Source: Candidatus Enterovibrio altilux | GTDB taxonomy: Bacteria > Pseudomonadota > Gammaproteobacteria > Enterobacterales > Vibrionaceae | NCBI RefSeq assembly: GCF_002381345.1 | Contig: NZ_CP020660.1 | Location: 1,364,001-1,428,000, forward strand | Direction: 5' to 3' | Length of the DNA stretch: 64,000 bases | In this document: positions 1 to 64,000 of the stretch, piece after piece | Layout: every line of letters begins with the position of its first letter | Position numbering within the stretch: the stretch's first letter is position 1 | Made by a program: the position numbers and the translations under genes | The notes under the pieces: generated by a model | Databases searched by the model: none | What the model saw: only the letters and a program-made list of their open reading frames with translations | Told to the model about the DNA's origin: nothing

Positions 1-1
1 T

Positions 2-352
2 AACGAAATGGCATTTAAAATTGCTGCATCTATGGCTTTCAAAAAGGGTGCCCTTGAAGCGCAGCCTGTCATTCTTGAGCCTATGATGAAAGTAGAAATT
101 ACTACTCCAGAAAACTGGATGGGTGATGTAGTGGGTGATTTAAATAGTCGTCGTGGTTTAATTTCTGGTATGGACGATGGTCCTGCTGGTTTGAGAATTA
201 TTCGTGCACAGGTACCGTTGGCTGAAATGTTTGGTTACTCAACTGACTTGCGTTCAGCGACTCAGGGCCGCGCATCTTATTCTATGGAATTCAGTGAATA
301 TACTGACGTTCCAAAGAGTGTTGCTGATTCAATCATCGCAGAACGTTGTTGA
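2..352 (+). CDS. fusA: Elongation factor G, C-terminal fragment (cut by window start)
   Basis: This is the last 116 codons of EF-G, the GTPase that translocates tRNA-mRNA on the ribosome and, with RRF, splits ribosomes. The fragment covers the C-terminal domains: the EPMMKVEI strand, the RRGLISGM segment and the [15 protein letters not shown] motif near the end are typical of domain V. The reading frame is open from base 2, so the gene begins outside the window. It ends E-R-C and is followed by 100 bases and then tuf, the usual end of the str operon (rpsL-rpsG-fusA-tuf). No damage is seen. Confidence 0.97.
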
Positions 353-452
353 TTAGTAACTTTAATGTTGGCATTGTTCGTCAGCATTGATAAAAACTTC
401 TGATCGCACTTACGACGGTAGGTGCGGCTCATAACTAGGAAGGAACACGATC

Positions 453-1637
453 GTGTCTAAAGAAAAATTTAAACGTATAAAACCGCACATTAATGTTGGC
501 ACTATTGGCCACGTTGATCACGGTAAAACTACTTTAACTGCAGCTATCTGTACAGTATTGTCTAAAATATACGGGGGTTCAGCACGAGACTTCGCATCAA
601 TCGATAATGCTCCAGAAGAGCGCGAGCGCGGTATCACTATTTCTACATCACATGTAGAATACGATACTTCTGTGCGTCACTACGCTCATGTAGATTGTCC
701 AGGACACGCTGATTATATTAAAAATATGATTACGGGTGCTGCACAAATGGACGGTGGTATTTTAGTTGTTGCGGCAACTGATGGCCCAATGCCACAAACA
801 CGTGAACACATTCTTCTTGGTCGTCAGGTTGGTATTCCATACATACTTGTTTTCATGAATAAGTGTGACATGGTAGATGACGAAGAGTTGCTAGAGCTGG
901 TTGAGATGGAAGTGCGTGAACTTCTTACTGAGTACGACTTTCCAGGTGATGATTGCCCAGTAATTCAAGGTTCTGCACTAGGTGCATTGAATGGGGAAAA
1001 GCAGTGGGAAGAAAAAATCGTTGAACTAGCAGAAGCACTGGATTCTTACATTCCAGAGCCCAAGCGTGCTATTGATAAGCCGTTCATCCTACCAATAGAA
1101 GATGTATTTTCAATCCAAGGTCGTGGTACTGTTGTAACGGGTCGTGTCGAGCAAGGCGTTATTCGCGTAGGAGAAGAAGTTGCAATTATAGGTATCAAAG
1201 ATACTATTACTACGACTTGTACTGGTGTTGAAATGTTTCGTAAACTTCTTGATGAAGGCCGTGCAGGCGAGAACATTGGTGTTCTTCTACGTGGTACTAA
1301 GCGTGATGAAGTTGAGCGGGGACAAGTGCTTGCTAAGCCAGGTTCAATCACTCCACATACGACTTTTACTTCAGAAATATATGTTTTGTCGAAAGATGAA
1401 GGCGGCCGTCATACTCCATTCTTCAAAGGTTATCGTCCACAGTTCTACTTCCGTACAACTGATGTGACGGGTATTATTGAATTGCCAGAAGGCGTTGAGA
1501 TGGTAATGCCCGGTGATAATATATCTATGACGGTTACTCTGATCGCACCAATTGCGATGGAGGAAGGTTTACGTTTTGCTATTCGTGAAGGTGGACGTAC
1601 TGTAGGTGCTGGTGTTGTTGCTAAAATTATTGCTTAA
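453..1637 (+). CDS. tuf: Elongation factor Tu
   Basis: EF-Tu carries aminoacyl-tRNA to the ribosomal A site as a GTP complex. The 394-residue length is the standard one. The G1 loop GHVDHGKTT is near residue 19, the switch [10 protein letters not shown] near residue 81, and NKCD near residue 136; the two beta-barrel domains follow. The GTG start at 453 has an AGGAAGG ribosome-binding site and gives the canonical MSKEKF start. It closes the str operon and is followed within 30 bases by a strong terminator. Codons and sequence look intact, as expected for an essential gene. Confidence 0.98.
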
Positions 1638-1660
1638 TTTGAAGCATGGATAGAACAATG

Positions 1661-1692
1661 CTAAAAAAGGATGCTTTAGCATCCTTTTTTAG
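1661..1692 (+). terminator. Rho-independent terminator after tuf
   Basis: A perfect 14-bp inverted repeat (CTAAAAAAGGATGC, loop TTTA, GCATCCTTTTTTAG) lies 24 bases after the tuf stop codon. The stem has a G+C core and a T run on the 3' side, the classic intrinsic terminator form. It ends str operon transcription before the IS remnant and should isolate tuf from the S10 operon. Confidence 0.93.
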
Positions 1693-1717
1693 TTATGTAT
1701 TCATCCCTGTTTTAAAA

Positions 1718-2931
1718 GGCTTTGTTTCTTAATTCGAGTTCGAATAGCAAAGTCCTAGATGATTAACTATTAGACAATCGTTTTCGTATTAAGCATACCT
1801 AGTGATGTCTGCTTATTTAACGCTTTTATTATTGTGTAGGTTTCGTTAATCTGAGTTGTATGATCCCTTAGGTTCAATCTCCCTCCCCGTCATTTTTTGA
1901 CTTGAATCATTGCTGTCTCTGTTAGGTAATGCTTATGGTAATCGATTTTATTTTTTGAATCAGGGAACTAAATTTTCAATCAACATTCTAAATCATTAAG
2001 TTCACTGAAATATTCAGGTCTATGAACAATTGTCGTTATAAAACCACTAACTGAGAGCAGCATAATCAAGCTTTAATGAGTCGTAGTTCACTAATTTTTT
2101 GTATTGATTAAGAAGTTATCCAGCTATGGAATTAAACTAAACATGGTAATCATGGGGGCCTCATTTATTTAGTAACTTAGCTATTATGACGACTTTCATG
2201 ATTAAACGCGTATTTTCAATGCCATGGAGAGGTTTGGCAGGATTCATAAATTCTGTTTTCAAACTTGCTCAATTGCCATTGTCACGCCCTCACTATTCAT
2301 ACATTAGTAAGCAAACCATAACGATTAATATCACGTTGAAGATGGAATAAAAAATAAAAAAATATGGCACTGATGGAAAACTGTGAGCTTGGCTCAAGTT
2401 ACATTTAGCGGTAGATATAAATACGTATAAAATCATTGCTGCTGAGTTAAGTGTATCAAATGTGGCTGACAGTAAAGTGCTACCTAACTTACCCAATCAG
2501 ACATGCTGAAAAATTAATGAAATATTAGTCGATGGTGCTTATTGCACTAGACAATATTACGAAACCATTCGTTTAACACGAATGGTTTCACCCATCCCAC
2601 AAAGGAAAAGAGTAATGTTTTGAAAACAAGGTCATCCATGTAATTGAGTAGTTGGTTATCAAAAGTTGTGCAGTTTAAATAAGCCTTGGAGAATGAGGTA
2701 TGGTTATAATAAATGTTCTCTATCAAAGAGGATTATGGTACAAAGCAAAAAATTTTTTGGCGGAACGTTGAGCTTAAAAGATCACAATGCTCGTATTAAA
2801 GACATCTATGCGATGACAAAAGTGTTAAATAAACTGACATGCTAGGTAGATATGCTTAAAATAAAAAAGTATTTAATTGTCGTCAATTATGTTGGGATTT
2901 GCTATTTAAACTCGAATTAAGAAATAAAGCC
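1718..2931 (+). mobile_element. Decayed composite IS5-family element, copy A
   Basis: The outer ends are inverted repeats (GGCTTTGTTTCTTAATTCGAG at the left, its complement with few changes at the right). From about 1944 a plus-strand transposase gene can be read through several stops: RYKTTN near 2037, FSNLAI near 2170, FSMPWRGLAGFINSV near 2215, and LSLKDHNA near 2770. The first 225 bases, by contrast, are the transposase 3' end in opposite orientation, so both outer ends are copies of the same (3') terminus and the real 5' terminus lies inside at about 1944. No intact transposase remains. It separates the str and S10 operons. The family is called from the conserved GTDGK..VWRKLHLA motif seen in the copy near 60.7 kb. 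Confidence 0.85.
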
Positions 2932-3004
2932 AAAAACAAGTGATTCTGCTATTATTTTTATTTTCTATATTATCGATATTTTTTGACTATTTGTGGAACA
3001 TGAC

Positions 3005-3032
3005 TTGCAAAGGGGTTTGTTATCTGTATAAT
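3005..3032 (+). promoter_or_regulatory. Probable S10 operon promoter
   Basis: TTGCAA (3005-3010) and a perfect TATAAT (3027-3032) are separated by 16 bases, a strong sigma-70 promoter. It lies 75 bases beyond the IS end and about 250 bases before rpsJ, the expected arrangement for an operon with a long regulated leader. Transcription would start near 3039. The assignment rests on sequence match and position only. Confidence 0.7.
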
Positions 3033-3038
3033 ATTTAT

Positions 3039-3594
<556 letters not shown>

Positions 3595-3609
3595 GAGAGG
3601 AATCAAGTA

Positions 3610-4239
3610 ATGATTGGTTTAGTCGGTCGTAAAGTAGGAATGACTCGCGTCTTCACAGAAGAAGGCGTGTCGACCCCAGTTACGGTTGTAGAGGTGGAAA
3701 CTAACCGTGTAACTCAAGTACGTACTCTTGAAGTGGATGGTTATTCTGCAATCCAAGTAACTTTAGGTGCTAAGAAAGTAAGCCGTATAACTAAGCCAGA
3801 AGCTGGCCACTTTGCGAAAGCAGGTGTAGAAGCTGGTCGTGGGCTGTGGGAATTTCGTCTAAATCATGGTGAAAAATTTAAAGTCGGCGCGGAGCTAAAC
3901 GTTGACTTATTTGCAAAAACCAAAAAAGTAGACGTTACTGGTATATCAAAAGGTAAAGGCTTCCAAGGTGCTGTTAAACGTTGGAATTTTCGTACCCAAG
4001 ATATGACACATGGTAACTCTTTGTCTCACCGTGCACCGGGTTCAATTGGTCAATGCCAAACTCCAGGGCGTGTATTTAAGGGTAAAAAAATGGCTGGTCA
4101 TATGGGTGCTGAGCAAGTGACAATTCAGAATTTAATGATCGTACGTGTTGATGCTGAGCGTAAACTGCTACTTATTAAAGGTACAGTTCCAGGCGCTACA
4201 GGCGGAAATGTGATAGTTAAACCAGCCGTTAAAATATAA
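3610..4239 (+). CDS. rplC: 50S ribosomal protein L3
   Basis: L3 (209 residues, as in E. coli) is an early-assembling large-subunit protein that reaches toward the peptidyl transferase centre. The N-terminus [15 protein letters not shown] and the loop [19 protein letters not shown] are conserved; the glutamine in SIGQ is the residue methylated by PrmB in E. coli. It follows rpsJ closely and precedes rplD by 16 bases in the S10 operon. Confidence 0.97.
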
Positions 4240-4255
4240 CGTCGAGGAGTTAGTA

Positions 4256-4858
4256 ATGGAATTGGTAGTCAAAGGCGCTGATATGCTAACTGTCTCCGAA
4301 ACTACCTTTGGGCGTGATTTTAATGAGGCTCTTATTCATCAGGTAGTTGTTGCTTATGCAGCTGGTGCCCGTCAAGGTACCCGTGCTCAAAAAACTCGTT
4401 CAGATGTACGTGGTGGTGGTGCTAAGCCTTGGCGTCAAAAAGGATCAGGTCGAGCCCGTGCAGGCACAATTCGTAGTCCTATTTGGCGTTCTGGGGGTGT
4501 AACTTTTGCAGCTCGTCCACAGGATTATAGTCAAAAAATTAATAAAAAAATGTATCGAGGTGCTCTTAAGAGTATCTTGTCTGAGTTAGTGCGTCAAAAT
4601 CGTTTGATTGTTGTTGATAATTTTTTAGTAGAAGCTCCAAAAACCAAAGAGCTGATTGTTAAGTTAAAAGAGCTTGATTTAACTGAAGCTTTAATTATAA
4701 CTGCAGAAGTTGACGAAAATTTATTCCTTGCTGCACGTAATTTATACAAAGTTGATGTACGTGATGCGGCAGGTATTGACCCAGTTAGTCTAATTTCTTT
4801 CGACAAAGTAGTTATGACTGCAGCTGCAGTTAAGCAAGTCGAGGAGATGTTGAAATGA
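4256..4858 (+). CDS. rplD: 50S ribosomal protein L4, S10-operon autoregulator
   Basis: L4 (200 residues, one short of E. coli) binds 23S rRNA domain I and lines the exit tunnel with a long loop, seen here as the basic glycine-rich stretch near residues 44-75 ([19 protein letters not shown]). In gammaproteobacteria free L4 represses its own operon through the leader upstream of rpsJ. The stop codon overlaps the rplW start (ATGA), indicating translational coupling. Confidence 0.96.
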
Positions 4859-5157
4859 TCACTGAAGAGCGTATTCTTAAAGTTATACGTGCTCCGCACA
4901 TCTCTGAAAAAGCAACTATGGCTACTGAAAACGCGCATACTGTCGTTTTCAAAGTAGCAATGACTGCAACTAAAAAAGAGATTAAAGCTGCAGTTGAAAA
5001 ATTATTCGATGTTGAAGTTAAATTTGTTAATACTCTTATAACTAAGGGTAAGACCAAAGGTCAAGGTGCTCGCCAAAGTCGTCGTTTAGATGTCAAAAAA
5101 GCGTACGTTATTTTGAAAGAAGGTCAAAATATTAATTTCGTTGACGGCTCTGAGTAA
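4855..5157 (+). CDS. rplW: 50S ribosomal protein L23
   Basis: L23 (100 residues) sits at the polypeptide exit and docks trigger factor and the signal recognition particle. Residues [13 protein letters not shown] near the N-terminus, which include the exposed glutamate contacted by trigger factor, and the middle VEKLFDVEV are conserved. Its ATG overlaps the end of rplD by four bases. Length and sequence are normal. Confidence 0.96.
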
Positions 5158-5176
5158 GACGCTAGGAACGTAAAAA

Positions 5177-6001
5177 ATGACAATTATTAAATGTAAGCCT
5201 ACTTCACCTGGCCGTCGTCATGTTGTTAAAGTTGCTAATGCTGACCTGTATAAAGGTAAGCCTTACGCATCACTGCTAGAGAAAAGTTCTAAGTCTGGTG
5301 GACGTAACAATAATGGTCGTATCACAGTACGTCATATAGGTGGTGGTCATAAGCAAAACTACCGCATAATTGACTTTAAACGTACTAAAGATAATATCCC
5401 AGCAAAAGTTGAGCGTCTAGAATATGATCCAAATCGCAGTGCGAACATTGCGCTAGTATTGTATGCGGACGGTGAACGTCGTTATATTATTGCACCGAAA
5501 GGCATGCAAGCTGGTGAACAGATTCAATCTGGCGCAGATGCTGTAATTAAAACGGGTAACACCTTACCAATGCGTAACATCCCAGTAGGTTCAACTGTTC
5601 ATTGTGTTGAATTAAAGCCGGGTAAAGGTGCACAGCTGGCCCGTTCAGCTGGTGCATACGCACAAATCGTTGCTCGTGATGGTGCATACGTAACTCTTCG
5701 TTTGCGCTCTGGTGAAATGCGTAAGGTTCTTTCTGAAGGTAGAGCCACCATCGGCGAGGTTGGTAACGCAGAACACATGCTGCGTGAACTGGGTAAAGCT
5801 GGTGCATCACGTTGGAGAGGCGTTCGACCTACAGTGCGTGGTGTAGCAATGAATCCAGTAGACCACCCACATGGTGGCGGTGAGGGTCGGACCTCTGGTG
5901 GTCGTCATCCTGTATCACCTTGGGGTATGCCAACTAAGAGTTTTAAGACTCGTAAGAACAAACGTACTGATAAGTATATCGTACGTCATCGTAACAAGTA
6001 A
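5177..6001 (+). CDS. rplB: 50S ribosomal protein L2
   Basis: L2 (274 residues, one longer than in E. coli) is among the most conserved large-subunit proteins, needed for subunit association and peptidyl transfer. The C-terminal [16 protein letters not shown] holds the conserved histidine region near residue 230. The N-terminus [17 protein letters not shown] is family-typical. It lies between rplW and rpsS in normal S10 order with 18-19 base gaps. Confidence 0.97.
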
Positions 6002-6019
6002 TTTTAAAGAGGATACACC

Positions 6020-6298
6020 ATGCCACGTTCTCTCAAGAAAGGTCCATTTATTGACCTGCACTTGCTGAAGAAGGTAGAGAAAGTGTTGGAAAGCGGAGAC
6101 AAAAAGCCTGTTAAGACTTGGTCCCGTCGCTCAATGATCATTCCTCAGATGATCGGATTGACCATCGCTGTCCATAATGGTCGTCAACACGTGCCTATTT
6201 TCATTACGGATGAAATGATTGGTCACAAGTTAGGCGAATTTGCACCAACACGTACTTATCGCGGCCATGTTGCAGATAAGAAAGCTAAGAAGCGTTGA
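6020..6298 (+). CDS. rpsS: 30S ribosomal protein S19
   Basis: S19 (92 residues, standard) forms part of the 30S head with S13 and contacts the A-site tRNA region and the 50S bridge. [18 protein letters not shown] at the start and [16 protein letters not shown] near residue 70 are diagnostic. An AAAGAGG ribosome-binding site precedes the start. It is followed after 11 bases by rplV. Confidence 0.97.
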
Positions 6299-6309
6299 GG
6301 AGTTAAGAA

Positions 6310-6642
6310 ATGGAAGCTATTGCCAAACATCGCTTTGCTCATATTTCGCCTCAGAAAGCACGTTTGGTTGCAGATCAAGTGCGCGGGAAAAACATTGAAC
6401 AAGCTTTGAAACTTCTTAAGTTCAGCAATAAAAAAGCTGCTGAACTTATCAAGAAGATCTTGGAATCTGCTATTGCAAATGCTGAACACAATGAAGATGC
6501 TGATATTGACGATCTTAACGTCACTAAAATTTTTGTTGACGAAGGTCCGATCATGAAACGTATGGTGCCACGTGCAAAAGGTCGTGCCGATCGCATCTGG
6601 AAGCGTTCTAGCCACATTACTGTTATTGTAGCAGACTGCTAA
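6310..6642 (+). CDS. rplV: 50S ribosomal protein L22
   Basis: L22 (110 residues, standard) has a globular surface domain and a long beta-hairpin forming part of the exit tunnel constriction. The N-terminal [20 protein letters not shown] and the hairpin segment [18 protein letters not shown] near residues 80-97 are conserved. The tunnel tip looks wild type. Its place between rpsS and rpsC is normal. Confidence 0.97.
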
Positions 6643-6661
6643 GAGACGAGGAGAGAAAGCA

Positions 6662-7351
6662 ATGGGTCAAAAAGTACATCCTAATGGTATTCGTCTTGGC
6701 ATTTGTAAGCATTGGAATTCCACTTGGTTTGCTAATAGCCAAGATTTCGCGGACAATCTGAACGGCGATTTTAAGGTACGTCAGTTCCTTATGAATGAAC
6801 TGAAAAAAGCATCTATTTCTCGTATCATTATCGAGCGCCCGGCTAAGAGTATTCGTGTAACTATCCACACTGCTCGTCCGGGTATTGTTATCGGTAAAAA
6901 GGGCGAAGACGTAGAAAAATTGCGCGCTCGTGTTGCTCAACTAGTGGGTGTGCCTGCACAAATCAACATTGCAGAAGTACGCAAACCAGAGCTTGATGCT
7001 CAATTGGTTAGTGATAGTATTGCTTCTCAGCTGGAGCGTCGTGTTATGTTTCGTCGTGCTATGAAACGCGCGGTACAAAATGCAATGCGTTTGGGTGCCA
7101 AAGGTATTAAAGTGGAAGTCAGTGGTCGTTTAGGCGGTGCTGAAATCGCTCGTACCGAATGGTATCGTGAAGGTCGTGTACCATTGCACACTCTTCGTGC
7201 TGATATTGATTACGCAATTTCTTCGGCTCACACTACTTATGGTGTTATTGGTACCAAAGTTTGGATCTTCAAAGGCGAAGTTCTGGGTGGTATGCCAATT
7301 GTTGGGCTACAGGTTGAGCAGCCTAAGAAGCAGCGTAGAAGCCGTAAGTAA
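6662..7351 (+). CDS. rpsC: 30S ribosomal protein S3
   Basis: S3 (229 residues, about four fewer than in E. coli) lines the mRNA entry site and has helicase-assisting function with S4 and S5. The KH RNA-binding domain has its GXXG loop in [13 protein letters not shown] near residue 80, and the C-terminal domain contains [18 protein letters not shown]. The C-terminal tail is short and basic (KKQRRSRK). The next gene, rplP, starts 11 bases on. Confidence 0.97.
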
Positions 7352-7362
7352 GGAGTATATTA

Positions 7363-7773
7363 ATGCTTCAACCAAAACGGACTAAGTTCCGCAAGGCTTT
7401 TAAAGGTCGTAACCGTGGCCTTGCTTCAGGTACTGACGTAAATTTCGGTGCCTTCGGCATTAAGGCTATTGGTCGTGGGCGTATTACTGCGCGTCAGATT
7501 GAAGCTGCGCGTCGGGCTATGACTCGTCATATTAAGCGTCAGGGTCACATTTGGATTCGAGTCTTCCCAGATAAGCCGATAACTACGAAACCTTTGGAAG
7601 TTCGTCAGGGTAAAGGTAAGGGTTCTGTGAGTTACTGGGTGGCACAAATTCAACCAGGTAAAGTCTTGTACGAGATGGATGGTGTTTCTGAAACTCTAGC
7701 TCGAGAAGCATTCGAGTTAGCAGCACGTAAACTATCAATGAAAACCACTTTCGTAACTAAGGCGGTAATGTGA
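7363..7773 (+). CDS. rplP: 50S ribosomal protein L16
   Basis: L16 (136 residues, standard) binds near the A site and helps place aminoacyl-tRNA. The N-terminal [19 protein letters not shown], the core [18 protein letters not shown] near residue 45 and [14 protein letters not shown] near residue 72 are conserved. Its TGA stop shares one base with the ATG of rpmC, so the two are probably coupled in translation. Confidence 0.97.
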
Positions 7774-7964
7774 TGCAAGCACAAGAACTTCGCGAGAAAA
7801 GTGTAGAGCAGTTGAATGAAGATTTATTGAGTTTATTGCGTGAGCAATTTAATCTGCGCATGCAAGTTGCAATTGGGCAACTGCAACAAACTCACACTCT
7901 TAAGACTATTCGTCGTGATATCGCACGTATTAAAACCGTTCTGAACCAGAAGAGCAATGCATAA
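7773..7964 (+). CDS. rpmC: 50S ribosomal protein L29
   Basis: L29 (63 residues, same as E. coli) lies at the exit tunnel next to L23. [19 protein letters not shown] at the start and REQFNLRMQ near residue 25 are diagnostic. The ATG at 7773 is preferred over the GTG three bases upstream because it restores the canonical length and overlaps the rplP stop by one base. The stop shares a base with the rpsQ start. Confidence 0.95.
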
Positions 7965-8218
7965 TGAGCGATAAAATCCGGACTCAACAAGGTCGTGTAG
8001 TAAGTGATAAAGGTAATAAATCTATCGTTGTTGCTATTGAACGTCAGGTGAAATACCCGATCTATGGTAAGTTCATTAAGCGTACAACGAAGCTGCACGT
8101 TCATGATGAAAACAACGAGTGTGTCCAAGGTGACACCATTGAAGTTCGTGAGTGTCGTCCACTCTCTAAGATGAAGTCTTGGACTTTAGTACGTGTAGTT
8201 GAGAAAGTGCGCCTGTAA
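7964..8218 (+). CDS. rpsQ: 30S ribosomal protein S17
   Basis: S17 (84 residues, standard) is a primary 16S rRNA binder with an OB fold. It shows [18 protein letters not shown] at the N-terminus and [18 protein letters not shown] near residue 55, both family signatures. It is the last gene of the S10 operon and is followed by a terminator hairpin 21 bases later, as in E. coli. Confidence 0.97.
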
Positions 8219-8239
8219 GGTAAACTTTACAACGACTAA

Positions 8240-8273
8240 AATAAAACGGCTCCAACTGTGGCGCCGTTTTATT
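8240..8273. terminator. Terminator at the end of the S10 operon
   Basis: A perfect 11-bp inverted repeat (AATAAAACGGC and GCCGTTTTATT, 12-base loop) follows rpsQ. The A-rich and T-rich flanks would let it act in either direction. It marks the boundary between the S10 and spc operons. Confidence 0.85.
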
Positions 8274-8295
8274 CTTATATATCCATCTTAAAAAA

Positions 8296-8324
8296 TTAGT
8301 GTTATTATATGCCTCATTTATAAT
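8296..8324 (+). promoter_or_regulatory. spc operon promoter
   Basis: A perfect TATAAT (8319-8324) has TTAGTG (8296-8301) 17 bases upstream, giving a good sigma-70 promoter between the S10 terminator and rplN. Its position equals that of the spc promoter in enteric bacteria. The start site would be near 8331, about 50 bases before rplN. Confidence 0.75.
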
Positions 8325-8379
8325 GAGATCACCTAATAGCTCAGATGGATCTAAATGTAATAATAGCGGAGCATTAACC

Positions 8380-8751
8380 ATGATCCAAATGCAAAGTATG
8401 CTGGATGCAGCCGATAATTCTGGTGCTCGCAGCATAATGTGTATTAAAGTGCTAGGTGGTTCACACCGCCGCTATGCCCACATCGGTGATGTCATCAAAG
8501 TTACCGTGAAGGATGCAATTCCACGCGGTAAAGTAAAAAAAGGTGATGTTCTGAAAGCAGTTGTAGTTCGCACTCGTAAAGGTGTTCGTCGTCCAGACGG
8601 TTCTGTCATTCGCTTTGATCGTAATGCTTGCGTATTGTTGAATAACACGACTGAAGCACTTATTGGTACTCGTATTTTTGGGCCTGTTACACGTGAACTT
8701 CGTGGTGATAAGTTCATGAAAATTGTGTCTCTAGCGCCTGAAGTTCTGTAA
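8380..8751 (+). CDS. rplN: 50S ribosomal protein L14
   Basis: L14 (123 residues, standard) sits at the subunit interface and forms intersubunit bridges with 16S rRNA. The start at 8380 gives the canonical [17 protein letters not shown] with a GCGGAG ribosome-binding site; the frame is open upstream into the promoter, which is not coding. [14 protein letters not shown] and [11 protein letters not shown] are conserved. First gene of the spc operon. Confidence 0.97.
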
Positions 8752-8762
8752 GGAGCATTAAA

Positions 8763-9077
8763 ATGGCAGCGAAAATTCGTCGTGATGACGAGGTTATTGT
8801 TCTTGCTGGTAAAGACAAAGGTAAAAAAGGTAAAATATCTAAGGTTTTGACTACCGGTAAAGTTATCATTGAAGGTCTTAACTTAGTTAAGAAACATCAG
8901 AAGCCTGTACCAGCTAAGGGCATCCAAAGTGGTATCATTGCAAAAGAAGCCGCGATTCATGTTTCTAATGTGGCTATCTACAATGCTGCAATCGGTAAAA
9001 TAGACCGTGTAGGTTTCCGCTTTGAAGATGATAAAAAAGTTCGCTTTTTTAAATCGAATGGTAAAACTATTAAGTGA
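8763..9077 (+). CDS. rplX: 50S ribosomal protein L24
   Basis: L24 (104 residues) is an assembly initiator of the large subunit and lies at the tunnel exit. The N-terminal KOW motif [17 protein letters not shown] near residues 8-24 is diagnostic. The central [11 protein letters not shown] is conserved. It follows rplN by 11 bases in normal spc order. Confidence 0.97.
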
Positions 9078-9092
9078 ATTTGGAGTAGTACT

Positions 9093-9632
9093 ATGGTGAA
9101 ACTGCATGATTACTACAAGAAGACTGTTGTAAAAAAACTTTCTAAAAAGTTTCAATACAAGAGTATCATGCAAGTCCCTAGAATCGAAAAGATTACCCTG
9201 AATATGGGTGTGGGAGAAGCAATTAACGATAAAAAATTGCTCGAAAATGCAGCTTCAGATATGACAATTATTGCTGGTCAGAAGCCACTAATCACTAAAG
9301 CACGTAAATCTGTTGCTGGCTTCAAGATTCGTGAGGGCTACCCTATTGGTTGTAAAGTGACCCTACGTGGTCAACGTATGTGGGACTTCTTTGAGCGCTT
9401 GATCTCAATTGCTTTACCACGTGTACGTGACTTCCGTGGTGTAAGTTCGAAATCGTTTGACGGTCACGGTAACTATAGCATGGGCGTTCGTGAGCAAATT
9501 ATCTTCCCAGAGATCGATTATGACAAAGTGGATCGTATCCGAGGTTTTGATATCACTATCACGACGTCTGCAGCAACTGATGAAGAAGGTCAAGCTTTGT
9601 TGGCTGCCTTTAACTTCCCATTCCGTAAGTAA
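9093..9632 (+). CDS. rplE: 50S ribosomal protein L5
   Basis: L5 (179 residues, standard) belongs to the 5S rRNA complex with L18 and L25 and contacts the P-site tRNA elbow. [22 protein letters not shown] near residue 22 and the C-terminal [14 protein letters not shown] are conserved. It lies between rplX and rpsN with short gaps. No irregularity is seen. Confidence 0.97.
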
Positions 9633-9649
9633 AGTGAAAGGTTACTGTA

Positions 9650-9955
9650 ATGGCTAAGCAATCAATGAAAGTGCGCGAAGTGAAACGCGCGAAACTGGTA
9701 GCTAAGTTCGCTGAGAAGCGTGCTGTATTAAAAACTATTATTAAAAACATTAATGTGACCGAAGAAGAGCGTTGGGATGCAGTCCTGAAGCTTCAATCTC
9801 TACCGCGCGATTCTGCAAAGTCTCGTCAACGTAATCGTTGTAACCAGACTGGGCGCCCACATGGCTATCTCCGTAAATTCGGGCTTAGCCGAATTAAGGT
9901 TCGTGAAGCTTGTATGAGAGGCGAGATCCCTGGCTTACGCAAGGCTAGCTGGTAA
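9650..9955 (+). CDS. rpsN: 30S ribosomal protein S14
   Basis: S14 (101 residues) is a late-assembling protein of the 30S head. This is the long zinc-independent form: the [18 protein letters not shown] region near residues 63-80 has no pair of CXXC motifs. The C-terminal [11 protein letters not shown] is typical. Only this form is seen in the window. It sits in normal spc order before rpsH. Confidence 0.97.
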
Positions 9956-9978
9956 TTGAATCACGGGAGTAAAGACTT

Positions 9979-10371
9979 ATGAGCATGCAAGATCCGATTT
10001 CGGATATGTTGACTCGCCTTCGTAATGGTCAGGCAGCAGCTAAAGTTGCTATTAAAATGCCTTCATCAAAGCTAAAAATTGCAATTGCTAAACTGCTTAA
10101 AGTTGAAGGCTATGTAGCTGACTATGCTATCACAAGCGATGTTAAGCCGGAGCTAGAGGTGATGCTGAAGTATTTTGAAGCGAAACCAGTTATTGAGCAA
10201 ATCCAGCGTGTTAGCCGTCCAGGTTTACGTATTTATAAGAAAAAAAATGCGGTGCCTTCTGTCATGGCTGGTTTAGGTATTGCTGTAGTATCGACTTCTA
10301 AAGGTTTGATGACTGACCGTGCGGCTCGTAAAGCGGGTCTGGGCGGCGAAATCATCTGTTATGTAGCGTAA
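9979..10371 (+). CDS. rpsH: 30S ribosomal protein S8
   Basis: S8 (130 residues, standard) binds the 16S central domain and, in E. coli, represses the spc operon by binding its mRNA near the L5 gene. The N-terminus [17 protein letters not shown] and the C-terminal [20 protein letters not shown] are conserved. It follows rpsN by 23 bases with a GGGAG ribosome-binding site. Confidence 0.97.
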
Positions 10372-10381
10372 GGAGTAGGAA

Positions 10382-10915
10382 ATGTCTCGTGTCGCAAAAG
10401 CACCTGTAGTAATTCCTGCTGGCGTAGAGGTGAAACTGAACGGTCAGGAAGTCACTGTTAAGGGTACTAAAGGTGAATTAAGGCATGTTATTAATAATGC
10501 CGTAATAGTGAGCCAAGAAGATAAATTTGTGAAGTTCGCACCACGTGAAGGAATTATGAAGGCTAATGCCCAAGCAGGTACTGCACGTTCATTAGTCAAC
10601 AATATGGTTGTTGGTGTTACGGAAGGTTTTACTAAAAAATTAATTCTGAAGGGTATTGGTTATCGTTCCGCAATAAAGGGAAATGCAATAGCTCTTACTT
10701 TGGGCTTTTCACATCCTATTGAGCACGAACTGCCTGAAGGCATTAAAGCAGAATGCCCAAGTCAAACTGAAATTGTTCTAACTGGTGTGAACAAACAGCA
10801 GGTTGGTCAAGTTGCTGCTGATATCCGTGCATACCGTCAGCCTGAACCTTATAAAGGTAAAGGTATTCGCTACGTTGACGAAGTTGTGCGTACTAAAGAA
10901 GCTAAGAAGAAGTAA
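10382..10915 (+). CDS. rplF: 50S ribosomal protein L6
   Basis: L6 (177 residues, standard) has two repeated domains and binds 23S rRNA near the sarcin-ricin loop. [16 protein letters not shown] at the start and the C-terminal signature [18 protein letters not shown] near residue 150 are diagnostic. It follows rpsH by ten bases and precedes rplR by nine. Confidence 0.97.
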
Positions 10916-10924
10916 GGTAACACT

Positions 10925-11278
10925 ATGGATAAGAAAATTGCTCGTATCCGTCGTGCGACCCGAGCACGTCGCAAAATTGCTGAGCTGGGTGCGACTCGTC
11001 TGGTAGTACATCGTACTCCACGTCATGTGTATGCTCAGGTTATCGCTGCAAACGGCTCCGAGGTTATTGCTGCCGCTTCTACTGTAGAACAAGCGATCCG
11101 TGAGCAACTAAAAGGAACCGGGAATAAATATGCTGCTATTGCGGTAGGTAAAGCTATCGCTGAGCGCGCAATGGAAAAAGGCATCGAAACTGTTGCATTT
11201 GACTGTTCTGGGTTTCAATACCACGGTCGTGTGGCTGCACTGGCAGATGCTGCCCGTAAAGCTGGTTTGAAATTCTAA
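10925..11278 (+). CDS. rplR: 50S ribosomal protein L18
   Basis: L18 (117 residues, standard) binds 5S rRNA and joins it to the large subunit. The basic N-terminal segment ([17 protein letters not shown]) and the C-terminal [20 protein letters not shown] are family signatures. It is placed normally between rplF and rpsE. Confidence 0.97.
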
Positions 11279-11291
11279 GGTAGGCGGAAAG

Positions 11292-11789
11292 ATGGCTAAC
11301 GAAAAACAACAAAGTGATTTGCAAGAGAAGCTGATTGATGTTAAGCGTGTTTCTAAAACGGTTAAAGGTGGGCGTATCTTTAGTTTTACCGCTCTTACTG
11401 TAGTTGGTGATGGTAATGGTCGCGTAGGTTTTGGTTACGGTAAAGCCCGTGAGGTGCCTGCTGCTATCCAAAAATCTATGGAAAAAGCACGCCGTAATAT
11501 GGTTATTTTTGCATTGAATAATGGAACTTTACATCACTCTGTTAAAGGTCGCCACACTGGTTCTAAAGTGTATATGCAACCTGCTTCAGAAGGTACAGGT
11601 ATTATCGCCGGTGGTGCGATGCGTGCTGTATTAGAAGTTGCTGGTATTCGTAACGTTTTGGCGAAAGCATATGGTTCTACTAACCCTATCAACATTGTTC
11701 GTGCAACGATTCTTGGTTTGGGTGGTATGAAGTCTCCAGAAATGGTAGCTATTAAACGTGGCCTGCCTGTAAACGAAATTTTGGGATAA
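11292..11789 (+). CDS. rpsE: 30S ribosomal protein S5
   Basis: S5 (165 residues, two fewer than E. coli) influences decoding accuracy at the mRNA entry side with S4. The double-stranded RNA-binding fold has [18 protein letters not shown] near residues 39-56. The C-terminal half has [15 protein letters not shown]. It begins 13 bases after rplR and is followed by rpmD, which is short and easily missed. Confidence 0.97.
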
Positions 11790-11795
11790 TTTAAC

Positions 11796-11975
11796 ATGGG
11801 TAAAATTATTAAAGTAACTCAGACTCGTAGCTCTATCGGTCGATTACCGAAGCATAAAGCTACCCTGCGAGGCTTAGGTTTGCGTCGCATCAATAACACT
11901 GTTGAAGTTGAAGATACTGCTTGTGTACGCGGAATGGTCAATCAAATCCATTACATGGTTAAAGTGGAGGAGTAA
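11796..11975 (+). CDS. rpmD: 50S ribosomal protein L30
   Basis: L30 (59 residues, as in E. coli) is a small large-subunit protein near 5S rRNA. The translation starts [20 protein letters not shown] and contains [17 protein letters not shown], the family signature. It starts six bases after rpsE. It is intact, and its stop lies five bases before rplO. Confidence 0.95.
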
Positions 11976-11980
11976 TCACT

Positions 11981-12412
11981 ATGCGTTTGAATACTTTATC
12001 TCCAGCCGTGGGTTCTAGGCTTTCTAAGAAGCGAATAGGCCGTGGTATCGGGTCAGGCATGGGCAAAACTGCGGGCCGCGGGCATAAAGGTCAGAAATCA
12101 CGTTCAGGTGGTTCTGTACGACCAGGTTTCGAAGGTGGGCAAATGCCTTTAAAACAACGCCTACCAAAATTTGGTTTTACTTCTCGCAAGAGTTTAACTT
12201 CTGCAGAAGTTCGTCTCAGTGAACTAGCAAAAGTTGAAGGCAATGTAATAAGTCTTGAAACTTTGAAATCGGCTAGCGTGATCACTAAAAACATTCGGAT
12301 AGCGAAAATTGTATTGTCTGGTGAAATCACTCGTTTAGTCATAGTAAAAGGTCTTCGTATTACCAAAGGTGCTCGAGCTGCTATTGAAGAAGCTGGCGGT
12401 AAAATTGAGTAA
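11981..12412 (+). CDS. rplO: 50S ribosomal protein L15
   Basis: L15 (143 residues) is a central assembly protein of the large subunit. The glycine- and arginine-rich N-terminal half ([18 protein letters not shown] and GQKSRSGG) is diagnostic, and the C-terminal [14 protein letters not shown] is typical. An AGTGGAGGAG ribosome-binding site overlaps the end of rpmD. secY follows after 25 bases. Confidence 0.96.
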
Positions 12413-12437
12413 TAATTAGCTCGAAGACGAGGTGCAG

Positions 12438-13763
12438 ATGGCAAAACAATCAGGACAGAAATTTAGTAGTGCAAAAGGTGGGCTTGCAGAACTTAAAAGT
12501 CGTCTACTCTTTGTGGTAGGTGCATTATTGGTGTTCCGTGCTGGTTCTTTTGTACCAATTCTTGGTATTGATGCTGCTGTACTTGCCGATCTGTTTGAAC
12601 AACAAAAAGGTACCATCATTGAAATGTTTAACATGTTTTCTGGTGGTGCACTTGAACGTGCTTCTATTCTAGCGTTGGGTATTATGCCGTATATTTCGGC
12701 ATCAATTGTTATCCAACTCTTAACTGTAGTACACCCAGCCTTGGCTGAGTTAAAAAAAGAAGGAGACTCTGGTCGTCGAAAGATTAGCCAGTACACTCGC
12801 TATGGCACGCTTATTCTTGCAATTTTTCAAGCACTTGGTATTGCTACAGGCTTGCCGAATATGATTTTTGGTTTGGTTGAAAACCCTGGCTTTGAATTTT
12901 ATTTTACTGCTGTTATTAGTTTGGTTACTGGTACCATGTTTTTAATGTGGTTAGGTGAACAAATCACAGAGCGTGGCATAGGCAATGGTATTTCCCTGAT
13001 TATTTTTTCCGGCATTGTTGCAGGATTACCATCAGCTATTGGACAGACAGTGGAACAAGCACGTCAAGGTGAATTGCACGTCCTTCTCCTTCTGCTGATT
13101 GCATTCATTGCATTTGTTGTTATTGCATTTGTTGTGTTCATGGAGCGTGGACAACGTCGTATTGTCGTGAACTATGCGAAGCGTCAACAAGGTCGTCGAG
13201 TCTTTACCGCGCAGAGTACTCATTTACCATTGAAAATTAATATGGCAGGTGTAATTCCAGCAATTTTTGCATCAAGTATTATTCTATTTCCAGGTACTTT
13301 GGCCCAATGGTTTGGTCAGAGTGAACAGTTTAATTGGCTAACTGACGTGTCACTGGCACTTAGTCCTGGTCAACCTCTGTATGTAATTCTTTATGCAGCA
13401 GCGATTATCTTCTTCTGTTTTTTTTACACTGCATTGGTTTTCAATCCGCGAGAAACTGCAGATAATTTGAAGAAGTCTGGTGCATTTGTGCCTGGTATTC
13501 GTCCGGGAGAACAGACGGCAAAGTACATTGATAAAGTCATGACTCGACTTACCCTTGCAGGTGCATTGTATATAACTTTTATCTGTTTGATTCCCGAATT
13601 CATGATGATTACTTGGAATGTGCGCTTTTATTTCGGCGGAACTTCCCTATTAATTGTAGTTGTAGTAATCATGGATTTTATGGCTCAAGTTCAGACACAT
13701 ATGATGTCTCAACAATATGAGTCCGTGTTGAAAAAAGCCAATCTGAAAGGCTATGGCCGTTAA
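12438..13763 (+). CDS. secY: Protein translocase subunit SecY
   Basis: SecY is the ten-helix channel of the SecYEG translocon in the inner membrane. The start at 12438 ([15 protein letters not shown]) fits the enteric family and the GAGG ribosome-binding site; a GTG two codons upstream is less likely. It has 441 residues. Signatures include [15 protein letters not shown] near residue 77, [16 protein letters not shown] near residue 175 and the cytosolic loop [22 protein letters not shown] near residue 240. It works with SecD-SecF and YajC encoded near 23-26 kb. As usual it lies in the spc operon between rplO and rpmJ. Confidence 0.97.
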
Positions 13764-13789
13764 TAAATTAACATCTACGGAGTTTAATA

Positions 13790-13903
13790 ATGAAAGTTCG
13801 TGCTTCCGTTAAAAAAATTTGTCGTAACTGTAAAGTGATCAAGCGTCACGGTGTTGTTCGTGTGATTTGCAGTGAGCTAAAACATAAACAACGGCAAGGT
13901 TAA
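13790..13903 (+). CDS. rpmJ: 50S ribosomal protein L36
   Basis: L36 is a tiny zinc-binding large-subunit protein. The 37-residue product begins [15 protein letters not shown] and ends KHKQRQG. Cysteines at positions 11, 14 and 27 and a histidine at 32 make it the zinc-binding form. It is one residue shorter than in E. coli near SELKHK. It follows secY by 26 bases and ends the spc operon, with a terminator 27 bases later. Confidence 0.94.
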
Positions 13904-13929
13904 TAGAAAATATTTTTCTTGCAAAACTT

Positions 13930-13963
13930 AGACTGGCTAGCTACATTAAGCAGTCTTCTTTTT
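13930..13963 (+). terminator. Terminator at the end of the spc operon
   Basis: AGACTG (13930-13935) pairs with CAGTCT (13951-13956), followed by TCTTTTT. The stem is short with a 15-base loop, so termination may be partial and allow read-through into the alpha operon. Confidence 0.55.
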
Positions 13964-13971
13964 ATATTTAT

Positions 13972-14053
13972 AAAAGAAGTGGTTATGCTGCTGCGTATCC
14001 TAAACGGGCTTTGCAGCAGTTCTTCTTGAAAAAGTACTATGGAGTGAATAGTG
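13972..14053 (+). promoter_or_regulatory. Alpha-operon S4-binding mRNA pseudoknot
   Basis: The 80 bases before rpsM match the enteric alpha-operon leader in order and sequence: the core TGCGTATCCT followed by AACGGGCTTT, flanked by pairing arms (GCTGCTG with CAGCAG, AAGAA with TTCTT), then the rpsM GTG start. In E. coli this pseudoknot is bound by S4, which stops translation of rpsM, rpsK and rpsD. rpsD is present in the same operon here, so the feedback loop is probably working. Confidence 0.85.
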
Positions 14054-14407
14054 GCCCGTATTGCAGGCATTAACATTCCTGATCATAAGCATGCTGTAAT
14101 CGCACTAACTGCGATCTATGGTATCGGTAGAACTCGCTCTCAAACTATTTTAACTGAGACGGGTATAGCTGAAAGTGTTAAGATCAGTGAGTTATCTGAA
14201 GATAAGCTCGATCTACTGCGTGATGGCATTGCCAAGTACATTGTAGAAGGCGATCTACGCCGTGAAGTTTCAATGAATATCAAGCGTCTTATGGACCTTG
14301 GTTGTTATCGTGGTTTACGTCACCGTCATAGTTTACCACTACGTGGTCAGCGCACGAAGACTAATGCTCGTACCCGTAAGGGTCCGCTAAAACCGATCAA
14401 GAAATAA
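14051..14407 (+). CDS. rpsM: 30S ribosomal protein S13
   Basis: S13 (118 residues, standard) lies in the 30S head and touches P-site tRNA and the 50S subunit. It begins with GTG ([19 protein letters not shown]), as in E. coli, and the start codon is part of the S4-regulated pseudoknot. [22 protein letters not shown] near residue 90 is diagnostic. First gene of the alpha operon. Confidence 0.97.
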
Positions 14408-14422
14408 TCGGGGTAGGTGAAA

Positions 14423-14812
14423 ATGGCTAAACAACTAAATCGCGCACGTAAACGCGGACGTAAGCAAGTTGCGGATGGCGTAGCGCATATCCATGCATCT
14501 TTTAATAACACGATCGTAACTATTACCGATCGTCAAGGTAATGTTCTTGCATGGGCAACTGCCGGTGGTTCTGGATTTCGTGGTTCTCGCAAATCAACTC
14601 CGTTTGCTGCACAGGTTGCTGCGGAAAATTGTGGTGAGATGGCTAAAGATTATGGCCTCAAGAACCTTGAAGTTATGGTTAAGGGCCCAGGTCCAGGCCG
14701 TGAATCTACGATTCGAGCTCTGAACGCGGCTGGATTTCGCATTACTAACATTGTTGATGCAACTCCGATCCCTCATAATGGTTGTCGTCCACCTAAGAAA
14801 CGTCGTGTATAA
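14423..14812 (+). CDS. rpsK: 30S ribosomal protein S11
   Basis: S11 (129 residues, standard) lies on the 30S platform beside the E-site mRNA. The start at 14423 gives the normal length; a GTG two codons upstream is less likely. [19 protein letters not shown] near residue 20 and the C-terminal [15 protein letters not shown] are signatures; the asparagine-glycine pair is the site of isoaspartate formation in E. coli. Confidence 0.97.
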
Positions 14813-14842
14813 GGCTATTTCTTAGAACTATGGAGAAAAATC

Positions 14843-15463
14843 ATGGCAAGATATTTGGGTCCTAGGCTGAAGCTTAGTCGTCGTGAAGGTATTGACTTGT
14901 TCTTAAAGTCTGGCATACGCGCGATTGAGACTAAGTGTAAAATTGATAACGTCCCAGGCGTGCATGGTGCTCGCCGTCGTCGTCTATCTGATTATGGCAT
15001 TCAGCTTCGTGAGAAGCAAAAAGTTCGTCGTATTTATGGCGTACTGGAAAAGCAATTTCGTAACTACTACAAAGAAGCTGCTCGCTTTAAAGGTAATACA
15101 GGTGAAAACCTGCTGCAACTTTTAGAAGGTCGCTTAGACAACGTAGTTTATCGCATGGGTTTTGGCGCAACTCGTGCAGAAGCACGTCAGTTGGTGAGCC
15201 ATAAGGCGATCTTGGTAAACGGCACTGTTGTTAATGTTCCTTCTTTTCAGGTAACGGCCAATGACATTGTTAGCATTCGTGAGAAGGCTAAGAATCAAGC
15301 ACGCATTAAAGCCGCTCTTGAAATTGCTGCTCAGCGTGAGTTGCTAACTTGGATCGTAGTAGATAGCAGCAAAATGGAAGGTACTTTTAAACGTTTACCA
15401 GAGCGTTCTGATTTGTATGCTGATATCAACGAACACCTGATCGTCGAGCTTTACTCTAAGTAA
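14843..15463 (+). CDS. rpsD: 30S ribosomal protein S4
   Basis: S4 (206 residues, standard) nucleates 30S assembly, influences decoding accuracy and represses the alpha operon. The S4 RNA-binding domain is in [20 protein letters not shown] near residues 94-113 and the following KAILVNG. The N-terminal [15 protein letters not shown] is typical. It follows rpsK by 30 bases. Confidence 0.97.
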
Positions 15464-15486
15464 GGCTAAACTAAAGAGAGGACACA

Positions 15487-16476
15487 ATGCATGGTTCTGT
15501 AACAGAATTTCTTAAGCCGCGTCTAGTTGACATTGAACAAGTAAGTTTGACGCACGCAAAAGTAACTCTTGAGCCGTTAGAGCGTGGTTTTGGTCACACT
15601 CTAGGGAATGCTCTACGTCGTATTCTGCTATCGTCTATGCCTGGTTGCGCTGTGACTGAAGTAGAGATTGATGGTGTGTTGCACGAGTACAGTACTAAAG
15701 AAGGTGTACAGGAAGATATACTGGAAATCCTGCTTAACCTTAAAGGCCTAGCTGTTAAGGTAGAGGGTAAAGATGAAGTTATCCTTACTCTTACGAAGTC
15801 TGGTGTAGGCCCTGTTGTTGCAGGTGACATTATCCATGATAATGGGGTTGAGATTACGAATTTAGAACACGTAATCTGTCATTTAACAGATTCAAATGCT
15901 GAAATCAGCATGCGTATAAAGATAGAACGAGGTCGTGGCTACGCACCAGCATCATCACGTATTCACACTGAAGAAGACGATCGGCCAATTGGCCGTTTAC
16001 TTGTTGATGCAATGTTTAGTCCAGTGGACCGTATTGCTTACAATGTTGAAGCAGCACGTGTTGAACAACGTACGGATCTAGATAAGTTGATTATCGATGT
16101 GGAAACTAATGGTACGCTTGATCCAGAGGAAGCGATTCGTCGTGCAGCAACAATTCTTGCGGAACAATTAGATGCGTTTGTAGATCTTCGTGATGTGCGA
16201 GTTCCTGAAGAGAAAGAAGAAAAGCCGGAGTTTGATCCTATTTTACTGCGCCCTGTAGACGATCTTGAACTGACTGTACGTTCTGCTAACTGCTTAAAAG
16301 CAGAAGCGATTCACTATATCGGTGATTTGGTGCAACGTACGGAGGTTGAGCTTCTTAAAACGCCTAACCTTGGTAAGAAGTCTTTAACTGAAATTAAAGA
16401 CGTATTGGCTTCACGTGGTCTGTCTCTAGGTATGCGCCTAGAGAACTGGCCTCCAGCATCAATCGCTGAAGATTAA
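15487..16476 (+). CDS. rpoA: RNA polymerase alpha subunit
   Basis: The alpha subunit (329 residues, standard) dimerises to start polymerase assembly and contacts activators and UP elements. The N-terminal domain has [21 protein letters not shown] near residue 29. The C-terminal DNA-binding domain has [21 protein letters not shown] near residue 258 and [18 protein letters not shown]. Both are intact. It lies in its usual place between rpsD and rplQ. Confidence 0.98.
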
Positions 16477-16511
16477 TCAGACTTTGATTATTTAGTTAGA
16501 AGGATTAGACC

Positions 16512-16886
16512 ATGCGCCATCGTAAGAGTGGTCGTCAACTCAATCGTAACAGCAGTCATCGTAAAGCGATGTTTAGTAATATGGCTAGTTCTCTGGTAAC
16601 TCATGAAGTTATTAAAACAACTCTGCCTAAAGCAAAAGATCTGCGTCGAGTAATTGAACCATTGATTACTCTAGCAAAGAAGGACAGTGTTGCTAATCGT
16701 CGTCTTGCATTTGCTCGTACTCGTAATGACGAAGTAGTAGCCAAACTATTTAACAAATTAGGTCCACGCTTTGCTTGTCGTGCAGGTGGTTACACTCGCA
16801 TTTTAAAGTGTGGTGTACGTACTGGTGATAAAGCTCCTATGGCTTACGTTGAGTTAGTTGATCGTCCCGCGAAAACTGTTGAATAA
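16512..16886 (+). CDS. rplQ: 50S ribosomal protein L17
   Basis: L17 (124 residues) lies near the exit tunnel. [21 protein letters not shown] at the start is diagnostic, followed by [13 protein letters not shown] near residue 64. It is the last gene of the alpha operon and of the whole 13-kb ribosomal cluster, ending at a strong terminator. Confidence 0.97.
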
Positions 16887-16903
16887 GCCCGTTGAACCTA
16901 TAA

Positions 16904-16937
16904 AATAAAAAGGCAGTCGAAAGACTGACTTTTTATT
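16904..16937 (+). terminator. Terminator after rplQ
   Basis: A near-perfect 15-bp stem with GAAA loop (AATAAAAAGGCAGTC, then GACTGACTTTTTATT; one mismatch) lies 17 bases after the rplQ stop. It has a G+C core and a T-rich 3' arm, so it should end the alpha operon before the IS region. Confidence 0.9.
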
Positions 16938-17030
16938 TATTAATACTATCTACTTTTAACAGCTAAACATCTCTATAACCCTTTAATACTCATTAAAGTA
17001 TCTATTGATTGACATATAGAGAAATGCAAT

Positions 17031-18179
17031 GCATTTATTTTAGTGTAGATAGACAGTTCTGATACGGTTATCTATTAGATGATTGTTTCTATTTGAGGCA
17101 TACTAAGTCCTTGTAACCTATTAAATGCTTTTAGCATTGTGTAGGTTTTGCTAATCTAGCGTTGGAACCCCTTAAATTCCATGTCCTTTCGAGCAGTTGT
17201 TTAACTCGGAATATCGTTGCTTATAATAGAGAACGATTATGGTAATCATGCCTTATTTTTCCATGCTGATTTGGACAGACTGCATTTCTTAAACTAGGAA
17301 ACTGAATCATTAACCGATAGCTTTAGACAGCTGGTCCATTAACATTATGGATTGATGAAAAAGTCATTCAATTATGGAACTGCACTAAGTAAGCTAATCA
17401 TGGGAGGAATCCTCTCTCATATAGCGAATTAACCATTACGACGACTTTCATAATTAAGTAATTATTTTCAATGTTACTGAGAGGTGTATCAGGATTGATT
17501 CATTCTGTTTGCAAATTCGTCCCATTACCATTAATCATACTCTCACTATTCATGCGTTAGCAAGCGAGCCAAAATAATTAATGTCACTTTTATCGTACGT
17601 TTTTAGTGCTCTTAGCATTCATGGCTAAGTGCTGGGGGAAGGTGACACTAATAGAAGATCACTAGTCTAGCACAAGTAATATTTAGAGGTAAATATAAAT
17701 ACGCATGAAATTATTGCTGCAGAATTAAGTTTATTTAATGTATGACTGACTGTGAGGTGATATTGAACCTGCTTAAACAGACCCGCCGAAAAATCAATGA
17801 AATATCAGGCAATGACATTTATGTACGAACACTAGATAATGTTATGAAATTAGCCATATTAAACGAGCGGTTGCACTTATTCAACCAAAAAAAGAAGTAA
17901 CTGTTAAAAATGAAATTATCTACGTAATTTAGTGATCAGTTACCAAAAGTTATACGGTTCAAACCAGCTTAAGAAAATGAAGTATAGTTACCATAAACCT
18001 TCCCTATTAAAGACAACAATGTTTCGAGCTAAAGAACTACTCGGAGTGACATCAAGTCTCAGGGTTCACAATGCTCAATTAACAATGCTTACGCAATAAT
18101 AAAAGCGTTAAAGAAGCTGACAGAGAATAGTTAATCATGTTGGGATTTGCTATTTAAATTTGAATTTGAAAACAAAGCC
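17031..18179 (+). mobile_element. Decayed composite IS5-family element, copy B
   Basis: The plus-strand transposase is readable in pieces: IDEKVIQLWN near 17350, SELTITTTFIIK near 17425, LLRGVSGLIHSV near 17475. The right end carries the same terminus as the other copies (its complement reads GGCTTTGTTTTCAAATTC). From about 17031 to 17279 the sequence is instead the transposase 3' end in the opposite orientation, joined to the internal 5' terminus near 17280. This junction lies about 35 bases further into the element than in copies A, F and H. The left end is heavily eroded. The last 49 bases are read on the minus strand as the end of the adjacent ATPase gene. Confidence 0.8.
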
Positions 18180-19225
18180 TCTGAGAGCTCTAATGCCATA
18201 CCTTCACCGAATGGACCATGAGTGGTTTGTTTAGCTAAACGTTTTGATTTTTCAGACAAAAGAGAGTCATCTCTGTGTATTAATCCCGGCTCTTCTAAAA
18301 GACGTGATAAGCGTTTTTTAACTAAATGAACTACTTCTACCTTTTTTTCACCACTTAGTTGCTCATTTTTAAGTTGACTAACAACTTCTTGATTAACATG
18401 CAATAGTGCATTATTACTCCAGTGCAGCCTTATTGGTTTTCTCCACTGTTGAGCAAAAGGTACATAGTTAGCTTTGATATGACGCAAGCGGGTTTCTTGC
18501 ACCGTATTATCTTTCTTATCTATTAACAGATCTAAATACAGATGTAGTTTTGACTTGGAAAGTGTGGAAGACAAACCAGAACCAGAGACGCTATTTATTA
18601 TTTCCTTCCCTCTGCTCACATTTTTTGTCGGATGGTGAACAACAAGAACAGCAACATCAGCTTCATTGGCAAGCTTTTCCAAAGTAATTCTTATGTAGTA
18701 GTCATCATCTACTATATCAGCTGAACCAATGGCATCACGCAATGTGTCTATAACTACCAAATCGTACTCTTTGCTCGTGGCAATTAATTTTTCCAGAGCC
18801 TTAGATGCTTCTTCCCATTCTTTAGTGTTTTTAGACGAGCCTGAACTACAAATAGGATTAAAATGTCGATATATTCCAATGTTAGTTCTTAATCGCTCTT
18901 TAATATTGGTGGAAAATTCAGCTAAATGTGCTTTTATACGTGGAAGTATGCCTGACAATGAATCTTCAATTGGCCAGATCAAAGTTCTAAGTACTTTGTT
19001 TTCACTATACCCTATACCAATTAATGGATATTTTGGCAAAGCCATCTCATAAGCTATTGATAAAGATAAATAACTTTTGCCAGAATCAGGTGGTGCGATT
19101 AAAAAACCAATACTACCTCGAAACAAACCTTTTAAAATTTGTTCTTTATTGAAACTAGCTAAATTTTCGTTAATATCCTTTTCGCTTAAAGCAATAATAT
19201 TCTCATCGTGAATCGTTATTGTCAT
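18131..19225 (-). CDS. RepA-like plasmid replication ATPase, C-terminus replaced by IS end
   Basis: The product is a RecA-fold ATPase resembling the RepA helicase of RSF1010-type plasmids (AAA_25 group). The Walker A motif is in FLIAPPDSGKSYLSL near residue 40; Walker B is in YDLVVIDTLRDAIG, and a following VLVVHHPTKN matches the third motif of this family. The start at 19225 (MTITIHDENI) lies four bases after the stop of the upstream gene, so the two form an operon; an earlier in-frame ATG at 19250 overlaps that gene and is less likely. After ALELSE the frame runs into the terminal repeat of IS copy B at 18179 and reads 16 codons of IS before stopping. The native C-terminus is therefore lost. 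Function as a working helicase is uncertain. Confidence 0.7.
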   Translation of the reverse strand: MTITIHDENIIALSEKDINENLASFNKEQILKGLFRGSIGFLIAPPDSGKSYLSLSIAYEMALPKYPLIGIGYSENKVLRTLIWPIEDSLSGILPRIKAHLAEFSTNIKERLRTNIGIYRHFNPICSSGSSKNTKEWEEASKALEKLIATSKEYDLVVIDTLRDAIGSADIVDDDYYIRITLEKLANEADVAVLVVHHPTKNVSRGKEIINSVSGSGLSSTLSKSKLHLYLDLLIDKKDNTVQETRLRHIKANYVPFAQQWRKPIRLHWSNNALLHVNQEVVSQLKNEQLSGEKKVEVVHLVKKRLSRLLEEPGLIHRDDSLLSEKSKRLAKQTTHGPFGEGMALELSEALFSNSNLNSKSQHD

Positions 19226-19229
19226 ATTA

Positions 19230-20330
19230 TTATCTCTTTTTTTTTTCATCACCCAAGTACAACAACAAAATATCTTGTTTGCCATTGTCACGTACTTGCT
19301 CTTGGAGTAGTAATCGGAAATCTCGTAATAGCACATCTTTTTTTAAAATAACTTCTGCCATTGTGTTATTAATGTGGCGACTTAGGTGTTGTTTGGACAC
19401 TCGTACCTTGTTGGTATAGTAAGCTTTAATAAGTTGGCTTAGATACTGACCATGTATATATTCACGCTTATGAGCATCAATATACTTACAGAAATCGGTG
19501 ACAGCATGTTTGCCTATCAGCTGCGGATAAACTTTTAAAAATCGTTTTCGGCTGATAGCTCCTTCCTGTCGCAAAGATGCAGTGAAGGTTTTATGGACCC
19601 CGACTATCAAATGGGTGATTGTATCAGTCTTAATAGAGTTTTTATTTTTAATTCCATCCAAGACAAGTAAAGGAATGTAATTGCTGTCCACCAGTTTCAT
19701 TCGTATGTGGTAGTGAGGTAAAGTTGCCCCATCCTTTTCGTAATTCAAAACCAGTAGCATTTGTGAAAGCCTTTGAAGTCTTGTTATTACTGTGTTTTTG
19801 TTGGTCTTTTGATTTTTCAGGTTTAAGAACTCAAACAGTGTTATGAAATCATAAAGGAAATAGTCGTATACTCCACTAAACATTTTTGTATCGAGAAGAT
19901 TGTGGTATTGGTGTGATAATCTATTGAGTTCGACATTAATTTGGGCGAGTTCAATGGCTTGACGAAGTGTTAGACCAGAAAGATCTACATACATTCCACC
20001 TATACTAACGATCCCTTCCAGTAGATGCCTATCATCAGCCAAACAGACAGTACTGTATACGTCGATTCTAACGGCATCGAATTCACGTTTATTTATTCCT
20101 TTCTTCCAGTATGGCTTTGACAAGCTTGTAGAAAGCAGAGGTTTTTGTGCTAGTAGTTGTTGCTCAAGTTCAGTTTTATTACCACTGATCCTTGCTACAA
20201 AATCTCTTGGAATTCTTCCTGGCAAGAAAATGCAATCCATTAGCGTTGTAGTCGATGGTCTATTACCAAACGCATCATTAATTATTTCTGCTGGGAAATA
20301 CCCCTCAAAATTTTCTGTAGTGTCACCCAT
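19230..20330 (-). CDS. Putative plasmid-type replication initiator or partner of RepA
   Basis: I do not recognise this 366-residue protein with certainty. It is soluble in appearance, rich in basic residues in its second half, and has helix-rich segments around KTNKNTVITRLQRLSQMLL (near 185) and GAISRKRFLKVYPQL (near 265) that could be winged-helix DNA-binding units. It ends DEKKKR four bases before a RepA-like ATPase gene, which is the main clue: plasmids such as RSF1010 pair a RepA helicase with an initiator. The frame is complete with no stops. The start MGDTTENFEG at 20330 is the first ATG after a leader with two hairpins. A different DNA-binding role is possible. Confidence 0.5.
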   Translation of the reverse strand: MGDTTENFEGYFPAEIINDAFGNRPSTTTLMDCIFLPGRIPRDFVARISGNKTELEQQLLAQKPLLSTSLSKPYWKKGINKREFDAVRIDVYSTVCLADDRHLLEGIVSIGGMYVDLSGLTLRQAIELAQINVELNRLSHQYHNLLDTKMFSGVYDYFLYDFITLFEFLNLKNQKTNKNTVITRLQRLSQMLLVLNYEKDGATLPHYHIRMKLVDSNYIPLLVLDGIKNKNSIKTDTITHLIVGVHKTFTASLRQEGAISRKRFLKVYPQLIGKHAVTDFCKYIDAHKREYIHGQYLSQLIKAYYTNKVRVSKQHLSRHINNTMAEVILKKDVLLRDFRLLLQEQVRDNGKQDILLLYLGDEKKKR

Positions 20331-20373
20331 ATCTTAATGCCGTGATGTTTTTTTGAAGCATATCATATAGCTT

Positions 20374-20439
20374 AAAAAGAGGAAAACAACCTCTTATTAT
20401 GTAATTTATATCTAAAATAAATAAGCTTCTTTTAGAAGC
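20374..20439 (-). promoter_or_regulatory. Two leader hairpins before the plasmid-type operon
   Basis: Read on the minus strand, GGCTTCT-AAA-AGAAGC (20425-20440) is followed by AAGAGG-TTGTTTT-CCTCTTTTT (20374-20395). The second has the form of a short intrinsic terminator, located about 45 bases before the start codon. Paired hairpins like these occur in the leaders of plasmid replication genes controlled by antisense RNA or attenuation. That role is inferred; no antisense promoter was identified. Confidence 0.4.
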
Positions 20440-20648
20440 CAGTACATAGTATTTTGAGAGTTTTTGTGTTCCCAAAAAACTGGTAAATATTACAAAACAA
20501 TCGTCAGTAAAGTTAGACACATACATACAGTTATTAATTGATTCAGGCTTGCACTTAACAGACCCAAATATTGAAGTGCTTATCCAAAAAGCAGAGAAGA
20601 TTAAGATATATGTTATCTTTTGTTAATTGTGCGCTATTCATGGATTTA

Positions 20649-21541
20649 GTTTTTAGTTTTTAGTTCGAGTTCAGATACAAATTTCAATATAAAAAACGAT
20701 TAAATAATCGTTTTCATTTTAGGCATACCTGATCTTGTCAGCTTATTCAATGTTTTTATTATGCCGTAAGTTTATCTAATTTAAGCATTGTTATCTCTTA
20801 AGCCCAATGTGCCTCCTAGTAGTTTTTTGACTCGAAGCATAGCCGTCTCTGATAGGGGGCTTTTATGATAACTATACTTTGTTTTTCAATGCTTATTTGA
20901 ACTGTATAATTTTTGGTAACGGACCGCTAAATTACGCGGATGACCTCAGCTTCAAAAACTTGCTCCTTTTCTTGGTGGGATGAATGGAACTGCTCGTTTA
21001 ATATGAACGGTTCTATAATATTATTTAGTTTCGAAAATAATGTAGGCTGATATTTTGTTAATTTTTCAGCAAGTTGATTGAACAAATTAGGCAGCACTTT
21101 ACTGTCAATCACATTGGATGCATCTCACTCAGCAGCAATGACTTCACACAAATTTATATCTATTGTTAAATGTAATTTGCGCTAGACTCGCCGTTTTTCA
21201 TCAGTGCCATGCTTTTTAACCTTCCATTCTTCTTAACTGTCGACTTTGAGTCCCGTAGGATCCATGGCTCAGTGCGGGATACTTCGTTTACTTTTCGTTT
21301 GGAACGTGACGTTAATTATTTTGGCTCTCTTGCTAATGCATGAATAGTAAGGGCATGACAATGGCAGGGGAGTGAGTAAAAAATAGAATGTTAGTGAATT
21401 ACGATTGATTCAAACTGCATTATACTGTTTCCAGTTAGTTGTGTTGTAGCGAAGATTGTTCATAAACCTGAGTATTTAAGTGAGTATAGCTGATTAAAGC
21501 TTAGATAGATAATTTAGTCACCTGATTTAGGCAACCAAGCC
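20649..21541 (-). mobile_element. Decayed IS5-family element, copy C
   Basis: A simple (not composite) copy oriented on the minus strand. Its left end carries the transposase 3' end (reading LLGGTLGLRDNNA near 20825, then NKLTRSGMPKMK) and its right end the 5' terminus (complement GGCTTGGTTGCCTAAATCAG ending at 21541). About 150 bases are missing in the middle of the transposase near 21380. Many stops are present. The element lies between the plasmid-type operon and tgt and faces copy B, so the two IS copies enclose the replication genes with their 3' ends inward. Confidence 0.82.
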
Positions 21542-23080
<1,539 letters not shown>

Positions 23081-23165
23081 AATCTGACCACTTCGTAGTG
23101 GGAAGCTATGAAGAAGCTCTTATTTACATTAAAAAATGTTTAAATTGATATGAGGATATGACTGA

Positions 23166-23492
23166 ATGTTTATTTCACAAGCTTATGCAGCAGAAGGTGC
23201 GCCACAGGGTGGTGGTATGCAGATATTTATTATGCTTGGCCTGTTTGCAGTAATTTTTTACTTCATGATTTATCGGCCACAGGCAAAGCGTGCGAAAGAT
23301 CACAAAAGCTTAATGTCTTCTATGAGTAAAGGTGATGAAGTTCTGACGGGTGGTGGTCTTGTAGGCCGAATCACTAAAATTTCTGAAGATATGGACTTCA
23401 TTGTTATTGCATTGAATAACGATAATGAAGTAGTCATCAAAAAGAATTTTGTAACTGCTGTTCTTCCTAAAGGTACGATCAAGTCGCTATAA
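23166..23492 (+). CDS. yajC: Sec translocon accessory protein YajC
   Basis: YajC (108 residues) is a small inner-membrane protein associated with SecDF. One transmembrane helix is visible near residues 17-37 (MQIFIMLGLFAVIFYFMIYRP), followed by the conserved RPQAKRAKDHKSLMSSMSKGDEV cytosolic segment. It is intact and lies between tgt and secD. Confidence 0.95.
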   Translation: MFISQAYAAEGAPQGGGMQIFIMLGLFAVIFYFMIYRPQAKRAKDHKSLMSSMSKGDEVLTGGGLVGRITKISEDMDFIVIALNNDNEVVIKKNFVTAVLPKGTIKSL

Positions 23493-23518
23493 ACCCATTA
23501 TGATAAAGGATCATAGCA

Positions 23519-25369
23519 TTGCTAAATCATTATCCTTGGTGGAAGTCCATTATGGTTGTGTTGGTGATTTGTGTCGGCGCGCTCTATGCACTTCCCAATC
23601 TTTACGGTGAAAATCCAGCGGTTCAGATCACCGGAATGCATGGAGCTTCGGTTGATATCTCAATTTTGGATACCGTAAAAACTATCTTCAAAAAAAATAA
23701 GCTTTCTTTTAATGCTATTACGTTAGAGAACGACACCATTTTAGTACGTTTTTCAGATACGGATAATCAAATTGCTGGACGCGATGCGCTCAGTGCATCA
23801 TTGGATGATAGTTTAATTCTCGCGCTTAAGCTTGCGCCTACAATACCAACGTGGCTCAACATGATTGGGGCTCATCCTATGAGGCTTGGGCTTGACTTAC
23901 GTGGCGGTGTTCACTTTTTGATGGAAGTTGACATGGCTGCTGTGATAAAAAAATTGCTAATTCAACAGAAAGAGACGTTTAATACTGAATTGCGTGATGC
24001 GAAACTACATCATCGTGGTATTCGAGTTAGCAGTGATAATAACGTTGAAATGTTGTTTCGCAATGAAATAGACATGGATGCGGCAGAGCATGAATTAGGA
24101 AAACTCTACCCCAATATTGTGTTTATCACCGATAGCAGCCGTTTTACGATCTTAGGATCGTTTACTGAAGTTCGTCTTCAGGAGATTCGTGACTACGCAG
24201 TCAACCAAAATATTATTATTTTGCGCAATCGTGTCAACGAACTCGGTGTTTCTGAGCCATTGGTGCAGCGCCAGGGTGAGAGTCGTATTGTTGTAGAACT
24301 TCCAGGTATTCAAGATGCAGCGCGTGCAAAAAAAATCCTTGGTGCAACGGCGACGCTTGAATTCCATGAAGTGGATGGCAGTGCAGATCTTGCCGCAGCG
24401 GCAATTGGCCATGTGCCGCCTGATAGCGAAATCAAAAAAGCCAGAGATGGCCATCATGTTGTTGTAAAAAAGCGTATCATCTTGAGTGGTTCAAGCATCA
24501 CTGATGCAAGTTCTAGCTTTGATGAATATAACCGTCCTCAAGTTAACATATCGTTAGATAGTGAAGGTGGTAGCAAGATGGCGGCATTTAGTAAGAATAA
24601 TGTCGGAAAACTGATTGCGACAATTTTCTCTGAATATAAAGACAGCGGTAAACGTAACGAAAATGGCAAAGTAATGCTTTCTAAGCATGAAGAAGTGATA
24701 AACGAGGCGGCGATTCAAACGGCGCTGGGTCGTAATTTCCGCATCACAGGAATTAATTCACAAGAAGAAGCACAGAACCTTGCGTTGTTACTTCGTGCTG
24801 GCACACTGATCGCACCAATTTCGATTGTAGAAGAACGTATCATCGGTCCATCTATGGGTCAGCAGAACATTGATATGGGTATTAAAGCTTGTTTATGTGG
24901 TCTTTTTGCGGTGATGATTTTTATGCTCATCTACTATCGTAAATTTGGTTTTTTTGCTAACTGTGCTTTGATCACGAATATCGTACTTATCATCGGTATT
25001 ATGTCAATGATTTCTGGTGCTACGATGACACTTCCGGGGATAGCAGGTATCGTGCTTACCGTCGGTATGGCTGTAGATGCCAATGTTCTGATATTTGAGC
25101 GTATTCGTGAAGAGCTTGCGGAAGGGCAAAATTGTCAGCAAGCAATTCATCAAGGTTATGCAAATTCATGTCGCACTATCGTTGATGCCAGCATCACCAC
25201 GCTAATCACAGCAATCATTTTGTTCTCGGTAGGTACTGGTGCTGTGAAAGGCTTTGCGGTGACGTTGTCTATAGGTATATTGACATCAATGTTTACGACG
25301 ATTATTGGTACTCGTGCACTGGTCAACTTAGTGTATGGTGGTAAAAGCATTAATAAGTTATCGATTTAG
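23519..25369 (+). CDS. secD: Protein translocase subunit SecD
   Basis: SecD works with SecF to complete protein translocation using the proton gradient. The 616-residue product starts with TTG at 23519 ([19 protein letters not shown]); this start matches the family N-terminus and an AAAGGA ribosome-binding site lies upstream. A first helix, a large periplasmic domain ([16 protein letters not shown] near residue 125) and five C-terminal helices with [17 protein letters not shown] near residue 520 are present. The SecD and SecF signatures D-A-N-V-L-I and D-T-I-V-V are both intact. Confidence 0.96.
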
Positions 25370-25379
25370 GAGGTATAAA

Positions 25380-26312
25380 ATGTTTCAAATTTTAAAACCC
25401 GACTTATCGATTGACTTTATGCATTATTCAAAAAAAGCATTTATTTTTTCATTGCTGATGATTAGTGTGTCTTTTGCGAGCTTGTCTATTAAGTGGTTGA
25501 ATTGGGGCCTAGATTTTACTGGCGGGAAGTTAATTGAGATAGATTTCGAACAACCAGCTAACTTGCCATTGATTCGTGAGTCGCTTGAAGCCAATGGCTT
25601 TGGTGATGCTGTAGTACAATCATTTGGTACTGCACGTGATGTCATGGTGCGTTTACGTTCTCATGATAATATACAAGGTGAAGTACTGAACAATCAAATC
25701 CTTGATGCGATCAAGTCAGGTACAGGTCAGCCGGTCGAAGTGCGTCGCATTGAGTTTGTTGGTCCAAACGTGGGTGATGAACTGACAGAAGCTGGAGGAC
25801 TCGCAATCCTGGCTTCATTGTCGTGTATTTTGCTGTATGTTTCGATGCGTTTTGAGTGGCGTCTTGCTACAGGTGCGGTACTGGCATTAACACATGATAT
25901 GATTATTACACTGGGTATTTTTTCGTTCTTTCAAATAGAAGTGGATCTGACGATTGTCGCTGCATTGTTGACGGTCGTAGGGTATTCCCTCAATGATACT
26001 ATCGTTGTTTTTGACCGGATCCGTGAAAATTTTCGAAAAACACGTAAAGGTGATGCCAGTGAAATCATTAATGTCTCTGTGTCACAAACATTGAGCCGTA
26101 CGTTGATAACCTCAGGTACAACTTTATTTGTGATTATTGCCTTGTTCCTTCAAGGCGGTGCAATGATCCACGGTTTCGCTTCAGCACTTTTAATTGGTAT
26201 TATTGTTGGTACTTACTCTTCTATTTATGTTGCTTCGGCGCTGGCACTCAAATGGGGTGTCACTAATGAACACTTACTGCTACTTCCACCTGTGGAGAAG
26301 GAAGGTGAATAG
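25380..26312 (+). CDS. secF: Protein translocase subunit SecF
   Basis: SecF (310 residues from the ATG at 25380) is the partner of SecD. The chosen start has a perfect AGGAGG site overlapping the secD stop codon. WGLDFTGGKLIEIDF near residue 40 and GYSLNDTIVVFDRIREN near residue 202 are family signatures, and six membrane helices are predicted. IS copy E begins 15 bases after its stop, without harming the gene. Confidence 0.96.
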   Translation: MFQILKPDLSIDFMHYSKKAFIFSLLMISVSFASLSIKWLNWGLDFTGGKLIEIDFEQPANLPLIRESLEANGFGDAVVQSFGTARDVMVRLRSHDNIQGEVLNNQILDAIKSGTGQPVEVRRIEFVGPNVGDELTEAGGLAILASLSCILLYVSMRFEWRLATGAVLALTHDMIITLGIFSFFQIEVDLTIVAALLTVVGYSLNDTIVVFDRIRENFRKTRKGDASEIINVSVSQTLSRTLITSGTTLFVIIALFLQGGAMIHGFASALLIGIIVGTYSSIYVASALALKWGVTNEHLLLLPPVEKEGE

Positions 26313-26327
26313 TTTTATTTAATAACA

Positions 26328-27373
26328 GGTCTTGTTTCCTAATTCAAGTTAGATAGTAAATCTCAATATAATTCACTATTAGACAGTCGCTTTCGTTTTA
26401 GGTATAACTAGCCCAGTCAGCTTATGTAACGTTTTTATCATGCCGTAGGTTTAGTCATTCTAGGCATTGTAATCTCTTATGCTCAATGTTCCTCTGAGGC
26501 GTTTTTATACTAGAAATCTTACCGTTTCTGATAGGCAACATTTATGGTAACCATACCTCATTTTTCAAGATTCATTTGAATAGTATAACTTTTGGTAACT
26601 GATCGCTAAATTATACGAATGATCTTGTTCTTAAAAGTGGCTCTTTTTCTTGGTGGAATGAATGGAACGACTTGTTTAATACGCATGGTTTCGTAACATC
26701 GTCTGGTGTTTTAAGCTTCATCGCATGATATTTCATGAATGCTTAGGCGAGTCTATTTAAGCAAGTTAAGTAGCACTTTGCCGTCAGTCATCTTTGATGC
26801 ACGAAATTTAGTAGTAATGATTTCATGAGTATTTATATCTACGACTACATGTCATTTGCCCCATACCAGCCATTTTCCATAATTATCATATTTTTTACTT
26901 TCCATTCGTTGTCACCGTGGAATTTGACCCCCGTAGAATTAATGGCTAAGTACTAGATGGTGCCTCTAATCTTCGCCTTGAATGCGGCGTTAACTTTTTT
27001 AACTTACTTGCTAATGTATGAATAGTGAGGGCCTGGCAACGGTAATCGAGCAAGTTTGAAAACAAAATTAATGAGTCTGTGCAAACCTCTCAATGACATT
27101 GAAAATACGCTTTGACCATGAAAGCTGTTGTAATGATGAAGTCGCTAAATAAACGAGTCCCCCACGATTGCTTTTATTACGTTTGATCCCATAGTTAAAT
27201 GGCTTCTTTCATTAATTCATAATGTTATTGAGTCCTGATTAATCGAAGCTTGATTATACTGCTTCCAGTTGGTTGCTTGGTAGTGAAGCTTATTTATAGA
27301 CTTAAATATTTAAGTGAACCTAGCTGTTTAGAGCGCAGATTGATAATTTAGTTTTTAATTTAGGAATAAAGGT
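26328..27373 (-). mobile_element. Decayed IS5-family element, full-length simple copy E
   Basis: This is the best full-length simple copy, about 1046 bp, with the transposase on the minus strand. The left terminus reads GGTCTTGTTTCCTAATTCAAG and the complement of the right terminus ACCTTTATTCCTAAATTAA. The whole transposase can be followed at protein level but has many stops and frameshifts. It serves as reference for the normal order of the two termini, against which copies A, B, F, G and H are seen to be rearranged. Confidence 0.85.
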
Positions 27374-27823
27374 TATAAAAATAATTTTTATTATATTCTA
27401 AATAAGTCAATATGAAACGTATTAATTAGATTTTTACACCTCTATAAGTTCATCAACAGGATATGTAACTTATGCTTTCGGGGTTTATATGCTAAATATG
27501 CTTTTGAAAGATACTTTAAAATATAGACCAATGAATATAAGACATAAATAATGATAAATTTTTTTCATAATGGCACGATAAAAGTGAGAAAGAGTTGGGT
27601 TACGTTCATGGTGCATACGCTTGTTATAACTGCAATGAGTACTACGTGCGCAAAAATTACTAAACTGTGCATGGCTCAACGTTAAGGTGATTGCAAGTAT
27701 GTAGTTCGACCAGTTATTTGCGAAACTAGTGTGACGAAGTAAAGTCATGATAAGGGTAAGAGTTGTTTTTGAAAAAGAAGGCAATATCTGAGTGATCTTG
27801 CGTAGTGTTAAAAATTAATTTTA
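27374..27823. other. Unassigned stretch between IS copy E and xseA
   Basis: A minus-strand open frame of 99 codons at 27485-27784 has no recognised similarity, unusual composition and no clear ribosome-binding site. I see no other gene. The region may be eroded remains of genes lost beside the IS. Confidence 0.4.
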
Positions 27824-29152
27824 TTAAAGGATCATTGATTTGATTTTACCGTCATAGAGTATCGTTGTGATTACATCGCCCTTAGATACATTATTCTCTA
27901 GCTTGATAACTTTGCCCTCTGTATTCCTTGTGATCGAGTAACCACGTGCAAGTGTTGCGAGTGGACTGACTGCATTAAGTTTTTCTATTTGCAATGCTAA
28001 TGCATGACGTTGCCGATATATTAGTTGTTTTATCATGTCAATTAAGTTGTGTTCTATATATTGAAGCCGAATAGCAAACTGTGGAATTTGATTTATAGAC
28101 GAATAATGCTCTAAGTATTGTACAGCTTTATCTAAACACTGGTTTTTCATGTGTAATCTCTGGCGCATGGATTGGTAAAGACAACGTTCAAGCTCATCAA
28201 ATTGCTGTGCTTGTTGTTGTAACCTTGCCTGAGGGTGTTGCATTGCTAATTTATGTTGAAGCTTTGTAAGGCATTCTCTGATCTTAGAAATCTGGAAGGT
28301 TATACTGTTTACTAATTTATCAGTGCATTGTAATAATAACTGCGTCCGTAGCGATGCATCTTGGCTAACCAACTCAGCGGCCGCAGATGGAGTAGGTGCT
28401 CGTACATCGGCAGCAAAATCTGCAAGAGTGACGTCTACTTCATGTCCAATCGCACTGACAATCGGAATTGTACTTGCTGAGATGGTTTGAACGACTATTT
28501 CTTCATTAAAACACCAAAGATCCTCTAAAGACCCGCCACCACGCCCCACAATTAAGACATCACATTCTTCGCGACTGTTAGCTCTTCCTATCGCTTGTGC
28601 AATTTGAATGGCTGCATCTTTACCCTGAACCTTCGTAGGATAGATCACCACTGGCAGGTTTGGATCTCGTCGTTTGAGAATATGAAGAATATCATGAAGA
28701 GCTGCGCCGGTTCTTGAGGTAACGATGCCTACGCGTCGTGGTTGCTTCGGTAATGGCTGCTTAGAACTTGTAGCGAAGAAGCCCTTTTGAACTAAATTCT
28801 TTTTGAGCTCTTCGAATTGTTGTTGGAGTAAACCATCACCTTCCGGTTGTATGCTTTCGACAATAATTTGATAATCACCCCTTGGCTCGTAAAGAGATAG
28901 GAAAGCCCGTACTAAAATTTGATTACCGTTGGTTAATTTAAATGTCACTCGATGGTTATTTTCGCGAAACATTGCACATTTAATTTGAGCTCTGCTATCT
29001 TTAAGTGTGAAATACCAATGACCTGAAGCTGGCATGGTAATGTTTGAAATCTCGCCAATCAGTGACACTCTGCCTATTGCATTCTCAAGCAGAGATCGCA
29101 CCCTGGCATTAAGTTGAGAGACTGTGTAGATATTATTGATTGCAGCATTCAT
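27824..29152 (-). CDS. xseA: Exodeoxyribonuclease VII large subunit
   Basis: XseA with XseB degrades single-stranded DNA. The 442-residue product has the N-terminal OB fold (TVSQLNARVRSLLEN, then GEISNITMPASGHWYFTLKD near residues 34-51), the catalytic core with RRVGIVTSRTGAALHDIL near residue 139 and GRGGGSLEDLW near residue 202, and a long coiled-coil region before the C-terminal LARGYSITRN. Divergent orientation from guaB is normal for vibrios. xseB is not in the window. Confidence 0.96.
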   Translation of the reverse strand: MNAAINNIYTVSQLNARVRSLLENAIGRVSLIGEISNITMPASGHWYFTLKDSRAQIKCAMFRENNHRVTFKLTNGNQILVRAFLSLYEPRGDYQIIVESIQPEGDGLLQQQFEELKKNLVQKGFFATSSKQPLPKQPRRVGIVTSRTGAALHDILHILKRRDPNLPVVIYPTKVQGKDAAIQIAQAIGRANSREECDVLIVGRGGGSLEDLWCFNEEIVVQTISASTIPIVSAIGHEVDVTLADFAADVRAPTPSAAAELVSQDASLRTQLLLQCTDKLVNSITFQISKIRECLTKLQHKLAMQHPQARLQQQAQQFDELERCLYQSMRQRLHMKNQCLDKAVQYLEHYSSINQIPQFAIRLQYIEHNLIDMIKQLIYRQRHALALQIEKLNAVSPLATLARGYSITRNTEGKVIKLENNVSKGDVITTILYDGKIKSMIL

Positions 29153-29237
29153 CTTGGCTTACTTCTTTATTATAAGTTAGATGAGACCATGGTACTGAGG
29201 CATAAATTGAATGCCAAATGATTTCGTAAAAATCTGT

Positions 29238-29265
29238 AGCCAAACATTTACGCGGTCAGTATAAT
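29238..29265 (+). promoter_or_regulatory. guaBA promoter with PurR-like operator
   Basis: A perfect TATAAT lies at 29260-29265. Just upstream, AGCCAAACATTTACGC (29238-29253) matches 11 of 16 positions of the PurR box (ACGCAAACGTTTGCGT type), including the central AAAC and TTT. An operator placed over the promoter spacer fits repression of guaBA by PurR in enteric bacteria. purR itself is outside the window. Confidence 0.55.
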
Positions 29266-29317
29266 ACTGTGACAATATTTTAAATCCTCTTATATTATTT
29301 TGGTGTGAGATATTGTA

Positions 29318-30781
29318 ATGTTACGAATAATTAAAGAAGCTCTAACTTTTGATGACGTACTGTTGGTTCCAGCACATTCTACCGTATTCCCAAATACTGC
29401 AGATTTGCGTACAAAGCTAACAAAAAAAATCTCCCTTAATATCCCGCTGATTTCTGCAGCAATGGATACGGTTACTGAAGTTCGTTTAGCGATTGCACTG
29501 GCACAAGAGGGCGGTATTGGCTTTATTCATAAAAACATGACTATCGAACAACAAGCAGAACAAGTGCGGCTGGTTAAAATTTTTGAAGCCGGTGTGGTTT
29601 CAAACCCTGTGATCGTAAAGCCTGACCAAACTATTCATGATGTAAAAGCACTGACTAAGCGTCATGGTTTTGCTGGTTATCCTGTTGTGACTGAAAATAA
29701 CGAACTAGTAGGTATTATCACTGGCCGTGATGTTCGTTTTGTCACTAATTGGGAATTGAAAGTGTCAGAAGTTATGACACCAACAAATCGTCTTACAACA
29801 GTGAAAGAAGGTACAAGTCGTGAAGCAGTTCAAGGATTGATGCAACAATATCGAGTTGAGAAAGTGTTAGTTATTGATGATAATCATCACTTGAGCGGCA
29901 TGATTACCGCAAAAGACTTCCAAAAAGCTGAGCGCAAACCACATGCATGTAAAGATGAACAAGGTCGCTTGCGTGTCGGGGCTGCTGTTGGTGGTGGTGC
30001 AGGCAATGAAAAGCGTATTGCTGCATTGGTAAAAGCAGGTGTTGATGTGTTGTTGCTCGACTCTTCACACGGTCATTCTGAAGGTGTACTGCAGCGTATT
30101 CGCGAAACTCGTGTTAAATTTCCAGAACTTCAAATTATTGGTGGTAATGTTGCAACTGCAACTGGCGCATTGTCATTAATTGCAGCGGGGGTGGATGCTG
30201 TTAAAGTAGGTATTGGTCCTGGTTCTATTTGCACAACTCGCATCGTTACTGGTGTGGGTGTTCCTCAAATCACCGCAATTTCTGATGCAGTTGAAGTTGC
30301 CAATCAGCATGGTATTCCTGTTATTGCTGATGGTGGTATTCGTTTTTCTGGTGACTTGTGTAAAGCAATTGTTGCCGGTGCATCATGTGTTATGGTCGGT
30401 TCAATGCTTGCAGGGACAGAAGAGTCCCCGGGTGAAGTTGAACTTTACCAAGGTCGCTCTTATAAATCTTACCGTGGCATGGGTTCATTGGGTGCGATGT
30501 CAAAAGGTTCGTCTGATCGTTACTTTCAAAAGGATAACGCAGCAGATAAACTGGTTCCAGAAGGCATTGAAGGCCGCGTGGCCTATAAAGGGCGTTTAAA
30601 AGAAATTATCCATCAACAAATGGGTGGTTTGCGTTCATGCATGGGTTTAACTGGTTCTGCAACAATTGAAGCATTGCGTACTAAAGCAGAGTTTGTTCGT
30701 ATTACTGGTGCCGGCATGACTGAATCGCATGCACATGATGTCATAATCACCAAAGAAGCTCCTAACTACCGTACCGGTTAG
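29318..30781 (+). CDS. guaB: IMP dehydrogenase
   Basis: GuaB oxidises IMP to XMP with NAD, the first step from IMP to GMP. The 487-residue length is standard. Two CBS domains lie near residues 95-205 ([14 protein letters not shown] within them). The catalytic loop [15 protein letters not shown] near residue 300 has the active cysteine, and [16 protein letters not shown] is near residue 387. It is followed 68 bases later by guaA, forming the guaBA operon. Confidence 0.97.
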
Positions 30782-30849
30782 TAATAACTGTAATATTGCT
30801 TGAAGGGAGAGAATGTCCTTTATATTGATGACTTTTGAGATAACTTGCA

Positions 30850-32427
30850 ATGACCCACAATATTCATGCCCAACGTATTTTAATCCTCAACTTTGGTTCA
30901 CAGTATGCTCAACTTATTGCTCGTCGCATTCGTGAAATTGGGGTTTACTGCGAACTATGGAACTGGGATGTTGCAAAACAAAATATACGTAATTTTAACC
31001 CAAGCGGTATCATTCTTTCTGGTGGACCAGAAAGTGTGACGTCAGTAGACTCACCTCGTGCACCAGACTATGTATTCAATGCAGGTGTTCCTGTGCTGGG
31101 CGTGTGCTACGGCATGCAAACCATGTCTGAACAATTGGGTGGTAAAGTTATTGGCTCTACTGAACGTGAGTTCGGTTATGCAAAAGTAACCATTAAGCAA
31201 TCAAGTAGCTTGTTCAAAGGTATCGAAGACTCTTTTAATGCAGACGGCCTTGGTATGTTAGATGTTTGGATGAGTCATGGTGATAAAGTGGTTGCAATTC
31301 CATCCGACTTCGTGATGGTTGCAATGACTGATTCTTGTCCTTTTGCAGCTATAGCTAACGAAAAAAAACATTTTTATGGCGTTCAATTTCACCCAGAGGT
31401 AACACATACACGCCAAGGCTTACGTATGCTAAAAAGGTTTGTAATCGAGATATGTGGTTGTAAAAAATTATGGACATCAGCATTTATCATTGAAAACGCA
31501 ATTAATACAATCAAAAAGCAAGTGGGTGATGACGAAGTGCTCTTGGGTTTATCTGGTGGCGTGGATTCATCAGTTGCTGCAATGCTTATCCACCGAGCAA
31601 TCGGTGACAAATTAACGTGCGTATTTGTTGATAATGGATTGCTCCGTCTGAACGAAAGTGAGCAAGTGATGAAGATATTTAGTAAATATTTTAGACTAAA
31701 TATCGTTCATGTGAAAGCAGAAAAACGTTTCCTTTCTGCATTAAAAGGTATTTCGGACCCAGAAGTGAAGCGTAATAAAATAGGTCACGTGTTTATTGAT
31801 GTGTTCGATGAAGAGTCGAATAAGTTAAAAAATGCAAAATGGTTAGCTCAAGGCACTATTTATCCGGATATAATAGAATCTGCTGCATCTAAAACGGGTA
31901 ATACACACGTCATCAAATCTCACCATAATGTTGGTGGATTGCCTGACGATATGAAAATGGGTTTGGTTGAGCCTCTAAAAGAGTTGTTCAAAGACGAAGT
32001 GCGTAAAATTGGTCTGGAGTTGGGTATGCCTCATAATATGCTTTACCGTCACCCGTTCCCTGGTCCTGGTCTAGGTGTGCGTGTTCTTGGTGAAATAAAA
32101 AAAGAATATTGTGATTTATTACGTCGTACAGATGCTATCTTCATTGAAGAGTTACATAAAGCTGGTCTTTACAATAAAGTGTCTCAGGCATTCACTGTAT
32201 TCTTGCCTATACGCTCTGTTGGCGTCATGGGTGATGGTCGTAAATATGGTTGGATTATTTCTTTGCGAGCTGTAGAAACAATTGATTTCATGACAGCGAA
32301 TTGGGCTCAGTTGCCGTATGACTTTCTTGGCAACGTTTCAAACCGTATCATTAATGAAGTCGACGGTATTAGCAGAGTAGTATATGATATTTCTGGCAAG
32401 CCACCTGCAACTATTGAGTGGGAATAA
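30850..32427 (+). CDS. guaA: GMP synthase (glutamine-hydrolysing)
   Basis: GuaA converts XMP to GMP. The 525 residues include a class I glutamine amidotransferase domain ([11 protein letters not shown] with the nucleophile near residue 86; FHPEVTHT with the His-Glu pair near 180), an ATP pyrophosphatase domain ([13 protein letters not shown] near residue 233) and the C-terminal dimerisation domain ending PPATIEWE. The 3' end is intact even though integrase genes lie immediately downstream; the guaA 3' end is a known genomic-island integration site. Confidence 0.97.
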
Positions 32428-32613
32428 AGGGTCAATTGTAACTCTTTGATTTCGAAGTCAAACTAATTTTCATAAAACTTTTTTATAAAATATCTGCCAT
32501 TGTTTTTGCTGAAGTTTTTTCATAACGTTACACAAAAAGTCACACAAAACTGTGGCTACTGAAAACCATAGTAACGTAAGGCGGAAGGTTGGCTCTAAAA
32601 AGGCTGCACTGCA

Positions 32614-33827
32614 ATGAAGACGAAATCCCCATTTTTGATGAAACCTCCATTTACAAAAAGAGGTGCGTATTGGCACTTTAGCATGTGGCTGAACAAGGAA
32701 CGAAAATACGCACGAAAAAGCCTCCGCATTCGCAGTAAAACTATAGCTATTGAAAAAGGGAAAGAAGCTTACTTAGAGATTTTTGCTAATCGTAAAATGG
32801 GTAAAACTTACTTTTCTTTAACCATAAAAGAAGGTGTTAATCATTATTTAGAATATAGAAAAAAGAACGTTGAGAGTGGTTTAATTGTTAAAGGCCGATA
32901 CAAAACAATCAAAACGCATTTACAGAATTTTTTAGACTTTATTGGTAAAGATACAAAGATAAAGGAGTTAGAACGTATTGAGTGTGAAGATTACTTTTAC
33001 GAACGAATGAAAAAGTCAAAAAACAACGTCAAATAAATCACCATTCAAAACGAACAAAGCGCTATCAGCAGTTGCATGAAGTTTCTATTCCGCAATAATG
33101 AAACTCACGTTGAAGCTTTGGATTTTAAGAAACTCTCCAAAGTTGACAAAAACAAGGAAGCTATAAGACGAGCAACGTTTACCAACGTAGAATATAAAGG
33201 CATTTATAAAGCGTTACGTACATACTGTGCTAAATCACACAAAAAAATTGATGAAGACGAACGCTTAACACGTGAAATCGTTCGCCACTATATACTGATA
33301 GCGACAAGCAGTAGTTTATGTGTTAGTGAACAAAGACAGTTGTGTTGGAGTGATGTTGATATTGAACGCAGACAAACTAATGGCAAACAACGTGTATTGG
33401 CAAAGATACGAGTTCGAGCTGAAACAAGCAAAGTACGTAATAACAGAGTTTTTATTGCAGAGGCGGAGAGCACTTTGAACGCTTGAAAGAATTAACCCAA
33501 CATGAAAATAGCAATGCACTTATCTTTAGCATTGATGGTGAAGAAACTTTAAGCAAATGTATAGTTTTGTATCACTTTCATAGAATTATTGAGTTAGCAA
33601 AAATTGAAGAAAGAGAAGCACGTGATTTAGTGCCGTATAGTCTGCGACACTTTATGATTACGCAACGTATTATGAGTGGATTGAACTTTAAGCAGATTGC
33701 TGATATGTGTGGAACAAACGTTATGCAGATTGAAGGTACTTATTACGACTTAAATGATGAGATAAGGCTGACTAACGCATTAGCTGACTACAAACGAAAT
33801 GACGATGGTACGATTGAGCCGATTTAA
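32614..33827 (+). pseudogene. Tyrosine recombinase (island integrase 1), inactivated
   Basis: One integrase reading frame is broken into three pieces. A TAA at 33034-33036 interrupts the first frame after KSKNNVK, where the same frame then continues (ITIQNEQ...), so CAA to TAA is likely. A one-base shift near 33465 separates the second piece from the third (AGEHFERLKELTQHE). The catalytic core is readable: the site of the first arginine reads SSLCVSEQRQL, with TGT in place of the expected CGT; PYSLRHFMIT and the tyrosine region EGTYYDLND follow. It lies 186 bases after guaA, facing away from it, and its stop overlaps that of integrase 2. Confidence 0.85.
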
Positions 33828-34397
33828 ACGAGTTCGACAGCATTTTAAGCATCTTATTATTCACATCAATATAGCGTTGTGTCGTTGCAATGCTTTGATG
33901 GCCAGTGAGTGCGGCTAACACACGCACTGAAATTCCCTTTGTAACTAAATCAGTAATAAACGATTATCTTTCATTATGTGATGTAGCTCCACTTAGATCA
34001 CTTCTTTCGTAAATACGCTGTAGCAGTTGTGTAGCTGTATTTGATGGAAATCGCTGGCTCTTTTGAATTTTGAATAAAAACCCATTACTAAAACGCATTA
34101 TAGCGTGTTTAAGATACCGATCTAGTTCTTTTTGAATACGTTTGGATATAAACACAGTACGTGCTTGTTGGCCTTTAGTCTGTTTCTTAGTCAGTTGTAT
34201 TTCTGCTTTGATCTCATCGTTTTCATCAATGACATCAGAAACCTTCAATTCAAGTTAACTACTTCACCAATACGCATACCACATAAGTGCGTAAGCAGTA
34301 TCATTACCCTATTACGATCGCTGTAACGTTTATGTGCGTTATTGTAGTTAAGCACACGTTTGAGTTTTGCTTTGTTGAGTGTATTTGCTTTTGCCAT
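33824..34397 (-). pseudogene. Tyrosine recombinase (integrase 2), inactivated
   Basis: The start ATG at 34397 has an AGAGGTG ribosome-binding site. The frame reads NKAKLKRVLNYNNAHKRYSD then LCGMRIGEVVNL, which carries the first catalytic arginine. It is thrown out of frame near 34250 by a tandem TTGAA duplication, resumes as VSDVIDENDEIKAEIQLTKK, and hits an in-frame TAA at about 33965 just after GATSHNER. It then continues SFITDLVTKGISVRVLAAL and the tyrosine motif TTQRYIDVN. The stop codons of the two integrases overlap in convergent orientation. Not functional. Confidence 0.82.
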
Positions 34398-35050
34398 TTA
34401 TCACCTCTAAATATAATGTTTTACACATACATTATGTTTTCTGATGTTCTATTTGAGCAAACGAAATAATTTCAAAAAACTCATTCTATTTTTCAAAGAC
34501 TTATAAATAAATATAAGAAAATAACAATTTTATTACATTTATTTGTAGAAGATTAATTTTATTAATGACCAATACGCTCAAGCTCCGCTTAAGCGACTTG
34601 TAATGTTTTTCTTCTCACTAGCGTTTGCTTGAAAGCATCACTGCGTAGTTTTCTTTATATGATCTGTTTGGGGCTTTTTGTGAGTTCTTCAGTCAGTGAT
34701 CGCGCACAACCAACTTAATGTGGGCAGATAGGATTATGCTGTTACCTTTACGTGCGTAGAGTTGTTCGTAACGCAATGCTGTAGAAACCGATCACAACCA
34801 CTACAGCACATACGAGTTACTGATTGCTCAGTCTCTCATCTCGTTCCACCTCATAATTCATTACAAGCCCTATTGCGGCTTTGCTTGTTGTTTTGCCTCT
34901 GTTAGAGCAAAAGTGGGCAGCAAGTTCTGTCGGCTTCAACATACGTTGGCAGACTTAATGCTATTTGGTAAAGCCCTATGTGCAGATAAATACAGAGTAA
35001 TGGGTGGTTGCTGTGTATATGTAGTTATTTATCAACTGAAGGAGAAAAAA
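34398..35050. other. Gene-free stretch inside the island
   Basis: I see no [14 protein letters not shown], repeat or RNA in these 650 bases. The AT-rich part 34400-34560 may hold the integrase 2 promoter; the rest (34561-35030) is less AT-rich and has short ATG frames without similarity. Confidence 0.4.
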
Positions 35051-35315
35051 GTGTCAAAAGTATTTGTTAAAGAGGTTTTTGAGTTATTGAACCAAATATG
35101 TGCTGTAGACAGTGAAAGTGAATTTAGTAAAGATTGGTTGTTACGTACACGTACATTGCGTTTTAAGCAGAAAGAGTCAAGTGTGGGCATTGGCTATATG
35201 TGCGAGCAAACTACAGCATTATGGAAAACGCATGATTTTAACAGAAGACCATAAACGCATTGGTGATCAATTTCTTAAACTGAGCGAAAAATGCCATCTG
35301 CATATACATGCATAA
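35051..35315 (+). pseudogene. Small conserved-looking island gene, frameshifted
   Basis: A GTG start at 35051 with AAGGAG ten bases upstream opens MSKVFVKEVFELLNQICAVDSESEFSKDWL. The frame then shifts near 35185 and continues as AICASKLQHYGKRMILTEDHKRIGDQFLKLSEKC to 35315. A short deletion just after KDWL also seems likely. The small helical protein has the look of a plasmid- or island-borne DNA-binding protein, but I cannot name it. Confidence 0.45.
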
Positions 35316-35440
35316 TCAGAAGCAAAATGGCTTGTTAGTTAAAATTGGGTATTTGGGCTAAAAACATACGCTGTGATTCTCTTTTATGGAGTACTTAGGC
35401 TTTTGAGGTGGTGATTTAAACTCTGTTGCTAAATATATGT

Positions 35441-35647
35441 ATGAACAACTCGACCCTAAAAGACATTCAACAAGCTCTTAATATAATACGAACAGAAATA
35501 GAACAAGTTGATGCTGAGACAAAAATGACGGCACTCGAATTGATTATGAGCACAAGTCAAAGTGTCGTTGTTATGGCAAAAAAATTAATAAAACCAAAAA
35601 TACGAATAAAAAGAGTAGCAATACCAAGAACTAAAATAGTTCGATAA
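35441..35647 (+). CDS. Small hypothetical protein
   Basis: A 68-residue frame starting MNNSTLKDIQQALNIIRTEIEQ. It is helical, with an acidic first half and a strongly basic C-terminus (KKLIKPKIRIKR and onward), which could bind nucleic acid. There is no clear ribosome-binding site. It stands alone inside the decayed island. No function can be given. Confidence 0.35.
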   Translation: MNNSTLKDIQQALNIIRTEIEQVDAETKMTALELIMSTSQSVVVMAKKLIKPKIRIKRVAIPRTKIVR

Positions 35648-36455
35648 TGAGTAGGTCAAAAAACAAAAAAAAAAGAACTTCAGAACAAACCATCAATCAT
35701 AAAACTGATCAAACCGATTGCTCCGTTACAAAATAAACAGATTTAGTATAACTGGACTATATCCGATTGAGTCCAAAAGATCCATAAGTATTCATTTATT
35801 TGATAATGACTTTTCAAGAACACTTGAAGTTAAGTTGGTGTAGATTACATTTGAAGTGAGAAAGGCTTGATTTTAGGTGAAATTAACCCTTACCCACAGA
35901 GGCCTTTTAAAGCTCAATGCGTAGGTAATGGTTTACCTTAAATGTCCGTTACGCCCGTCAGGTCGGAAAGGAATCATTCAGTGCGTAGTCTCTTTCTACC
36001 TGTACGTGTTTAGAGTCTCCGCTTACTAGCCATGTAAGCATCTATAACTCTCTTCTTAGTCGCGTACCGTAAATCAATAAAGGAGGATTGTACTTGCTTT
36101 ATGCCTCTCGCCAGAGTTTCATGCGAGGGTTTCTTAACATACGCTCTCTGTGATTCGCATCAACCGCTAGCAACCACCAGATTGTCTTTGGTTGCTCTGT
36201 TTGTCCTTAGCGCCTACCTATCTCTATGACCACCCGTAACGCTAGAATAACTAAATTTGCACTTGGTTTTAATGGGTAATAAATGCCTTTTAAACCCATT
36301 AATAATTTATTTAGTGAAAGATCCGTGACCATAATTATCCAAACAGTCAAGTAACAACACAAACGTGAGCATCACACGTTTACACTCTACCTAACTGAAT
36401 CTTCTTCGAGGTTGGTCACACATTTGCTTCATCAAGTGTGTTGAACAGTGACCCA
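35648..36455. other. Long gene-free stretch in the island
   Basis: About 800 bases with no open frame of note on either strand. The part 35930-36240 is clearly less AT-rich than its surroundings and holds short inverted repeats (for example GGTAATGGTTTACC near 35930 and CTCTCGCCAGAGTTTCATGCGAG near 36105), so an RNA or an origin-type region is possible. No known RNA family was recognised. Confidence 0.4.
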
Positions 36456-36842
36456 TTAATTTGGACACAAAACCGTCTCGCCGTGTACAATCATGGAAAT
36501 CATTCTAGACACTTCGAACGGGATAAAAAATTGCCCCATTCGATCTGAGCCAAGCTCTAAATCCATGAAAACACTACTGAGAAAATCACAGTGATATGCT
36601 TCTAACCCCATAACCACTTCAGCCAGTAAATACGACATACGAACCGCATTGTCTTTTTCATATTGACGAACAATCCCAAGGTATTCTTGTTCAAGTTCAT
36701 CAAATTTCAGGAATGTATTTTAAATTGCTATTCCTGCCATCATCACAAAATCCTTAAAGACTTCATAACGATGGTGATAACGTGCAGTTTCATTAAAAAG
36801 GTGCGTGAACGCCCGTATATGGTTATTAGTCATAATACTCAT
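36456..36842 (-). pseudogene. N-6 DNA methylase (ICE/island type), N-terminal remnant
   Basis: Read on the minus strand from ATG 36842: MSIMTNNHIRAFTHLFNETARYHHRYEVFKDFVMMAG, then a TAA near 36722 (probably from CAA), then NTFLKFDELEQEYLGIVRQYEKD, then the strongly conserved MDLELGSDRMGQFFIPFEVSRM of N-6 adenine methylase relatives carried by ICEs. The gene stops at 36456, right after the FFxPxxVSRM motif and before any SAM-binding or NPPY catalytic motif. It is therefore both interrupted and truncated, and cannot be active. Confidence 0.7.
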
Positions 36843-36903
36843 CCAACCACCCTAAAAAAGACCGAGGTGCGCCTGTGCGCTTTTATACGCTGTCTGAGCG
36901 TAC

Positions 36904-36935
36904 TAAAAAAGAAAAGCCGCCGAAAGGTGGCTTTT
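36904..36935 (-). terminator. Minus-strand terminator after the island orphan gene
   Basis: On the minus strand, AAAAGCCACC-TTTC-GGCGGCTTTT is followed by CTTTTTT: ten pairs with one mismatch and a T run. It lies just past the frame-corrected stop (36939) of the small gene starting at 37183. Confidence 0.85.
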
Positions 36936-36938
36936 CCA

Positions 36939-37183
36939 TTAGAAACCGTAATCATTACCCTCATCATCAGAGAGATAGTTATGCAATGACCTCCATGTTC
37001 GGAAATACTCAACGCATCGCGTTTTGCATCATCCAGGCATGAAAATTCGTCTTCATTATACGAACCATCTATACCCACCCAAGTAACTTGGTACTCATTA
37101 TCGTTTTCCATAACCGGTTGACGATGCGCCGAGTAGTTACCTGTTTTGAGTGAATCAACACTTTCTTGAAATGGTAATCTCAT
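36939..37183 (-). pseudogene. Small island gene, probably frameshifted near its end
   Basis: The ATG at 37183 has a perfect GGAGG site. The product begins MRLPFQESVDSLKTGNYSAHRQ and contains EYQVTWVGIDGSYNEDEF and LDDAKRDALSISEHGG. In the current frame it runs on to 36839 through the terminator, an unlikely end. A one-base shift near 36985 gives an acidic tail YLSDDEGNDYGF and a stop at 36939, five bases before the terminator stem. I do not know its function. Confidence 0.5.
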
Positions 37184-37265
37184 AATTGCACCTCCTGACG
37201 TTAACATCATAGTTGAAGCTACCCTTACGTACTGATACCAGAATGTAAGGGGGAAAATTATTGAT

Positions 37266-37565
37266 GTGTATAGGCAGTGGCCAAGTATTGTTGATTTCGC
37301 TAAGCGCCTAAATGACTTGTCAGAGATTGTCGAGAAAAGTAAGTATCTGGATGGTATTGTTGAAAGGCTTATAATAGAATCATCATACAGTGCACTTCGG
37401 CATTTCTGGATGAGTGAATTATATTGGAACTTGTTACCTGAACTCGAATTAGCACACAACGTCATTCAACATTATAGCTCTGCTAAGTTGCGCTTCAAAG
37501 CATCATTGACGCATTCAACTATCAACTCGGATACTATTTTTTATTTTGACATAAGCTATCTATGA
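37266..37565 (+). CDS. Hypothetical protein, divergent from the previous gene
   Basis: A 99-residue frame with a GTG start at 37266 and AAGGGGG about 12 bases upstream. It reads YRQWPSIVDFAKRLNDLSEIV, then KYLDGIVERLIIES, and looks like a helical soluble protein. No similarity is recognised. It lies between the island and leuS and is divergent from the gene starting at 37183. It could be an island cargo gene or part of a longer lost gene. Confidence 0.4.
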   Translation: MYRQWPSIVDFAKRLNDLSEIVEKSKYLDGIVERLIIESSYSALRHFWMSELYWNLLPELELAHNVIQHYSSAKLRFKASLTHSTINSDTIFYFDISYL

Positions 37566-37660
37566 ATTCAACTGTTGTTGCGCCTGAGACCTTTAGTTAT
37601 TCTATGTAAATTATTCACATTTATTTTGTACTTATCTTATATTTTTTTTGGATATCATCA

Positions 37661-40234
37661 ATGCAAGAACAATACCGTCCACAGGACATAGAACCTAAAG
37701 TTCAAGCTGATTGGGACAACAAGCAAACCTTTGTGGTTCAAGAAGACCCAAGCAAGGAGAAGTTTTATTGCCTATCCATGTTTCCATACCCAAGCGGCCG
37801 ATTGCATATGGGTCACGTACGTAATTACACCATTGGTGATGTGATTTCTCGTTACCAACGTCTACAAGGTAAAAATGTCATGCAGCCTATTGGTTGGGAT
37901 GCATTTGGCTTACCGGCAGAAAATGCCGCAGTGAAAAATAAGACAGCGCCTTCATCTTGGACTTACAAGAACATTGAGTATATGAAGAACCAGTTGAAAT
38001 TACTGGGTTTTGGTTATGATTGGAATCGTGAATTAACAACGTGTACACCAGAATATTATCGTTGGGAACAAGAATTTTTCACCAAATTGTATAAAAAAGG
38101 AATGATTTACAAGAAAACATCTTTTGTTAACTGGTGTCCAAACGATCAAACTGTTCTTGCCAACGAACAAGTTGAAGATGGTTGTTGTTGGCGTTGTGAT
38201 ACACCTATAGAACAGCAAAAAATTCCACAATGGTTTATTAAAATTACGGCTTACGCACAAGAATTGCTTGACGATTTAGATACTCTTGAAGGTTGGCCTG
38301 ACATGGTGAAAACCATGCAACGTAACTGGATTGGCCGCTCTGAAGGTGTAGAACTTTCACTTGAAGTGTCAGGTAACGAAACTCTGAACGTATACACAAC
38401 GCGCCCAGATACTTTGATGGGTGTTACTTACGTCGGAATTGCTGCGGGTCACCCTCTTGCGATAAAAATTGCTGAAAATAATGTTGAACTCTCTGCCTTC
38501 ATTAAAGAATGTCTAAACACTAAAGTTACTGAAGCTGAGTATGCTACCATGGAAAAAAAAGGTATGGATACAGGATTAACTGCTATTCATCCGCTAAATG
38601 ACCGTGTTATTCCAATCTATGTAGTTAACTTTGTCCTCATGGTTCACGGTACAGGTGCAGTGATGGCAGTGCCTGCGCACGACCAACGTGACTATGAATT
38701 CGTCATCAAATACGGTCTAGAAATGGTTCCAGTGATTAAACCTGAAGATGGGAGCCAGTTGAATGTATCAAAAGCTGCTTATACGGAGAAAGGTGTGCTC
38801 TTCAATTCTGGCGACTTTGATGGCCTGAACTTCCGAGACGCATTTAATGCAATCGCAGCGAAACTGGAATCTGAAGGTAAAGGTAAGAAAACTGTTCACT
38901 TTCGTCTGCGTGATTGGGGTGTTTCTCGTCAGCGTTACTGGGGTGCTCCAATACCAATGATAACAACTGAAGACGGTGAAGTGCATCCTGTTTCTGCGGA
39001 GCAACTACCCGTGACGCTGCCAGAAGACATAATAATGGACGGCATAACTAGCCCCATTAAAATTAATAAAATGTGGGCAGAAACAACTTTTAATGGTCAG
39101 CGAGCTAGGCGCGAAACTGATACTTTTGACACTTTTATGGAGTCATCTTGGTATTATGCACGTTATTGTTCACCAAAAGCAGGTGAGATGCTCAATTTAG
39201 AAGCTGCTAATTATTGGCTGCCTGTTGATCAGTATGTGGGCGGTATCGAACATGCATGTATGCATTTACTGTATGCGCGTTTTTTCCATAAATTACTGCG
39301 TGATGCCGGTATGGTACAGGGTGATGAACCATTTAAACAACTACTTTGCCAAGGCATGGTATTGGCTGATGCTTATTACTATCATGATGACAAAGGTACT
39401 AAAATTTGGGTAGCTCCAACTGATGTTACCGTCGAGCGTGATAAAAAAGGGCGTATTCTTAAAGGAGTAGACAGTGCAGGAAATCACGTTGTCCATTCAG
39501 GCATGATCAAAATGTCTAAATCAAAAAACAATGGTGTTGACCCACAGGAGATAGTGAATCGCTATGGTGCAGATACTGTTCGCTTTTTTATGATGTTCGC
39601 ATCACCAGCAAGCATGACTCTGGAATGGCAAGAGTCTGGTGTAAAAGGCGCCCACCGTTTTCTGAACCGGATTTGGAAACTGGTATTTGAGCATTCGTTA
39701 AAAGGTCCTGTTACAACACTGGATGCTTCATCACTTCAGATTGCTCAAAAAATGCTCCGTTGTGAAGTGCATAAAACCATTGCTAAGGTGAGCAATGATA
39801 TTGGTCGTCGTCAAACCTTTAACACCGCTATTGCCGCAGTGATGGAATTGGTAAATCATTTGGCAAAAGCACCAAAAGAGACTGACACTGATCGCACTAT
39901 TCTTGATGAAGCTTTGAAAGCTGTGGTTGTTCTTCTTTATCCAATTACCCCACACATTAGTAATGAACTGTGGACAGCATTGGGAGAATCAAATATAGAT
40001 TATGCATCTTGGCCTCGAGTAGATACAGACGCAATAGTAAAAAACGAAAAATTAATTATTGTTCAAGTGAATGGCAAGCTTCGTGCTAAAATTACTGTTG
40101 CTGCAAATGCTGAAAAAGATGACGTGAAAATGATGGCACAAAATAATGAAAATGTTATTAAATTTATCGAAGGGAAAACGATTCGTAAGGTTATATATGT
40201 GTCAGGTAAACTGGTTAATGTTGTTGCAAATTAA
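37661..40234 (+). CDS. leuS: Leucyl-tRNA synthetase
   Basis: LeuS (857 residues; E. coli 860) charges tRNA-Leu. The HIGH motif is in [16 protein letters not shown] near residue 46, the CP1 editing domain has [14 protein letters not shown] near residue 247, and the KMSKS loop is in [13 protein letters not shown] near residue 616. It is intact. The gene starts the leuS-lptE-holA group, but here it follows the guaA-linked island, a junction not typical of Vibrio. Confidence 0.97.
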
Positions 40235-40811
40235 TCGTCTTGCTAATTATCTGAATCAACAAAAAGGTAGTCATTCGGTAACCTTAGTATTTTATTTTTT
40301 TCGTACCTTTCTCGTTGTTATGGCTACTGTAGCCACCGCTTCTTGTGGATTTTATTTTCGCAGTAGCTATAATCTGCCTGACGAAATTCAAAAGCTATCC
40401 ATTACTAGCTTTGATCAATATGGGGCACTAACTCGTGAGATGAAAACTCAGCTACGACTGCACAACATCAATATTGTTGCTCCAGCTGAGCTTGTTTCTA
40501 ATCTTCGTCTCTCGGGCGAATCCTACAGCGAAAATGTTCTTTCTCTTTATCAAAATAGTCGTGTTGCAGAAAAACAATTCGTCTACACTGTCCGCTACAT
40601 CGTGACGGTGCCAAAAAAAGGTGATTACAGCTTTTTGACATCTCTTAACCGCACATACCTCGGCAACCCATGGACTGCACTAGCCAAATCAGTGGAAAAA
40701 GACATGCTTATGCAAGAAATGCGCGTAGAAGCAACCAAAAAAATCATGCGCCAACTTGCTCGCATGAATACTCAGATAGAAGAATTTGAACGCAAAGAAG
40801 CAGAAAAATAA
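40218..40811 (+). CDS. lptE: LPS-assembly lipoprotein LptE
   Basis: LptE plugs the LptD barrel that places lipopolysaccharide in the outer membrane. The lipobox is TASC in [30 protein letters not shown] and the C-terminal [19 protein letters not shown] fit the family. The start is uncertain: ATG 40320 leaves only eight residues before the lipid cysteine, so an earlier start is needed. ATG 40218, overlapping the leuS end, is given here and makes 197 residues. LptD is not in the window. Confidence 0.85.
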
Positions 40812-40977
40812 TGCCTTTCGTGAACTATATCAAGGTGTTCACGAAAATAAATTTCAGCTAGCCATTGAAACACAATTTAACGGACAAGGGGAGCTGAAAG
40901 ACACACAATTCTCAAATTATTCTGCATTTCCAACAGATGAAAAAAACAGATTCTAATTCAAAAGGTAAAACGGTTCC

Positions 40978-42006
40978 ATGAAAATTAACCCAGAGCAGCT
41001 AGTACAGCACCTTGCACAGGGCTTAGAGCAGAACTATCTACTGTTTGGTAATGAACCATTACTCAAGCAAGAAGCCCTTCAAGCTGTGCTTAATGAAACA
41101 GTGAAGCAAGGGTATGATGAGAAGCATTGTTTCACTGTTAATAACCAGCTGAATTGGCAAGATGTGTACGATGCTTGTCAGTCATTGAATCTTTTTTCTA
41201 GCAGTCAGGTGTTAATTCTTATTTTACCAAAAATTGCGATTAATGTGAGACAAATCAATGCATTAAAGGTTTTAGTATCTTTCCTGCATCAAGATATTGT
41301 TTTGGTGTTGGATGGCCCAAAATTAAATAAAAAACAAGAATTTACACAATGGTTCACTTTATTTCAGAAAAACGGTCTTTATGTTCCTTGTAACACGCCG
41401 GATACAAGACAACTTCCGTGTTTTATCGAAAACCGTTGTCGTAAGTTAGGCTTAAAGCCGGATCGTGCATCCATATTACTTATCGCACAGTGGCATGAAG
41501 GTAATTTACTCGCATTGTCGCAAAGTTTGATGAAATTGCAACTGCTGTATCCTGACGGAATATTAACTCTGAGAAGACTTCAAGATGCTCTTACTCGTCA
41601 CAACCATTACACACCATATCAACTCATTGATGCATTAGTCGAAGGAAAGGCAAAGCGTGCAGTGCAAATTATACGGAATCTTCAAGCAGAAGACGTTGAG
41701 CTCACGCTATTAGTGTGTGTGATACAAAAAGAAGTCATTCAACTATGCAAGATGCAAGAATATGGCACCTCAGGCATGGGATTGAATACACTTTTTGATC
41801 ATTTCAAAATATGGCAAACGCGCCGCTCTATCTTAACAGCCGCGTTGCATCGTCTTCCTATGTCTGTGCTTATGATATTGCTGCGTCAATTATCAGATAT
41901 CGAAATAATGGTAAAAACGGATTTTGAAAGTCAACCATGGCTTGCATTAGTGGCATTTAGCTTAGAAATGTGCGGGCACCCAGTCCTACTAGCCCCTATT
42001 AACTAA
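40978..42006 (+). CDS. holA: DNA polymerase III delta subunit
   Basis: HolA (342 residues; E. coli 343) is the clamp-loader wrench that opens the beta clamp. MKINPEQLVQHLAQGLEQNYLLFGNEPLL at the N-terminus and the QALR-like SQSLMKLQLLYPDG near residue 180 fit the family. The gap of 166 bases after lptE contains an open frame without start codon (40810-40956) that may be decayed coding sequence. nadD, expected next, is missing. Confidence 0.94.
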   Translation: MKINPEQLVQHLAQGLEQNYLLFGNEPLLKQEALQAVLNETVKQGYDEKHCFTVNNQLNWQDVYDACQSLNLFSSSQVLILILPKIAINVRQINALKVLVSFLHQDIVLVLDGPKLNKKQEFTQWFTLFQKNGLYVPCNTPDTRQLPCFIENRCRKLGLKPDRASILLIAQWHEGNLLALSQSLMKLQLLYPDGILTLRRLQDALTRHNHYTPYQLIDALVEGKAKRAVQIIRNLQAEDVELTLLVCVIQKEVIQLCKMQEYGTSGMGLNTLFDHFKIWQTRRSILTAALHRLPMSVLMILLRQLSDIEIMVKTDFESQPWLALVAFSLEMCGHPVLLAPIN

Positions 42007-42046
42007 CAGTTAAAAAAATGCTGTATTTTATTCCAAACTACTAATA

Positions 42047-42208
42047 TTATAAATTTTGATAGATACCATTAGTATATCGTAAAAAACATGTCACATACTC
42101 GTGATTAGTTGTCTCAAAGGTAAAAAATTGCTTTCGGAGTAACTTCAACGCTTTTTTATCGACAAAGCGTCCGACATTGTTATCTTTAATATTACGAAAA
42201 AGTATCAT
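42047..42208 (-). other. Short unassigned reading frame beside IS copy F
   Basis: The minus strand reads MILFRNIKDNNVGRFVDKK, then LKLLRKQFFTFETTNHEYV and ends RYTNGIYQNL (53 residues). The composition resembles a real gene end and the frame is uninterrupted, but no ribosome-binding site or homolog is recognised. It lies convergent to holA and 26 bases from the IS end, so it may be the remaining part of a longer gene. Confidence 0.35.
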
Positions 42209-42233
42209 TTCTGAGTTTATTGTGCTGTGTACT

Positions 42234-43510
42234 GGCTTTGTTTTTTAATTCATGTTCAGATAGCAAATTTCAACATGATTAACGATTAAATAATCACTTG
42301 CATTTTAGGTATACCTAGCCCAGCCCGTTTATTTAACGGTTTGATTATGCGTAAACCTCGCTAATCTGAGCATTGTCATCTCTTAAGCTCAATGCGCCTC
42401 CCAGTAGTTTTTGACTTGAAACATTGCCGTCTCTGATAGGGAACATTTATGGTAACCATACCTCGTTTTTCAATGCTGATTAGAACTGTATAACTTCTAG
42501 TGACTGACCGCTAAATTACGCGAAGCATTTCAGTTTTTAAAAATTTCTTTTTTTCTTGGTGGGATGAGTGGAGCCGTTCGTTTAATACGAACGGTTTCGT
42601 AACATTGTCTGGTGTCGTAAGCATTATCGACTGATATTTCATTGATTTTTTTAAAGGGCTTATTTAAGTAAGATAGATAGCACTGCACTGTCAGTTATAT
42701 TTGATGCACTTAACTCAGCAGCAATGATTTTATGTATATTTATATCTACCGCCAAATGTTACTTGCGTCAGACTTGCCGTTTGTCATCAGTACCATGCTT
42801 TTTTGACTTGTCATTCTTCTTCACTGTAAGTTTTGATCCCCGTAAAATCAATGGCTCAGTACTGTATGCTTCTTTTATTCATCGTCTTGAACGTGACGTT
42901 AACCGTTTTGACTCGTTTGCTAATGCATGGATAGTGAGGGCATGACAATAGCAATTGAGTAAATTTAAAAAATAGAATTAATTAAGCCTTGTAAATTTCT
43001 CAATGGCATTGAAAATACGTGTTTAATCATGATGGCCGTCGTAATGGTTAAGTTGCGAAATAAATGAGGATTCCCATAATGATCCTGCTTAGTTTTACTC
43101 CATTGTGAAATAGCATCTTCATTAATTCAGAATGCTAGTGAGCCATTATTCATTAAAGCTTGATTATGCTGCTTCGAGTTAGTTGTGTTATAACGGAGGT
43201 TGTTCATAGATCTGAATATTTAAGCGAGCCTAACTGCTTAAAATACTGATTGAAAATTTAGTTCTCTAATTTAAGCAATAAAGCCGGCTACCATAAACGT
43301 TCCATAGCAGAGACAGTAATGGTTCGAGTCAAAAAACTATTGGTAGGGACATTAAGCCTCAGGAATCACACAATGCAAATTAGTGAAATCGACGCCATAA
43401 TAAAAACATTAAATAAGCCGACAAGACTAGGTATGCCTAACATAAAAGCGATTGTCTAATAGTGAGTTATGTGGAATTTACTATCTGAACTTGAATGAGG
43501 AAATAAAAAT
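42234..43510 (-). mobile_element. Decayed composite IS5-family element, copy F
   Basis: A full-length minus-strand copy (42234-43285, about 1052 bp) is joined directly to a 225-bp plus-strand fragment of the transposase 3' end (43286-43510; it reads LLVGTLSLRN-like sequence, then IIKTLNKPTRLGMP). Reverse-complemented, this is the same arrangement as copy A, with the same junction (TTTATGGTA joined within a few bases to GGCTTTATT). The transposase is broken by many stops. It occupies the place of nadD and rsfS. Confidence 0.85.
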
Positions 43511-43550
43511 TTAAAAAAATTTGTAACTTAAACTTATTAAAATCACCGTA

Positions 43551-43859
43551 AAGGAAAAATGTACAAATGCTGATATAGTCAGAATCCTTTCAAAGAAAAT
43601 TGGATTATTGCTCTTGATATTTTCGGTCGATCTTAGGATACTGAATAATTAGTAAAATCGCTGAAAGCCTACCACTAATGACGTATTTATCCTTATTAGT
43701 TGTGCTGAAGGCTTAGTATCTGCATGTAAATCCACAGCGGATCAAAGTTGGATAAAATTTCCTTTGTTCCTTCTCCACCTGTTAGTTAAGATTGTAATAG
43801 TAGAAAGTGCATTTTGTATCTGAAACATCATGGTATATCATCCTTGCCACCGAGATTAA
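43551..43859 (+). pseudogene. rlmH: rlmH relic (23S rRNA pseudouridine methyltransferase)
   Basis: RlmH methylates pseudouridine 1915 of 23S rRNA. The relic has no usable frame but can be followed across shifts and stops: NADIVRILSK near 43566, ALDIFGRS, DTE and LVKSLKAY near 43640-43680, AEGLVSACKSTADQSW near 43709-43755, LLVK.VIVES, and VYHPCHRD ending in TAA at 43857-43859. These match the RlmH core (LDIPGKKWDTEQLA, GGPEGL, ADQSWSLS, HPYHRE) in order. The position directly before mrdA is where rlmH belongs. Confidence 0.85.
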
Positions 43860-43862
43860 TTC

Positions 43863-45746
43863 ATGAAACATAAGCGTAGTCCAATACGCAACCATCATGC
43901 CGAATCCTATATCTTTTCTCGCCGAGCTGTCGTGGCTTTCTGTGGCATTTTTGTGTTTATTTGCAGTTTATTGTTTAATCTTTATATACTACAGGTAGAG
44001 GACCATGATAATTACATTACACGTTCAGATGACAACCGCATAAAAGTTGTATCTGTCACACCAAATCGTGGGTTGATTTATGACCGTAACGGTAAATTGC
44101 TTGCTGAAAATCGCCCCGTTTACGCACTTGAAATCACACCAGAACAAGTTAAAAAAATTCCGGAAACAATTGCTAAGCTTCAAGAAATATTGCCTATTTC
44201 AAAGCGTGAAATTGCGGCATTTGAACGTGATAAAAAACGTTCGCGTCGTTTTAATTCAGTTACCTTAAAAAATCAACTTACTGAAGAAGCAGTTGCCGTC
44301 TTTTCCGCGAACCAACATAAATTTCCAGGCGTAGAAATTAAAGGTTATCTAAAACGATTCTACCCCTATGGTGACGCATTAACTCATGTTATGGGGTATG
44401 TAGCCAAAATCAATAACAAAGACATATTGCGCTTAGAACGTGACGAACTTATTAATAACTACAAAGCAACCCGAGATATAGGCAAACTGGGCATTGAACG
44501 CTTTTATGAAAAAAGCCTTCATGGTACTGTGGGTTACCAAGAAGTTGAAGTGAACAGTCAAGGACGAATAATTCGTACATTGAAGTATCTTCCTCCTAAG
44601 TCAGGCAAAGATTTAGTGTTAAACTTAGATATTGATCTACAACTCTATATATGCAAAATTCTTGGTACTCGACGCGGCGCTGTGGTGGTTTTGGACCCAC
44701 AAGATTCGTCTGTGTTAGCGATGGTTTCATCACCAAGTTATGATCCAAACCTATTCATTCATGGTATCTCCAACACTGAGTACCATAAACTACTCAGTGA
44801 TAAAAATCGTCCATTGGTAAACCGTGCAACACTTGGCATTTACCCTCCAGCTTCCACAGTAAAACCATTTATTGCTGTTGCAGCACTAGAAGAAAAAGTT
44901 GTTACAATCAACACAATTCGTAACGATCCAGGTTTTTGGTATCTACCAAATTCTAAAACACGCCCATTTCGCGATTGGTTAGCGTGGGGACATGGCCATG
45001 TAAACTTGAAACAAGCTCTCGAAGAATCTGTTGATACCTTTTTTTATCAGATCGCTTATGACATGGGTATCGATCGTTTGTCGGGCTGGATGAGTCGATT
45101 TGGTTTTGGAGATTACACTGGAATTGATATTCATGAAGAAAGCAAAGCCAATATGCCAACACGTGAGTGGAAAATGGCACGCTATCGCAAACCTTGGTAT
45201 CAAGGCGACACTATACCTGTTGGTATCGGTCAGGGTTATTGGTCTTCGACGCCAATGCAACTTGCTAAAGCAACGGCAGTATTAGTTAATAAAGGAAAAG
45301 TGAATCCACCACACCTTCTGATGCACACCATCAATGAGGGGGTTCAAGAGGAAGTCACATTCCCGTCTTATCCACCAATTCAGAACGTAAGCGACCAGCA
45401 TTGGGTAGCGGTGCTAGAGGGCATGAAATTGGTTAATCATGGTAAAAAAGGTACCGCTCGTCGCGCCTTTATTAAAACACCTTATCTCACTGGTGGAAAA
45501 TCAGGTACAGCACAAATTTTTGGTTTAGATGAAAATCAAAAATACAATGCAGATAAATTGGCCAAACATCTTCACGATCATGCGCTCTATACTGGCTTCG
45601 CACCGTACAACAATCCGCAAGCAGTTGTATCAATGGTTCTTGAAAACGCAGGAAGCGGTTCAAGTCAAGGAGGCCCAATTGCCCGTAAAATTTTTGACTA
45701 TTTACTACTTAAAAAAGGAAAAACTAGTGAGGAACAATTTCAATGA
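43863..45746 (+). CDS. mrdA: Penicillin-binding protein 2, elongasome transpeptidase
   Basis: PBP2 cross-links peptidoglycan during rod elongation. The 627 residues include an N-terminal membrane anchor near residues 21-45 (RAVVAFCGIFVFICSLLFNLY), the dimerisation domain, and the transpeptidase with SxxK in PPASTVKPF near residue 325, SVD in EESVDTF near residue 387 and KSGTAQ near residue 540. It starts three bases after the rlmH relic and overlaps rodA by four bases. Confidence 0.96.
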   Translation: MKHKRSPIRNHHAESYIFSRRAVVAFCGIFVFICSLLFNLYILQVEDHDNYITRSDDNRIKVVSVTPNRGLIYDRNGKLLAENRPVYALEITPEQVKKIPETIAKLQEILPISKREIAAFERDKKRSRRFNSVTLKNQLTEEAVAVFSANQHKFPGVEIKGYLKRFYPYGDALTHVMGYVAKINNKDILRLERDELINNYKATRDIGKLGIERFYEKSLHGTVGYQEVEVNSQGRIIRTLKYLPPKSGKDLVLNLDIDLQLYICKILGTRRGAVVVLDPQDSSVLAMVSSPSYDPNLFIHGISNTEYHKLLSDKNRPLVNRATLGIYPPASTVKPFIAVAALEEKVVTINTIRNDPGFWYLPNSKTRPFRDWLAWGHGHVNLKQALEESVDTFFYQIAYDMGIDRLSGWMSRFGFGDYTGIDIHEESKANMPTREWKMARYRKPWYQGDTIPVGIGQGYWSSTPMQLAKATAVLVNKGKVNPPHLLMHTINEGVQEEVTFPSYPPIQNVSDQHWVAVLEGMKLVNHGKKGTARRAFIKTPYLTGGKSGTAQIFGLDENQKYNADKLAKHLHDHALYTGFAPYNNPQAVVSMVLENAGSGSSQGGPIARKIFDYLLLKKGKTSEEQFQ

Positions 45747-46864
45747 ACCTCTTAGTATCATCCGGACATCAAAAAACAATTTTTAACCGTCTTCATCTCG
45801 ACTTACCGGTGTTACTCGGAATATTGGTGCTAATGGGGTTCAGTCTCATCGTCATGTGGAGTGCTAGTGGACAAGACATTAGTATGATGGAACGACAAGC
45901 CGTTCGCATGTTACTTGCTCTTGCCGTGATGTGCTTCCTAGCCCAAGTTTCACCTAGGCACTATGAATTTTGGGCACCTTACCTCTATGTTACCTGCATT
46001 GCTATGCTCATTGCCGTATTATTTTTTGGTGAGACTGCGAAAGGTGCGCAGCGCTGGTTAGATTTAGGGGTTGTTACATTTCAACCATCAGAATTCATCA
46101 AACTAACCGTGCCTTTAATGATCGCACAGTTTATTGGTAAAGAGCCGCTACCACCTCGATGTAGAAACCTAATGATTGGCTTGGTCATGGTCTTTGTTCC
46201 CACAATTTTAATTGCGAACCAACCAGACCTAGGTACCGCAATTTTAATTGCAGCTTCGGGCATTTTTGTTTTATTTTTGTCTGGAATAAGTTGGCGTATT
46301 ATTTTTATTGCAAGCGGATTGGTGACTTCGTTCATCCCTGTTCTTTGGTTTTTCTTGATGCAAGAATACCAGCGTACTCGAGTTCGCACCTTGTTTGACC
46401 CAGAATCAGACCCACTTGATGCGGGTTATCACATTATTCAGTCTAAAATTGCAATCGGTTCAGGGGGTGTCAGCGGTAAAGGCTGGTTACTAGGTACACA
46501 GTCCCAGCTCGAGTTCTTACCTGAACGCCACACAGACTTCATCTTTGCAGTAATTGCTGAGGAGTGGGGGCTCATTGGCGTCGTTTTTTTACTGGCGCTT
46601 TACTTATTTATCATAGGCAGAGGATTGGTGCTAGCTAGTCGAGCACAGACCGCATTTGGGCGCATGATGGCTGGTAGTATTATATTAAGTTTCTTTGTTT
46701 ACGTGTTCGTAAATATTAGCATGGTAAGTGGGCTCTTACCCGTAGTTGGCGTGCCGCTGCCACTAATAAGTTACGGCGGTACATCGATGGTGACGATGAT
46801 GGCAGGTTTTGGCATCCTAATGTCAATTCATACTCACAGAAAAATGTTATCAAAGGCATTATGA
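45743..46864 (+). CDS. mrdB: Peptidoglycan polymerase RodA (SEDS family)
   Basis: RodA polymerises lipid II glycan chains and pairs with PBP2. The 373-residue protein has ten predicted membrane helices. SEDS signatures are WLDLGVVTFQPSEFIKL near residue 104, ANQPDLGTAI near residue 158 and the C-terminal GVPLPLISYGGTSM near residue 336. The start overlaps the mrdA stop (ATGA) and the stop overlaps rlpA, indicating tight coupling. Confidence 0.96.
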   Translation: MNLLVSSGHQKTIFNRLHLDLPVLLGILVLMGFSLIVMWSASGQDISMMERQAVRMLLALAVMCFLAQVSPRHYEFWAPYLYVTCIAMLIAVLFFGETAKGAQRWLDLGVVTFQPSEFIKLTVPLMIAQFIGKEPLPPRCRNLMIGLVMVFVPTILIANQPDLGTAILIAASGIFVLFLSGISWRIIFIASGLVTSFIPVLWFFLMQEYQRTRVRTLFDPESDPLDAGYHIIQSKIAIGSGGVSGKGWLLGTQSQLEFLPERHTDFIFAVIAEEWGLIGVVFLLALYLFIIGRGLVLASRAQTAFGRMMAGSIILSFFVYVFVNISMVSGLLPVVGVPLPLISYGGTSMVTMMAGFGILMSIHTHRKMLSKAL

Positions 46865-47652
46865 TGGAAAAAATTTTAAGTATTATTGTGGTATTGCTTG
46901 CAGGTTGCTCATCTGAAGATGGTCGCTACAGCTTAGTGACTGACAAAAGCCCTAAAGTGGCACCGACACTTATGCATATTGAAAATGCTCAGCCTCGCTA
47001 CGAGCCATTCAGCAGAGCTGGTAACAGCGACTATTCGGTGCGCGGGAAAAATTATGCTGTACTTAAAGTGCCAGGTGAATATTCAAAAATAGGGATCGCG
47101 TCGTGGTACGGTGAAAAGTTCCATGGACATAAAACATCCAATGGTGAAATTTATGATATGTATTCGATGTCAGCAGCCCACCGAATATTGCCATTGCCAA
47201 GCTATGTTGAAGTGACAAACATGACTAATGGTAAAAAAGCTATTGTTCGCGTGAATGATCGTGGGCCTTTTCATGAGGATCGTATAATTGATTTAAGTTA
47301 CGCAGCAGCATCGAAACTGGGTGTTCTTGAAACTGGCTTAGTGCTCGTAAAGGTGACTTTGTTGAAAGTAGACAAACCCATAGATAATAGTGAATGGGAA
47401 TATGCGCGCTTAAATCGCTATTTTGTGCAGCTTGTCGCGATGTCAGACGAAAGTAAAGCCATAAGAGCTGCTCACATGTTTAACAAGCAGTTCAATTTGC
47501 CTACTGACATTCGCAGAACAGATAAAGTGTTCCGTGTTCGCCTTGGCCCATTTAATGATTATAAGCAAACACAAAATACAGTATTGTTAGCACATGAACA
47601 CCAAATAAATGAAGCATTTATTGTCGTGGAACCCATTGCTGATGGACTGTAA
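46861..47652 (+). CDS. rlpA: Septal-ring lytic transglycosylase-like lipoprotein RlpA
   Basis: RlpA proteins bind, and in some species cleave, denuded glycan strands. The 263-residue product has a lipoprotein signal with VLLAGCSS near residue 18, a double-psi barrel domain (GIASWYGEKFHGHKTSNGE near residue 78, RVNDRGPFHEDRIIDLS near residue 137), and a C-terminal SPOR domain (RYFVQLVAMSD near residue 186). ATG codons at 46861 and 46864 are both possible. It is part of the mrdA-rodA-rlpA-dacA cluster. Confidence 0.94.
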   Translation: MMEKILSIIVVLLAGCSSEDGRYSLVTDKSPKVAPTLMHIENAQPRYEPFSRAGNSDYSVRGKNYAVLKVPGEYSKIGIASWYGEKFHGHKTSNGEIYDMYSMSAAHRILPLPSYVEVTNMTNGKKAIVRVNDRGPFHEDRIIDLSYAAASKLGVLETGLVLVKVTLLKVDKPIDNSEWEYARLNRYFVQLVAMSDESKAIRAAHMFNKQFNLPTDIRRTDKVFRVRLGPFNDYKQTQNTVLLAHEHQINEAFIVVEPIADGL

Positions 47653-47767
47653 CAAGAATTAAATATTCTCAATTAATTAGTTGTTGTATCTCAGCCTAAC
47701 ACTGTATTAACCTATCTGATATACTGGCACTAGTTTGACTAAAAATACTAAGTAAGTACTTAAAACT

Positions 47768-48940
47768 ATGAATAAATCATTTTTTCTATTATGTGCTTTA
47801 GCTTTGCTGACTGTTATGTTTACTTCTATTTCAGTCATTGCTGCACCTGATATCGTCCCCGACACACCGCAAATAATGGCAAAAGGTTATGTATTGATGG
47901 ACTATAACTCGGGTAAAGTCTTGGCTGAACATAATGCTTATCAGCGCTTGAGCCCTGCAAGTTTAACAAAAATAATGACAAGTTATGTTATAGGTCAAGA
48001 AGTTGAACGTGGCAATATCAGTTTGCAAGATAATGTTGTTATTAGTGAAAATGCATGGGCAAAGAATTTTCCCGGAAGTTCTAAGATGTTTATTGAAGTT
48101 GGAACCACTGTAAAGGTGGCTGATTTGAGCCGTGGTATTATTATTCAATCTGGCAATGACGCATGTGTAGCGATGGCTGAACATGTTGCTGGCTCTGAAA
48201 ATGCGTTTGTTGATCTGATGAACGGCTGGGCAAAAATATTGGGCATGAAAGATACTCACTTTGCTAACTCGCATGGTCTTGATCATGATGATATGTATAC
48301 AACGCCATACGATCTTGCTCTGTTAGGTAAAGCACTGATCCATGATGTACCAGAAGAATATCGTATCTACGAAGAAAAATCGTTTTCTTATAATGGCATC
48401 ACTCAATACAATCGTAACGGTTTGCTTTGGGACAAAAGCATGAATGTTGATGGTATCAAAACAGGGCATACTGACAAATCAGGTTATAATCTTGTTAGTT
48501 CTGCCACCGAAGGTAAAATGCGTTTACTTGCGGTTGTGATGGGGACTGACAGTGCGAATCTGCGTAAATTTGAAAGTAAGAAGCTGCTTAACTACGGGTT
48601 CCGTTTCTTTGAAACAGTGGCTCCGCACAAAGCAGATGAAGCTTTCGTCACTGAAAAAATCTGGATGGGTGATACTCCTCAAGTTGTATTGGGTGTATCA
48701 GAAGATACTTATGTCACACTGCCACGTGGTAAGGCAAAAGTTCTCAACGCCAGTTTTATGTTAGACAAAACACTTGAAGCACCGATCGCAAAAGGTGATG
48801 TGGTTGGTAAGCTCTATTACCAAGTAGATGGTGAAGATATTGCCGAGTACCCACTTGTTGCACTAAATACCGTAAAACAAGGTAGTTTTTTCAGTCGGTT
48901 GATAGACTATATCATAATGTTTTTTTTGAGCTTGTTCTAA
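47768..48940 (+). CDS. dacA: D-alanyl-D-alanine carboxypeptidase PBP5
   Basis: PBP5 trims the terminal D-alanine of pentapeptides and so limits cross-linking. The 390 residues have a signal peptide (MNKSFFLLCALALLTV, cleaved after about VIAA), SxxK in LSPASLTKIM near residue 65, SGN in IQSGNDACV near residue 130, and KTG in DGIKTGHTDKSGYN near residue 234. The C-terminal amphipathic anchor is the segment SFFSRLIDYIIMFF. It is intact. Confidence 0.96.
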   Translation: MNKSFFLLCALALLTVMFTSISVIAAPDIVPDTPQIMAKGYVLMDYNSGKVLAEHNAYQRLSPASLTKIMTSYVIGQEVERGNISLQDNVVISENAWAKNFPGSSKMFIEVGTTVKVADLSRGIIIQSGNDACVAMAEHVAGSENAFVDLMNGWAKILGMKDTHFANSHGLDHDDMYTTPYDLALLGKALIHDVPEEYRIYEEKSFSYNGITQYNRNGLLWDKSMNVDGIKTGHTDKSGYNLVSSATEGKMRLLAVVMGTDSANLRKFESKKLLNYGFRFFETVAPHKADEAFVTEKIWMGDTPQVVLGVSEDTYVTLPRGKAKVLNASFMLDKTLEAPIAKGDVVGKLYYQVDGEDIAEYPLVALNTVKQGSFFSRLIDYIIMFFLSLF

Positions 48941-49132
48941 GTACTAGAGCTTAACAAAAATAACTAATTTGATGTAAATCTTATTAGCGCCTTTTTGTTT
49001 TTCAGTCGTCCGTATGAAAATGCTGGAGTTTAATACTGTTTTGCTTTTAGATAACAGAACATTCACAATGCATAATGACAAGCATAAATGATATACACAG
49101 AAAGAGCATCTGGAGTCAACTTGGAGTAGGTA

Positions 49133-49402
49133 ATGCAAACCTCATCTAAATTAAAAGACTTGTTAAAATTTCCATGCAAGTTCACTTACAGAGTGATGGG
49201 CTACACCAAACCAGAACTCACAGACTTGATTTTGGAGGTTATTCAGCGCCATGCCCCAAATGATTATATCCCAAACGTGAAGCCAAGTAGCAAAGGTACC
49301 TATAATGCGGTATCCGTTACGATTACAGCAATCTCTATTGAGCAAGTGGAAACGCTATATAATGAGTTGAGTAACATTGATATTGTGCTGATGGTTCTTT
49401 AA
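49133..49402 (+). CDS. ybeD: YbeD family protein (DUF493)
   Basis: YbeD is a small ferredoxin-like fold protein of uncertain role found between dacA and lipB in gammaproteobacteria. The 89 residues begin [23 protein letters not shown] and contain [20 protein letters not shown] near residue 60; length and sequence are typical. A GGAG site precedes the start. Confidence 0.93.
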
Positions 49403-49555
49403 ACCTGAGGATAAACTTATTCTAATACTCCAGACTAATGGCGGCTGTTAATTTAGCCATTGCTTATTAAAATATTGTTAAGACACTCGAGTATTCCGGT
49501 AAATCTAAGATTAAGTTGATATATTAATTAATACAGTACCAAAGCAGGTGCCAAT

Positions 49556-50203
49556 TTGCAGCAAAATCGTCTTACCATCAGACAGCTAGGACTGCAGCCG
49601 TATGCTCCAATTTTACTAGCTATGCATACCTTTACTGACGAACGCAATAGTAAAACTTGTGATGAAATATGGTTAGTAGAGCATGAACCAGTCTTTACAC
49701 AAGGCCAAGCTGGTAAAGCAGAGCATCTTTTAGCAACGGGTGATATTAAAGTTGTTCAAAGTGATCGTGGTGGACAAGTGACTTATCATGGTCCTGGTCA
49801 GCAGGTAGTTTACGTCCTAATTGATCTGAAGCGTAATAAAATTCGCGTGCGCGAGTTAGTGACACACATAGAGCAGATAGTGATCGACACACTGACTCAA
49901 TTTAACATTGAATCTCATGCACGTCATGACGCACCAGGGGTGTATGTTGGGGATAACAAGATTTGTTCGTTAGGTCTTCGAATCCGACGAGGCTGTTCTT
50001 TCCACGGACTTGCACTGAACGTCAACATGGATCTATCGCCTTTTTTACGCATTAATCCATGCGGTTATACTGGCCTGGTTATGACGCAAACCATAGATTT
50101 AGGTGGACCAGCATCTTTGGTTGCGCTTTACCCTGTGTTAATAGATCAACTGACTTCACACCTAGGTTACGATCAGATCGAGTCCCTAACAGAAAATTAT
50201 TAA
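49556..50203 (+). CDS. lipB: Octanoyltransferase LipB
   Basis: LipB transfers octanoate from acyl carrier protein to lipoyl domains. The product is 215 residues from a TTG start at 49556 ([16 protein letters not shown]), which agrees with the family N-terminus. [16 protein letters not shown] near residue 70 includes the conserved histidine. The catalytic cysteine is in NPCGYTG near residue 169, with a lysine in GDNKICSLG near residue 135. lipA starts two bases after its stop. Confidence 0.96.
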
Positions 50204-50205
50204 TT

Positions 50206-51171
50206 ATGAGTAAATCAAGACAGATGGAACGCGGCATAAAGTACCGTAATGCAGACAAGATGGCGCTTATCCCGATAAAAAATATGTCGACTGAGCCAAA
50301 AAAAATATTATGTAAGCCAGAGTGGATGAAAATTAAGCTTCCGGTTGATAGTAAACGTATTCGAGAGATTAAATCTGTACTGCGAAAAAACAATTTACAT
50401 TCAGTTTGCGAAGAAGCATCCTGTCCAAACTTGGCTGAGTGTTTTAATCATGGCACAGCAACCTTCATGATTTTGGGTACAATTTGTACCCGTCGTTGCC
50501 CTTTCTGTGATGTTGCTCATGGTCGTCCAAACGCAGCAGATGAGAATGAGCCTGCTAAACTGGCACAAACCATCAGTGACATGAAATTGAAATACGTCGT
50601 TGTTACCTCTGTTGATCGCGATGATCTGCGTGATGGGGGAGCAAAGTTCTTTGCCGATTGTATCCGTGAAATTCGCGTATTGAACCCCAAAATTTGCATC
50701 GAAACCTTAGTGCCAGATTTCCGTGGCTGTATGAATATCGCACTGAAATTGTTGAATGGCAATCCGCCAGATGTATTCAACCATAACTTGGAAACAGCAC
50801 CTCGCCTTTATCGAAAAACACGACCAGGTGCGAACTACAAGGGGTCATTAGAACTTCTGAAGAAGTTTAGTGATATGCACCCGAATGTGCCAACTAAATC
50901 AGGTATCATGATGGGTTTGGGTGAAACTCAAGAAGAGATTATTCAAGTTTTGCAAGATCTGCGTGAGCACAGTGTTACTATGCTGACGCTGGGTCAATAT
51001 ATGGCACCAAGTCGCCACCATTTACCTGTTGAGCGTTACGTTTCACCAAAAGAATTCTATGAATTACGTGATATTGCACTGAAATTAGGTTTTACATCCG
51101 CCGCGTGTGGACCCTTTGTTCGCTCGTCTTATCATGCAGATTTGCAAGCTCAAGGCATAAAAATTGAATAA
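50206..51171 (+). CDS. lipA: Lipoyl synthase LipA
   Basis: LipA inserts two sulfurs into octanoyl groups using radical SAM chemistry. The chosen start gives 321 residues, as in E. coli. The auxiliary cluster cysteines are in [12 protein letters not shown] near residue 68, the radical SAM cluster in CTRRCPFC near residue 94, and the C-terminal cluster serine in VRSSYHAD near residue 307. LipB and LipA together supply lipoate for PDH and OGDH. An IS remnant begins 20 bases after the gene. Confidence 0.97.
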
Positions 51172-51190
51172 ATTTTGCTACTACTGCGAA

Positions 51191-51542
51191 TGGCTAAATT
51201 GCTAAAAAAACGAGGGTCACCCATGGTCACCCGGTCACCCTACTTAGTCTCATTCCATAGCTAAATGGCTTTTTTATTAATCCAAAATGTTAGTAAGCCA
51301 CGATTGATTAAAGTTTGATGATACTGTTCCCAGTTAGTTGTTTTGAGCGCAGATTGATAACTTAGTTTCTTGATCTAGGAAATAAAGCCCTGAGAGAGAA
51401 TTATGCTCAGATTAGCGAAATCTACGGCATAACAAAAACGTTAAATAAGTTGACAGGCTAAGTATGCCTAAAATGAAATCGAGCATTTAATAATGACTTA
51501 TGTTGAGGTTTACTATCTAAATTTAAATTAAAAAATAAAGTT
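51191..51542. mobile_element. IS5-family remnant, copy G (deleted composite)
   Basis: A minus-strand 5' fragment (51191-51389, ending in the 5' terminus GAAATAAAGCC) is joined to a plus-strand 3' fragment (51390-51542: it reads AQISEIYGITKTLNKLTG, then the 3' terminus). This is the composite arrangement of copy F after deletion of most of the transposase and part of the inverted fragment. Within it, three copies of GGTCACCC lie at 51215-51240. Confidence 0.7.
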
Positions 51543-51697
51543 GATACAAACATAATTTATTAAAGTTATTATGAATAGTGCGTGTATCAGTGACTTTTAT
51601 TGAGTGCTACACATCAAAATTCATATGGTTGTCCGGATTTTAAAAAATACACACACGTAGTGAAACTACATTCTCCTTGGATATGTAGGAAGTTACT

Positions 51698-52793
51698 CTG
51701 ATTTAAGAAATAAAACTGCTCTAATAGGGAAGATTTATAGCAATCATACTTCGCTTGCTCAATGCTTATTTGAACCGTATAATTTCTGACAATTCACCGT
51801 TAAGTTACGCGGATAATATTATTCCCAACCAGTTGCTTCTTTTCTTGGTGGGATGAAAAGTACCGTTCGTTTAATATGAATGGTTTTGTAATATTTTTTA
51901 GCATTATAAGCACTATTGCCTGATGTTTCATTGATTTTGCGGTGGGTCGATTTGAGCAAGTTAGGTAGCACTTTACTGGCAGTCACATTTGATACACTAA
52001 ACTCAGCTGCAATAATCCCATTCAAATTTATATATACCACTCAATATAACTTACGCCGATTCTCCGTTTGCCATCAGTACCATGCCTTTCTACTTTCCAT
52101 TCGCCGTCATCGTAACTGTGAGCCCCTTAAAATTAATGGCTAAGTGCTGGATCAGCTCTTTAGTCTTCGTCTTGAATGCGACGTTAACGGTTGTGGTTTG
52201 CTTACTAATGCATGAACGGTGAGAGCATGAAACGGTAGTTGAGTCAGTTTAAAAACAGAATTAATGAATCCTTGCAGACTTTTAATGGTATTGAAAATAC
52301 GCATGTAACCATGAAAGCCGTTGTAATGGTTAAGCTTCTAAAAAAGCGAAGTCTTTTATGATTATCCCGCTTAATTTGATTTCAAAGCTGAATGACTCCT
52401 TCATGAATTCAAGATGTTAGTGAGCCATGATTGAATAAAGCTTGATTATATTGTTTTCAGTTAGTTGTTTTGTAGCGACGCATGTTCATAGACCTGAACA
52501 TTTAAGTGAGTCTAGCTGTTGAGAACGTAAATCAATAATGTAGTTCCCTAATTTAAAAAAAAATCATGGTACCGTAAATTTTTTATATCAGAGACGGTAA
52601 TGTTTTGAGTCAAAAAATTACTCGGAGGGACATTGTTTCTAAGAGATTACCATGCTTAAACTGGTTAAGCCTAAGCTATGATAAAAGCATTTAATAAGCT
52701 GACTGGAGCTAGATATGCCTAAATTTTCAGAGATTATTTAATAGTAAATTATTCTGGATTTGGCTATTTGAATTAGCATCAGGAAACATAGCT
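51698..52793 (-). mobile_element. Decayed composite IS5-family element, copy H
   Basis: A minus-strand copy missing about 190 bases at its 3' end runs to about 52569, where a plus-strand 3' fragment (52570-52793) follows. The junction (AATCATGGTACCGTAAA against GCCGGCTACCATAAACG in copy F) is the same apart from point changes. The left edge abuts a short match to an IS 5' terminus (ATTTAAGAAATAAA near 51701). It lies between lipA and recB, at the place where recD would be. Confidence 0.75.
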
Positions 52794-52948
52794 TTTCCAA
52801 GTTCAAAACTAACCAATGCAACCTATCGCACTGCTGGTAAACTCTTATCGCCAATTTACTAAACCAATGTAATGATCAAACTGGTGATTAATAACTTTTA
52901 CTGCGTTACGTAGGTAAAGATGCTTAGCAACTTTGTGCTAGTATGATG

Positions 52949-55900
52949 CTACTCGTCAATATGACTTTTTTCACTTTTGAATAGTGCATCCAAACCTTCT
53001 ATTAGTGCTTTTGATGGTTTAGTATAGAAAATACCGTGATGCGTATCAGCCTTGATACCACGAACAAACAAATAATATACACCACCAAAATGTATTTCAA
53101 AGTTATAGTCGACAATACGTTGGTTCAAAAAACGATGAAGCGCCAATGAATATAGTTGATATTGAAAGTCATAACGGTGATCTGCTATCGTCTCCGTTAA
53201 CGCGTAGACGGTGTAATCCTCAGGAGAATCGCCCAAATAATTTGACTTCCAGTCAAGTACATAATAACGTCCATCCCAGAAGAATACCAAATCAATGAAA
53301 CCTGTAAGCATGCCACTGGCAGTATCAAAATTTAATTCACCCGCATGTGCTGACAATGGATCATGTCGTTGAATATGGTGATTAACAGCATGGCACTGTA
53401 AATTTTCTACGGGCATAACAAATTCCATTTCTGTCAACCTTGCAGATTCGTTAAGCAATGACAGCTTTAAACTCTTATTAAGGGGCTGTGATACAACATC
53501 CGTCAGCAATTTTTGCAGTATTGGTACCCAGTTTTCATCATAGTTTTCTAGCGTTAGCATATGGCGGATTATCTCTGCTACACCTTCGCCATATATGTCT
53601 TTACTAAATGCAACGTTTTCAAATAAAGTATGTAAAAATATCCCTGATTTCATACCACGAGGAAATTTGAAAATAGACGAAAAAGTGTTACTAACGTCTG
53701 TAATTTCTATATCAGTTTCATCAGCTACAGCAAAATTAAACTCTGATAGTTTTGGTAGCGTAGATATATGATTTTGTTTCACCAATTTAGAGTAACTGGT
53801 CAGGCTCCAGTTACGACGAATACGTCCTTGGAACACGCGAGCAGCTAGTTCATCCGTCTGATAATTGAATGATGTCAATCTTTCTGTTTCGCCGCTAGGG
53901 GGAAGCACAGTACTCATGTAATGCTGATTTTTTAATACAGACGCGACTGCAGTCTGTAATCCGGCCGCATCCGCAGGCTCTCCGCGCTGCAACAAATACC
54001 CAATTGCTGATTTATGCAATCCTGTATCACCGGTCGATCTACGCCCATTCTTCAGCGGCGCTAACCCGATAAAACAACCGTATACCGCACGAGTTAATGC
54101 CACGTAAATCATCCGTAAATCTTCTGCAAGTCGTTCTTTATCAGAGAGCTTGATTGCAAGCTTAGGATTAATAAGTGCTAATACTGGTGTATTGTTGTCA
54201 GCATGAAAAAATGGGCGATCGGATGGGTGAAAATTGCAGGCGAATGGCAAGTAAACTAAATTATATTCTAAGCCTTTAGATTTATGAATGGTGACAATTT
54301 GTACTAAGTCCAGTTCAGACTCTAAGCGCAATTGCTGGTCAGTAGCATTTCCATTCGGGTTATCAATGTGATTAGCTAACCAATGCAGTAATGCATAATG
54401 ATTATTGAGGGTTTGGCTAGCCTGCTGCAACAACTCGCCAAGGTGAAGCAAATCAATCAATGAACGCTCACCATCTTCTTCACACAGCAATCTCTCAGCA
54501 ATCCCGCGATATTGCATCATCTGGCGAAGCATAGGTAATACACCGCGACCGAACCATACGGTCTGGTAGGCATAAAACTCAATCATCACGCGTTCCCATG
54601 CTTTTTCGTCATGATTGAGTGCATTAATTTCATTTGCTGTTAGCGCGAACAAACCACTCGCTAACGCAGCACGTAAAACTCTATCACTATCAGGTGTTAA
54701 TACTGCTGCTAGCAGACGCTGTAAATCTGTTGCTAATGTGCTCATGAACACACTGTTGCGATTGGACAGATACACTGAAGCAATACCTTGCCGCGCTAAT
54801 GCATGCTTCACTTTGGCGGCTTCCGCTCCTGTTCTTACTAACACAGCAATATCCCTCGCTTGCACTGATGCTTTTTTTTCACCATATTGAAAATGAGTTC
54901 GACCATCAATTGCCGCCTGTAGGATCTGATGAATGCTAGTGGCCGCTGCTAATGCCATTTGTGCTTCATAGTCATTCTTGGTCTTAAGTTCAGTATCTTC
55001 AGCTAACCAAAATGTCATTGCAGGTTGTTTTTCACCGTTAAGGACCCACTGACGCAATACAGCGTGTGGCGCAGGGTCAACACTTAAAAATGGAATATCC
55101 TCATCATAAATGAATGGTGCTTTCGCGTGTGTAAATATGCGGTTAACAGCTGCAACCATATCAGCAGTTGAACGCCAGTTGGTTAACAGATGATAATGAT
55201 TAAATACCTGGTGACGTGCATGTATATACGTGAAAATATCCGCACCACGAAAAGCATAAATAGCCTGCTTCGGATCACCAATCATGAAGAGTCCGCATTC
55301 TAATGATGAACCATAAACATCATTAAAAATTTGATATTGCTGGGGATTGGTATCTTGAAATTCATCAATCATTACTACTGGATATAAGCTACGAACGCGT
55401 TTGGCTAGAATACCATCCTTGTCTTGCCTTAAAGCCTCAGCAAGCTGAGACAATAAGTCATCAAATGATAAGCAACCAAAGCGTTGTTTTTCCTGCGATA
55501 GCAAAAAACGCACTTCTTTAATTGCATGAGCTGTCAGTGTAGCTTTTAACGTTGGAGATAACGCGATCAAGCAATCAATCATATCAAAAACAGCATGCGT
55601 AGGTACTGTGCTTTTTTTTGTCTTTTTGGACAACATATGTGCTGAAAAACGTTCAAGATTAGTAGGAAGATCATAAGTAGTTGTTGGCTGAGCCGCCCAC
55701 TCTGAGACTTCTATTAGCCAATTTGGCAAAGAGCGTTTGCTATAGGTTCTTTTATCTACGCCAGATCCAGAAATTAGCGCATCAAGATCAGGTGCGGCTT
55801 CACGCCAAAGACGTTTCGTATCATCAATGTATTGAATATTTTTTTGATGTAATGCGGCCAAATTATCTGGTATTTCAGGCGCTTGTATATTGACTAAAGG

Positions 55901-56506
55901 ACCCGAGAGATATGTACTAATACTTTTAAGCAACACTGCAGGCGTTGCCCAATAGCTTTTCACTACGCCAACCAAAGACTCGTCGAGAGGATAGAACTGT
56001 CGTCGCCAAAAATCAGCTACCGCTTGCTCACGGAGCGCTGTCTCATCAGTCAATAATTCGTTGGTAAATAGACTGCCGGATTCAAATGCGTTTTGTGTCA
56101 ACATTCGCTGACAGAAACTGTGAATAGTATAAATTGCAGCTTCATCCATCTGGTATTCAGCTTGGAGTAACATACGCTTTGCATAAGCATGATTACTAAT
56201 AGTTTCTAACAGCAGCATAATTACCGGATCATGACTTTTACCTCGGCTAAACGCGAGTCTCGCATCATGAATTCGCGTTCGAATACGTTCTCTAAGCTCT
56301 TGCGTTGCCGTCTCTGTAAAAGTTACTACTAGAATCTGATCAACGCTCAGCGGCTCTTTATGCGCAGTATCTTTCGTGCCATGCCCTAATAACAGGCGCA
56401 AATAAAGCCCAGCGATAGCAAAGGTTTTACCAGTACCAGCTGAAGCTTCAATTAATCGTTGGCCATGAAGAGGAAAAGATATTGGGTGAAGAGATTCAGT
56501 TGACAT
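52949..56506 (-). CDS. recB: RecBCD enzyme subunit RecB
   Basis: RecB is the 3'-5' helicase and only nuclease of RecBCD. The 1185 residues (E. coli 1180) contain Walker A in EASAGTGKTFAIA near residue 20, Walker B in VVMIDEFQDTNPQQY near residue 390, GDPKQAIYAFRGAD near residue 417, VTIHKSKGLEY near residue 745, and the C-terminal nuclease GFIDLVF with LDWKSNYLG near residue 1090, including the metal-binding aspartates and lysine. It is intact. recC lies upstream, but recD is missing downstream. Confidence 0.96.
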   Translation of the reverse strand: MSTESLHPISFPLHGQRLIEASAGTGKTFAIAGLYLRLLLGHGTKDTAHKEPLSVDQILVVTFTETATQELRERIRTRIHDARLAFSRGKSHDPVIMLLLETISNHAYAKRMLLQAEYQMDEAAIYTIHSFCQRMLTQNAFESGSLFTNELLTDETALREQAVADFWRRQFYPLDESLVGVVKSYWATPAVLLKSISTYLSGPLVNIQAPEIPDNLAALHQKNIQYIDDTKRLWREAAPDLDALISGSGVDKRTYSKRSLPNWLIEVSEWAAQPTTTYDLPTNLERFSAHMLSKKTKKSTVPTHAVFDMIDCLIALSPTLKATLTAHAIKEVRFLLSQEKQRFGCLSFDDLLSQLAEALRQDKDGILAKRVRSLYPVVMIDEFQDTNPQQYQIFNDVYGSSLECGLFMIGDPKQAIYAFRGADIFTYIHARHQVFNHYHLLTNWRSTADMVAAVNRIFTHAKAPFIYDEDIPFLSVDPAPHAVLRQWVLNGEKQPAMTFWLAEDTELKTKNDYEAQMALAAATSIHQILQAAIDGRTHFQYGEKKASVQARDIAVLVRTGAEAAKVKHALARQGIASVYLSNRNSVFMSTLATDLQRLLAAVLTPDSDRVLRAALASGLFALTANEINALNHDEKAWERVMIEFYAYQTVWFGRGVLPMLRQMMQYRGIAERLLCEEDGERSLIDLLHLGELLQQASQTLNNHYALLHWLANHIDNPNGNATDQQLRLESELDLVQIVTIHKSKGLEYNLVYLPFACNFHPSDRPFFHADNNTPVLALINPKLAIKLSDKERLAEDLRMIYVALTRAVYGCFIGLAPLKNGRRSTGDTGLHKSAIGYLLQRGEPADAAGLQTAVASVLKNQHYMSTVLPPSGETERLTSFNYQTDELAARVFQGRIRRNWSLTSYSKLVKQNHISTLPKLSEFNFAVADETDIEITDVSNTFSSIFKFPRGMKSGIFLHTLFENVAFSKDIYGEGVAEIIRHMLTLENYDENWVPILQKLLTDVVSQPLNKSLKLSLLNESARLTEMEFVMPVENLQCHAVNHHIQRHDPLSAHAGELNFDTASGMLTGFIDLVFFWDGRYYVLDWKSNYLGDSPEDYTVYALTETIADHRYDFQYQLYSLALHRFLNQRIVDYNFEIHFGGVYYLFVRGIKADTHHGIFYTKPSKALIEGLDALFKSEKSHIDE

Positions 56507-56666
56507 TTTTATTTGGCTCGTGTTAAGTAATACTTGCTATTTTATTGATGTTACATCTGTGTATATTATAACAGCCATGCAAATAAAAGAAGTAATTTTG
56601 ATTATGAGTAATGGCACGTTAAGCGTGCGGTTATCAAACATATAGGAAAAAATAGCCCAGTGCTTA

Positions 56667-59600
56667 TCAATTTTTTTTCTTCTCGCCATGCAACAAAGGC
56701 AGCAAGACTTGAGTGCCAATGGAAAATATTTTGTTCAATAATGTTTCTGATGCTTCAGGCCAAACACGAGCAATGTAGATGTTTTCACCTTCCCCCTTAG
56801 TAAGATGGCCACCTTCATAGGCGCAGCGCATTTTTGACTTAGCTTTCTTTTTTGTCGCATCATCATTCTGCCACTGACCTTCCTTATTAATGCATGCTTG
56901 TAACCCTGCCATTGCTGTTATTGGTAAGTAAGGATAGGGGCTTTCAGTGCCATTAAAGTAGCTTTCTAAATAAAACTTTAGATGACTGATCGCTTCATCC
57001 GTACACATAGGAGTAAAAATCACTGCGTCATCGACGCCAAAAAAGTACGTTTCAATTTGCTCTCCAGAGGCACACTGACAAAGGTGATCAATCCACGTCG
57101 CTAACTTATCTATTTCACGAACTTTACCGCTCCGATACAAGACTCGTCCGGCGCGATACCTTTCATCTAACCAGCCTTGCAATTTCACGGTACCGCGAGA
57201 AGTTGGTATAGAAATATTTACCTCCAATGCTTGGTGATGATCAGTTAAAAAAGGTTTCAAGGTGTTAAATTGCGTCAATGTTGTCTCCTGTTCACTTTCC
57301 AACGCTATTTTACCAAAAAAATTTAAAGGAAGCGTGCCTGATGCTTGTTGTCGCTGATAAAATGCTGCAAGCGAGTCACTATTACTTCCATTGGCAATCA
57401 CATGAACAAGCAATGCATCACGCAATTGATAACGATGAAGATTATCTAATGTAAATGGTTCCACGTCCTCCATCACACCTTCCGGTTCATCAAAAAACAC
57501 TTTTAATCGGTGATTAAAAAAGTACTGTACCGGTAAGCGCCAAAAATGCTGTAATTCAGTCAATTTGACAGCATTAATACTTAGATCTATATCAACATTC
57601 AATCCTTCATGGTTACAGAAAGGCTCAGCATGTTGTCCTTCCCTTTTCGCAGCGGGTAACCATTCATTGGCATAACTGGCACGTTCTCCATTAAAGGCAT
57701 TATAACTAAAAGGCACTAGTGGATTGTGGTGAACTAAATGTATAAATAAATTTTCACCAGATTCCGCTTCTGGTAAACGTTTATCACCATTAATACAATA
57801 GCCTTGACGGCAGTAATCCAGAAGTTCCGTAATGAGGACGGATGCTACTTTAGGTGAGTTATCAAGAACTGAACGACCAACATAACTGATGTAAAGGCAC
57901 TGTTGTGCCGATTGCAATGCTTCAAGGAAGAGGTAGCGATCATTATCACGGCGAGAGGGGTCACCCATGCGTGCGTGGCCCGCCATTAAATCAAAACCTA
58001 CAGGTGTAGTGGTTCGTGGATAATCACCATCATTCATACCGAGTAAACACACGACGTTAAATGGGATTGAACGCATTGGTATCCAGTTACAGAAATTGAC
58101 TTGGCCTGTCAGAAGATTGTGACTAACACAATCGACCCCTAGTTTTTCTTTGAGATAATCACGCATGATCGATAGAGATATTGTGTCACTAAAGCCGGCG
58201 TCCATGAGTTGTATCAACCAGCTATCTAGCAAATCTTTAATTAGCTTGCCCGTAATCTCTTCTTCAACGTCTAGCTCAAAAATATCATTAAATAACGAAG
58301 TTAAAGTACAAACCCATTCCTCACCAATTTGATCTTTTTTTAGGGAAGATTGGGCTACGATAAGTATATTTAAAAATTCACTGAGTTTACCCGCGATATT
58401 AGCTTCAAGTCCCTGTACTTCGTCATACGCAAGAACATTATTAAACAATCCACTTTGAGATGGCATTGCGTAACCTAATAACATACGGTTCAAACCAAAT
58501 AACCATGTATTCTGATGTTGATCCGGCAAAGAGAAATGTGCGGCGGTTGTGTCGTTCAGCCCCCAACGAATACCCACTTCTTTTATCCAAAATGTTGCTT
58601 TTTTAAATTGATAGTTATTAAAACCAAATTTTCGTAACACAGCTGGTACTGCGAGTACCTCAAGCAATTCAGCTGCGCTGCAACGACTCTCTGGAAGGTT
58701 TAGCAAACGCAAAAAAGTCGTCAAAATTGGACTGTCGTTATTAGCTTTGCAATCAGAGATATAAAATGGAACGAAGCGTTCTTCAGGTACATTACCGAAA
58801 ACTGCTTGAATAATTGAGCTATACGCATTAATATTTGTAACCATGACCACGATGTCTTTCGGTGTAAGTGTAGGATTATTTTCCAAAATTTCGAGTATAT
58901 GGTCGTATAGTACCTCTACTTCTCGCATTGGGCTATGACAGACTTCTATCATCAATGAGTGATCATCCAAGGATATTTCGTGCTTATTCTTACTACTAGT
59001 GGTTTCATGCACATCACCAGGTTCATCCAAATTTAGAATATCAGCTTGAATATGATGTAGAAGGCTATTACGTGGCACGTCCACAAAACCCTGGTCAACT
59101 TCTTGGCATTGAAGTTCGGAAATTAATAGCAGGTTGTCACGTCCTAATTTACCCATGGATGCCAGCAAACTATTCCCAACTTCAGCATCATCGTTTTTTG
59201 TAGTCAAAGTTAATGAACACTGTGTAGTATCTTCTATTTTAGATGTTCGACTAATACGATTTTTTAGCGTAACAGCTTGATGAGCGAGATAACGATTGTC
59301 ACGAATATCACCCCAATAGTAACGGCAAGCATTAGTCAACATATAGTGAACATTAATGTGCTTACCAAGTGCTTTGAGCGTATGAAGACAACGAGGTGGT
59401 AACGTCGAAATACCGAATACAAACACCCGTTCAATGCTAGTTAATTTCGTTGGTTTTCGTGATCGAGATATTAGCACATCAATAAACTTATCATATAAAT
59501 TTGCGTGGTGAAAGGCAGATTGGCCTTGCTGCAAAGTATAATTATAGAGTGCTTGCCATAGCTTTGGTTGCCAAAGGTTTTCCTCTGTAAGCTCTGGAAC

Positions 59601-60062
59601 CGAAGAGGCATTTTCCCATGCTTTTATCCACTCGGGGCGATACATCAAGTATTGGTCATAAATATCAGCAATTTTTCTTGCTAGCTGATAGCTTTTTCGC
59701 TTTCCATCATCGTCTTCGAGATAATGTTTGAGTTCCGCAAAATCAGGATCATTCAATTGATCTGGTAAGATTCTCATCAATTTCCACATTATAGTTTCTT
59801 TATTAAAAAAATTTTTGTGTGGTACATCAGACAATAATTGAGTAAACACCTGCCAAATGAAGGTTGTAGGCAAAGAAAACTCAATGTTGGCAAAAATGCT
59901 TTGCTCTTTCGCTATACTAAATTTGAGCCACTCTGCCATGACTGAGCTCTGAACTAAGATCAGCTCTTTCTGAAGCGGGTTGCTTAGAGGCTTTTCTTGA
60001 ACCAATGCCACTAATAAATTTTTTAGCACTTCCAACTTATTTGAATGGTAAACAGTAAACAC
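56667..60062 (-). CDS. recC: RecBCD enzyme subunit RecC
   Basis: RecC recognises Chi and splits the incoming duplex. From the GTG at 60062 (MFTVYHSNKLEVLKNLL) the product has 1131 residues, close to the 1122 of E. coli; an ATG at 60113 would add 17 residues outside the family similarity. A GAGAG site lies before the GTG. LILVQSSVMAEWLKFSIA near residue 45, FIWQVF and the later LLGMNDGDYPR near residue 680 are characteristic. A gap of 160 bases, unusually long, separates it from recB. Confidence 0.94.
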   Translation of the reverse strand: MFTVYHSNKLEVLKNLLVALVQEKPLSNPLQKELILVQSSVMAEWLKFSIAKEQSIFANIEFSLPTTFIWQVFTQLLSDVPHKNFFNKETIMWKLMRILPDQLNDPDFAELKHYLEDDDGKRKSYQLARKIADIYDQYLMYRPEWIKAWENASSVPELTEENLWQPKLWQALYNYTLQQGQSAFHHANLYDKFIDVLISRSRKPTKLTSIERVFVFGISTLPPRCLHTLKALGKHINVHYMLTNACRYYWGDIRDNRYLAHQAVTLKNRISRTSKIEDTTQCSLTLTTKNDDAEVGNSLLASMGKLGRDNLLLISELQCQEVDQGFVDVPRNSLLHHIQADILNLDEPGDVHETTSSKNKHEISLDDHSLMIEVCHSPMREVEVLYDHILEILENNPTLTPKDIVVMVTNINAYSSIIQAVFGNVPEERFVPFYISDCKANNDSPILTTFLRLLNLPESRCSAAELLEVLAVPAVLRKFGFNNYQFKKATFWIKEVGIRWGLNDTTAAHFSLPDQHQNTWLFGLNRMLLGYAMPSQSGLFNNVLAYDEVQGLEANIAGKLSEFLNILIVAQSSLKKDQIGEEWVCTLTSLFNDIFELDVEEEITGKLIKDLLDSWLIQLMDAGFSDTISLSIMRDYLKEKLGVDCVSHNLLTGQVNFCNWIPMRSIPFNVVCLLGMNDGDYPRTTTPVGFDLMAGHARMGDPSRRDNDRYLFLEALQSAQQCLYISYVGRSVLDNSPKVASVLITELLDYCRQGYCINGDKRLPEAESGENLFIHLVHHNPLVPFSYNAFNGERASYANEWLPAAKREGQHAEPFCNHEGLNVDIDLSINAVKLTELQHFWRLPVQYFFNHRLKVFFDEPEGVMEDVEPFTLDNLHRYQLRDALLVHVIANGSNSDSLAAFYQRQQASGTLPLNFFGKIALESEQETTLTQFNTLKPFLTDHHQALEVNISIPTSRGTVKLQGWLDERYRAGRVLYRSGKVREIDKLATWIDHLCQCASGEQIETYFFGVDDAVIFTPMCTDEAISHLKFYLESYFNGTESPYPYLPITAMAGLQACINKEGQWQNDDATKKKAKSKMRCAYEGGHLTKGEGENIYIARVWPEASETLLNKIFSIGTQVLLPLLHGEKKKN

Positions 60063-60161
60063 GATGCAACTCTCACGACCAATAGTGGAAAGATTGTGGC
60101 GAAATTGTTTCAATAGTGCAATTTGATGTGTTGGAACAGGTGTGATTAATGTGCAAATAAG

Positions 60162-61152
60162 GGCTGTATTTCCTAATTTGAGTTTAGATAGTAGATTTCA
60201 ACATAATCACGATTAGACAATCGCTTTCATTTTAGGCAGCCTTAGTTCTGTTAATTTATTTAACGCTTCTATCATGGCGTTGGTTTCGCTAATTTGAACA
60301 TTGGGATTTCTTAGGTTTAATGTTTCTCTGAGTAGTTTTTGATTTGAAACATTGCGCTTCTGATAGGAAATGTTAATGGTAACTGCACTTCGTTTTTTTA
60401 TTTTGATATGAACCGCATAACTTCTGATAACTGACCATTAAATTGTGTGGATAATCTTATTTTCCAAAATTATTTTCTTTGGTGGAATGAGTGGAACTGC
60501 TTGTTTAATACGAACGGTTTAGTAATATTGTCTGGCGTCGCAAGCATCACCGCCTGATATTTCATTGATTCTTTGGTGGGTTTGTTTGAGCAAGTTAGGT
60601 AGCACTTCACCGTCAATTTGATACGTATGTATATCTTCTGCTAAATGTAACTTGCGCCAGACTCGAAGCTTCCCATCAGTGTCATGCTTGTTTGCTTTCC
60701 ATTTATCTTTATCATAGGCTTTGAGCCCAGTAGAATCAACGGCTAAATGCTGAATGGCTCCTTTAGTCTTCGTCTTGAACGCGATATTAACCGTTTTGGT
60801 TTGCTGGCTAATGCATGCATAGTGAGGGCATGGCAATGGTAATTTAGCAAGTTTGCAAACAGAATTAATGAATCCTTGCAGGCTTCTCAATGGCACTAAA
60901 AATACGTGTTAAACCATGAAAATTGTCGTAATGGCTAAGTTGCTAAAGAAATAAGTTCTTCCATGACTACTCAGCTTAGTCTAATTCCATATCTGACTGG
61001 TTTCTCCATCAATTTAAAATGTTAGTGAGCCCCGACTGATTGTACGGCTTCCAATTAGTTGATTTGCAGCGAAACTTGTTCATAAACCTGAATATTGAAG
61101 TTAACTTAGCCATTTAGAGGGTAGATTGATCATTGAGTTTAACGGATAGGGC
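60162..61152 (-). mobile_element. Decayed IS5-family element, copy I, with the longest transposase piece
   Basis: A simple minus-strand copy of about 990 bp. Its open piece at 60519-60896 (125 codons) reads MPLRSLQGFINSVCKLAKLPL, then IQHLAVDSTGLKAYDKDKW and KLRVWRKLHLAEDIHTYQIDG, then LPNLLKQTHQRINEISGG. These are the clear signatures of an IS5-family DDE transposase, with the first catalytic aspartate in VDSTGL. The N- and C-terminal parts are out of frame or interrupted, so the element is dead. Confidence 0.88.
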
Positions 61153-61245
61153 TCAAAAAATGATAACATAGGCATTGATAATAAGAGATGCAAGCTTACA
61201 TTAAATCGTGTTAAAAAAGTAACAAAATACCCATTGAAAATCAAT

Positions 61246-61281
61246 AATAAAAAACCACTAGTTTTTAAGCGAGTGGCTTTA
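61246..61281 (-). terminator. Terminator after the chemoreceptor gene
   Basis: On the minus strand AAGCCACT (61272-61279) pairs with AGTGGTTT around a 12-base loop and is followed by TTTTATT. It lies about 40 bases past the stop of the chemoreceptor gene and fits an intrinsic terminator. Confidence 0.7.
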
Positions 61282-61318
61282 CGTAAATGCTGGCCTTTAT
61301 AAGGTATAAATGTTTTGC

Positions 61319-63634
61319 TTAGGTAATTTTAAACATACCAATCTGATTAGTTAGCTGTTGTGCCTGTCCATGGATATTATGCGCAGTATTGTCCGTATTG
61401 ATTGCTTTATCAGATACAGACTCAGCGGAACGTGCGATATTATTAACATTTTCGGTGATTTCTTCGGTGACGGTTGATTGCTGGCTAGCAGCCGTTGCTA
61501 TTTGCGTATTCATGTCATTGATTGCAGTCATCATGCCTGCAATTTTTTCAAGCATTTCATTGTTTTTATTGCAGTTTTCTACGCTACTGGCAACAAATTG
61601 ATTGGCGCCAGAGATTCCGCTGACAGCCTTGGCTGTTTCAGTTTGTAGCGATTGTACTTTTGCGCGGATTTCTTCAGTTGATGTTTGTGTCCGAATTGCC
61701 AACGAACGAACCTCATCTGCTACCACACTAAACCCGCGTCCCTGTTCGCCTGCTCGGGCTGCTTCTATCGCAGCGTTCAAGGCCAATAGATTAGTTTGCT
61801 CTGCAATGCCCTGAATAACATCTAACACAGTGCCAATAGAGTCGCTTTCAGCTGATAGTTGCTGCATTGACTGGGTTGCATCTTTCATTTTTGCGGACAA
61901 CTCAGAAATCTCGTGCACAAGTTGCTTGCCTACATTAGCACTTTGCCTAACGGATTGAACGACATTTTCAGATGATTCGGATGCATTATTAGCGTAGTTG
62001 GCAACTTCAGTAATGGATGCGTTCATTTCGGTAGCAGCGGTAGCGACTTGGCTGGAATTAGCTGCTTGGTCATCTACTTCTTTTCGCATAGTATTGATAT
62101 TATTTTGAATATCATTGGATGCGTTACTTAAGGCTTTTACGGTGCTGTCAGCTCCTTTTATTACACCCATGAAATCTTGTAGCATGATGTTCATAGAACG
62201 TGATAATTCTGCTAACTCATTGTTGCCTTTGGTTTCGAGTGTGGTGGTTAAATCATGAGCAACCGCAATATGGCTAATTTGTTGACTCAATTTATTGATT
62301 GGTTTACTGATGCTATATGCAATGAACCACGCAATCATTACAGACATAAGGATAATGATTGCACCAACAAGTATAGCTACTTGGTAAAGCGAACTGTTTA
62401 ACTCAGCTACCTCTTTCATCGCTTCCGTTTTTTCTATTTCAGAAACTAATGCCCATGTTTTTCCTAAAATATTAATGTCGCGATAAGCGGCGAATACTTC
62501 TTTTCCCGCATGGTTCATGACGATGCTTAAACCAGACTCTCCACTTAGTGCTGCATTTACGTGCGTAGAATTGATGGGCTGCTGGCCTGCTGAAGAAGCG
62601 GTTACATCAATACGTTCAATGGTCTTACGTGCGACACCACTTTGATGGAGCATATCAAGATATGCTGTCTTGTTTTGTTCAAGTAAGCGACTTTGAGAAC
62701 GCATCAGGTTGTCAGGGCCAACAATAAATATTTCGCCTGTTTCACCTAATCCATCCTTTTCCCAATTGCCGCCGTAGGTCATAATGTTATTAATTGCATT
62801 AATGGGCATTTGGAAAATAAGCACCCCAATTGTGATTCCATTTTTGAAAATGGGTGTAGCAATGAATGAGGCTGGACTATCGTAAGATGGATAGTAGGGT
62901 GCAAAATCTATAAAACTGAACTCACCTTGGTTCATATTTTTTGCCTCTACGAATGATTCAGCAAGCCCACTTTTTGCATAAGGCCCATTTTCTAAATTCG
63001 TTGCATAGTCGAGTTCTTTAAATACGGAGTAAACAATATTACCAGAAAGATCAACCAAGAATATATCATAATAACCGAAGGAATCTAGGAAAGTCCGGTA
63101 ATTTGGATGATAAAGATGATGTGTTTCGCTATAAGTCGTCTTATCGTTCGCTTTATCGAGAAGGTGTTTATGGCCAAGAGAGTTTGGATTCATACCAATA
63201 TAAGTTTGTTGGAGTAATTTACCTGCCATGCTAATATTATCTAAACTAGAGATAGCCATTGAGGATGTTGCATTTGTCTCTTTGTATCTTACACCAAATT
63301 CATTGTTGTAATAATTTCGAAGTGCCTGTGCTTGCCCGTTGACCATGATGGCTTCTGAAGGTACATTTTTGAAGCCCTGCGTAAATTGCACCATTGCGTC
63401 TTCTGTCATTGTTGAATTAGCAAGATTTGTCAATTGTTTACCAATGGTCGTGAAGTACTGTTCAATTTCTGCTTTTTTCATTTCTCGTACAGATAGCAAT
63501 TGATTTTCGATCTGATGTTCCAGTGCTGTACTTGATATTTTGTTGGCCGTAAAGGCAAGTATCAATGCTGTAGTTATAACAGCAATAATACTCATGGCAA
63601 TAAAAGCGCCTTTTATTTTAGTCGATATTTTCAT
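61319..63634 (-). CDS. Methyl-accepting chemotaxis protein
   Basis: The 771-residue chemoreceptor is complete. It has a first membrane helix near residues 9-30, a large periplasmic ligand domain of about 380 residues with double-Cache character ([17 protein letters not shown] near residue 188 and [14 protein letters not shown] near residue 300), a second helix near 418-441, a HAMP domain after SKPINKL, and the signalling domain with the hairpin tip [24 protein letters not shown]. The C-terminus GMFKIT lacks a CheR-binding pentapeptide. A CGGAG site precedes the start. The ligand is unknown. Its survival among decayed sequence suggests that motility still matters. Confidence 0.93.
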
Positions 63635-63806
63635 TTTTTTGCTCCGATATTGCTACAACTGTAACAAATGCTAATCATTTAAAGTGTAGGTAAATATCGA
63701 ACATTTAGTGTTATTTAATTGTATTTATGCTTACTTTATTATACTTAGTAAGGTGAACAATGATAAGATCCTTTAGGCATTAAATTGAATTTGTTGTAAT
63801 ATTTTT

Positions 63807-63828
63807 CTCTACAATGATTATTGTAGAG
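63807..63828. repeat. Perfect inverted repeat upstream of the chemoreceptor gene
   Basis: CTCTACAAT and ATTGTAGAG form a perfect 9-bp repeat around GATT. No T run follows on either strand in the right orientation, so it is not a good terminator. It could be an operator or an old transcript end; it directly abuts the next IS remnant. Confidence 0.5.
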
Positions 63829-64000
63829 TTCTGTTTCCTCATTCGAGTTCAGATAATAAATTTAACATGATTGACGGTTAAACAATCGTTTTGATAGCCA
63901 TATTTCGCTTTCCAATGTTTATTGGAATCGCTCGTTTAATTTAAGCGGTTTTATAATATTGTCTGGTGCTGTAAACACCATCAGCTGATATTTCATTGAT
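63829..64000 (-). mobile_element. IS5-family remnant, copy J (runs off the window)
   Basis: The 3' terminus (CTGTTTCCTCATTCGAGTTCAG) starts at about 63829. After about 65 bases an internal deletion joins the sequence near 63895 to later parts of the transposase (TTTGATAGCC next to CATATTTCGC), and the similarity runs to the window end. Orientation is minus. Confidence 0.75.

Follow-up and report, generated by a model that had tools for sequence, protein, structure and literature searches.

A unit with two right ends, probably made by one self-join of an IS903-like element, that spread in an anglerfish symbiont genome

Introduction

What is the unit lying near the start of this 64,000-nucleotide stretch of DNA (the window, as we call the whole stretch that was analysed), in which a decayed insertion sequence (IS) is preceded by an inverted piece of an IS 3' end, and was it formed once and then multiplied, or did the same accident occur several times? 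An earlier note, made from the letters alone, had favoured a single rearrangement that spread.

The genome to which the window belongs comprises 2,143,356 bases in 4 contigs, the largest of 1,604,691, and these figures are those given for the luminous anglerfish symbiont 'Ca. Enterovibrio luxaltus' CC26 (PMC6020299). In that symbiont 672 IS5-family transposase genes have been reported, all classed as pseudogenes and attributed to a single old expansion, with IS5 transposases that lack inverted repeats or are truncated (Hendry 2018, PMC6020299). That study deals with the same genome and the same family and offers gene counts and a transposase tree; the composite described here and its inverted arm go unmentioned in the main-text parts of the paper on which we draw.

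Results

An IS903-like element with an inverted right end fused to its left end

A consensus built from 27 and then from 56 copies gives a composite unit of 1277 bp, made of a 226-bp inverted right (3') end followed by a 1051-bp IS, which agrees well with the unit of about 1.25 kb with terminal inverted repeats of about 225 bp that the earlier note had described. The inverted right end, which we call the arm, closes with ATGGTAACC and is followed directly by the left end, GGCTTTATTT... in the composite consensus. Both outer ends of the composite are therefore right ends (R), the left end (L) is internal, and the terminal inverted repeats are 226 bp long. Simple copies have the ends GGCTTTGTTTCCTAAATC and GGCTTTGTTTCCTAATTC.

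IS903 is about 1.05 kb long and has 18-bp terminal inverted repeats beginning with GGCTTTGTT. The inner element of 1051 bp is IS903-like and belongs to the IS5 family: a 244-aa piece of its consensus scores 303.3 bits against the NCBIfam IS5 model NF033579 (cut-off 140), a second piece of 61 aa, too short for that cut-off, scores 49.2 bits against the same model, and the first 137 aa give 139.4 bits with Pfam DDE_Tnp_1_5. Most of the 12 plasmid matches listed are annotated as IS903B, with protein identities of 61.9-62.7%. The composite's IS thus shares with the IS903 group the IS5-type DDE transposase, the approximate size (~1.05 kb), ends that start with GGCTTTGTT, and 9-bp target duplications, the last seen at composites and at named relatives. 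A simple IS903-type element has a single end of each kind, left and right, whereas the composite has two right ends, 226-bp inverted repeats and a buried left end; since it is bounded by two right ends with the left end inside, it is a derivative of the IS903 group rather than a standard member. Nor is it a composite transposon in the sense of two ISs flanking passenger genes, as there is no passenger DNA and the arm abuts the left end. As regards MITEs and other non-autonomous elements, the composite retains the transposase gene region, with codon 245 mixed among copies. These results confirm that the composite is an IS5-family, IS903-like element with an inverted right end fused to its left end.

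Copies in the window

The copies in the window are denoted by the letters that the earlier note had given them. Two of the three that it had read as a full IS preceded by its inverted 3' end, A and F, are confirmed as full canonical composites. In copy A the arm occupies 1718-1943 on the minus strand (R-end profile, model positions 2-225, E 1.2e-53), the left end lies at 1944, and the IS body runs on the plus strand from this buried left end to the right end (1944-2931), with a decayed transposase; the L, middle and R profiles match in order, and the copy aligns with the composite consensus. Copy F is a minus-strand composite whose arm (43286-43510) matches the R profile on the plus strand at 43287-43507 (model 1-222), and whose body, placed by profile matches and by the L end, extends on the minus strand from the left end at 43285 to the right end at 42234 (42234-43285).

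The third, copy H, turned out not to be a complete composite. It has an arm at 52568-52793 on the plus strand (R profile at 52570-52792), which is R-like at the diagnostic sites, and a minus-strand body (51698-52567) whose left end is of simple type and which lacks a right-end profile match of its own. Its join cannot be placed to the exact base, and by its spacing it is counted among the canonical joins below; the simple-type L bases, the R-like arm and the join that cannot be placed to the base indicate that copy H is probably a separate event. The offset of about 35 bases noted at the join of copy B (17037-18179, plus strand) is borne out in that its arm is about 35 nt longer by alignment, and we found in addition that its left end is truncated (the L profile is absent) and that it belongs to another, independent joining event.

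Copy G (51189-51541, minus strand), with partial L (85-150) and R (71-224) matches, looks like a remnant from which the join has been removed, as had been suspected. Profile search detected no arm in the simple copies C (20657-21541) and E (26328-27373) or in copy I (60162-61139, left end slightly truncated), all on the minus strand, which is how they had been read. Two further pieces of the element were seen in the window: a 50-bp right-end-like piece at 37413-37462, inside a predicted reverse-strand ORF (36839-37465), and an IS copy at 63829-63999 that continues past the window end.

One join in many copies

An 18-nt pattern across the junction, searched with up to 3 mismatches, matched the genome 135 times, compared with 0 matches for the reversed control. 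In a set of 464 kb, made of twenty 20-kb stretches at roughly even spacing plus the window, we counted 124 complete left ends, of which 70 lack an arm and 54 bear one; in 47 of the 54 the canonical join was found within 1 nt. The sampled 400 kb alone held 44 canonical joins, which extrapolates to about 236 per genome. In a larger set of 798 kb, which includes stretches chosen for holding copies, 138 of the 245 complete left ends bear an arm. In 128 of these 138 the join lies, to within 1 nt, at one and the same position, as expected from the common junction claimed for the window copies, and in 107 of the 128 canonical copies the arm extends to the outer terminus. By extrapolation, one unit reached roughly 200 or more copies.

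Evidence that the composite moved as a unit

Among 27 aligned composites the agreement per 30-column bin is 0.78-0.91 inside the unit and 0.43 and 0.40 just outside its two ends. Composites with good termini show a 9-bp duplication at their outer ends with at least 7 of 9 matching bases in 5 of 56 cases, where 0.22 are expected, and 0 of 20,000 permutations reach this number; 20 of the 76 flanked composites and 12 of the 43 simple copies were left out of the count for poor termini. Nine was the best of the duplication lengths from 2 to 14 that were tried (mean-identity permutation p 0.006), and no other length stood out in the large composite set, while in a smaller copy set a 5-bp register scored about equal to the 9-bp one. 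Simple copies gave 1 of 31 against 0.10 expected, and a perfect 9-bp duplication was found in 19 of the 62 scorable named relatives (43 without). The 9 bp preceding the buried L end are the arm's own ATGGTAACC in the consensus, and they match the right flank at 6 or fewer of 9 positions in all 76 copies. Duplications thus lie outside the composite and not only around the inner element, which is the outcome that the earlier note had made its reading depend on; together with the common join they support its view that one rearrangement gave a unit with a 3' terminus at either end, which then spread.

One composite (C1:1479751-1481008) sits within another IS copy and is flanked by a repeat of host bases that is 8 long by model coordinates and 9 by alignment of the flanks, the decayed 9-mers themselves matching at only 5 of 9. 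A second composite interrupts an IS host from which 53 bases are missing. The joined flanks of 94 elements yielded no clear case of a gene restored across a composite, the longest open frame over the join being 321 nt.

As 51 of the 56 good-ended composites have no clear 9-bp duplication, transposition of the unit is argued from a minority of copies together with the copy number and the sharp boundaries. Adjacent deletions have been reported to be common for IS903 (PMC11708052), and such deletions, with decay, could explain the scarcity of duplications. Taken together, the data support movement of the composite as a unit.

Mostly one lineage

Three sites in the left end distinguish composites from simple copies. 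With L hits ending before model position 75 omitted, which leaves 125 of the 128 canonical copies and 9 of the 10 odd joins, composite-type bases are carried by 117 of 125 canonical copies (4 of the others are simple-type and 4 ambiguous), by 2 of 9 odd-join copies (the other 7 being simple-type), and by 9 of 105 armless ends, of which 94 are simple-type and 2 ambiguous. Of the nine armless composite-type ends, two retain an arm remnant; among those that do not, one belongs to an element complete from its left to its right end. Twelve canonical copies have R-like arms. These arms and the 8 of 125 canonical copies without composite-type L bases indicate that recombination or a few repeat events occurred.

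A quick tree (elements below 850 bp excluded) was star-like with mixed labels, and required 15 changes between composite and simple against a shuffled mean of 27; a second (elements below 950 bp and one long-branch row excluded), star-like and mixed as well, required 14 against a mean of 22. Well-supported branches force at least 2 such changes in both. A tree with the composites as one clade scored 84 log units above the free quick tree (p-AU 0.907), so that a single composite clade is not rejected. Mean identity is 0.738 among composites and 0.674 among simple copies, and this greater closeness suggests a more recent burst for the composites. At position 7 of the left end, 67 of 76 buried ends have A, as would be expected if the buried left end fell out of use; simple copies have G in 24 and A in 17 of 43, and a congener has G. 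Judged by sequence relationships, the composites thus appear to be mostly one lineage.

The arm most likely comes from a second copy

The consensus of the arm differs from that of the right end at 18 of 226 sites; upstream of the stop codon these change 9 codons synonymously and 6 non-synonymously, and one further codon differs beyond it. Counting diagnostic sites in R hits that span at least 150 model positions, we were able to find one simple copy (C1:984567-985599) that is arm-type at all 17 sites scored; no other of the 45 simple copies matches so fully, the runner-up reaching 0.75. The 18 differences and the existence of this copy make it most likely that the arm derives from a different copy lineage. 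In 69 copies no preference of the arm for its own right end was seen (identity 0.688, against 0.689 to other right ends), a comparison blurred by decay. Of 108 scored arms, 18 are mosaics that are R-type outside and arm-type near the join, and the reverse occurs in 0; from these one-way mosaics it seems that ends were exchanged.

The join itself falls in a near-palindrome. A search for the ancestral nested locus (right end, ATGGTAACC and host continuation) gave 2 genome matches, against 3 for the reversed control; both candidates were rejected, as there is no IS end at either place.

Other self-joins and decay

About fifteen left ends are joined to an inverted IS at some other point of the host element, whose other half has in most cases left no trace (examples lie in the islands C1_1020001, C1_872143, C1_820001, C1_1460001, C1_479705 and C3_60001). 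Eight of these have a right end, seven of them with no host remainder beyond it, and in the test for 9-bp duplications eight odd-join copies gave 0 to 4 of 9 matches. Self-joins are frequent in this genome, as are hosts that have lost one half. The findings suggest that self-joins recur and that one took over.

Non-canonical left-end joins comprise 15 inverted cases, some of them perhaps deleted canonical copies, against 2 in the same orientation. We considered this orientation bias as proof of right-right capture and dropped it, since right ends, too, are often abutted by inverted pieces (56 of 331 are abutted by an IS, 39 inverted and 17 in the same orientation), and adjacent deletion therefore explains much of the bias.

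The unit looks dead today. A copy with an intact transposase, the remaining thing to look for according to the earlier note, did not turn up among 119 two-ended elements, in which the longest stop-free stretch is 143 aa as against ~306 codons. Composites differ from the consensus at ~16% of sites, mostly by C to T and G to A substitutions (~0.20 each), and many are still 1270-1280 bp long, with few net indels; the decay looks neutral. Of 56 composites, 12 have TGG at transposase codon 245 (tryptophan) and 24 have TGA or TAA; the 38 simple copies compared are mixed in a similar way. This points either to a founder that was polymorphic or to a mutational hot spot. TGA at this codon was dropped as proof of a non-autonomous founder, because TGG, TGA and TAA occur in both forms.

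Related elements in other genomes

A congener with a 5.0-Mb genome (G017) holds a simple element 73-78% identical to this one, and no arm was found at its 8 distinct left ends. The left-end sequence is the same at all 8 (contigs C83, C167, C30, C102, C72, C108, C45 and C81), most of them at contig ends, so that this IS may be active now. The query matched somewhere in 13 of 60 other panel genomes, and with at most 10 candidates scored per genome no match crossed the join by more than 9 nt; a 2.6-Mb, 40-contig panel genome (G012) was compared by sequence and family match only.

Of 80 named relatives, 18 had no detectable end pair and were omitted. In the 62 that could be scored no inverted right end was found upstream, within up to 1500 bp, and 59 have an IS length of 1052-1059 bp. 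Other IS-like pieces flank three of them, and in one of these three both flanks hold inverted left-end pieces.

Discussion

We propose that a single self-join of an IS903-like element very probably made the 1277-bp right-right unit, which then spread and decayed neutrally. The left end of one copy would have joined the interior of a second, inverted copy, 226 bp from the right end of that copy, either through nested insertion or through an adjacent deletion promoted by the transposase. With a right end on each side, in inverted orientation, the intervening segment would then have had two termini that the transposase recognises, and could have transposed as a right-right unit with its left end buried, the transposase pairing two right ends. 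This one unit would have multiplied in 'Ca. Enterovibrio luxaltus', probably after much of the simple form, and its copies would since have decayed neutrally.

The common join could instead reflect recurrent independent insertion, in the same orientation, at a near-palindromic hot spot, ATGGTAACC(AT), in the IS right end. The join does lie within such a sequence, copy H combines a simple-type left end with an R-like arm near the canonical site, and left ends have joined inverted ISs at other host positions (357 to 925). However, 117 of 125 canonical copies carry left-end bases that are absent from 94 of 105 armless ends, the arm consensus has its own bases at 18 sites and a single composite clade is not rejected, so that we regard recurrence at a hot spot as improbable. 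It is also conceivable that one element copied its own end, by template switching or auto-integration. Inverted joins within one element are known among the products of transposition and replication, and the layout alone would be compatible with such an origin. Yet the arm and the right end differ as two coding lineages do (18 of 226 sites; 9 codon changes synonymous, 6 not), a simple copy with an arm-type right end exists, the join falls at the left terminus, and none of the 69 composites, blurred as they are by decay, has an arm equal to its own right end; self-copying is thus rather less probable still.

The exchanged ends (18 of 108 arms mosaic) and the nine armless left ends with composite-type bases would fit a history in which only the inner left-right element was mobile and homologous recombination or segmental duplication brought the arm along. 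We give this slightly less credence than self-copying, since composites end abruptly at both outer boundaries, with unrelated sequence beyond, 9-bp duplications are found outside these ends, and two composites interrupt IS copies with the arm included, one repeating host bases and one having lost 53. The earlier note had also pointed out that a transcript could fold into a long hairpin. This holds as predicted base-pairing, the arms of the consensus transcript pairing nearly end to end (-560 kcal/mol predicted, no shuffle control), but a function is not supported: agreement in the arm is 0.821, not above that of the coding body, codon positions 1, 2 and 3 agree at 0.835, 0.849 and 0.833, and an arm resembles its own right end no more than it does the right ends of other copies. 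That the hairpin was kept for a function, for example as a regulatory or antisense RNA, is the least probable of these explanations.

With a single right-right unit as the preferred reading, one may speculate that inverted self-nesting is a repeatable route by which an IS gains a unit with its better end in two copies, and that this architecture drove the burst, the right-right form outcompeting or outliving its left-right parent; we consider this unlikely enough to offer it as conjecture. A bacterial IS here altered its own architecture through a self-join and then multiplied into a large share of the IS copies of its genome. As the simple form, a candidate partner lineage, the successful join and other self-joins are present in one genome, the steps can be compared directly, and IS copy counts in decaying symbionts may conceal composite units of this kind.

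We found no report of such an IS5-family composite among open-licence papers. Transposons with long inverted repeats are already known from eukaryotes. Foldback-type transposons such as Galileo have long inverted terminal repeats, as the composite does, but they are eukaryotic, and their origin and transposase are unrelated to those of the composite. Plant MULEs with multiple long terminal inverted repeats are another case, for which nested insertion has been discussed as one possible origin (Ferguson and Jiang 2012, PMC3310237); in the parts of that work considered here, the extra terminal repeats are amplified along with the element, as in the composite. MULEs are, however, eukaryotic Mutator-like elements with mostly tandem extra repeats, whereas the composite is a bacterial IS with one inverted extra end. 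Among bacteria, IS inversions in Wolbachia have been attributed to recombination between terminal inverted repeats (Ling and Cordaux 2010, PMC3004938). As far as the parts of that study used here go, such recombination, in which a single IS exchanges its two inverted ends, bears on the mosaic arms of the composite; in Wolbachia, however, ordinary ISs were inverted, whereas here a new unit with two right ends was formed.
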